Part shown: positions 1 to 36,634 of the stretch, piece after piece
Layout of the letters: each line of letters begins with the position of its first letter
Numbering within the stretch: the first letter of the stretch is position 1
Assembly: GCA_902825965.1 (NCBI GenBank)
Contig: CADEDA010000001.1
Span: 205,694 to 242,327 of the forward strand
Source: an uncultured Gemmatimonadota bacterium
Lineage (GTDB): Bacteria > Gemmatimonadota > Gemmatimonadetes > Gemmatimonadales > Gemmatimonadaceae
Length of the DNA: 36,634 nucleotides
Direction of reading: 5' to 3'
Made by a program: the position numbers and the translations under genes
The notes under the pieces: generated by a model
Databases searched by the model: none
Seen by the model: only the letters and a program-made list of their open reading frames with translations
Told to the model about the DNA's origin: nothing

Positions 1-89
1 GCCTTCTGGAGTTGCTCGCGCGAGATGAGCCCCTCCCGGAGGAGGAGATCACCGATCCGTTCGCTGCCAGCGGTCGCTGCGGAGGCCAT
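1..89 (-). CDS. N-terminus of PilB/GspE-type traffic ATPase (partial)
   Basis: Only the first 29 codons lie in the window; the gene runs off the left edge. Reading the minus strand from an ATG at 89 gives a peptide with the core ERIGDLLLREGLIS followed by REQLQK. This is the typical opening of the N-terminal domain (T2SSE_N/MshEN-like) of type IV pilus or type II secretion ATPases such as PilB and GspE. Those cytoplasmic motors polymerise pilins, and in some families this domain binds cyclic-di-GMP. The gene follows the ComEA-like gene on the same strand after a 97-bp gap, which suits a competence or pilus locus. The catalytic domain is not visible, so PilB, GspE or another protein using this domain cannot be told apart. 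Confidence 0.6.
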   Translation of the reverse strand, partial: MASAATAGSERIGDLLLREGLISREQLQK

Positions 90-186
90 GCGCTGCTCTA
101 GTCGGGACGCGACGATCCCCCTCTCGGTCCAGAGGGACCGACGGGGGCGGAATGGTGGTGAAGGTGCCCGCCAGAATGCGACGGTG

Positions 187-795
187 TCAAGGCGATCTGC
201 GCCGGCGCGGCGCGGGCATCTCCGTCAGTTCAAGACGAGGCGGAAGGGAAAACGTGACATGAGGTTGCAGCTTGGCAGCGAGCGCCGGCCCGACCCCCTT
301 CACCCGCTGCAGACCGTCGAGCGAACCGAACGGTCCGTTGCGCTCCCGATCCTGCACGATCCGCGTCGCCAACGCCGGGCCGATCCCCGGCAGCGCCTCC
401 AAAGCCGGCGCATCCGCGATGTCGACGTCCACTGGACCGGGCGGGAGTGTGCCGGCAGCGGATCCGCCGTCCTCGGCGGCCCTTGGCGTCGGCGATCGCT
501 CCGTGGACCCCGAGTGGGGCGACGCCGCCGGGCGCCGCTGCCGCTGCCGCTGCGTCGCGGTCGCGGTCGCTGTCGCGGCGACACGATCAGAGCCGCGGGC
601 CGCGTCCGCCGATCGACGTGCTGCACCCCGCACAGCGACCGCTGAGTCGACCAGGCGAATCTGCTCCGCCAGCGCCGAGCGATGGCTCGGCGAAGGGCGC
701 TCTTCGGCAAGCGCTCGGCAACCCCGCACGCCGATTCCCAGCGCCGCAACAGCTGCGACGAACAACAGCGCCTGACGCTCGGCGGGAGTTGGCAC
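187..795 (-). CDS. ComEA-like helix-hairpin-helix DNA-binding protein
   Basis: A 202-residue protein with one N-terminal hydrophobic segment (about residues 8-24), a long low-complexity Ala/Arg/Thr/Gln linker (about 50-120) and a C-terminal ComEA-type helix-hairpin-helix pair. The two hairpins are seen in LEALPGIGPALATRI and LQRVKGVGPALAAKL. In ComEA proteins this module binds incoming double-stranded DNA at the membrane during natural transformation. The linker arises partly from hexamer repeats in the DNA around 540-580, so its length may vary between strains. The start is GTG at 795 with no clear Shine-Dalgarno sequence, so the N-terminus is uncertain. It lies just upstream of the PilB/GspE-like gene on the same strand, which supports a DNA-uptake role. 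Function is inferred from the domain. Confidence 0.75.
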   Translation of the reverse strand: MPTPAERQALLFVAAVAALGIGVRGCRALAEERPSPSHRSALAEQIRLVDSAVAVRGAARRSADAARGSDRVAATATATATQRQRQRRPAASPHSGSTERSPTPRAAEDGGSAAGTLPPGPVDVDIADAPALEALPGIGPALATRIVQDRERNGPFGSLDGLQRVKGVGPALAAKLQPHVTFSLPPRLELTEMPAPRRRRSP

Positions 796-821
796 CAGGA
801 GAGGATGTCGAGCCCAACACA

Positions 822-869
822 GGGTAGCGATACCCGTCTACCGCAATCCACCGCGAATCTTCGCCGTGG
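822..869 (-). other. two possible hairpins in the leader of the ComEA-like gene
   Basis: Upstream of the GTG at 795 the minus-strand RNA can form two hairpins. One pairs 848-851 with 866-869 and, after one mismatch, 853-856 with 862-865. The other has a perfect 5-bp stem (822-826 with 831-835) and a 4-base loop. The gap 796-929 is also less GC-rich than its surroundings and carries the hexamer tgtcct twice, at 886 and 908. No known RNA family was recognised. Confidence 0.25.
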
Positions 870-929
870 TTTGCTGCGCTGATAGTGTCCTGTTTATGGC
901 CTTTTACTGTCCTTAATCTGCAGCCAGTT

Positions 930-1892
930 TTAGGGGTCGAGGTCGCGAATTACTGTCAGGGCGACGTCACCGACCAACTGCAGCGTCGCCTGCGAGACCT
1001 TGTCGATCGTGTCACCCGTGGTGTGATGCCAGGCGAATCCCAAGTCGATCACATCGATGACCCGCAGCCCCTTCTCGATCAGCGGCAGGTGGTCGTCGGT
1101 GATCGGGCCGAGGTCGCGGGAATGGAAGACCGCGCCGTGGCCGAGCCGCTGGGCCACGCTCCAGACGCGCTGCACCACGTCCGGCGCTGCCCGCACGGAG
1201 TGTGACTCGTGCCCGAACGAGGGGTCGGCGTCGCCTACCATGTCCCACAGCACGCCGAACAGCGGCGTGTAGCCGGCCGCAGGGAGATGCTCGGCGAAGT
1301 ACCGTGAGCCGATCAGCACATCGGTGTTGGTATCGAAGCTCCCCCAGTCCTCACCGTCCAGCATCACGATGTCCACGCCCACAGCCGGAGGCCGCTTCTT
1401 GAGCTGGTCCGCCACGCCGAGCAGGATGGCGACGCCGGAGCCGCCGTCGTTCGCGCCGATCACGGGCTGGGCAGCGAGGGCCGGATCGGTCTCCTTGTCG
1501 GACTGCGGCCGCGTATCCCAGTGCGCGAGGTACAGGACGCGGCGCGTGTCGGCGGGCTTGAAGCGGGCGATGATGTTGCGCATCGGCAGCTTCTTGCCGT
1601 CTGCCGTGGTATGCGTCCACTCCTGCGTGAATACGGTGTCGGCCCGACCCCGCAGCTCGGCCAGGAGCCAGTCTCCGGCGGCCTTGTGTGCGGCCGTGCC
1701 CGGCACGCGGGCGCCGAACTCGACCTGCTTGCGCACGTAGCCCATGGCGGCGGCGCCGTCGAACCCGGTGGGTGCCCGATCGACCACCGTGCCGTCCTGG
1801 GAGGCCGCGTCGGAGCCGCCGCAGGCGAAGGCGGTGACCAGCAGCACGGGAAGCAGCGCGACGGAACGCCTGGCGGCGAGGCTGAGCGGCAC
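930..1892 (-). CDS. M28-family metallohydrolase, glutaminyl-peptide cyclotransferase-like
   Basis: A 320-residue exported zinc protein of the M28/glutaminyl cyclase superfamily. The start chosen is GTG at 1892: a GGAG sits 5 nt upstream, and this start puts the hydrophobic signal sequence (LLPVLLVTAFAC) at the N-terminus. A longer frame to an upstream ATG only adds Arg-rich sequence and runs into the divergent lptF promoter area. The Cys after TAFA makes a lipoprotein plausible, though the lipobox is not ideal. Visible metal and catalytic motifs are LAHWDTRP, GANDGGSG, MLDGEDWGS, WDMVGDADP and WHHTTGDT. The pattern DGEDWG, then LIGSRYFAEH, then the late His resembles glutaminyl-peptide cyclotransferases more than plain aminopeptidases. 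Those enzymes convert N-terminal Gln to pyroglutamate. Peptidase activity cannot be excluded. Confidence 0.8.
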   Translation of the reverse strand: MPLSLAARRSVALLPVLLVTAFACGGSDAASQDGTVVDRAPTGFDGAAAMGYVRKQVEFGARVPGTAAHKAAGDWLLAELRGRADTVFTQEWTHTTADGKKLPMRNIIARFKPADTRRVLYLAHWDTRPQSDKETDPALAAQPVIGANDGGSGVAILLGVADQLKKRPPAVGVDIVMLDGEDWGSFDTNTDVLIGSRYFAEHLPAAGYTPLFGVLWDMVGDADPSFGHESHSVRAAPDVVQRVWSVAQRLGHGAVFHSRDLGPITDDHLPLIEKGLRVIDVIDLGFAWHHTTGDTIDKVSQATLQLVGDVALTVIRDLDP

Positions 1893-2032
1893 GGGAACTC
1901 CGGTGTGACGCGCACTCCGAGGAGCGCGCGGGGTACGAGAGGGTCGGATCCGTCGGTCGCGGTCCTTGCCCCGCCACCGATGCCCAGTGGAATATACGGA
2001 ACCGCGCTGCGCCCGCGCCCTCACCCCACCGC

Positions 2033-3568
2033 GTGAAGATCGTCTCCCGGTACGTCCTCAGAGAGCATCTCGGCCCCCTGGTCTTCGCCCTCTCGGCGCT
2101 GACCTCCTTGCTGTTGCTCAACTTCGTCGCCAAGCGGTTCGGCGACCTGGTGGGGAAAGGGCTCCCGTGGACGGTGATCGCCGAGTTCCTGCTGCTCTCC
2201 GTGCCGTTCACCCTCGCGATGACGCTGCCCATGGCGGTGCTGGTCGCGACGCTGCACGCCTTCTCGCGGCTCGCGTCCGAGAACGAGATCACGGCCTTCA
2301 AGGCCAGCGGGGTCTCGATGCAGCGGCTCGTGCGCCCGGTGATCCTGGCGAGCGGCGTGATGACGCTCTTCATGGTGTGGTTCAACGACCAGGTGCTGCC
2401 TCGCGCGAACCACCGCCTCGCGAACCTGCAGTCGGACATCGCACGGGTGAAGCCGACGCTGGCACTCAACGAGCAGGTGATCAACGAGGTCGTGCGGGGG
2501 CAGCTCTTCCTCCGCGCCGGACGCATCGCTGCCGGCACCAACCGGATGAAGGACGTCACGATCTTCGACCTCTCCGAGCCCTCGCAGCGCCGTACCATCA
2601 TCGCCGACAGCGGGTCGCTCGCATTCTCCAGTTCGGGGGAGGACCTGCTGCTCACGCTCTACGACGGCAGCATGACCGCGGTGGAGGCGACGCGCCCGTC
2701 GCGGCTGCAGCGCAGCTTCTTCGCCGAAGACGTCTTCAAGGTGCGCGGTGTCGCAGCACGTCTCGACCGCAGCGAGGACAGCCGCACGTTCCGCTCCGAC
2801 CGCGAGATGAGCGTCTGCGAGTTGCAGGAGCGCGTCGCCACCTCGGCGGCCGAACGCGACTCCGCGTGGGTGCGCCTCGCGACGACGGAGCGCCGCGTGG
2901 ACTCCACGTCGACGCGGTCCCTCGTGCCACCGGGGGCGCCCCGGGGCGTCGGGGACCTCTACTGCGCCGCGCTCCGTCGCGTCGGCGCGCTCCTGGGTCC
3001 GGCGGAGGCGATCGCAGCCGAAGCGCGCGTCGCGGACGTGGGCGCCGCGGACGTGGGCGCCGCGGAGCCCCTCCCGCAGGAGTCGCCCAAGCTCAAGGGC
3101 ACGCGGCTCGCCCCCGAGTCGGAGGTGGTGCAGGAGAGCCCGAGCGTGCAGGCCATGATGCTCGAGGGCCTCGCGATGGAGCTCAAGATCGCCCAAGGCA
3201 CCATCGACCGGCATCGGGTGGAGATCGAGAAGAAGTTCGCGATCGCGACGGCCTGCGTCGTGTTCGTGCTGCTGGGCGCGCCCATCGCCCTGCGGTTCCC
3301 GCGCGGCGGCGTCGGGCTCACGATCGGCGTGAGCCTCGGGGTGTTCGGGCTCTACTACGTCGGCCTGCTCGGCGGCGAGGCCCTCGCCGACCGCGACCTG
3401 GTCGATCCCGCGCTCGCGATGTGGTCCACCAACATCCTGCTGGGATTGGTCGGCGTGTTCCTCACCGCGCGGCTGGGCAACGAGGGATCGACGTCGCGCG
3501 GCAGCGAGACGTCCGAGTGGTGGGGGCGGGTGCTCGAGCGCGTGCGACGCAAGCGCGGCGTCGCATGA
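2033..3568 (+). CDS. lptF: LptF/LptG-family lipopolysaccharide export permease (first copy)
   Basis: A 511-residue inner-membrane protein of the LptF/LptG (YjgP/YjgQ) family, which with LptB and LptC extracts LPS from the inner membrane. It begins MKIVSRYVLREHLGP and shows the family's three N-terminal membrane segments (about 14-34, 50-75, 100-118), a beta-jellyroll periplasmic region and three C-terminal membrane segments from about residue 402. GAPIALRFPRGG is the usual loop before the fifth helix. It is longer than the usual 350-400 residues because of an insertion at about 250-365 that contains a duplicated ADVGA unit. The start is GTG at 2033, with a possible -10 (TATACG at 1993-1998). 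It overlaps the next gene by ATGA. Calling it LptF rather than LptG rests on gene order. Confidence 0.85.
   Translation: MKIVSRYVLREHLGPLVFALSALTSLLLLNFVAKRFGDLVGKGLPWTVIAEFLLLSVPFTLAMTLPMAVLVATLHAFSRLASENEITAFKASGVSMQRLVRPVILASGVMTLFMVWFNDQVLPRANHRLANLQSDIARVKPTLALNEQVINEVVRGQLFLRAGRIAAGTNRMKDVTIFDLSEPSQRRTIIADSGSLAFSSSGEDLLLTLYDGSMTAVEATRPSRLQRSFFAEDVFKVRGVAARLDRSEDSRTFRSDREMSVCELQERVATSAAERDSAWVRLATTERRVDSTSTRSLVPPGAPRGVGDLYCAALRRVGALLGPAEAIAAEARVADVGAADVGAAEPLPQESPKLKGTRLAPESEVVQESPSVQAMMLEGLAMELKIAQGTIDRHRVEIEKKFAIATACVVFVLLGAPIALRFPRGGVGLTIGVSLGVFGLYYVGLLGGEALADRDLVDPALAMWSTNILLGLVGVFLTARLGNEGSTSRGSETSEWWGRVLERVRRKRGVA
3032..3061 (+). repeat. 15-bp tandem duplication inside lptF
   Basis: Two exact adjacent copies of gcggacgtgggcgcc (3032-3046 and 3047-3061). 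They keep the reading frame and double a five-residue Ala/Asp/Val/Gly stretch in the inserted periplasmic region of the LptF-like protein. This looks like slippage in a non-essential loop. Confidence 0.8.
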
Positions 3569-4647
3569 GACTCTTGCGGCCGCTGGACCGCTACGTCCTG
3601 GGCGAGTTCTGGAAGGTCCTGGCCGCGACGGCACTGGGCTTCCCCGCACTCGTGATCATCATCGACATCAGCGAGAAGCTCGACACCTACCTGCAGCGCA
3701 AGCTGCCGATGACGGACATCGCACTCGCGTACCTGTACGGAGTGCCCGACACGATGTTCCTCGTGCTGCCGGCAGCGGTGCTCTTCGCGACGGTGTTCAC
3801 GGTGGGGGGCTTCACGCGGCACAGCGAGATCACGGCCGCCAAGGCGTCGGGCATCAGCTTCCACCGCTTCATCGCCCCGATCGCCATCGGCGCCATGGTC
3901 GCGACCGGGTTCGGCCTCGCCTTGGCCGAGGTGGTGCCGCCACTCAATGCCCGGCGGCTTGAGCTGCTGCAGGAGAAGGTCGCGCGCAGCACCGACATGC
4001 GCGCGAACTTCACCTACGCGTCCGAGACGGGGCGGGTCTACAAGATCGGCAACGCGAGTGCGCGGGCCGGCACGCTCGACCAAGTGGAGATCGAGCGGCG
4101 CGGCACGGGCCCCGAGTACCCCACCTACCTCATCGCCGCCAAGCGCGGGAAGTGGGATCCGGCGACGGGCTGGACCCTCAGCGAGGGGGTGCTGCATGTC
4201 CTGCCGGACTCGATGTCGAACCACACGTTCCGGTTCGACTCGCTGCGGGACGCGAGCTTCGCCGAGCCGCCGGCCAGCCTGATGGCCAATCCCAAGGCCC
4301 CGGCCGAGATGGGCTACCGTGACCTGGGCCGCTTCATCGCCGCCATGGAACGCTCGGGTACGGACGTGAACAAGCTGCGCGTCGAGCGCATGCTGAAACT
4401 GGCCATCCCGGCCACCTGTTTCATCATCATGCTCATCGGGGCTCCGCTGGCGACCAGCACGCAGCGCGGCGGGACGGCCTACGGCATCGGGATCAGCCTC
4501 GCGACCACGGTTATATTCCTGATGCTGCTCCAGCTGACGCAGGCCATCGGGGCCGGCGGCCTCATCCTCCCCGAGATCGCCGCCTGGATCCCGGGGGCGA
4601 TCTTCCTCCTGATCGGCAGCGTCCTTCTCTATCGAGTCCGAACGTAG
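3565..4647 (+). CDS. lptG: LptF/LptG-family lipopolysaccharide export permease (second copy)
   Basis: A 360-residue partner of the preceding gene. It starts at an ATG that overlaps the upstream stop (ATGA), so the two are probably translationally coupled as expected for the LptFG heterodimer. It opens RPLDRYVLGEFWKVL, has N-terminal membrane segments at about 18-36, 55-77 and 100-120, a periplasmic beta-rich middle, and three helices after about residue 275. GAPLATSTQRGGTAYG precedes the second C-terminal helix, as in the family. Its length is normal, unlike the first copy. LPS export needs LptB and LptC, which are not in this window. The next gene begins two bases after its stop, which puts LPS export and MCE lipid transport in one transcript. 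Confidence 0.87.
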   Translation: MRLLRPLDRYVLGEFWKVLAATALGFPALVIIIDISEKLDTYLQRKLPMTDIALAYLYGVPDTMFLVLPAAVLFATVFTVGGFTRHSEITAAKASGISFHRFIAPIAIGAMVATGFGLALAEVVPPLNARRLELLQEKVARSTDMRANFTYASETGRVYKIGNASARAGTLDQVEIERRGTGPEYPTYLIAAKRGKWDPATGWTLSEGVLHVLPDSMSNHTFRFDSLRDASFAEPPASLMANPKAPAEMGYRDLGRFIAAMERSGTDVNKLRVERMLKLAIPATCFIIMLIGAPLATSTQRGGTAYGIGISLATTVIFLMLLQLTQAIGAGGLILPEIAAWIPGAIFLLIGSVLLYRVRT

Positions 4648-4648
4648 C

Positions 4649-5476
4649 GTGCACCGCCCCACCGAGTCCTTCCCCGTCGTCCAACGCGGCAGCATCCGGT
4701 TCTTCCGCGAGATGGGGCGGAGGACGCTGGCGCTGCTTGGCGGCATTGGGGCACGCGTGCTGTTCCTGCGCGACATCCGTCGTGCCCTCACCGAGGTGCC
4801 CACCTGGCGCGCCGAGGTGTTCCACCAGATGCGCGCGATCGGCGTGGACTCCCTGCCGCTCGTGCTCATGGTGGCGGCGTTCATCGGCGGCGTGATCGCG
4901 ATCCAGATCCGCTACCAGCTCTTCCCCGGCATCCAGTTGTCGATCGTCGGACTGTCCACGCGGCAGATCGTCATCCTCGAGACGGGACCCCTGCTCACCG
5001 GGCTGGTGCTCGCCGGCCGGGTGGGGGCGAAGATGACGGCCGAGATCGCGACCATGCGTGTGACGGAGCAGATCGACGCGTTGGAGACGCTCTCGTTCGA
5101 CCCGGTCGCGTACCTGGTGGTCCCGCGACTCATCGCGGCCATCGTGATGCTGCCGATCCTCACCGTGTTCGCCGACGTGATCGGCGTCTGCTCGGGCCTC
5201 ATGGCGTCCGTGACGGTGGCGGACGTGCAGTTCGCCCAGTTCATGGAAGGGGTGCGCCTGGGCTACGACCAGTTCCAGGTGACCTACAGCTTGATCAAGG
5301 CGACGCTGTTCGGCGCGGCGATCGCGTTCCTGTGCACGTTCGAAGGCTATATGACGTTCGGCGGCGCCGAGGGAGTGGGCAAGAGCACGGCCAAGGCGGT
5401 CGTGATCTCGTCCATCGCGATCCTCGTGCTCGACGCCGCCACCGCAGTCCTCCTCGCACCGTACCTTCAGGCATGA
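4649..5476 (+). CDS. mlaE: MlaE-family lipid ABC transporter permease
   Basis: A 275-residue inner-membrane permease of the MlaE/YrbE family, which moves phospholipids between the membranes together with an MCE protein and an MlaF-type ATPase. The diagnostic stretch EQIDALETLSFDPVAYLVVP is present at about residues 146-165, and the long hydrophobic segments fit five to six membrane passes. The start is GTG at 4649, one base after the lptG stop; an ATG at 4711 would give a shorter N-terminus. The stop overlaps the MCE gene by ATGA. No ATPase gene lies between or after these genes, so the energising subunit must be encoded elsewhere. Confidence 0.9.
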   Translation: MHRPTESFPVVQRGSIRFFREMGRRTLALLGGIGARVLFLRDIRRALTEVPTWRAEVFHQMRAIGVDSLPLVLMVAAFIGGVIAIQIRYQLFPGIQLSIVGLSTRQIVILETGPLLTGLVLAGRVGAKMTAEIATMRVTEQIDALETLSFDPVAYLVVPRLIAAIVMLPILTVFADVIGVCSGLMASVTVADVQFAQFMEGVRLGYDQFQVTYSLIKATLFGAAIAFLCTFEGYMTFGGAEGVGKSTAKAVVISSIAILVLDAATAVLLAPYLQA

Positions 5477-6354
5477 AGCGACGCGACGAAGTTCTCGTGG
5501 GCATCGTGGCCACCGTGGCCCTGGGGCTGGCCATCGTCGGCTCCCTCTTCCTGGCGCGCGGCGGCCTGCTGCCCGGCTACAAGCTGCACGCGGTCTTCCC
5601 GTGGGGCGCGGGACTGCGCCAGGGCCAGCCGGTGATGCTCTCCGGCGTGACCGTCGGCTACGTGGACGCCGTGGACATCCGCCGGGACGGCAAGCTGCTC
5701 GTCACGATGCGGATCTACAAGCAGTACCAGGTGCCCAAGGGCACCAGCTCCAAGGTCGCGCCCAACGGCGTCTTCGGCGACATGATGGTGGCCATGACCC
5801 CGACCGTGGCCACCGACGACATGTTCGCGGTCGGCGACACGATCCCGGCCGGTGCGCCGTCGATCGGCATCGGCGAGGTGCTGGCGAAGGTCGACTCGCT
5901 GAGCGGCGATGTCCGGGCGCTCACCACCGCCCTGCGGAGCGAGTTCGTGGACAAGGGAGGGTTCGCCGAGATCCGGCGCACCATCACCTCGGCCAACGGC
6001 CTGATCGCGACGCTCCAGACGATCGCGCAGGAACAGTCCCGCGAACTGACCAAGACTCAGGAGTCGATGCGTCGCGTGGCGAACGCGATCGACTCGGCGC
6101 GGGTCGACTCGACCTTCCGCGCGGTCGGGGACCTCACCAAGAACGTGAACACCCTGACCACCGACCTGCGCGGCACCACGGCGCAGCTCAACGGGATCCT
6201 CGCCAAGCTCGACAGCAAGCAGGGCTCGGCGGGCATGCTGCTCAACGACGACGGGATGTACCGGGATGTGCGGTCGCTGCTGCAGCGCCTGGACTCGTTG
6301 ACGCTGGACTTCCAGAAGAACCCGCGGAAGTACATCAATCTGTCGATTTTCTAG
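5473..6354 (+). CDS. mlaD: MlaD-family (MCE domain) lipid-binding protein
   Basis: A 293-residue protein with one N-terminal membrane anchor (about 8-28), an MCE/MlaD domain (about 37-115) and a long helical C-terminal half rich in Thr, Leu and Asp (about 135-285). The MCE domain is recognised from LRQGQPVMLSGVTVGYV and VAPNGVFGDMMVAM. MCE proteins form rings that carry lipids across the periplasm from the MlaE permease. The long helical tail is like that of tunnel-forming MCE proteins, although with a single MCE domain. The ATGA overlap with mlaE supports a joint complex. The last codons and stop lie inside a 44-bp sequence repeated at 25151-25194, so the natural C-terminus may have been altered. 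Confidence 0.9.
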   Translation: MKRRDEVLVGIVATVALGLAIVGSLFLARGGLLPGYKLHAVFPWGAGLRQGQPVMLSGVTVGYVDAVDIRRDGKLLVTMRIYKQYQVPKGTSSKVAPNGVFGDMMVAMTPTVATDDMFAVGDTIPAGAPSIGIGEVLAKVDSLSGDVRALTTALRSEFVDKGGFAEIRRTITSANGLIATLQTIAQEQSRELTKTQESMRRVANAIDSARVDSTFRAVGDLTKNVNTLTTDLRGTTAQLNGILAKLDSKQGSAGMLLNDDGMYRDVRSLLQRLDSLTLDFQKNPRKYINLSIF

Positions 6355-6384
6355 GATGGTGGATGGTGGATGGTGGATGGTGGA
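6354..6384 (+). repeat. GGATGGT heptamer array, copy 1
   Basis: Four exact GGATGGT units plus GGA begin at the last base of the mlaD stop codon (TAG at 6352-6354). With the preceding bases, 6341-6384 matches 25151-25194 at 43 of 44 positions. The array stands before a four-helix-bundle gene. A degenerate opposite-strand version (ccctccaccctccacctccc, about 6755-6775) lies just after that gene. Confidence 0.9.
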
Positions 6385-6450
6385 GGGGAAAGGGTAGGGC
6401 GATGGAGGACTTGATTGGACGCTGGGCGGTTGGCGCTGCGAACGTGACCC

Positions 6451-6750
6451 ATGTATCCGTTCGAACGCCTTGAGGCTTGGGCTGCAGCACACCAGCAGGC
6501 TGTTCGGTTGTATCGCGTCACGGGCACGTGGCGGGACGTTGATCTGTCGCGGCAGGTCCGTCGGTGTGCGACGTCCATCGCGGCGAACATCGCCGAAGGC
6601 GCGGGATCCGACACGCAGGCCCACTTCGCGCGCGATGTCGGCGTCCTCGACGCTGACGCCTTTGCCGAGCATCACGCCGCAAGCGAATCCATCGGGCGGC
6701 GTCTGACAGGCTTCATCCGCCTCGTACGAGCCAATGCCCGGCAGCCGTAG
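6451..6750 (+). CDS. four-helix-bundle protein (S23/IVP family), internally shortened
   Basis: A 99-residue protein of the four-helix-bundle family related to the 23S rRNA intervening-sequence protein and to Avd accessory proteins. The start FERLEAWAAAHQQAVRLYRV and the core CATSIAANIAEGAGS are typical. After HFAR the family normally continues with about 20 residues of helix 3 before a second LLAR-type motif and Gly-rich turn. Here the sequence jumps straight to DVGVLDADAF and then to the fourth helix (ESIGRRLTGFIRLVRA). This fits an in-frame deletion between two short Ala-Arg repeats, leaving a protein shorter than the usual 115-125 residues. The family's cellular role is unknown. The flanking heptamer-like repeats suggest it belongs to a dispersed repeated unit. 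Confidence 0.7.
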   Translation: MYPFERLEAWAAAHQQAVRLYRVTGTWRDVDLSRQVRRCATSIAANIAEGAGSDTQAHFARDVGVLDADAFAEHHAASESIGRRLTGFIRLVRANARQP

Positions 6751-6785
6751 CCGCGGCCCTCCACCCTCCACCTCCCCCAACGCAA

Positions 6786-6820
6786 CACGGCCCGGAGAGC
6801 ACCTTGCTCTCCGGGCCGTG
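6786..6820 (-). terminator. strong hairpin downstream of the TonB receptor gene
   Basis: A perfect 16-bp inverted repeat (6786-6801 with 6805-6820) with a 3-base loop lies 17 bp beyond the stop of the minus-strand receptor gene. No long T tract follows on either strand, so termination may be less efficient than at a classic intrinsic terminator. It could also end transcripts from the plus-strand four-helix gene. Confidence 0.7.
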
Positions 6821-6837
6821 CTGCACTCTGTGAGCGC

Positions 6838-9800
6838 CTAGAACGAGTACCGCATCGAGAACTGCACGCGGTAGTTGGACGCCACGTTCTGGGTGTTCGA
6901 GAACCGGTAGGTCGGGTTCCAGGTGAACGTCGGACGCGCACCGTTCGGACCGACCATCGAGCCCGCTTCCTTCGACACGTAGTTGAGCGCCGGGATCACG
7001 CCGCCGAAGCCGACGTTGCGGACCTTGCCCCAATCACTGTTGATGAAGTTGGCGAAGTTGAAGATGTCCATCTGGAACGTGAGGCGCTCGAGCGCATTGG
7101 TGTTGAGCACATTGCCCAACCCGAGGCGGCCGATCGACTGACGGACCGTGAAGTTGACCGTGTTGCGCCAGGGCTCGCCGCAGGAGTGACGGGCCATGAT
7201 GCGACCGCGCTGGTTGTTGAGGCAGGCGTTGTCCGAGATGAAATCGTCGAACGAGGCCTGCTGCTGCGCCGGGGTGTAGGTCACGCCGCCGGTGGTCAGC
7301 GTCCCGAAGATGATCTCGTTCGGGTTGGTGACGTCGTTCGGGATGTAGATCAGGTCATTGCCGATGCCGTCGCCGTTCAGGTCACCCGAGTTCGCACCAC
7401 CGTACAGGTAGTGGAAGCGCTGGCCGCTCTCGCCGAAGTAGATGAGCGAGACGTCGGTGCCGGTCGGGAAGCTGTACGTGCCGCTCGCCACGAAGCGGTG
7501 CGGCTGCTCGAAGAGCGAGCGACCGAGGCCGATGTCGGTCTGCGGCAGGTAGCCTGCCGGGCGACCGAAGCGATACTGCGAGAATGCGGTCGACGAGGAC
7601 AGCGACTGCACGTCCTCCACGCGCGAGAACGTGTAGGCGAACGACGCCTCCCAGTTGTCGCGCCAGCGGCGCTGCAGCTGGGCGGTGTACTGCCAGGCAC
7701 GGTCCTTCGACTGGTTGGAGACGTCGAGCACCGTGTTGCGGCCGCCCGGGACCGCCAGCGTCGGCGTCGTCGGCGCGGTGCCGTACATCGCGCGGCCATG
7801 GCGATCGAAGCCGATCGGAGCCGAGACCAGCGCGATGTTCTGGTAGAACAGGGTGTTGATGCCGCGCGAGTACATGACTTCCGCGCTGGCGACGAGCCCC
7901 CACGGGAGCTGGCGGTCGTACCCGAGCGACGCGCGCAGGTTCTGCGGGAACTTGAGGTCCTTGTCGAGCAGGTTGATCTCGGCGCCGAGCGCGGCGGTCT
8001 GCCCGTTCGCGCAGGCCTGCGGCGGCGTGGTCGCGTTGGTGGAGTTGAACACCGGCGCCGCCGCGTTGTTGCAGGTGAGCAGCGCGACACCGCCCATGCC
8101 CGAGTTCTGGAACGCGTTGCCGAGCCACACGTAGGCCGGGCGGCCGGCGAAGAGGCCGACACCACCACGCACCTGGTTCCGCTGGTTCTTGGTCATGTCC
8201 CAGTTGAAGCCGAAGCGCGGCGAGATGGTCCCGTTGCCGCTCGGCACGTCCGCCGTGTTGCGCCCGTAGTCCGCGAGGACCGAGGGATTCGTGGGCGGCT
8301 TGTCCTGGAACGACGGCGCGTCGTAGCGGACACCGACCTGGACGTTCAGGTACGGCGTGATGGTCCACTCATCCTGGATGTAGGCGCCGAAGAGCGACGA
8401 ACGGAACCGGACGGCGCCATCGCAGCTGGTCACGCCCGGCGGGCAGATCGGCACACCCACGATGTACTGGTTGGCGGTGCCGGCCGTGAAGTTCGCCTCG
8501 GAGTTGAACGCCCACACACCGAAGATCGACTGCGCGAACAGGTTGCGCGCCTTGTACGTCGAATAGCTGCCACCCACGGTGATGCGGTGGGCGCCCATCG
8601 GGATCACGAGGTTGTCGGTGATCTCGACGATGTCCTGGTCGAGTTCGTTGCCGTGCGAGAAGCGCTCGGCGCCGGAGACGATCGTGAAGCCGCCCACGAG
8701 GGCCGAGATCTGCGGCACCGGGCCGGAGTACGGCGTGCGGCGGTCGCGGATGGTCGTCAGGCCGGCGTAGATCTCGTTGTACCAGCCGTTGGTGAAGTTC
8801 GAGCGCAGCTGGACCACCGAGCCGCCCTTCCGCGAGGTGAAGCGGTAGGCGTTGTTGAGCAGCTGGTACGTGGTGCCGGTGGCCGAGCGGCTGAAGACGT
8901 CGTCCTCCGCCTCGCCATAGTTGTGGCGCACCACGAGCGAGGAGTTGAACGGCAGGTCCTGAATGTCGAAGCGGACGAAGACGTTCGTCAGCGGGTTCTC
9001 ATTGACTCGTGCGCCCGCACCGGCGTTCGGCAGCCCGAAGCTGGTGAGGATGTTGTTGTAGGAGTCGACGCTGGTCTGGCTCGGCACGTTGGTCGCACCC
9101 GCCAGGCCGAGGTACGGGCCCGCCGCCGGCGCCGTCTGTCCCTGCAACTCCGCGTTCACGAAGAAGTGGACCTTGTCCTTGATGATCGGGCCACCGAGCG
9201 TGAAGCCGTACTGCTGCTGCTCGAAGTCGGTCAGGTACGGCTGGCTGCGCGTGGTCGACTGGTCGCGGTAGAAGAAGTAGGCGCTGCCGCTGAGGTCGTT
9301 GGTGCCGTTCTTGGTCACGGCATTGATGAGGGCGCCCGCGAAGTTGCCGTAGCGCACGTCAAACGGCGACAGGAGCACCTGGTACTGCTTCACGGCGTCG
9401 AGACCGATCGACTTGCCGCGCGCCTGGCCGCCGGGCTGGCCGGTGGAGCCGAGGCCGAACAGGTCGGATTCCGTCGCGCCGTCGATCTGGATGTTGTTGT
9501 AGCGGTTGTTGGTGCCGCCGCCCGAGAGACCGGGACCCGAGTTGGAGATCTGCGGCGTGAGCGCCACGAAGTCCGTGAAGTTGCGCCCGAGGGACGGCAG
9601 GCGCTGCAGCGACGAGTCCGAGATCGTCGTCGACACGCCGGTGCGCGTCGCGGTGATCACCGGGTCGATCTCCGAGACGATCACCTGGCTCTCGAGGACC
9701 GCCGCGCGGGCCGAGAGCTGGAGGTCGACGCGGGTGGTCTGGCCGATGGTGACGTTCTGGCCGCGCTTGGTGACCGGCTCGAAGCCGATGCGCCGCGCGG

Positions 9801-10050
9801 TCACGTCATAACCGGAGCCGACCTCGAGCCCGAGCACGAGATAGTTGCCGGTCGCGTTGGTCACGGCCGTGCGCGTCGCGCCGGTCTGTGACGAACGGAC
9901 CAGGATCTGCACCGACTCGAGGCCGGCGCCCGACTCGTCGGTCACGCGGCCGCCGATCGATCCGGTCGTCACCTGCGCGCCAGCGACGCCGGCGCTGAAC
10001 AGCAGCGCGACGATCGCCCGGAGCACCGTGCTCAAACGGGTCTGCATCAT
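6838..10050 (-). CDS. TonB-dependent receptor with carboxypeptidase-regulatory-like domain (Oar-like)
   Basis: A 1070-residue outer-membrane protein. A Sec signal peptide runs to about residue 25 (cut after GVAGA). A carboxypeptidase-regulatory-like beta-sandwich (about 27-115) contains SIGGRVTDESGAGLESV and the ATGNYLVLGL turn. It is followed by a TonB plug (about 125-250) and a long barrel ending in RYSF, a normal outer-membrane insertion signal. SPFDVRYGNFAGALINAVTK is typical of Oar-like receptors, which take up or bind large substrates with TonB-ExbBD energy. The substrate is unknown: no adjacent SusD-like gene or metal-uptake gene is present. The start ATG at 10050 has AGGA 9 nt upstream; a second ATG follows directly. 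A promoter candidate is at 10097-10126 and a hairpin lies after the stop. Confidence 0.9.
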   Translation of the reverse strand: MMQTRLSTVLRAIVALLFSAGVAGAQVTTGSIGGRVTDESGAGLESVQILVRSSQTGATRTAVTNATGNYLVLGLEVGSGYDVTARRIGFEPVTKRGQNVTIGQTTRVDLQLSARAAVLESQVIVSEIDPVITATRTGVSTTISDSSLQRLPSLGRNFTDFVALTPQISNSGPGLSGGGTNNRYNNIQIDGATESDLFGLGSTGQPGGQARGKSIGLDAVKQYQVLLSPFDVRYGNFAGALINAVTKNGTNDLSGSAYFFYRDQSTTRSQPYLTDFEQQQYGFTLGGPIIKDKVHFFVNAELQGQTAPAAGPYLGLAGATNVPSQTSVDSYNNILTSFGLPNAGAGARVNENPLTNVFVRFDIQDLPFNSSLVVRHNYGEAEDDVFSRSATGTTYQLLNNAYRFTSRKGGSVVQLRSNFTNGWYNEIYAGLTTIRDRRTPYSGPVPQISALVGGFTIVSGAERFSHGNELDQDIVEITDNLVIPMGAHRITVGGSYSTYKARNLFAQSIFGVWAFNSEANFTAGTANQYIVGVPICPPGVTSCDGAVRFRSSLFGAYIQDEWTITPYLNVQVGVRYDAPSFQDKPPTNPSVLADYGRNTADVPSGNGTISPRFGFNWDMTKNQRNQVRGGVGLFAGRPAYVWLGNAFQNSGMGGVALLTCNNAAAPVFNSTNATTPPQACANGQTAALGAEINLLDKDLKFPQNLRASLGYDRQLPWGLVASAEVMYSRGINTLFYQNIALVSAPIGFDRHGRAMYGTAPTTPTLAVPGGRNTVLDVSNQSKDRAWQYTAQLQRRWRDNWEASFAYTFSRVEDVQSLSSSTAFSQYRFGRPAGYLPQTDIGLGRSLFEQPHRFVASGTYSFPTGTDVSLIYFGESGQRFHYLYGGANSGDLNGDGIGNDLIYIPNDVTNPNEIIFGTLTTGGVTYTPAQQQASFDDFISDNACLNNQRGRIMARHSCGEPWRNTVNFTVRQSIGRLGLGNVLNTNALERLTFQMDIFNFANFINSDWGKVRNVGFGGVIPALNYVSKEAGSMVGPNGARPTFTWNPTYRFSNTQNVASNYRVQFSMRYSF

Positions 10051-10096
10051 TGGAAATAGTCCTGGGTAGGTGGGAACGGTGGCTTACAACGGAGAT

Positions 10097-10126
10097 AAGG
10101 TACGGTCGACCGTTACATTCGGTCAA
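10097..10126 (-). promoter_or_regulatory. candidate promoter of the TonB receptor gene with internal palindrome
   Basis: On the minus strand TTGACC (10121-10126) and TACCTT (10097-10102) are separated by 18 bp, about 50 bp upstream of the receptor start. A perfect 12-bp palindrome, acggtcgaccgt (10102-10113), overlaps the last base of the -10 element and fills much of the spacer, so a repressor could act there. This is a pattern match only. Confidence 0.4.
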
Positions 10127-10181
10127 CGAGGGCCGGTAACGGACGCGCAACCATCGGCCGACAGCGGCCTTGACAGCCGGA

Positions 10182-11537
10182 CTAGGACGCGGTCCCGGAC
10201 CGACGCCCCACGGTGAGGTAGTAGACGGGGATCCCGACCAGGCAGACGGCGAAGACGCCGAGCGTGGGCATGCGGCTCGAGGACTGCACCAGCGCGTTCC
10301 CGAGCAGGTACAGTACGGCCAGCATGAAGAGCGCCGGCACCACGGGGTACCCGGGGCAGCGGAAGCTCGGCTGGTAGTCGGCGCGGCCGCGCAGTCGGAA
10401 GATCGACGCCACGGCGAGGAAGTAGAACGGCAGGAAGGCCGTGACGAACGCGTCCGCCAGCTGCTCGAAGCTCCGCAGCAGCACGAAGGTGGCCCCGAGG
10501 GCCGCGGTGAGCGCCACGGCCACCCACGGGGTGCCGAACTTGGGGTGCACCGCCGCCACGCCCTTGAAGAACAACCCGTCCTCGGCCATCGCGAAGAAGA
10601 CGCGCGGACTGGTGAGCAGCACCGTGTTGAGGGTGCCGAACGTCGAGATCATCACGGTCGCGGAGACGAACACCACGCCGGCCGGACCGATCACGGCCTG
10701 CGCCACGTCGGCCGCCACCAGCGTCGACACGCGGATCTGCTCAATCGGCAGCACGGCCAGGTACGCCAGGTTGGCGAGCAGGTAGATGGCGATGACGAGC
10801 AGCGTCCCGCCGATCAGGGCGCGCGGCAGGTTCCGCTGGGGGTCCTTCACCTCGCCGCCGTTGTACGAAAGGTCGGCCCAGCCGTCGAAGGCCCACAGGG
10901 TGCTCACGAGCGCGAGGCCGAACGCGGCCACGGTGAAGCTCCCTTCCGGCATCGCCGGCGTGTAGTGGCCGCCGGTCTGCGGCAGCCCCACGGCGAACGC
11001 CACCAGGATGATGAACAGGAGCCCGCCGTACTTGGCGACCACCGTCAGGTTGGTGAAGGCCGAGCCCACCTTCACGCCGACGATGTTGAACAGGCCGGTC
11101 AGCAGGATCGCGGCGGCGGCGATGTAGCGCACCGACATCCGCTCGTCGAGCGTCGGTGCCGCACCGGTGCGGACGCGCCAGAAGTACTCGGAGAAGGTGA
11201 TCGCGATCGCGCCGAGCGAGGCCGCGCGGATCATCACCAGCTGGCTCCAGCCGAAGACGAAGGCCGGGACCTTGCCCCAGCCCTGCCGCAGGAACACGTA
11301 GATGCCGCCCGTGCGGGGCAGCGCACTGGCCACCTCGGCGAGCGTGAGCGCCCCGCAGATCGCGAAGATGCCGCCCGCGACCCACGACGAGAGCATCGCG
11401 AGCGGTCCGGGCAGCTTGTCGGCGATGCCGGCGGGCGACCGGAAGATCCCCGACCCGATCGTGGACCCGATCACGACGGCGATGGCGCTCCAGAGGCCGA
11501 GCTTGCGCTCGAGGCCCTGTCCTGAGGGGGCAGTCAT
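10182..11537 (-). CDS. APC-superfamily amino acid permease
   Basis: A 451-residue inner-membrane transporter with about 12 membrane segments. The first helix carries the glycine-rich motif VVIGSTIGSGIFRSPAGIA, the substrate-site signature of amino acid-polyamine-organocation permeases. PRTGGIYVFLRQGWG after helix 3 and the later ANLAYLAVLP fit the L-type (LAT/YfnA-like) branch. The protein would import or exchange amino acids; the exact substrate cannot be read from sequence. The start is ATG at 11537. It is followed after about 130 bp by the receptor gene's promoter region rather than by an operon partner. Confidence 0.85.
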   Translation of the reverse strand: MTAPSGQGLERKLGLWSAIAVVIGSTIGSGIFRSPAGIADKLPGPLAMLSSWVAGGIFAICGALTLAEVASALPRTGGIYVFLRQGWGKVPAFVFGWSQLVMIRAASLGAIAITFSEYFWRVRTGAAPTLDERMSVRYIAAAAILLTGLFNIVGVKVGSAFTNLTVVAKYGGLLFIILVAFAVGLPQTGGHYTPAMPEGSFTVAAFGLALVSTLWAFDGWADLSYNGGEVKDPQRNLPRALIGGTLLVIAIYLLANLAYLAVLPIEQIRVSTLVAADVAQAVIGPAGVVFVSATVMISTFGTLNTVLLTSPRVFFAMAEDGLFFKGVAAVHPKFGTPWVAVALTAALGATFVLLRSFEQLADAFVTAFLPFYFLAVASIFRLRGRADYQPSFRCPGYPVVPALFMLAVLYLLGNALVQSSSRMPTLGVFAVCLVGIPVYYLTVGRRSGTAS

Positions 11538-11594
11538 CCGCCGAAGGTACGCCGCAGGGCTCCCTCCGGGGAGGGGGGCGGGCGATTATTCCCC

Positions 11595-11845
11595 ATGCCC
11601 GGTTTGCTGCTCGCTTTCGTCTTCTGGTCGGCGGTCCTCGCCGTCGTCGTCTCGCAGGTCATGATCCTGCGTTCCTCGGCCCGGGTGCTGCGCACCGCGG
11701 CCCACCGCAACGTGGCGGTGGAGTGGGTGTTCGCGGTGGGTCCGGCCCTGGCGCTGGCGGCGGTGCTGGCGTTCTCCTGGCGCGCCGCGATGCGCCCTGC
11801 GCCCATCCAGGTGGACCTCGCCCCGGTCGCGGGCCAGGTCGGCAC

Positions 11846-11849
<4 letters not shown>
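11595..11849 (+). CDS. small membrane protein resembling the COX2 transmembrane hairpin
   Basis: An 84-residue protein with two membrane helices (about 3-23 and 44-64). The second begins VEWVFAVGPALALAAV, which resembles the conserved E-x-V-W-T-x-x-P-A region of cytochrome c oxidase subunit II. The CuA-binding periplasmic domain is absent: the protein stops after about 20 residues beyond helix 2. Its stop overlaps the start of ctaB (ATGA), so it is co-translated with heme O synthase and a role in a heme-copper oxidase or its assembly is plausible. This could be a genuine minimal subunit or the remnant of a larger COX2. Confidence 0.6.
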
Positions 11850-12757
<908 letters not shown>

Positions 12758-12772
12758 GCGGACGCCGCCGGC

Positions 12773-13960
12773 CTACACGACGATCAGCTCCGCCTGGATC
12801 TCCCCGGGCGTGATCACCAGTCGCCCGCCGGCATCGACGTAGCCGTTCACCTCGGTGCGCATCCCGATCTCGCCGGTGAGGTAGATGCCCGGCTCGATCG
12901 AGAACCCCACGCCGGGGATCAACAAGCGCGTCTCGCGGGTCTCGAGGTCGTCGATGTTCGGGCCCATGCCGTGCAGGCCGCGCGCGTCGATGGAGTGCCC
13001 CGTGCGATGCGTGAACCATTCACCGAACCCGCGCGCCTCGATGACGGCACGCGCGGCGTTGTCGGCCTCACCGCCACGCACCGGCTGTCCGGCCCCGAGC
13101 CGCTCACGCAGCAGCGCGATGGCCGCGTCACGGGCGTCGCGGATTGCCGTCCACACCTGCGTCGCGCGTGCCGTCGGCGCGCCGATGCTCGCCATCCACG
13201 TCTGGTCGGCCCACATGCCGGTGGCGCCCGGACTCGTGGCGAAGAGATCGATCAGCGCCACGTCACCCTCGCGGAACGCCCGCGGCGTGCGGGCCGACGG
13301 GACGTAGTGCGGATTCGCGGCGTTCTCCGTGGCGGCGATGATCGGGCCGTGGTCGGCCTCCATCCCGTACTTGGGGAACTGGGCCAGCACCCAGTCCGCC
13401 ACCTCGTGTTCGTGCAGCGGCGTGCTCGTGCGGGCCGCGGCCCCGATCATCCGGAAGGCCTCGTGTGCGATGGACCTCAGTGCCTCCGCGTTGGCCCGGT
13501 GCGAGGCGACCTGGGCCTCGGTCCAGACGGCGAAGAAGCGCGAGACGAGTTCGGCGCTCGTCACCACCTCGGCGCCGCTCGCCCGCACCAGCTCGAGCAC
13601 CCCCGCGGGTACGCGATCCACCACCGGCACCGCGTCCCCCGGGGAGTACTCCATCGCGATCCGCTTGCCCTTCACCAGGCGGGGCAGCGCCTCCTCGAGG
13701 ACACGCCAGGAGCTGTAGACGACCTTCTCCCAGTGCGCCGGCCAGTCGGCCCACGGCCCCTGCTCGATCGCGTGCGTGATCGCGACCGGCGTGCCGCTCG
13801 CGGGGATCCAGGCGAAGATGCGCCGCGTCACCATCCCGCGCATGCCGAGCAGCGAGCCGGCCACGGGATTGAGCCCGCGGAAGTCGTAGAGCAGCCAGCC
13901 GTCGAGTTTCGCGGCGGCAAGCGCGGACTGCAGCGCGGAGAGTGTCGCGGACGTCAGCAT
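12773..13960 (-). CDS. M24-family metallopeptidase (Xaa-Pro aminopeptidase-like)
   Basis: A 395-residue pita-bread-fold metallopeptidase. An N-terminal creatinase-like domain (about 1-150, with DGWLLYDFRGLNPVA) precedes the catalytic domain. The five metal ligands expected for the family are visible: Asp in VALIDLF, Asp in WADQTW, His in GHSIDARG, Glu in FSIEPGIY and Glu in MRTEVNGYV. It probably removes N-terminal residues before proline, in the cytoplasm. The start chosen is ATG at 13960, with GAGG 5 nt upstream; the frame is open further up but that part is Arg/Ser-rich sequence inside the neighbouring gene. It follows the V4R-like gene by 7 nt, so the two are likely co-transcribed. Confidence 0.88.
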   Translation of the reverse strand: MLTSATLSALQSALAAAKLDGWLLYDFRGLNPVAGSLLGMRGMVTRRIFAWIPASGTPVAITHAIEQGPWADWPAHWEKVVYSSWRVLEEALPRLVKGKRIAMEYSPGDAVPVVDRVPAGVLELVRASGAEVVTSAELVSRFFAVWTEAQVASHRANAEALRSIAHEAFRMIGAAARTSTPLHEHEVADWVLAQFPKYGMEADHGPIIAATENAANPHYVPSARTPRAFREGDVALIDLFATSPGATGMWADQTWMASIGAPTARATQVWTAIRDARDAAIALLRERLGAGQPVRGGEADNAARAVIEARGFGEWFTHRTGHSIDARGLHGMGPNIDDLETRETRLLIPGVGFSIEPGIYLTGEIGMRTEVNGYVDAGGRLVITPGEIQAELIVV

Positions 13961-13967
13961 GCCGGCC

Positions 13968-14591
13968 TCACCGGATCGAGCGCCACTCGGCGCGCCATTC
14001 GCAGGTTCCCTCGCCGCGACTCGCACAGCGCACGTGTTCCACGGCCCCGACGCCGCCGACGAGCAGCTGCATGAGCTCGCGCAGCACGGACTCGTAGAAC
14101 GAGCAGCCGGCCTGCCGCGGCGCCGCGTCGCGGGTGACCGCCCCCGGCACGTCCAGCAGGATGGTCGCCCCGACGCGACGGACCGTGCCGCCGAGGAAGC
14201 GCGCACCGATGCGCCGCACGTGCCGCAGCGCCATCGGCCGCGCCAGCATGGTCGGCAACGCGCGCACCAGTCGGCGCGTGGTGGCCGGGACGCGCGCGTA
14301 CGTGAGGCGCGCCAACCCCCGTCCCGCCTCGCGGAACACGGCCTCGGCGTCGGGGCGGCGACCGATCAGCTTGGCGATGCCCACCGCCTCGTCCACCGGC
14401 AGGCGCTGTCCGCGCTTGACCGCGTCGTTGTAGCGCCGGATCTGCGCCAACACCGTGTCGCTCAGCCCGAATCGCTTGGTGCGGAGTTCCTCGACGAACT
14501 CCGCCTCCAGATCCGTGTCCGGCATGTCGACGGCTCGGACGGCCTCGAGGAGCACCAGCGGGAGGAGTGGATCGACGGTGTCGGAGGTCAC
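13968..14591 (-). CDS. uncharacterised protein, V4R-like C-terminal region
   Basis: A 207-residue protein not recognised with certainty. The N-terminal half is mainly helical and acidic. The C-terminal part contains GCSFYESVLRELMQLL and then VRCASRGEGTCEWRAEW. The Cys-x-x-x-Gly-x-x-x-Cys ending resembles V4R (4-vinyl reductase) and related small-molecule-binding domains, and also the TIGR02265-type proteins of myxobacteria. No membrane segment or signal peptide is seen. The start is GTG at 14591 without an evident ribosome binding site, so the N-terminus is uncertain. It is immediately upstream of the M24 peptidase gene, but no functional link is clear. Confidence 0.55.
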   Translation of the reverse strand: MTSDTVDPLLPLVLLEAVRAVDMPDTDLEAEFVEELRTKRFGLSDTVLAQIRRYNDAVKRGQRLPVDEAVGIAKLIGRRPDAEAVFREAGRGLARLTYARVPATTRRLVRALPTMLARPMALRHVRRIGARFLGGTVRRVGATILLDVPGAVTRDAAPRQAGCSFYESVLRELMQLLVGGVGAVEHVRCASRGEGTCEWRAEWRSIR

Positions 14592-14741
14592 GGATGTGGC
14601 GGCGGGTGGGAATGGGGGAGCAAGCTAACGAGCGACGGGGCGGCGCGCACCGGCACCAAACGCCCGCGCCCGGCGTTGACTGCGCGGGATGGCTGCTTGC
14701 ATCCCGGTCGAGTGCACCCGTACGTTCCCCCCGTTCTCCCC

Positions 14742-15017
14742 ATGCACGCCTCTCCCACGCCTCCGTCGCCGCAGTTCGATTGCGACGTGTTCACCGCGAC
14801 CCTCGACACCCTCCTGGATGGCGAGAGCGACGCGGTGACGACGGCGCGCGCCGAGGCACACGCGCGGACCTGCCGGCCGTGCGGGCAGCGACTCGCGGCC
14901 GCCGGACGCTACAAGCAGGCGATGCGTCGGCTCGGCGAGCGACTCGGCGCGTCGGACGCGCTGCGCGACGCGGTGCTGGGCACCTTGCGCGGAGTGCGCG
15001 GATCTCCGACGCGCTGA
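14742..15017 (+). CDS. small putative zinc-finger (anti-sigma-like) protein
   Basis: A 91-residue soluble protein with an HARTCRPCGQRL motif (His-x3-Cys-x2-Cys) at about residues 46-57. This is the zinc-binding pattern of zf-HC2 domains in anti-sigma factors. Unlike full anti-sigma factors it has no membrane segment and no sensor domain. No sigma factor gene lies beside it, so its partner is unknown. The start is ATG at 14742, without a clear ribosome binding site. Its stop overlaps the presumed CTG start of the DUF92 gene. A TTGACT hexamer lies about 65 bp upstream, but no good -10 partner was found. Confidence 0.6.
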   Translation: MHASPTPPSPQFDCDVFTATLDTLLDGESDAVTTARAEAHARTCRPCGQRLAAAGRYKQAMRRLGERLGASDALRDAVLGTLRGVRGSPTR

Positions 15018-15820
15018 TCGTCCGGGCACTGCTCGGTGCGCTGCTGTCGGGCGTGATCGCGGCGGTGGCGCGCCGAGTCGGCTCGCTCTCCGCGAGCGGC
15101 CAGTGGGCCGCCTTCGCCACTGGGACGCTCGCCACGGCGGCCGGCTGGGGCTGGTCCCTGCTGCTCATCGCGTATTTCGTGCTCTCGTCGGCGCTCACGC
15201 GGCTCGGCGCGGCGGAGAAGGCACGGCGGACCGAATCGACCCTGCCGCTCGCCCGCGGCCGCAACGCCGTGCAGGTCCTGGCGAACGGCGGCGTGTACGC
15301 GGTGTGCGTGGCGGCGGGCGCACTGCTGCCCCAGCCGGCACTGGCCGTCGCCGGTGCCGGCGCGCTCGCCGCGGCGGCGGCGGACACCTGGGCCACCGAA
15401 CTCGGCGTCCTCTGGGGTGGCACGCCTCGTGCACTCCTGACGGGACGGCCGCTCCCCGCCGGTGCCTCCGGCGGGGTGACACTCGTCGGCCTGGGCGCGA
15501 GTGTGCTGGCGGCGCTGCTCGTGGCGGGCGCTGCCGTGTTCGTCGTCGCCCCGGCGGGCACGGAGCGCACGCTGCTCTTCCGCGCCGTCGTGCTGGCGGG
15601 CGTCGCGGGCAGCCTGCTCGACAGCCTTGTCGGGGCGACACTGCAGTCGAAACGCTGGTGTGAACGCTGTCGTACGTGGACCGAGCGCCGGGTGCATACC
15701 TGTCAGTACCGTACGCAGCATGCCCGGGGACTGCGGTGGATGACGAACGACACGGTGAACCTGCTGGCGACCCTCGGTGGTGCCTTGATCGCGTTGTTGC
15801 TGGCTGACGTCCCCCTCTGA
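15014..15820 (+). CDS. DUF92-family integral membrane protein, likely CTG start
   Basis: A 268-residue polytopic membrane protein of the DUF92/TMEM19 family. LSASGQWAAFATGTLATAAG near the N-terminus, the AAADTWATELG segment and the late GSLLDSLVGATLQSKRWC are typical. A cysteine pair in the WCERCRTW loop (about 216-223) may bind metal. Some bacterial relatives are linked to phytyl-phosphate or polyprenol metabolism, but the role here is unknown. No ATG, GTG or TTG exists that would keep the first membrane helix. A CTG at 15014, overlapping the upstream TGA as CTGA, gives the family's usual opening (M)IVRALLGALLSG. The alternative GTG near 15051 would cut into that helix. Confidence 0.8.
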   Translation: MIVRALLGALLSGVIAAVARRVGSLSASGQWAAFATGTLATAAGWGWSLLLIAYFVLSSALTRLGAAEKARRTESTLPLARGRNAVQVLANGGVYAVCVAAGALLPQPALAVAGAGALAAAAADTWATELGVLWGGTPRALLTGRPLPAGASGGVTLVGLGASVLAALLVAGAAVFVVAPAGTERTLLFRAVVLAGVAGSLLDSLVGATLQSKRWCERCRTWTERRVHTCQYRTQHARGLRWMTNDTVNLLATLGGALIALLLADVPL

Positions 15821-15825
15821 CCGCC

Positions 15826-16302
15826 ATGGCTCTCGACCCCACCGCCTTCCGCGCGTCCCTCGGTCGCTTCGCATCCGGCATCACCGTGCTCACGATGCGC
15901 GGCAGCGACGGCGTGGACCGCGGGATGACCGCGACCGCCTTCAGTTCCCTCTCGCTCGACCCGCCGCTGGTGCTGGTCTGCATCGACCACAACGCGACGA
16001 TGGCCCAGCCGCTGGCGCGTGCGACGCACCTCGCGGTGCACGTGCTGGGCGAGTCGCAGGAAGCCGTGTCCCGGCAGTTCGCGGCCAAGGACGGCGACCG
16101 CTTCGCCGGCCTCGACATCACGCGCGGGGTCGCGGATCTTCCCCTCATCGCCGGCGCGCTCGTGCGCCTGCAGTGCCGCATCCGGGACCGCCATCCGGGA
16201 GGAGACCACGTGATCATCGTCTGTGAGGTGCTCGACGCCGCCGTCGCGGACGGCGAGCCGCTGCTCTACTTCCGCGGGCGGTACGCGAGGCTGGCGCGAT
16301 GA
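15826..16302 (+). CDS. flavin reductase-like FMN-binding protein
   Basis: A 158-residue protein of the flavin reductase-like (split-barrel) family. It opens FRASLGRFASGITVLTM and continues with GMTATAFSSLSLDPPLVLVC, the conserved flavin-binding region. Later residues include FAAKDGDRFAGL and the GDHVIIVCEVL strand. Such proteins reduce FMN or FAD with NAD(P)H, often to feed a monooxygenase; no oxygenase partner is encoded nearby. The start ATG at 15826 lies 5 nt after the DUF92 stop, and the end overlaps the next gene by ATGA, so it sits within a four-gene transcript. Confidence 0.88.
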   Translation: MALDPTAFRASLGRFASGITVLTMRGSDGVDRGMTATAFSSLSLDPPLVLVCIDHNATMAQPLARATHLAVHVLGESQEAVSRQFAAKDGDRFAGLDITRGVADLPLIAGALVRLQCRIRDRHPGGDHVIIVCEVLDAAVADGEPLLYFRGRYARLAR

Positions 16303-16946
16303 ACCTCGAGGTCGAGAAGGAGGAGGTGGTGCAGGCGCTCTGCGCGCACTACGCGCAGGACCACCTCTCCACCGGCGAACTCGAGGCGCGGTTCGACCGC
16401 GCCTACAAGAGCCGGAACAAGCAGGAACTGCTGACCGTGCTCGACGGCCTGCCGGCCCTCAGCCGGGCGATCGCACCGCCACCGCCGATGTATGCGCTGT
16501 CGACACCGACTCGCGGCGTGCTCTCACCGGGCGAGAAGCGCTATCTCTGCGTCTTCTCGCAGGTCAACAAGGAAGGTCATTGGCGACCGGCCCCGCAGAT
16601 CGCTGGGCGTGTGGTGATGGGCGGCCTGTTGCTGGACCTGCGCGACGCCGAGTTGCCGCCCCAGGGCATCGACATCGACGTGGACGTGTTCATGGGCGAG
16701 GCCAAGATCCTGTTGCCCCCTGGCGTCGGCGCGGACGTGGATTGCAGCGCCTTCATGGGCGAGGTGTCCGACAAGGCGCGCCCGGCGCTGCCCGGCGCCC
16801 CGATCATCCGGGTGCGCGGCAGCAGCTTCATGGGCAGCATCATCGTCCAGACCAAGCTGCCGAAGCCGCAGAAGCTCGAGGGCTGGCGCGCGCAGATCAA
16901 GGGGCTGCTCGGCATGGGCGACGACGGCAGCGCCGGGATGGGCTGA
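16299..16946 (+). CDS. DUF1707 and LiaF-like domain protein
   Basis: A 215-residue soluble protein. The N-terminus (about 4-50; YAQDHLSTGELEARFDRAYK) matches the DUF1707 pattern, a short helical module. The C-terminal half (about 95-200) repeats the motif FMGE or FMGS with alternating hydrophobic strands, as in the beta-helix-like C-terminal domain of LiaF and related cell-envelope stress proteins. LiaF proteins modulate envelope-stress signalling, but no LiaRS system is present here. Lacking membrane helices, it is probably cytoplasmic. The start overlaps the flavin reductase stop (ATGA), and it converges on ppa with only 4 bp between the stops. Confidence 0.8.
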   Translation: MNLEVEKEEVVQALCAHYAQDHLSTGELEARFDRAYKSRNKQELLTVLDGLPALSRAIAPPPPMYALSTPTRGVLSPGEKRYLCVFSQVNKEGHWRPAPQIAGRVVMGGLLLDLRDAELPPQGIDIDVDVFMGEAKILLPPGVGADVDCSAFMGEVSDKARPALPGAPIIRVRGSSFMGSIIVQTKLPKPQKLEGWRAQIKGLLGMGDDGSAGMG

Positions 16947-16950
16947 GGCG

Positions 16951-17493
16951 CTACGGCCCCTGCGAGAGGTACGCCGCGGCGTACCGCGCGATGCTCTCGT
17001 CGATCACCCGCATGGCGACCTCGCTCTTCTCCCAGCCGAGGACCTCGACACGCTTCCCCTCGAGGTCCTTGTAGATCGCGAAGAAGTGCTCGATCTCGCG
17101 GAGGTAGTGCTGGGGCAGGTCCGCGATGTCGAAGTACTCCCCGTGCGCCGGGTCGTCGCAGGGCACCGCGAGGATCTTGTCGTCGGGTTCACCCTTGTCG
17201 AGCATCTTGAGCACGCCCACCGGGCGCACGTCGATGAGGCAGCCGGTGAACGTCGGCTCCTTGATCATGACGAGGACGTCCAGCGGGTCGTTGTCCTCGT
17301 GCAGCGTACGCGGGATGAGGCCGTAGTCGCCGGGGTAGTGCACCGCGGAGTACAGCACGCGGTCGAGCCGGAACAGCCCCGAGTCCTTGTCGAGCTCGTA
17401 CTTGTTGCGCGCTCCCTGCGGGATCTCGATGACCGCCGTCACGACCTCGGGCGGTTCCTTGCCGGGCGGCAGGTCCTTCCAGGGATGGATCAC
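16951..17493 (-). CDS. ppa: inorganic pyrophosphatase (family I)
   Basis: A 180-residue soluble enzyme that hydrolyses pyrophosphate to two phosphates, driving biosynthetic reactions. Family I residues are visible: EIPQGARNKYELD (substrate-binding Glu, Arg, Lys), the active-site motif DNDPLDVLV (about 67-75) and the KDLEGKRVEVLGW region near the C-terminus. Length is typical for bacterial Ppa. The start is GTG at 17493, overlapping the ccmD stop as GTGA. This housekeeping gene is therefore the last gene of the ccm transcript and probably translationally coupled to it. Confidence 0.95.
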   Translation of the reverse strand: MIHPWKDLPPGKEPPEVVTAVIEIPQGARNKYELDKDSGLFRLDRVLYSAVHYPGDYGLIPRTLHEDNDPLDVLVMIKEPTFTGCLIDVRPVGVLKMLDKGEPDDKILAVPCDDPAHGEYFDIADLPQHYLREIEHFFAIYKDLEGKRVEVLGWEKSEVAMRVIDESIARYAAAYLSQGP

Positions 17494-17636
17494 GCGCCGC
17501 GTCCTCCCGCGGTGGCCCGCTGCGCGCGGCGCTGCGCCACGCGGCGACGGCGGACGACGATGGACACGGCGTAGCCGATGAGGAGGGCGATGGTCGCCGC
17601 GTAGGCGGCGTGGAAGTAGGCGACGTTGTCCGGCAT
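17490..17636 (-). CDS. ccmD: CcmD-like small heme exporter subunit
   Basis: A 48-residue membrane protein. One helix (about 9-27) is followed by an Arg-rich cytoplasmic tail, and it opens MPDNVAYFHAAYAATIALL. Size, topology and position directly after ccmC identify it as CcmD, which helps release the heme-loaded CcmE chaperone from CcmABC. The ATG at 17636 is preferred over a longer frame because it begins one base after the ccmC stop codon. Sequence conservation in this family is low, so the call rests mainly on context. Confidence 0.8.
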   Translation of the reverse strand: MPDNVAYFHAAYAATIALLIGYAVSIVVRRRRVAQRRAQRATAGGRGA

Positions 17637-17637
17637 C

Positions 17638-18360
17638 TCAGCGCTCCGCGGTGGAGGCGTCCTCGAGGGCATCGCGGTCGGTGGCGAGCGCCATGCGCGC
17701 GCGCACGAAGGCGACGTACATCAGCGTGAAGGCGAACAGCGAGAAGAAGAACGTCACCTGCATCACCGCGGGCATCTGGATGCCCTCGGGATTCGCCACC
17801 ACCGGCATCGGATGCTGTGTCCGGAAGATGTAGACGCTGAGGTGCACGAAGGGGATGAGGAGCGCGCCGAGCAGGCCGACCACGGCGGAGTAGCGGGCCC
17901 GGAGCTCGCGGTCGTCGATCGCGCCGCGCAGCACGAGGTAGCCGAGGAACAGGAACCAGAGCACCAGCGTGAGCGTGAGCCGGGCGTCCCACACCCACCA
18001 GGCACCCCAGATCGGCTTGGCCCAGATGGGGCCGGTGATGAGCACCCCGGTGGTGAACACCACGCCCACCTCAGCCGAGGACTCGGCGAAGCGGTCGAGC
18101 CGCGGGTCCTTGAGGAAGAGCCAGAAGGCCCCGGCGAGCGCCGAGAGCCCAAGGGCGAGGAAGGCGACCCAGATGGTCGGCACGTGCACGTACATGATCT
18201 TCTGCGCGTAGCCCTGCAGGAGATCGGGCGGCGTGAACCAGATCGCGCGGACGAAGGCGGCGACGGTGACCAGCGCGGCGACGACGGCCACCCAGTCGAT
18301 GCCGGTGCGGGCGGTCGGCGCGGTGGGTGCAGGGGCGCTTCCGGTCGGGGCGGGTGTCAT
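17638..18360 (-). CDS. ccmC: heme export/handling protein CcmC
   Basis: A 240-residue protein with six membrane helices. It carries the Trp-rich WGxxWxWDxRLT signature of heme-handling proteins (GAWWVWDARLTLTL, about 109-122) and two flanking conserved His positions, in IMYVHVPTIW and FVHLSVYIFRTQHP. CcmC attaches heme to the chaperone CcmE on the periplasmic side during cytochrome c maturation (System I). The ATG at 18360 is chosen because it lies 4 nt after the ccmB stop; the first 20 residues are Pro/Ala-rich and may be dispensable. ccmE and ccmF are not in this window. Confidence 0.93.
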   Translation of the reverse strand: MTPAPTGSAPAPTAPTARTGIDWVAVVAALVTVAAFVRAIWFTPPDLLQGYAQKIMYVHVPTIWVAFLALGLSALAGAFWLFLKDPRLDRFAESSAEVGVVFTTGVLITGPIWAKPIWGAWWVWDARLTLTLVLWFLFLGYLVLRGAIDDRELRARYSAVVGLLGALLIPFVHLSVYIFRTQHPMPVVANPEGIQMPAVMQVTFFFSLFAFTLMYVAFVRARMALATDRDALEDASTAER

Positions 18361-18364
18361 CCGG

Positions 18365-19057
18365 TCAATCTTCCAGCGTGAACGGGAATGCGACGGTGCA
18401 GGCAAACAGGAAGACGAGGTCGAACGCGAGCAGGATGCGCAGCCAGACGAACACGTCCGCGAGCGGCCGGCCCGCCAGCAGGTCGGCGGTGGACTGCGCC
18501 GCCGGGATCACCACCGGGATGAAGAACGGCAGCGCGAGCACCGGCAGCAGCAGCTCCGTCATTCGCGTGTTGGCCGTCATGCCGGCGAACAGCGTCCCCA
18601 CGCTCACCAGGCCGATCGACGCGAGCACGAGGACCCCGGCGATGGGGAGCGCGGCGGCACCGAGTGGAAGATTGTAGAAGAGCGAGACCGCGGGTAGTGC
18701 CACCGTTTGAACGCCCAGCACGAACGCCAGGTTCGCGAGCAGCTTGCCGAGGAAGATCGACTCTCGCGGCACGGGCGCGAGCAGCAGGGCGTCCATGGCG
18801 CCGTCGCGTGCCTCGACCGCGAACGCCCGATGCAGGCCGAGCATTCCCGAGAAGGTGAACGTCACCCAGAGCACGCCGGGAGCGAGGTCCAGCGGGCCGA
18901 CCGCCGTCGGGTCCCAGGCGAAGAAGAAGACCACGATCGACAGCAGCGTGAAGACGATCGCCGAGAGGAAGGCGCTGCGGGTACGGAACTCGATCGCGAG
19001 GTCCTTGCGGGCGATGACCCAGGCCGAGACGAGGATGCCGCGCGTGGGATCGGTCAT
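18365..19057 (-). CDS. ccmB: heme exporter protein CcmB
   Basis: A 230-residue ABC permease with about six membrane helices. It has the CcmB N-terminus (VIARKDLAIEFRTRSAFLSA), the conserved EARDGAMDALLLAPVPRESI stretch after helix 2 and SLFYNLPLG. With CcmA it forms the ABC module that drives release of holo-CcmE in cytochrome c biogenesis. The ATG at 19057 overlaps the ccmA stop as ATGA. Length is normal. Confidence 0.93.
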   Translation of the reverse strand: MTDPTRGILVSAWVIARKDLAIEFRTRSAFLSAIVFTLLSIVVFFFAWDPTAVGPLDLAPGVLWVTFTFSGMLGLHRAFAVEARDGAMDALLLAPVPRESIFLGKLLANLAFVLGVQTVALPAVSLFYNLPLGAAALPIAGVLVLASIGLVSVGTLFAGMTANTRMTELLLPVLALPFFIPVVIPAAQSTADLLAGRPLADVFVWLRILLAFDLVFLFACTVAFPFTLED

Positions 19058-19752
19058 GCGACGAGGTCCCGGTACTCGGCCGCGTAGCGCAGCGGGTCCA
19101 CCCCTGCGCTGGGCTCGTGCCGCACGAACCGCCCGTTCCGCATGATCGCCGCCTGCGTGGCGAGGGCGAGGCCTTCCTGGAGGTTGTGCGTGACGACGAT
19201 GAGGGCGGCGCCCGCCTCACGCCGCTCGCGGAGCAGCGCGGTGAGGGCCACGCCGCCCTGCTCGTCGAGCCCGGTGTACGGCTCGTCGCAGAGCAGCACG
19301 TCGGGCGTGTGCACGATGGCCCGTGCGATCGCGACCCGCTGCTGCAGGCCGCGCGAGAGGGCGCGCACGGGGACATCGGCGCGGTCGGCGACCCGCAGCG
19401 CCTCGAGTGCGCGCTGCACGGCGTCCTCCGGTGCGGCGAGGCCGTAGAGGGCGGCCGTGAATCGCAGGTTCTCGCGGGCCGTGAGCGCGTCGTAGAGCAT
19501 GACGCGGTGCGAGATGAGCCCCACGCGGACCCGCGCGGTGGTGGCCGGCAGCGCGATCCCGTCGATGGTCGCGGTGCCGCTGCTGGGCTTGAGGAGGCCG
19601 GCGAGGAGCCGCAGCGCCGTGGTCTTGCCCGCACCGTTGGGGCCGAAGAGCGCGAGACAGTCGCCGGCGTCGAGCGAGAACGAGAGGTCGTCGACCGCGC
19701 GTCGCGTGCCGAAGGTCCGCACGAGCGCCGTCGCGTGCACGAGCGCGGTCAT
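19054..19752 (-). CDS. ccmA: cytochrome c maturation ABC ATPase CcmA
   Basis: A 232-residue ABC ATPase. Walker A is GPNGAGKTT (about 37-45), Walker B is DVLLCDEP followed by YTGLD, and the switch His is in VTHN. The signature loop reads LSRGLQQR rather than the classical LSGGQ; CcmA proteins often have LSxGxxxR here, so activity is not in doubt. It powers the CcmBC complex. It is the first gene of ccmA-B-C-D-ppa. The 110 bp upstream hold a GC-rich hairpin belonging to the STAS gene's end, and no obvious promoter was found. Confidence 0.92.
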   Translation of the reverse strand: MTALVHATALVRTFGTRRAVDDLSFSLDAGDCLALFGPNGAGKTTALRLLAGLLKPSSGTATIDGIALPATTARVRVGLISHRVMLYDALTARENLRFTAALYGLAAPEDAVQRALEALRVADRADVPVRALSRGLQQRVAIARAIVHTPDVLLCDEPYTGLDEQGGVALTALLRERREAGAALIVVTHNLQEGLALATQAAIMRNGRFVRHEPSAGVDPLRYAAEYRDLVA

Positions 19753-19807
19753 GCAGTGGGGATGGGGCGGGCCGGCATGCCTGAACGGTAGTGGTGCCGC
19801 CCCCCCA

Positions 19808-19845
19808 GCGGAACGGTGCGCGCGCGTCAGCGCGGCACCGTCCGC
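19808..19845 (-). terminator. GC-rich hairpin downstream of the STAS gene
   Basis: An imperfect inverted repeat pairs 19808-19811 with 19842-19845, 19813-19819 with 19835-19841 and 19820-19823 with 19830-19833, with two single-base bulges. It lies 17 bp after the STAS stop on the minus strand. There is no T tract, so its terminator role is tentative. Confidence 0.4.
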
Positions 19846-19862
19846 GGGGTGTGATCGGTGGC

Positions 19863-20183
19863 CTACCCGATCAGGAACAGCGTGTCGAGCCGCGTGACGT
19901 GGAGCATGTCGATGACACTCGCAGGGACGCGCAGGAGCCGGGTTCTGAGCCCACGTTCGCGCGCGCGCTTCTGCAGGAGCACCAGCACGCCGAGTCCGGA
20001 CGCGTCCATTTCGACGGCACGGGAGAGATCGATGTCGACCGACTGTTGCCCCGACGTGATGGACTCCTCAAGCGCCTCGAGCACGGCGCGGCGGAACTCC
20101 AACCGATGGTCGGAGGTGAGCCGTGCGGGTGCAACGAGGGGTTCCACCGGAGCCTCCAGACTGGAAGAGAATGTGTTGAGCAT
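19863..20183 (-). CDS. STAS-domain protein (anti-sigma factor antagonist-like)
   Basis: A 106-residue single-domain STAS protein. The core VDIDLSRAVEMDASGLGVLVLL (about 55-76) contains the D-A-S-G-L-G loop; its Ser is the residue phosphorylated in SpoIIAA-type antagonists. The C-terminal helix and strand (VIDMLHVTRLDTLFLI) complete the fold. Such proteins bind anti-sigma kinases or act as scaffolds in partner-switching. No kinase or sigma factor gene is adjacent. The ATG at 20183 has GGGA 5 nt upstream, inside the 3' arm of a hairpin. A GEMM-like riboswitch precedes the gene on the same strand, so expression is probably set by a cyclic dinucleotide. Confidence 0.82.
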   Translation of the reverse strand: MLNTFSSSLEAPVEPLVAPARLTSDHRLEFRRAVLEALEESITSGQQSVDIDLSRAVEMDASGLGVLVLLQKRARERGLRTRLLRVPASVIDMLHVTRLDTLFLIG

Positions 20184-20186
20184 GCG

Positions 20187-20206
20187 ATTCCCGACACGCA
20201 GGGAAT
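20187..20206 (-). promoter_or_regulatory. hairpin that could hide the STAS ribosome binding site
   Basis: A perfect 6-bp inverted repeat (20187-20192 with 20201-20206, 8-base loop) ends 3 nt before the STAS start codon. Its 3' arm on the RNA is GGGAAU, which contains the only Shine-Dalgarno-like bases. It is a candidate expression platform for the upstream riboswitch. A second perfect 6-bp hairpin (20245-20250 with 20254-20259) lies between the two. Confidence 0.45.
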
Positions 20207-20270
20207 GGCTCACCGATCTTCCAGGTATGCTGCCGATGGAATGCACGCCCACCGGGCGTCCACTCGCGTC

Positions 20271-20367
20271 GAACCACTTTCGGCAACCGGACCATCTCGG
20301 ACCTTCCGAGACTCCTGGCTTTGCGACCCCACCTCGCGATGGGTGTGCTCTTGTCGGTGTGGCGTTC
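20271..20367 (-). ncRNA. GEMM-family riboswitch, cyclic-di-GMP-I-like
   Basis: On the minus strand the RNA shows the hallmarks of GEMM riboswitches. These are a GAGCACACC segment (20342-20350) resembling GGGCAAACC, a hairpin CCAUC-GCGA-GGUGG (20342 down to 20329) with a GNRA tetraloop, the near-invariant GGGUCGCAAAGCC (20329-20317), a second hairpin with a perfect 7-bp stem and AGG loop (20311-20295), and a closing GGUUGCCG (20288-20281). Outer pairing of GUGG (20361-20362 region) with CCAC (20274-20277 region) plus GAA with UUC closes the domain. Aligned from memory to the Vibrio Vc2 aptamer, the ligand-contacting G20, A47 and C92 equivalents are kept, which favours cyclic-di-GMP. The second half also resembles Geobacter-type GEMM RNAs, some of which bind cyclic GMP-AMP. 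Confidence 0.72.
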
Positions 20368-20406
20368 TGCGTGTTCGAGGACGAGGATATGCGAGATACG
20401 TGCCAC

Positions 20407-20448
20407 ACTTATGAGCGCATAAGTTACTGTTTTTCAATAGCTTATGAG
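20407..20448 (-). promoter_or_regulatory. dyad and repeated CTTATGAG sites with a possible STAS promoter
   Basis: The dyad acttatg-agcg-cataagt spans 20407-20424, and its half-site cttatgag (20408-20415) recurs at 20441-20448, 33 bp away or about three helical turns. On the minus strand TTGAAA (20432-20437) and CATAAG (20408-20413), 18 bp apart, could be the -35 and -10 of the riboswitch transcript. The repeats would then be operator half-sites. Confidence 0.35.
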
Positions 20449-20484
20449 ACTATCACGTCGTGACCGCGGAAGGTAGTACTGCTA

Positions 20485-20503
20485 TTGCCACAGGTACTGG
20501 CAA
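20485..20503 (+). promoter_or_regulatory. dyad TTGCCA-N7-TGGCAA upstream of acs
   Basis: Six-base arms in perfect inverted repeat with a 7-base spacer, 128 bp before the acs start, in the AT-rich stretch. It is a candidate binding site for a dimeric regulator of acetate use. No specific regulator is identified. Confidence 0.3.
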
Positions 20504-20630
20504 AAAGCGCCGCAGCGTATTGTTTCTATACATCCTCTCAGCGCCACGCGAGACTGTAGGGGATCGACCCGTGCGGGCCGCAACGCCCGACGACCTGCCG
20601 AACCGTCCCCCGATTTCCTACCATTGTCGC

Positions 20631-22595
20631 ATGACCGACATCGACGTCCTGCTCACCGAGTCCCGCCGCTTCCCGCCCAGCGAGTCCTTCAAGGCCGCCG
20701 CGCACCTCCGCGACCGCGCCCTGCACGATGCCGCCGCCAAGGACCCCATCCACTACTGGTCGGAACGCGCGCGCGAGCTGCAGTGGCGCCGGGGCTGGGA
20801 CAGCGTGCTCGAGTGGAACCCACCGCACGCCAAGTGGTTCACCGGCGGATCGCTGAACGTCGCCGAGAACTGCCTCGACCGGCATCTCGCGGGAACGCGG
20901 CGCAACAAGGCCGCCATCATCTGGGAAGGGGAACCCGGGGACCGCCGGACGCTCACCTACTGGGAGCTCGCGCGAGAGGTGCGGACGTTCGCGAACGTGC
21001 TCAAGGGACTCGGCGTCCAGAAGGGGGACCGCGTCGGCATCTACCTCCCGCTCATCCCGGAAGCCGCCATCGCGATGCTCGCCTGTGCGCGCATCGGAGC
21101 GATCCATTCGGTGGTGTTCGGCGGCTTCAGCCCGGAATCGCTGCGCGACCGGATGAACGACGCGCAGGCCAAGGTGGTGATCACTGCCGACGGCGGATAT
21201 CGCCGGGGACAGATCGTGCCCCTCAAGCGCAACACCGACAAGGCGCTGGAGGAATGCCCCTCGGTGCAGCATGTGGTCGTGGTACAGCGCCGCAGCGCCG
21301 GGCCGATCACCGAGGCCCATGTGGACATGATCGAGGGCCGCGACCACTGGTACCATCGCCTGATGCAGCACGCGACCGACGTGTGCGAACCGGAGCCGAT
21401 GGACGCCGCGGACGTGCTCTTCATCCTCTACACATCGGGGACGACCGGGAAGCCGAAGGGAATCGTCCACACGACCGGCGGCTACCTCGTGGGGGCCGCG
21501 AGCTCGATGAAGTACGTGTTCGACCTCAAGGAAACCGACGTGTTCTGGTGCACGGCCGACGTGGGCTGGATCACGGGGCACACCTACCTGGTGTACGGGC
21601 CGCTCGCGAACGGTGCGACCTGCGTGATGTACGAGGGGGCGCCGGACTGGCCGGAGCGCGACCGCTTCTGGTCGCTCTGCGCCCGCCACGGCGTGACGAT
21701 CCTCTACACCGCCCCGACGGCGATCCGTGCGTTCATGAAATGGGGGGTCGAGCACCCGCGGAAGCACGACCTCTCGCAGTTGCGGCTGCTCGGTTCAGTG
21801 GGCGAGCCGATCAACCCCGAGGCGTGGATGTGGTACCACGAGCACATCGGGGGTTCACGCTGCCCGATCGTGGACACCTGGTGGCAGACCGAGACGGGGT
21901 CGATCGTCATCTCGCCGGTGCCGGGCGTGACGGAGACCAAGCCCGGCAGCGCGACGCAACCGCTCCCTGGCTACTCGGCCGAGCTCATGGACGCGAGCGC
22001 CAAGTCGATCGGCGTGGGCGGCGGGCTCCTGGTGCTCACCAAGCCCTGGCCGTCGATGCTCCGCACCATCTGGGGCGACGACGCGCGTTATGTGCAGACG
22101 TACTTCTCCAAGTGGCCGGGGCGCCCGGACCTGTACTTCGCCGGCGACGGCGCCAAGCGCGACGATGACGGCTACTTCTGGATCCTGGGGCGCGTGGACG
22201 ACGTGCTGAACGTCGCCGGCCACCGCATCGGCACCATGGAAGTGGAGTCCGCGCTGGTGGAGCATCCGGCGGTCGCCGAGGCGGCCGTGGTGGGCAAGGC
22301 GCACGAACTCAAGGGCCAGGCCGTCTGCGCGTTCGTGACGCTGCGGGACGGATTCAACAAGAGCTCCGCGCTGCGGGACGAACTGCGCGAGTTCGTCGCG
22401 ACCAAGATCGGCGCATTGGCGCGGCCCGACGACGTCCTGTTCTCGGCCGACCTGCCCAAGACGCGCTCCGGCAAGATCATGCGTCGCCTGTTGCGCGACA
22501 TCGCCGAGGGCCGCGCCCTCGGCGACACCACCACGCTGGCGGATCCGGGCGTGGTGGCGTCGCTCAAGGAGCAGTACGAGGCGGACGAGGGTTAG
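20631..22595 (+). CDS. acsA: acetyl-CoA synthetase (AMP-forming)
   Basis: A 654-residue ANL-superfamily enzyme that makes acetyl-CoA from acetate, ATP and CoA through acetyl-AMP. The phosphate loop [11 protein letters not shown] is at about 267-277, the WWQTETG motif with the acetate-pocket Trp at about 416-422, and [20 protein letters not shown] includes the hinge region. The C-terminal [14 protein letters not shown] (about 608-621) holds the catalytic Lys that is regulated by acetylation in many bacteria. The N-terminus ([19 protein letters not shown]) is the usual ACAS_N. The ATG at 20631 gives normal length; the frame is open upstream but that part is unlike the family. The stop overlaps the stop of the convergent DsbA-like gene. 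Confidence 0.95.
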
Positions 22596-23344
22596 TCGCC
22601 CTTCGGCGGCGGGGCCTTCACCGGCGCGGTGACCTTCTTGCCCGTGGCCTCGCTCTGGGCCGCCATGATCCGGATCTTCTCGGCCGTCACGTAGTTCTTC
22701 ATCTCGTCGTACGTCAGGCTGCCCGGGATCAGCTGGCCGCCGATGATGAAGGAGGGCGTGGAGCCGACGCGCAGGCGCTCGCCCTCGCGGCGGTTGGCGG
22801 CGATCTGGTCGAGCCGGCGCCCGGAGTCGTAGCAGTCGTCCCACTTGCCGACGTCGAGACCGGCATCGCCGGCAAGCTGCTTCAGGACCTTCTTGGGATC
22901 GCGCGTGGCCTGCGTGTTCCAGCGCTCCTGGTTCTGGAAGATCCGGTCGTGCATCTCCCAGAACTTGCCCTGCTCGTCGGCGCAGGAGGCGGCATTGTGC
23001 GCGGCCAGGGCATTGGGGTGGATGTCGAGCGGGTAGTCCATGAAGCGGAAGCGCACCTCGCCCGTCGCGACCAGGCGGGCCATGATGTCCGGCTCGTGGA
23101 GCGTCGCGAAGTAGCCGCAGCCGGGGCACTCGAAGTCGGCGAACTCGACGACCTCGACGAGGGCGTCCGGGCTGCCCGCCACCACGCCGGCGGCCGCCAC
23201 GTTCGGGGCGGTCGGGAGGGTGATCACCTTCGCCGGGCGGGTGACGACGTAGCCGAGGACGGCCACGCCGAAGACCGCGACGAGGACGAGGATCGGCCCG
23301 AAGGGCTTGCCGGACTTGGCGGATTTGACGGACGAGCGGCTCAC
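22592..23344 (-). CDS. DsbA-family thioredoxin-fold protein, membrane anchored
   Basis: A 250-residue protein with an N-terminal membrane anchor (about 16-35) and a periplasmic thioredoxin-fold domain of the DsbA/DsbG-like group. The active site is FECPGC (about 71-76), and the cis-Pro loop is in [16 protein letters not shown]. It probably acts as a disulfide oxidase or isomerase; the same fold occurs in proteins related to BdbD, and no partner DsbB or VKOR gene is seen here. The start chosen is GTG at 23344, with GGAG 6 nt upstream; the longer frame would add about 100 residues unlike the family. The C-terminal 20 residues are Pro/Lys-rich. It converges on acs with overlapping stops (TAA within TTAG). 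Confidence 0.86.
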
Positions 23345-23482
23345 GAGAGGCTCCGAGAGGACCGGGGGTTGGGAGGGACGCAGAAAGTTACACTGGCGCG
23401 GGACGCGGGGTAGGAGAATCGAGCGCGGGCGATTAGGTTCAGTGGACGGACCGATACACCCATTACCCTCGATCCGGACGAG

Positions 23483-23809
23483 ATGAGCAGACAGAGAAAC
23501 CGTGGCCGTCCGATGGCCACCCAGCCGTCGCCATTCGATCAGGCGCGCGACGAGCTGTTCCAGCATGTGATGCGCTGCGGCGTGATCGGCTCCGAAGAGG
23601 AGCACATGCGTGAGTGGTTCGACGAGACCATGCAGTACCTCGCGGAGCGGTACCACGAGTTGAACAAGAAGGAGATCGCGGATCTCCGGACGCTCGGTGA
23701 GCGCTTCGCGGCGCCCACGCGCAAGGCCGAGGCACCCGCGCCATCCGGCGCGGCGACCGACAGCGGTGCGGTGGACGCCGGCGAACTCGATACCGTGAGC
23801 GCGGCGTAA
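23483..23809 (+). CDS. small uncharacterised protein
   Basis: A 108-residue soluble protein of unknown family. The middle (about 17-75) is helical, with DQARDELFQHVMRCGVIGS and EWFDETMQYLAERYHELNKK, and the last 30 residues are Ala/Asp-rich and probably disordered. No signal peptide or membrane helix is present. The start could be ATG at 23483 (preceded by GGACGAG) or ATG at 23513, giving 98 residues; the first ten residues of the longer form are basic and may be spurious. It stands alone, divergent from the DsbA-like gene, and is followed by a good intrinsic terminator, which supports it as a real gene. Confidence 0.7.
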   Translation: MSRQRNRGRPMATQPSPFDQARDELFQHVMRCGVIGSEEEHMREWFDETMQYLAERYHELNKKEIADLRTLGERFAAPTRKAEAPAPSGAATDSGAVDAGELDTVSAA

Positions 23810-23818
23810 TCTTCAGCG

Positions 23819-23846
23819 AGGCCTCGGGAGCGATCCCGGGGCCTTT
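23819..23846 (+). terminator. intrinsic terminator of the small gene
   Basis: An 11-bp stem with one G-T pair (23819-23829 with 23834-23844), a GCGA tetraloop and a short run of T directly after. It starts 10 bp downstream of the TAA at 23807-23809. Confidence 0.8.
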
Positions 23847-23893
23847 CTGCATCCACGGCAGCCGGCGCCCTGGGGCGCCAGCGTTGTTCGGCG

Positions 23894-24589
23894 TCAGCGC
23901 CCCTCGGCGCGGCGCCCGCGAAGGGCCACGCCCAGGCGGAGCCCGCGACCCAGAGTGAGCTCGGCGGCGGGCACGACGCGGCCGCGGACGGCCCCTTCCA
24001 CGCCGACCACGAGGAGCAGCGTCCCGACGACGTCGCCGTCGACGTCGCGCCGCACGCCGACGCCCGCGCCTCCGTAGAGCGCGCGACGCCGCTGAGCGAA
24101 GGGGTCGAACTGGAAGCGGACCACGGCGTCGACGCGCTGCTCGGGCTGCCACGTGTCGCGCGCACGAACGGCGCCGGCACTCGCGAGCAGTCCGACGCGC
24201 GCGTACCAGCCCGCGCGCACGTTCAGGCCCGCGCCCAGGAGCGCACCCGTGGCCGGGGAGAGTGGTGCGTCCGCGCGGAGTTCCCATTGCGGGAGTCGGC
24301 TGACCGGCGCCTGGGCGTGGGTCGCGGACGCGTCCAGCACCGCGAGGACTGCGGCGGGGAGCGCCGGCGCCAGCAGTGCTGAGCGGATCCCCTTCCGGAG
24401 CCGCGACCGGACCAGCGAACGGACCAGCGACCGGACCAGCGAAACGGCCTCGGGCCGGACCGTGCGAACGGGTCCCTGCGGTGCCCCCAGCGGTGTCCCC
24501 TGCGGTGCCCCCTGCGGCGCCCCGTGCGGTGCGGCGTACGGTGCCGGGGGCGGTGCCAAGAGGCGGGCGCGGAGCGTCGGGATGCGCAT
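23894..24589 (-). CDS. uncharacterised secreted or outer-membrane protein with repeat-expanded N-terminus
   Basis: A 231-residue frame from the ATG at 24589. The C-terminal 140 residues alternate hydrophobic and charged residues (for example GLNVRAGWYARVGLLAS and ALYGGAGVGVRRDVDG), like a small outer-membrane beta-barrel. A clear signal-peptide-like stretch (LRKGIRSALL followed by APALPAAVLAVL and THAQA) begins only around residue 57, after two runs of tandem repeats encoding Gly-Ala-Pro-Gln and Ser-Leu-Val-Arg. Either the repeats have pushed the start away from the signal peptide, or translation starts downstream. A CTG in the last repeat, just before VRSRLRKG, would give a normal signal peptide. 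The protein family was not recognised. Confidence 0.55.
   Translation of the reverse strand: MRIPTLRARLLAPPPAPYAAPHGAPQGAPQGTPLGAPQGPVRTVRPEAVSLVRSLVRSLVRSRLRKGIRSALLAPALPAAVLAVLDASATHAQAPVSRLPQWELRADAPLSPATGALLGAGLNVRAGWYARVGLLASAGAVRARDTWQPEQRVDAVVRFQFDPFAQRRRALYGGAGVGVRRDVDGDVVGTLLLVVGVEGAVRGRVVPAAELTLGRGLRLGVALRGRRAEGR
24405..24440 (-). repeat. 12-bp tandem repeat, three copies
   Basis: Units gaccggaccagc, gaacggaccagc and gaccggaccagc lie end to end inside the preceding minus-strand gene. They keep the frame and encode Ser-Leu-Val-Arg repeats just before its signal-peptide-like segment. Confidence 0.85.
24478..24537 (-). repeat. degenerate 12-bp tandem repeat, four to five copies
   Basis: Units related to gcggtgccccct run from 24478 to 24525, with a more diverged fifth unit to 24537. 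They encode a Gly/Ala/Pro/Gln-rich stretch in the same gene and keep its reading frame. Confidence 0.8.
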
Positions 24590-24699
24590 CGCGGTGGAAT
24601 CTAGCGGGATGGCGCCGTCGACCGACGTGATGCGTGCGCTTGCCCGCACCGCACGCGGCCGGTAGCTTCGCGTCAGGTACCGCTCTCCCGGGGAATGCA

Positions 24700-25164
24700 A
24701 TGTCAGATACGGTCGCGCTGCTGCGCAGCGTCGCGATCTTCAAGGACCTCGACGACGGCGAGCTCGCGCGTGTGGCAGAAGTCGTGCGCACGCAGGAGTT
24801 CGTCTCCGGCGAGTACATCTTCAAGGAGGGGGAGGCGGGCAGCCGGCTCTACCTGATCGTGTCCGGTGAGGTCCGCATCTCGCGTGTGGTCCCGGGCAGC
24901 GGCGAGGAGGCCTTGGCCGTACTCAAGCCGGGGGCCCTGTTCGGCGAGATGTCGGTGTTCGACCGCAGCGAGCGGTCCACCGACGCGATCTCCAACGGCG
25001 GCACCAAGGTGCTGACCATCTCGCGCAGCGACTTCGAGCTGTTGCTCGACTTCAATCGCGACATCGCATACAAGGTGCTGTGGTCGTGCACCCGGTTGCT
25101 GTCGGGACGGTTGCGCGCGACGAACGACTCGCTGCGGAGCTTTCTGGCGATGTCGATGTTCTAG
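24700..25164 (+). CDS. cyclic-nucleotide-binding domain protein
   Basis: A 154-residue protein made of one Crp-like cyclic-nucleotide-binding domain (about 8-122) plus a C-terminal helix. The beta-roll shows GEYIFKEGEAGSRLYLIVSG, and the phosphate-binding cassette region is LFGEMSVFDRSERSTDA, with its Arg. There is no helix-turn-helix, so it is not a transcription factor; it may sense cAMP or a similar ligand and act through a partner protein. The start ATG at 24700 has GGGGA upstream. Its last codons (Ser-Met-Phe-stop) fall inside the 44-bp repeat shared with the end of mlaD. Confidence 0.85.
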   Translation: MSDTVALLRSVAIFKDLDDGELARVAEVVRTQEFVSGEYIFKEGEAGSRLYLIVSGEVRISRVVPGSGEEALAVLKPGALFGEMSVFDRSERSTDAISNGGTKVLTISRSDFELLLDFNRDIAYKVLWSCTRLLSGRLRATNDSLRSFLAMSMF

Positions 25165-25198
25165 GATGGTGGATGGTGGATGGTGGATGGTGGATGGC
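25164..25198 (+). repeat. GGATGGT heptamer array, copy 2
   Basis: Four exact GGATGGT units and a fifth, GGATGGC, begin at the last base of the TAG stop at 25162-25164. Unlike copy 1, no four-helix-bundle gene follows; the M28 gene starts 25 bp further on. Confidence 0.9.
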
Positions 25199-25223
25199 GG
25201 GGTGGGACTTCTACAGTCACGGG

Positions 25224-26549
25224 ATGCGAATCATGCGTAGCTTGCTCCTCGCCGCCGCGGTTGTCGCGGCGGCTTCTTCGTCCGTGGGCGCGCAGGCGTC
25301 CACGATGGGCCTCGCCCGGGACGCACGGATCGCGGCTGCGCTGGCGGACGTGACGCCCGCTCGCCTCCGCATGATGGATTCGATGCTGGTCTCGTTCGGG
25401 ACGCGACACACGCTCAGCGACACGCTGTCCGCCACGCGTGGGATCGGGGCGGCGCGGCGCTGGATCCACGCCCAGCTCACGAGCTTCGCCAAGGACTGCA
25501 ACGGCTGCCTGCGCGTCGAATACGACACCGGCAGCGCGGTCGTCGGGCGCTCGGCGGATCGGCCCACGGCGAGTCTCGTGAACGTCGTCGCGTGGCTGCC
25601 CGGGCGGGACACCAACCGCGTGGTGGTCATCGGCGGGCACTACGACTCGTGCATCTGCTCGGTGAACAGCATGGATGCGACCGCCGACGCCCCCGGGGCC
25701 GACGACGACGGCTCGGGCACGGTGGCGGTGATGGAACTCGCCCGCGTGATGGGCAAGCACTTCCCGCGGGGCTTCGACGCGTCCATCGCGTTCATCCTCT
25801 ACACGGGCGAGGAGCTTGGCCTGCTCGGCTCCAACCAGTTCGCCGAGCGCCTCAAGCGCGAGGGCAAGACCGTCACGGCGGCGTTCACCGACGACATCAT
25901 CGGCAACACGATCGCGGATGACGGACGGGTCGACTCGGTCTCGGTGCGCGTCTTCGCGGTGGACTCGCTGGCCGTCGGCGGCGGGGAGCTGGCGCGCTAC
26001 GTCTGGGCCACCGGCGCGCTCTATCAGCCGCAGTTCGAGGTGTTGCCGGTGCTGCGCCTGGACCGCCTCGGCCGCGGTGGCGACCACCGGCCGTTCGTCG
26101 AGCGTGGCATCCCCGGCCTCCGCTTCTCGGAACGCCTGGAGAACTACAAGCGACAGCACCTGCCGACCGACACGCTGAACGCGGTGAACTTCAGTTACGT
26201 CGCGAAGGTCGCGCGCCTCAACCTCGCGACCGTGGCCTCGCTCGCGGCCGCCCCCTCGCGGCCGGAGCAGACGGCGTACGCACGCGACCGGGAGTCCGGT
26301 GGCCAGTCCTTCACCATCCGCTGGTCGCCGGTGCCGAACGCGGCCTCCTACGAGCTGCTGGTGCGCCGGACGACGGCGCCGACCTACACGCGGATCGTCC
26401 CCGTCGGCAACGTCACGCAGTTCCTGCTGGACGAGCAGCTCGATGACGTGTGGGTGGGTGTGCGGGCGGTGGGCGCCGATGGGCATCGGTCGCTCACGAC
26501 CGTGGTGGGGGCGCCTGGCGGGCCGCGACTCCCTGCGCAGCGGCGATGA
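25224..26549 (+). CDS. secreted M28-family metallopeptidase with Fn3-like C-terminal domain
   Basis: A 441-residue exported zinc peptidase. The signal peptide (about 1-23) ends SVGAQA. M28 metal-site motifs are GGHYDSC, PGADDDGSGT, the catalytic Glu pair in YTGEELGLLGS, FTDDIIGN and a late His in GGDHRPFVERG. After about residue 350 a separate beta-rich domain, SFTIRWSPVPNAASYELLVR through WVGVRAVGADG, looks like a fibronectin type III fold, probably for substrate or surface binding. It likely acts as an aminopeptidase outside the cytoplasm. The start is ATG at 25224, with a second ATG at 25233 as an alternative; neither has a strong ribosome binding site. It overlaps the next gene by ATGA. 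Confidence 0.9.
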   Translation: MRIMRSLLLAAAVVAAASSSVGAQASTMGLARDARIAAALADVTPARLRMMDSMLVSFGTRHTLSDTLSATRGIGAARRWIHAQLTSFAKDCNGCLRVEYDTGSAVVGRSADRPTASLVNVVAWLPGRDTNRVVVIGGHYDSCICSVNSMDATADAPGADDDGSGTVAVMELARVMGKHFPRGFDASIAFILYTGEELGLLGSNQFAERLKREGKTVTAAFTDDIIGNTIADDGRVDSVSVRVFAVDSLAVGGGELARYVWATGALYQPQFEVLPVLRLDRLGRGGDHRPFVERGIPGLRFSERLENYKRQHLPTDTLNAVNFSYVAKVARLNLATVASLAAAPSRPEQTAYARDRESGGQSFTIRWSPVPNAASYELLVRRTTAPTYTRIVPVGNVTQFLLDEQLDDVWVGVRAVGADGHRSLTTVVGAPGGPRLPAQRR

Positions 26550-27271
26550 GTGCGTTCACGCACTTCCGTCCGGCCGCGCTGACCTTCCTGCGCGGACTCA
26601 AGCGGCACAACAGCAAGCCGTGGTTCGAGGCGAACCGCCCCACGTACGAACACGAGGTGCTCGGGCCGCTCAAGTTGCTGGCCGAGGAACTCGATGTGCG
26701 GTTCGCGAAGCTGGCACCGGAGTTCGTCGCGCCGCCGAAGCGTGCGCTGTTCCGCATCCATCGGGACGTGCGCTTCTCCAAGGACAAGTCGCCCTACAAG
26801 GTCCACGCGGCGCTCTGGGTCTTCCATCGCGATGCCGGGCGTGGCGTGGGCCGCGACGCGCACGGGGGTGCGGGGTTCTACTTCCACCTCGAGCCGGGCG
26901 CCTCGCTCGTCGCCGGCGGCTTCTGGATGCCGCCGCGTCCGCTGCTCACCACGCTTCGCGAGCAGCTCATCGAACATCAGCGGACATTCGAGCGCCTCAT
27001 GAAGGCCACGACGTTCACGCGGCGCTTCGGCGCCCTGACCGATGATGAGCCCGGCGTGCGCCTGTCGCGCGTGCCGCGCGGCTTCGCCCCGGAGCATCCC
27101 GCCGCACACTGGCTGCGCTTCAACTCCTTCACGGCCTCGCGGGCGCTCAGCGATCGCGACGTGACGTCCCCGACGCTGGTCGACACGATCATGAAGGACT
27201 ACGCCGCGTTGCTGCCGCTGGTGCGTTGGCTGAACGCTGCGCTGGGGTTCCCCGCGGCGACGCACCGGTAG
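26546..27271 (+). CDS. DUF2461-family protein
   Basis: A 241-residue soluble protein of the DUF2461 family (TIGR02453), whose function is unknown. Recognisable parts are FLRGLKRHNSKPWFEANRP at the N-terminus, RIHRDVRFSKDKSPYKVHAA in the middle and GAGFYFHLEPGASLVAGGFW. The start overlaps the M28 peptidase stop (ATGA), so the two are translationally linked, although a shared role is not evident. asnB begins 12 bp after its stop. Confidence 0.9.
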   Translation: MSAFTHFRPAALTFLRGLKRHNSKPWFEANRPTYEHEVLGPLKLLAEELDVRFAKLAPEFVAPPKRALFRIHRDVRFSKDKSPYKVHAALWVFHRDAGRGVGRDAHGGAGFYFHLEPGASLVAGGFWMPPRPLLTTLREQLIEHQRTFERLMKATTFTRRFGALTDDEPGVRLSRVPRGFAPEHPAAHWLRFNSFTASRALSDRDVTSPTLVDTIMKDYAALLPLVRWLNAALGFPAATHR

Positions 27272-27283
27272 CGCCGCGCGCCG

Positions 27284-29272
27284 ATGTGCGGATTCGCCGG
27301 GATCCTCACCACACGCGACGCACGACGGCGCGACCTCCGGGACTCGGTGGCGCGCATGGCCAGCGCGCTCCGGCACCGTGGGCCGGATGACGCCGGGACC
27401 TGGCTGGACGCGAACGCCGGCATCGCGTTCGGCTTCCGCCGCCTGGCCATCCTCGACCTCTCGCCGAAGGGGCATCAACCGATGCCTTCGCCGTCGGGGC
27501 GGTACGTGCTCGTGTTCAACGGCGAGATCTACAATCACCGGACGCTGCGGGGCGAACTCGAGCGCGCCGGGTGCCGCTTCACCGGCCACTCGGACACCGA
27601 GGTGCTCGCCACGGCGTTCGACGCCTGGGGGATCACGGCCACGCTGCCGCGTCTCGCCGGCATGTTCGCGATCGCCGCGTGGGACCTGCAGACCCGCACG
27701 CTGACGCTCATCCGCGACCGCCTCGGGAAGAAGCCACTGTTCGTCGCCCGTGCGCCCGGACTGCTGTGGTTCGCTTCGGAGCTCAAGGCCATCGCGTCCG
27801 ACCCGGACTTCGGGCGCCAGGCCGACCTGGCCGTGCTGCCGGCCTACCTGCGCTACCTCTACGTCCCCGCGCCGCAGAGCATCTATCGCGACGTCGTGAA
27901 GCTGCCGCCCGGGCACCTGCTCAGCGTCTCCGACGCCGACGCTGCGCTGCCGGCGAGCCGCGCGTGGTGGGATGTGGAGCAGGTCGCCGACGCCGGCGTC
28001 GCGGCCCGGCGGAGCGCCGCTCGCTCCGATGCGGACTACCTCGACGGCCTCGCCGCCCTGATCGACCAGGCGACGCGGGAACGACTGGAGTCCGACGTCC
28101 CACTGGGCGCGCTGCTCTCCGGCGGCATCGACTCGGCCCTCGTGGTCGCGCGCATGCAGCGGCTCGCGTCGGGTCCGGTGCGGACCTACACGGTGGGATT
28201 CGACGCCGAATCGATCGACGAGACGGCGCAGGCCGAGGCGGTGGCCGCGCACCTCGGCACGACGCATACGAGCATCCGGATCGACAGTGCCGATGCCTTG
28301 GCGCTGGTGCCTGGCCTCCCGCGACTCTTCGACGAACCCCACGCCGACCCCTCCAACATCCCGACCGCCGTGGTCTGTCGGAGTGCGCGCCGGGACATCA
28401 CCGTGGCCCTCTGCGGCGATGGCGGCGACGACGTGTTCGCGGGCTACAACCGGTACGAGCTCGGCCGCCGCATGCTGGCGCGGCTCGACGCGCTGCCGCG
28501 CTGGCTGCGCGCCGGCGCCGGACGCGCGGTGCTCGCACTCGACGCCGACGGCTGGGACCGCATCGCCCGCGCGCTGTTGGCGCCGATCCCGGCCGACCGG
28601 CGGCCGCACCTGGTGGGCGAGCGCCTGCACAAGATCGGCCGGCTCGCGACGGCCACGCAGCCGATGGAAGGCTACCGTTCGCTGCGTGCAGCGTGGCTCG
28701 ATCCGTGGATGCTGCTCCGCGCCGACGCGATGGCGGGTGCGAACGCCGGCACGGAGCCCGCGGATCGCGTGTTGCAGATCCTGGCCGGGCATCCGGAGCT
28801 CTCCGTCCCTGAGCGCATGATGCTCTCGGACCAAGCGACCTACTTGAGCGACGACCTGCTGGCCAAGATCGATCGCGCGAGCATGGCGGTGGGGCTCGAG
28901 GTGCGCGCCCCGCTGCTGGATCATCGCGTGGTGGAGTACGCCTGGGGCATGCCGGCGCGGTTCAAGCACCGCGACGGCGTGACGAAGTGGGCGCTGCGCG
29001 CACTGCTCGCGCGCGACCTGCCGCGGTCGCTGAGCGAGCGCCCCAAGCGCTGGTTCACGATGCCGGTCCGCGGCTGGCTGACGGGCGGACTGCGGGAATG
29101 GACCGAGACACTGCTCGCGCCGGACAGCCTGCGCGAGCTGCCGTTCCTGGAGCCGCGGGTGCTCCACGACGAATGGCGGCGGGTGCAGGAGGGACGTGCC
29201 GGTAACGGCCACGCGCTCTGGGCCGCCCTGCAGTTGATCGCATGGTGGCGGGAGTGGCGCCCGTCGGCGTGA
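27284..29272 (+). CDS. asnB: asparagine synthase (glutamine-hydrolysing)
   Basis: A 662-residue two-domain enzyme. The N-terminal Ntn glutamine amidotransferase domain begins MCGFAGIL, with the catalytic Cys2, and contains FNGEIYNH and RDRLGKKPLF. The synthetase domain has the PPi loop LLSGGIDSAL (about 274-283), DGGDDVFAGYNRYELGRR and the C-terminal EVRAPLLDHRVVEYAW. It converts Asp to Asn with ATP and Gln, or amidates another carboxylate: longer AsnB-like proteins of this type also occur in surface-polysaccharide clusters, but no such genes are here. The start ATG at 27284 is fixed by the need for Cys at position 2. Confidence 0.92.
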   Translation: MCGFAGILTTRDARRRDLRDSVARMASALRHRGPDDAGTWLDANAGIAFGFRRLAILDLSPKGHQPMPSPSGRYVLVFNGEIYNHRTLRGELERAGCRFTGHSDTEVLATAFDAWGITATLPRLAGMFAIAAWDLQTRTLTLIRDRLGKKPLFVARAPGLLWFASELKAIASDPDFGRQADLAVLPAYLRYLYVPAPQSIYRDVVKLPPGHLLSVSDADAALPASRAWWDVEQVADAGVAARRSAARSDADYLDGLAALIDQATRERLESDVPLGALLSGGIDSALVVARMQRLASGPVRTYTVGFDAESIDETAQAEAVAAHLGTTHTSIRIDSADALALVPGLPRLFDEPHADPSNIPTAVVCRSARRDITVALCGDGGDDVFAGYNRYELGRRMLARLDALPRWLRAGAGRAVLALDADGWDRIARALLAPIPADRRPHLVGERLHKIGRLATATQPMEGYRSLRAAWLDPWMLLRADAMAGANAGTEPADRVLQILAGHPELSVPERMMLSDQATYLSDDLLAKIDRASMAVGLEVRAPLLDHRVVEYAWGMPARFKHRDGVTKWALRALLARDLPRSLSERPKRWFTMPVRGWLTGGLREWTETLLAPDSLRELPFLEPRVLHDEWRRVQEGRAGNGHALWAALQLIAWWREWRPSA

Positions 29273-29279
29273 CGGTCGG

Positions 29280-29296
29280 GCGGCCCGGGAGGCCGC
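29280..29296. terminator. possible bidirectional hairpin between asnB and the M16 gene
   Basis: A perfect 6-bp GC stem (29280-29285 with 29291-29296, 5-base loop) fills the short gap between two convergent genes. No T tract follows on either strand. Confidence 0.35.
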
Positions 29297-31923
29297 TAGG
29301 GCTTGGGCGCCGTGCCGCGCACGATGCCTTCGATGCGACGCGCGGGATCGAACCAGCTGCGGGCGGCGGCGCGCATGCGGGCGGCGGAGACCCGTCGCAG
29401 GTCCAGCGGATAGTGTGCGAGTTCCTCGAGTGCACCGAAGCACCAGGCCTCGATCATCTCACCGAGCACGGAGGCGCCGGAGCCCTGGCGGATCTGCCAG
29501 GCGCCGATCGCGTACTCGCGCGCCCGGTCGAGTTCCTCGGCACTCACGTCCTCCTCGCAGAATCGGGCGAACTCGCGCAGCAGCCCCTCGCGGGCGATCT
29601 GTTCCTTCTCGGGGGACGTGGCGATGTAGGCCGCGAACGCGCCGCTGCGGAGCCGGGTGTACGGCCGCGCGAGCACGGTGTAGGCCAACGATTGCTTGTC
29701 GCGCAGTTGGTCGAACAGGCGCCCGCCGAGTCCGCTGGCCACGCCGCTGATCATCTCGGCGTCGAAGCGGGACTCGTCGCGCCGGCTGGGCCCGGGGAAC
29801 AGGATGGCCAGTGCCGTCTGCGCACGATCGCGTTCCTCGACGACCTCCTGGAACGTGAGCGGCCAGGCGCTGGTGGGCACCTCGACGGCCGGCGCGGCGC
29901 GCAGCGCCGCGAAGCGTCTGGCGAGCAGGTCGGCCGCCGCCTGTGGATCGACGTCGCCGACGACGCCGAGCACGCTGGCCGAGGCCATCACGCGGGCCTG
30001 GTGCCAGCGCGCGAGGTCGTCGCGGCTGAGCGAGCGCACCGACGCCTCGTTGCCGAGCGTGACGCGGCCGTAGGGATGGTCACCCCAGGCGACCTGCGCG
30101 GCGAGGCGCATCGGCTGGCGATACATGTCATCGCGCAGCGCATCGATGGCCGCGATGGCGACGGCGCGTTCGGCCTCGAGCCCGTCGTCGGGGAACACGG
30201 GCTGCAGCACGAGATCGGCGAGGAGCTCCGCCGCTTGATCGAGTGAGCGCGCCGGGACGGCCAGCGTCCACTGGAACGACTCCGTGCCGGCGCTGGCACT
30301 CGGCACGCCACCGAGCAGTTCGGCATCCTCGGCGAGCCGGGACGCGGAGCGCCGCGTCGTGCCGCGCAGTGCCGTCCGCGTCATGAGTGTGGTGATGCCG
30401 CTGTTCGACGCCGATTCGTGCGTGACACCGCCGGGCGTGAAGTAGCCGAGGTGCACGAGCGAGGCACCGGGCCGCCGTTTCACGAGGATCGGCACCCCGT
30501 GCGCGGAACGGAACACATGGATCCCGTCGACCACGCGCTCGAGCGTCGCCCCACTGCCGTGGACCGCGGGTGCCGCCGTCGGCGGCGCCGTGGCATCGAG
30601 CGGTGCGGGGCGCGGGCCGTCGAGCAGGCTACGGACGGCCGCGGGGTCCGCACCCAGGGCCGGCGTGCCGCGCGGCCGATACAGCACCACCGAGGCCTGG
30701 TCGGGGTCGAGCCAGCGCGCGGCGACATCGCGCACGCGCTCGGCATCGACCTCGAAGAGCCGCCGATGGTAGTCCACGCCCAGCGCCCAGTCACCGTGCA
30801 GCTGCCAGGCACCGAGGAAGTTCGCCTGTCCGTCGGCCTGCTCGAGGCGGCGCAGCCAGCTCGCCTCGATCAGGCAGCGGGCGCGCGTGATCTCCGTCTC
30901 GCTGAGCTCCCCCTCGCGCACGCGCCGGAGCTGGTCCCACAGCGCCCGCGCGGCCTGGCTGACCTTGGGCGCGCGGGCCGCCGCGTGCACCACGAACACG
31001 CCGAGCTCGGTGGGCACGTAGTTGTAGGCACTCACGGAGGACACGAGTTGCCGGTCGCGCGCGGCGCGCACGAGGCGCGAGGAGCGTCCGCCGGTGAGGA
31101 CGGTGCCGAGCACGTCGAGCGCGGCACAATCCTCGTGTCCGAACGCCGGCGTGCGCCACCCGAACAGCAGCTCAGCCTGCGTGAGGTCGCCCTCCCACTC
31201 GCGCACGCGGAAGCCGGGGGCCTGCGTCTCCTGCGGCCGCGCTGCCCGGTCGACCGGCGCGTCGGTAAGGTGGCCGTAGAGGCGCTCGACCTGCGCCGTC
31301 GCCTCGGCCGGGTCCACGTCGCCGACGATGGCGATGACCGTGTTGCTGGGACGGTAGTGGTTGCGGTAGAAGCCCATCAGCCGGTCCCGCGTGAGTGCGC
31401 GGAGCTCGTCCTCGCGCCCCATGCGCCAGCGGCGGATGCGGTGCCGGTCGTGCAGCACCTCGAACAGGGTCTCCACGGCGAGCGCCGTGGGCGTGTCCGC
31501 CTTGCGCTTGGTCTCCTCGATGATGACCTCGAGCTCCCGAGCGAGCTCGTCGGCGTCGATGACCGAGTTGGCGTAGGCGTCGGCCTGCACCTCCAGCCCC
31601 CGCACGAAGCCGGAGGAGGGGAGCACGGCGTAGTAGTGCGTGTGGTCGTAGATGGTGCCGGCGTTGAGATAGCCGCCGGCCGCCTTGGTCGCGCGGGCGA
31701 TCTCGCCGACGCCGAGCGTGGGCGTGCCCTTGAAGTACATGTGCTCGAGCACGTGCGCGATGCCGACGACGTCGTCGGTCTCGTCGAAGTAGCCGGCGCG
31801 CACCCAGGTGACGATGGCGACAACGGGGGCACTGGTGTCGCGACGCGCGAGCACGGTCAGTCCGTTCGCGAGACGCGTGCGACGGACCGTCTCGGGCGGC
31901 AGCAGGGAATGCAGGGAGGTCAC
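29296..31923 (-). CDS. M16-family zinc metalloprotease, two fused M16 units
   Basis: An 875-residue protein with tandem M16 units. The first carries the inverted zinc motif HVLEH (His57, Glu60, His61) and the downstream ligand region EVIIEETKRK (Glu136/137). The second unit (from about 440) lacks HxxEH but keeps the family's LGVVGDVDP-like region and the late Gly-Gly-Arg-Leu-Phe segment, as expected for the inactive half. No signal peptide is evident at the chosen GTG (31923), so it may be cytoplasmic, or the true export signal may be missed. It starts 10 bp after the ABC permease stop. Membership of the TPR-ABC operon suggests peptide processing or export, but this is inference. Confidence 0.88.
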   Translation of the reverse strand: MTSLHSLLPPETVRRTRLANGLTVLARRDTSAPVVAIVTWVRAGYFDETDDVVGIAHVLEHMYFKGTPTLGVGEIARATKAAGGYLNAGTIYDHTHYYAVLPSSGFVRGLEVQADAYANSVIDADELARELEVIIEETKRKADTPTALAVETLFEVLHDRHRIRRWRMGREDELRALTRDRLMGFYRNHYRPSNTVIAIVGDVDPAEATAQVERLYGHLTDAPVDRAARPQETQAPGFRVREWEGDLTQAELLFGWRTPAFGHEDCAALDVLGTVLTGGRSSRLVRAARDRQLVSSVSAYNYVPTELGVFVVHAAARAPKVSQAARALWDQLRRVREGELSETEITRARCLIEASWLRRLEQADGQANFLGAWQLHGDWALGVDYHRRLFEVDAERVRDVAARWLDPDQASVVLYRPRGTPALGADPAAVRSLLDGPRPAPLDATAPPTAAPAVHGSGATLERVVDGIHVFRSAHGVPILVKRRPGASLVHLGYFTPGGVTHESASNSGITTLMTRTALRGTTRRSASRLAEDAELLGGVPSASAGTESFQWTLAVPARSLDQAAELLADLVLQPVFPDDGLEAERAVAIAAIDALRDDMYRQPMRLAAQVAWGDHPYGRVTLGNEASVRSLSRDDLARWHQARVMASASVLGVVGDVDPQAAADLLARRFAALRAAPAVEVPTSAWPLTFQEVVEERDRAQTALAILFPGPSRRDESRFDAEMISGVASGLGGRLFDQLRDKQSLAYTVLARPYTRLRSGAFAAYIATSPEKEQIAREGLLREFARFCEEDVSAEELDRAREYAIGAWQIRQGSGASVLGEMIEAWCFGALEELAHYPLDLRRVSAARMRAAARSWFDPARRIEGIVRGTAPKP

Positions 31924-31933
31924 GGGCGGCGGC

Positions 31934-32677
31934 TCATCGGGCGAGCGGGGCGCGGCGGATCACGAGGAAGGCGAGGGCGAACATCGCCAGCGTATACAGC
32001 AGGAGGTGCAGGAGGTCGGCGGCGGCGGGGGCTTGGCCGTCGAGGAGCTTGCTGCGCACGCCGTCGGCGAGCACGAGCGGTGGCAGCACGCGGGCGAGGC
32101 CCGCGAGGGGCCGACTGAGCATCTCGCCCTTGTCGAGCTGCTGCAGGATGGTGCTGGTGCCGACCACGAGGATGAAGATCACGCCGTCGCGATTGACGAG
32201 CGCGCCGGCGAGCATGGCGAGTCCGCCGTAGAGTGCCGCGTACAGCGCTGCGGACTGCAGCACGCCGGCCAGCGGGACCGGGATCACGAGCCAGGAGAAG
32301 AGCAGCGGGATCGTGCCGAAGGCCGCGACGAACATGAGCCCCGAGACGAGGGCCCGCATGGCGTAGTGCTGCCAGGGCGAGACCGGCGCGGCGAACAGGA
32401 AGCGGACGTGACCGCGATCGCGGTCCTGTGCGACGAAGCCGCTGAGCAGCAGCACCGCACCGAGGGTCATCGAGAGCGTGAGTGTCTGCGTGTAGATCTG
32501 CAGCACGCTGCGCTGCAGTTCGCCGTCCGCGCGGATCTCGGCGAGCCCGAAGCGATCGGCGAGCGAGCGGATCGGCAGGCCCGCGATGGCGCCGAAGATG
32601 AGCAGCGGCGCGAGGCAGCGCAGCAGGGCATCGCGCGCGTGCCAGCGGAGGTAGGCGAGTGGCGAGGTGCCGCTCAT
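31934..32677 (-). CDS. ABC transporter permease
   Basis: A 247-residue membrane protein with about six helices. It resembles ABC-2-type permeases: DRDRGHVRFLFAAPVSPWQH after helix 2 is the usual cytoplasmic loop. The start ATG at 32677 overlaps the stop of the ATPase gene (ATGA), so the two form one transporter. The substrate is not evident. The frame is open upstream, but that part lies inside the ATPase gene and is Arg-rich. Confidence 0.85.
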   Translation of the reverse strand: MSGTSPLAYLRWHARDALLRCLAPLLIFGAIAGLPIRSLADRFGLAEIRADGELQRSVLQIYTQTLTLSMTLGAVLLLSGFVAQDRDRGHVRFLFAAPVSPWQHYAMRALVSGLMFVAAFGTIPLLFSWLVIPVPLAGVLQSAALYAALYGGLAMLAGALVNRDGVIFILVVGTSTILQQLDKGEMLSRPLAGLARVLPPLVLADGVRSKLLDGQAPAAADLLHLLLYTLAMFALAFLVIRRAPLAR

Positions 32678-33579
32678 CGGTTCACCGAGGTACGGAACGC
32701 TTCTTCGAGCGAGGACTCGATGGGCGCGACGGCGGCGACCATGGCGCCCCCGGTGATGGCCTCGGCCAGGGCGCGGTTGAGTCCCGGGAGGTCGATCTCG
32801 CACTCGACATGCTCGCCGTCGACGCGCGCGCGATGCAGGAGGCGCGCAAGCACCTCGGCGCCACTAACCACACGGATGCGCCACCGGCGCACGGAGCGCG
32901 CATCCTCACCGTCGCGCCCACGGACGCTGACCACCCGCTGCACCCGCCCGCGGTCGAGGATGGCGACGCGATCGCAGAGCCGCTCGAGTTCGTCGAGGTT
33001 GTGCGAGGCGATGACGATCGCGCGCTCCGGGCGCCGCAACCCGTTCACGATGTCGCGGAAGCGCACGGTCCAGACGGGATCGAGGCCGTGCGTGGGTTCG
33101 TCGAACACCACCATGCGCCGCTCCGCCAGCAACGACGCCGCGAGCCCCACGCGCTGCAGGTTGCCCTTGGAGAGCTGCTTCAGCCGCTTGCGGCGATGTT
33201 CGTCGATCCCCGTGGCCTCGATGACGCGCTCACGCGCGGCCGCGACGGCGCGGGGGGCGATGCCGGCCAGGGTGGCGAGGCGGTCCAGCGCCTCGCTCGT
33301 GCGCCACTGCAGCGGCAGCTGCATGAGCTCCGGCAGGTAGGCGACGCCCTCGCGCTCGACGAACGCGCGCGGGGCCAGCCCGTCGATGCGCAGCGTGCCC
33401 TCGCTCGGCGGCAGCAGGCCGAGGAGCATCGCGATGAGCGTGCTCTTCCCCGCCCCGTTGGGTCCGGCGATGCCGACGACCTCGCCGGCCGCGACGCCGA
33501 GCGAGATCCCGTCGACCGCCCGGACGGGCGTGCCGAGGAGCGAGCGGTACGTCTTCCCGACCTGCGCGAGCTCGATCAG
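32674..33579 (-). CDS. ABC transporter ATP-binding protein, likely CTG start
   Basis: A 301-residue ABC ATPase. Walker A is GPNGAGKST (about 39-47), the signature is LSKGNLQR (about 136-143), Walker B is MVVFDEP (about 156-162) and the switch His is in ASHN (about 193). The C-terminal 80 residues form an extra beta-rich domain. The first in-frame ATG/GTG/TTG is at 33429, beyond Walker A, so it cannot be the start. A CTG at 33579, overlapping the TPR gene's TGA as CTGA, gives the typical N-terminus (M)IELAQVGKTYRSL, with GGA 7 nt upstream. It is coupled to the permease by ATGA. Confidence 0.87.
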   Translation of the reverse strand: MIELAQVGKTYRSLLGTPVRAVDGISLGVAAGEVVGIAGPNGAGKSTLIAMLLGLLPPSEGTLRIDGLAPRAFVEREGVAYLPELMQLPLQWRTSEALDRLATLAGIAPRAVAAARERVIEATGIDEHRRKRLKQLSKGNLQRVGLAASLLAERRMVVFDEPTHGLDPVWTVRFRDIVNGLRRPERAIVIASHNLDELERLCDRVAILDRGRVQRVVSVRGRDGEDARSVRRWRIRVVSGAEVLARLLHRARVDGEHVECEIDLPGLNRALAEAITGGAMVAAVAPIESSLEEAFRTSVNR

Positions 33580-34688
33580 TGGAGGATCCGGAGAAGCCCG
33601 GCGTCCGCGCTGGCGCGCAGGAAGCTCTCGGCGTCGCGCGTGGGGATGAGGATGCCGGTGAGCGCGAACCCGCGCCGCGCCTCCGCCTGCATGAACTCCT
33701 CGAGTGAGCGCGGCTTGGCCCCGCCGGCGGCATCACGCATGCCGCCCACGATCTCCTCCCAGGTGCCGTCGTAGCGGCGACCGTCCCGTCCGACCACGCG
33801 ATGCTGCTGCGGCGTCTGCACCGTCTCCGTGAGGTCGGCGAGCAGCGCCCCGAACAGCTCGAGCTGCTGGCGCGCCTCCTGCTGCGCGTGCTCGTTGGCG
33901 CGCTGCTCGATCTCCTCGAGCATCTCGTCGATCGTGTCGACCACCGGCGCGAGCTCGGCGAGGCGCTCCTCCCAGATCTTGAGCGACGGGTCGTCGTCGC
34001 GGAGCCGGAGGTGCGACTTCTTGAGTTCCATCAGGCGCCAGATGCCGAGCTCGTCCCAGTGGTCCTCGGGCTTGGTGCGATCGAGGTGGAAGAGCGCAGC
34101 CTCGAACTGTTCCTTGTCGTAGAGGAGGTTGCCGAGGTAGATGCGCGCCTCGGCGTGGTCGGCGTCGGCGGCGAGGGCGGCCTTGAGCGTCTCCTGTGCG
34201 GCGTCGTCCTCGCCGAGGCGATGCTGCGCGTAGCCCACCATGGCGATGGCTTCCGCGTGCTCGGGCGCCTGCTGCACGGCGATCTCGAAGTACTCCTTGG
34301 CCTCCGCGATGAGGCCGTCGCGGAAGAGCGCGCGACCGACCTGCAGCATGAGCTCGATGTCGTCGGAATAGCCGAGCTCGAGGATGCGCCGGAAGGTCTT
34401 CATGGCCTGCGGCGTCTGGCCGAAGCGCAGCAGCGTCTCGCCGAGGCCGGCCAGCGCATCCTCATGCTCCGGATCGAGCACCAAGGCCTCCTCGAAGGCG
34501 CGGCGGGCCCAAGCGAACTCGTCGCGGGCGAGGCGCGCATAGCCGACGCCGACATGCAGCTCGACGGCATTGGGATAGAGGCCGAGGCCCTCGCGCAGCA
34601 TGACGAGGGCGTCGTCGTAGTTGCCCTCGTTGTACAGCTGGTGCGCGCGTTCGTCGTACTCTTCGGAACTCAGGAACGGAGTGGCCAT
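33576..34688 (-). CDS. TPR-repeat protein
   Basis: A 370-residue soluble protein. The first 220 residues form about six tetratricopeptide repeats (for example AHQLYNEGNYDDALVMLREG and ALAGLGETLLRFGQTPQAMK), a scaffold for protein contacts. The following acidic coiled-coil-like stretch (about 235-285) and a C-terminal part with GRRYDGTWEEIVGGM are not assigned to a family. The start ATG at 34688 has GGAGG 12 nt upstream, and TTGTTG/TAGCTT 18 bp apart (34725-34754) may be its promoter. It is the first gene of the TPR-ATPase-permease-M16 set. Confidence 0.8.
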   Translation of the reverse strand: MATPFLSSEEYDERAHQLYNEGNYDDALVMLREGLGLYPNAVELHVGVGYARLARDEFAWARRAFEEALVLDPEHEDALAGLGETLLRFGQTPQAMKTFRRILELGYSDDIELMLQVGRALFRDGLIAEAKEYFEIAVQQAPEHAEAIAMVGYAQHRLGEDDAAQETLKAALAADADHAEARIYLGNLLYDKEQFEAALFHLDRTKPEDHWDELGIWRLMELKKSHLRLRDDDPSLKIWEERLAELAPVVDTIDEMLEEIEQRANEHAQQEARQQLELFGALLADLTETVQTPQQHRVVGRDGRRYDGTWEEIVGGMRDAAGGAKPRSLEEFMQAEARRGFALTGILIPTRDAESFLRASADAGLLRILH

Positions 34689-34770
34689 CGGTACGGTCGA
34701 CCTCCGGTCAGTTGGACGATCGGAAAGCTACCATCTGGTACCCGGCTCCAACAACGCCAGTTTCGTGCCG

Positions 34771-35682
34771 TCAGGGGGTGTCCGACAACGCGATCGCGAC
34801 CTGTGCGGCGAGTGTCGCATTTTGCTCCAGCAGGGCGAGATTCGTGCGCAGCGATCGCCCCGCCGTGTGACGTTCGACCGCTCCGAGCAGGAACGGCGTC
34901 AGCGCCGCCCCACGGACGCCGCTCGCGCGGGCGGCCTGTAGCGCCTCCTCGACGGCCTGCTCCACGAGCTCCCGCGGCAGGGCCTCCGCGCTGGGCGGCG
35001 GTTGGACCACCAGGATGGCCCCCGGCCGACGCATCGCGCGGGCGTGACGCAGCAACCCAGCCGCCTCCTGCGGCGACTCGATGCGCGCCGGCACGCGGAG
35101 CCCGGTGGACGCGGTGAAGAACCCGGGGAACTCGTCGCAACGGTAGCCCACGAGCGTGATCCCCAGCGACTCGATGCGCTCGAGCGTGGCCGGCAGGTCG
35201 AGGATGGACTTGGCACCCGCGCAGACGACGACCATGCTGCAGCGCGAGAGCTCGGCGAGGTCGGCGGACTCGTCGAACGCGGGTTCGCGATGCACCCCGC
35301 CGATGCCGCCGGTCGCGAACACCTCGATGCCCGCCGCCGACGCGATCGCGAGCGTGGCGGCGACCGTCGTGGCGCCGTCGGCCCGCCGCAGCGCCGCGAC
35401 CGGGAGGTCGCGGGCACTGACCTTGCCGACACCGTCGCGTGCGAGGAAGCGCTCGAGGTCGGCGCCGTCGAGTCCCGCAGTGAGTCGCCCGCCGACCACC
35501 GCGGTGATGACCGGATGCGCCCCGTGGGCCAGGATCGCGGCGCGCATGCGTGCGTCGGCCTCGCGGTTGGCCGGCACGGGGAGCCCCTGGGCGAGGACGG
35601 AACTCTCGAGGGCGACCAAGGGGCGCGCGGCCTGCCACGCCTGCGCGGCCGCCTCGCCCCAGCGGATGCCTTCCGCAGTCAC
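34771..35682 (-). CDS. psuG: pseudouridine-5'-phosphate glycosidase
   Basis: A 303-residue enzyme that splits pseudouridine 5'-phosphate into uracil and ribose 5-phosphate. Residues matching the known active site of the E. coli enzyme are visible: Glu26 in ALESSVLAQGLP, Lys87 in GVGKVSARDLP, an Asp in ESADLAEL and Lys158 in CAGAKSILDLP. TGGIGGVHRE and GYRCDEFPGFF are also family hallmarks. The start is GTG at 35682, overlapping the serine hydrolase stop as GTGA. The usual partner, pseudouridine kinase (PsuK), is not next to it. Confidence 0.93.
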   Translation of the reverse strand: MTAEGIRWGEAAAQAWQAARPLVALESSVLAQGLPVPANREADARMRAAILAHGAHPVITAVVGGRLTAGLDGADLERFLARDGVGKVSARDLPVAALRRADGATTVAATLAIASAAGIEVFATGGIGGVHREPAFDESADLAELSRCSMVVVCAGAKSILDLPATLERIESLGITLVGYRCDEFPGFFTASTGLRVPARIESPQEAAGLLRHARAMRRPGAILVVQPPPSAEALPRELVEQAVEEALQAARASGVRGAALTPFLLGAVERHTAGRSLRTNLALLEQNATLAAQVAIALSDTP

Positions 35683-36634
35683 CGCGCGCCGTCGCGGCGC
35701 CAGGTCCGCACGATCGCCTCCCCCATGCGCCCCATGAGCAGCTGGGCCTCGTTGTCGATCACCCAGCGTGTGTCCGCGGCGTCGCGCGTGAAGACGCAGG
35801 CGACCACGCGGTCGGGCAGCGTCCACAGGCTGCACTCGGTGCGGACGCCGTCGTCCGCGCCGGTCTTGTGCGGGGCCCGCAGGTCGGCGACGAAGCGCTG
35901 GAGCATCTGTCCGTCCTCGTTGTGGGCGAGGATCTCGAGCATGGTGGAGTCGGCGCGCGGGTTCACGGCGCTGCCGCGGGCGAGGCGCGCGAAGAGCCCG
36001 GCCATCTCGTGCGGTGTGGAGACGCCGAGGCCGTACTTGGCCGAGGAGTCGGGCGCGAGCGAGGAGAGGGCGCGCAGGAAGCTCTTGTGATGCACGCGGG
36101 TGCGCGGGAACCCGAGCGTGTCCATACGCGCCCACACGCGGCGGATGGCGATGCGGTCGAGCAGGAGGTTCGTCGCCGTGTTGTCGCTGATCGTCGTCAT
36201 CAGCCAGGCCGCATCGTGCACCGTGATCTCGGCGCCATCGTGCAGGAACTGCAACTGCCCGGCACCGCCGACCTTGTCGATGTGCAGGACGGTCAGGCGG
36301 TCGTCGAGGCGGATCTGGCCGCGCTCGACGAGTGCGAAGAGCGTCACGAGCACGGGGACCTTCACCAGCGATGCCGTGGGGAACGGCTCATCCCCGCGCC
36401 GCGAGAGGCGCTGCCCGGTCTCGAGGTTGTGGACCGCGTACCCGACCACGCCGCGGAAGCCGGCGGCAAGCGAGTCGAGCGTGCGTTGCAGCGCTGCGGG
36501 CGCGGCTGTCGGTGGGGCGGCAGGCGCAGCCGCCGGTGGCGACGATTGGGCCGCCGCGGGCGCGGCCGTGAGCGCCGCTGTGAGCGCCGCTGTGAGCGCC
36601 GCTGTGAGCGCCGCTGTGAGCGCCGCTGTGAGCG
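35679..36634 (-). CDS. serine hydrolase of the class A beta-lactamase fold (5' end outside window)
   Basis: The frame stays open to the right edge, so the start is missing; 318 codons are visible. Penicilloyl-serine transferase motifs are present: SLVK (Ser-x-x-Lys) in PTASLVKVPVL, SDN in TTISDNTATN and KTG in APHKTGADDG. The Glu-containing omega-loop position of true class A beta-lactamases is not clear, so it may be a beta-lactamase relative with another substrate. Before the catalytic domain lies an Ala/Pro/Thr-rich stretch, and upstream of that a repeated Leu-Thr-Ala-Ala segment that looks like an expanded signal-peptide core. Export to the periplasm is likely. It overlaps psuG by GTGA. 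Confidence 0.8.
   Translation of the reverse strand, partial: LTAALTAALTAALTAALTAALTAAPAAAQSSPPAAAPAAPPTAAPAALQRTLDSLAAGFRGVVGYAVHNLETGQRLSRRGDEPFPTASLVKVPVLVTLFALVERGQIRLDDRLTVLHIDKVGGAGQLQFLHDGAEITVHDAAWLMTTISDNTATNLLLDRIAIRRVWARMDTLGFPRTRVHHKSFLRALSSLAPDSSAKYGLGVSTPHEMAGLFARLARGSAVNPRADSTMLEILAHNEDGQMLQRFVADLRAPHKTGADDGVRTECSLWTLPDRVVACVFTRDAADTRWVIDNEAQLLMGRMGEAIVRTWRRDGAR
36568..36634 (-). repeat. 12-bp tandem repeat, more than five copies, at the right edge
   Basis: Five exact copies of gtgagcgccgct (36568-36627) and part of a sixth reach the window end. On the minus strand they encode Leu-Thr-Ala-Ala repeats in the N-terminal hydrophobic part of the serine hydrolase. The copy number cannot be known, because the array continues past the edge. 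Confidence 0.9.

Follow-up and report, generated by a model that had tools for sequence, protein, structure and literature searches.

The window analysed here, a stretch of 36,634 nucleotides from an uncultured Gemmatimonadota bacterium (assembly of 4.07 Mb in 73 contigs, 95% complete), carries on its minus strand a putative riboswitch in front of a gene for a lone STAS protein. Which cyclic dinucleotide would such an RNA read? An earlier note, made from the letters of the DNA, had assigned the RNA to the GEMM type, with a GNRA-capped first hairpin, a near-invariant block, a second hairpin and a closing strand, and had reported the bases equivalent to G20, A47 and C92 of the Vc2 aptamer as kept.

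The aptamer and its pocket bases

We have performed an Rfam covariance-model search, in which a single match in the window reached the gathering cut-off. The match, to RF01051 (c-di-GMP-I/GEMM-I), lay at 20359-20279 of the minus strand and scored 59.9 bits, against a gathering cut-off of 35 bits, with an E value of 1.8e-9. The whole model was covered, with no broken or non-standard pairs, and the class given in the earlier note was thus borne out. The structural elements that it had listed were also recovered: the GNRA loop of the first hairpin is GCGA at 20337-20334, and the second hairpin was seen, as were the GGGUCGCAAAGCC block and the closing strand GGUUGCCG. Together with P1, which was read from the sequence as CCAC (20362-20359) pairing with GUGG (20277-20274), the aptamer extends over 20274-20362 (-). 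When the leaders of 24 homologues were aligned, the junction bases proved near-invariant and 97.1% of the cells were paired.

Two of the three pocket bases were as claimed, A47 at 20322 and C92 at 20283, bounding the stretch 20283-20322 (-). Base 20 had been misread. The RF01051 alignment places an A (20349, minus strand) at model position 11, directly 5' of G21 and C22, and this model position is what we take to be the place of Vc2 G20, in the numbering of the Vc2 structure. A G20 in the window RNA was rejected, since the base is A both in this alignment and in our tabulation of the genus, where all 16 GEMM-I RNAs carry it. Base 20 sets the preference between c-di-GMP and cGAMP in GEMM-Ib RNAs (PMC6456294). 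The earlier reasoning on the ligand had rested on the misread base, and an A there points to a cGAMP-type (GEMM-Ib) pocket.

The window RNA resembles c-di-GMP-I RNAs of the Vc2 type (RF01051) in scoring above the cut-off over the whole model, in A47 and C92 and in the GNRA loop on the first hairpin, whereas it differs from them in having A for G20 and in the deletion of the tetraloop-receptor columns (UAA / UAuG) of the model; its second hairpin would therefore be a plain helix. The missing receptor is a likeness to c-di-GMP-I-GGC RNAs (RF03167), whose cut-off is exceeded by the STAS leaders of several relatives. However, RF03167 has a consensus G at the A47 site and G20 where most STAS leaders have A, and the window RNA falls under RF01051 and keeps A47. 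With the GEMM-Ib, or 3',3'-cGAMP, riboswitches of Geobacter (pgcA, Gmet_0970) it shares the GEMM-I fold and A20 (PMC6456294), the two features by which it would belong to GEMM-Ib; it differs from them in belonging to another phylum, in its STAS target and in that no Hypr GGDEF was found. Judged by its sequence, the window RNA is a GEMM-I-class riboswitch of the A20 subtype, conserved with STAS across an order.

The STAS gene, its neighbours and its leader

The gene that the earlier note had placed behind the aptamer was confirmed as a STAS gene at 19863-20183 (-), with its ATG at 20183 and the aptamer ~95 nt upstream. The 106-residue product is a single STAS domain (STAS_2, 44 bits; cut-off, 29.2) with a DASGLG motif, whose serine is predicted to be phosphorylatable as in anti-sigma-factor antagonists, and it gave a 63-residue match to the antagonist TM1442. 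These three features are what it has in common with the SpoIIAA/RsbV group; unlike in that group, no kinase or phosphatase gene adjoins the STAS gene, and the TIGR00377 score of 32.9 falls short of the cut-off of 53.45. We infer its function from its family. A partner-switching role is plausible, because the protein resembles anti-sigma-factor antagonists (TM1442) and keeps DASGLG with its serine. The genome also encodes a HATPase_c_2 protein of 139 residues beside another STAS gene (L367, C6:128077-128448); the two resemble an RsbV/RsbW-type pair and lie elsewhere than the riboswitch-linked STAS gene.

Downstream of the STAS gene, after ~110 nt, come a ccmA-like ABC ATPase gene (19057-19752, minus strand) and ccmB (18368-19057, minus strand), in an order that is the same in the orthologues of genus g1. 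The divergent neighbour is an acetyl-CoA synthetase gene, acs (20631-22595, plus strand), which takes this orientation at each of the 30 STAS orthologue loci, with only a partial match in one of them (L180). STAS orthologues are present in many genera, and the relatives found in named records are Gemmatimonadaceae and Gemmatimonadetes MAGs. The same RNA, which the earlier note had proposed to look for, precedes the STAS homologues of many relatives. In a locus of family f2 (L278, 578-952 and 1-591, minus strand), STAS is followed by a response regulator of a single domain and, behind it, an ABC ATPase, an arrangement resembling the STAS-ccmA-ccmB of the window. A PilB/GspE-type gene, suggested earlier for the left edge of the window, was not found: Pfam gave nothing there except a helix-hairpin-helix (T2SSK-like) match, in an ORF at 190-795 of the minus strand.

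Upstream of the aptamer lies a sigma54-type promoter, TGGCACGTATCTCGC (20391-20405, minus strand), from which a transcription start near 20380 is predicted. It is a TGGCAC-N5-TTGC-like -24/-12 element whose pattern is kept in STAS orthologues, and RpoN is present in the genome. The consensus of the STAS leaders, TGGCAC[GA]-N4-T[CT]GC, keeps almost the same spacing to the aptamer; 26 of the 30 orthologues have the strict pattern, and the element is readable in nine STAS-linked loci outside genera g1, g7 and g30. Within the 70 nt searched, it was also found before 4 of 122 other GEMM-I RNAs (L277, L280, L298 and L304), and a fifth match in the same scan was the STAS leader of genome G037. Two of the four, L298 and L304, are closely related to the STAS leaders; the stretch retrieved with them showed no STAS ORF. 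Four STAS orthologues without a riboswitch (L159, L176, L178, L179) also retain the element. A palindrome, GTCACGACGTGA (20453-20464, minus strand), is a possible site for an enhancer-binding protein: its form RTCAC-N3-GTGAY lies ~59-60 nt upstream of the promoter element and occurs as the strict pattern in 17/30 STAS orthologues. Between palindrome and promoter, many STAS orthologues have a second dyad, which in the window is CATAAG...CTTATG at ~20421-20448 (-) and in relatives TAAC...GTTA.

The leader between aptamer and start codon (20184-20273, minus strand) is the candidate region for an expression platform. In constrained folds, the presence or absence of the aptamer did not alter Shine-Dalgarno pairing consistently, and base-pairing between the leader and the 3' strand of the aptamer did not on the whole exceed that of shuffled sequences (median p of 0.28 over 24 leaders), low p values being confined to a few leaders (L152, L156, L157, L160, L164). 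A hairpin at the Shine-Dalgarno sequence, spotted by eye in 14 of the leaders, was rejected, its stability being that of shuffles (mean z, +0.15). The RNAs of Geobacter pilM and GSU1761 use terminators (PMC9262584; PMC6456294), whereas none is evident in the leader of the window RNA. Control is probably exerted at translation, because a terminator is not apparent and the start codon lies 95 nt away.

The explanation that we favour, and to which we give an even chance, is that of an A20 GEMM-I riboswitch in a sigma54-type STAS leader whose pocket is kept for a non-canonical signal. A sigma54-type transcript would encode a lone STAS protein of the anti-anti-sigma type, with the A20 riboswitch of GEMM-I fold in its 5' leader. 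A cyclic dinucleotide would bind the three-way junction, stabilising the junction and P1, and its binding would change STAS output, probably translationally; the A20 pocket may be kept for a signal other than that of canonical G20-type c-di-GMP sensing. The ligand, the level and direction of control and the function of STAS in this scheme are what we infer. We have counted in its favour the RF01051 match, the conservation of A20, the association with STAS, the genomes with A20 and G20 RNAs, the sigma54-type element and the published A20G conversion of the Gmet_0970 RNA.

Base 20 and the genes behind it among relatives

The distribution of base 20 was examined at increasing phylogenetic distance. 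The genome itself holds a second GEMM-I RNA, also with A20, before a lipoprotein-like ORF, so it has A20 RNAs only; this second RNA (L002 1501-1590; C4:91504-91593, plus strand) keeps the tetraloop receptor, and there are seven such RNAs in the genus. GEMM-I RNAs were found in 9/17 genomes of the genus, and the base is A in 16 of the 16 RNAs. The genomes of the genus that lack GEMM-I RNAs (G136, G137, G142, G145-G148) have assemblies of 1.8-2.7 Mb, smaller than most that bear one. The other genera of the family gave 89 G20 and one C20 among 90 high-scoring GEMM-I RNAs, the STAS leader of G037 being one of these G20 RNAs. C was seen at position 20 in L120 (G009) and in L314.

STAS leaders were then compared among themselves. 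In the alignment of those with an aptamer from genera g1, g7 and g30, 21/24 had A20 and 3/24 had G20; among those from related genera and a second family, 30 of the 33 examined had A20. The three G20 leaders of the first set (L165, L170, L174), the only STAS leaders with that base, group in a single nested clade within genus g7. In the tree of the neighbouring Acs proteins, the orthologous leaders showed one change of base 20, from A to G, and presence of the riboswitch changed about four times among the STAS orthologues.

A covariance model built from the STAS leaders and run on the class gave matches in 171 of 394 genomes. Among 51 of these matches we counted 23 A20, 24 G20, 1 C20 and 3 with a gap at the base-20 column, frequencies that are not class-wide estimates, as the sample was drawn with an A20-rich model and high scorers were taken. 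All nine matches with a STAS ORF downstream had A20, eight of them coming from the second family of the order; the association of STAS with A20 in this sample gave a Fisher p of 0.0006, uncorrected for shared descent.

The genes behind the RNAs of this class sample also differed with base 20. Besides STAS, the products encoded behind A20 RNAs were polysaccharide sugar transferases and a family-2 glycosyltransferase, an ECF sigma factor, a HATPase protein and GAF-domain proteins, of which one matched HisKA weakly; some of these RNAs preceded lipoproteins and a cytochrome-c peroxidase. Downstream of G20 RNAs there were mainly lipoproteins and other exported proteins. Signalling and polysaccharide genes stood behind A20 RNAs only among the ORFs scanned, which were picked mechanically, some surely wrongly, and of which the Pfam scan took ten for G20. 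The A20 RNAs before GAF-domain proteins, the HATPase protein and the ECF sigma factor include L285, L287, L325, L331, L337 and L340 of family f8. Genomes G376, G431 and G332, which belong to another family, hold A20 and G20 RNAs together.

The ligand of the A20 RNAs

The A20G change converts the GEMM-Ib RNA of Gmet_0970 from cGAMP to c-di-GMP (PMC6456294), two known A20 GEMM-Ib RNAs prefer cGAMP about 1200-1600 fold (PMC6456294; PMC8835794), and PMC6274999 cites a crystal structure in which cGAMP is bound to G20A GEMM-I. The Geobacter riboswitch before omcST responds to both cGAMP and c-di-GMP (PMC6456294), and A20 is therefore not sufficient for strict cGAMP selectivity.

A source of cGAMP was sought in the genomes. 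In Hypr GGDEF domains, Ser or Thr replaces the Asp of diguanylate cyclases; GmGacA has Ser348 there, nine residues C-terminal to Asn339 (PMC6456294). In the genome under study, the Asp is present in each of the nine GGDEF domains, by which c-di-GMP is presumably made. No Hypr GGDEF was found among the readable domains of this genome, of its genus (covered by part of its GGDEF domains), of g30 (30 domains) or of the family-f8 genomes G376 and G431, with five weak domains (L216-L220) unreadable in the scan. Three regular-expression matches without the Asp were rejected as Hypr, being spurious frames and not GGDEF domains. SMODS CD-NTases were absent from the 95% complete draft genome, and SMODS nucleotidyltransferases were detected in 1/17 genomes of the genus. 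Thus, the searches for Hypr GGDEF and SMODS proteins brought up no known cGAMP synthase, which would have supported GEMM-Ib membership without defining it.

A GEMM-Ib-like base with no known synthase leaves two readings: the ligand would be cGAMP from an unknown synthase, or c-di-GMP bound through an altered pocket. We regard 3',3'-cGAMP as the single most likely ligand, with about as much weighing for it as against it. Counted against the favoured explanation as a whole were the failure to find Hypr or SMODS proteins, the canonical GGDEF domains, the dual response of the omcST RNA, the A20 RNAs before lipoproteins and the non-significant expression platforms.

The strongest alternative is that A20 tunes affinity for an unchanged ligand, the RNA sensing c-di-GMP more weakly than a G20 RNA would, so that STAS and the other genes under A20 RNAs would respond only at high c-di-GMP. 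We hold this to be quite possible, if somewhat doubtful. The A20-bearing genomes, including G376 and G431 with both kinds of RNA, show only canonical GGDEF domains, the genome under study has no GEMM-I RNA of another kind than A20, and A gave way to G once within orthologous leaders, all of which would agree with tuning; however, the A20 of known GEMM-Ib RNAs accompanies the strong preference for cGAMP quoted above. It is improbable that the A20 RNAs read another cyclic nucleotide or need extra pocket changes, the ligand being neither c-di-GMP nor 3',3'-cGAMP: the missing tetraloop-receptor columns, the relatives above the RF03167 (c-di-GMP-I-GGC) cut-off and the lack of a cGAMP synthase in our searches would fit, but A47 and C92, the remaining ligand-contacting bases, are retained. 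A chance resemblance or a decayed, functionless riboswitch, to which the non-significant platforms and the roughly four changes in leader presence on the tree might speak, is highly improbable in view of the E value, the formation of every model pair and the near-invariant junction bases and high share of paired cells in the 24 homologues.

Returning to cGAMP as the ligand, we tentatively envisage, with rather more doubt than belief, that Gemmatimonadota have two GEMM-I regulons side by side, distinguished by base 20. One would comprise G20 RNAs, c-di-GMP and exported lipoproteins, the other A20 RNAs, 3',3'-cGAMP and STAS, sensor and polysaccharide genes, with a cGAMP synthase that would be of another kind than Hypr GGDEF and SMODS CD-NTase enzymes. 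It was through riboswitches with A20 that the Hypr cGAMP pathway of Geobacter was discovered. Here A20 is conserved in two or more families of a phylum other than that of Geobacter, with different gene sets inside one cell. Either these bacteria would have a new cGAMP enzyme, or the rule that A20 means cGAMP would not be general. A literature search combining STAS, c-di-GMP, Gemmatimonas and riboswitch returned nothing relevant in the library searched, and the A20 surveys of Kellenberger 2015 and Nelson 2015 may include RNAs of this phylum. Nested as one clade among their orthologues, the three STAS leaders with G20 would constitute a natural experiment on base 20; they also differ from the others in P1 sequence.
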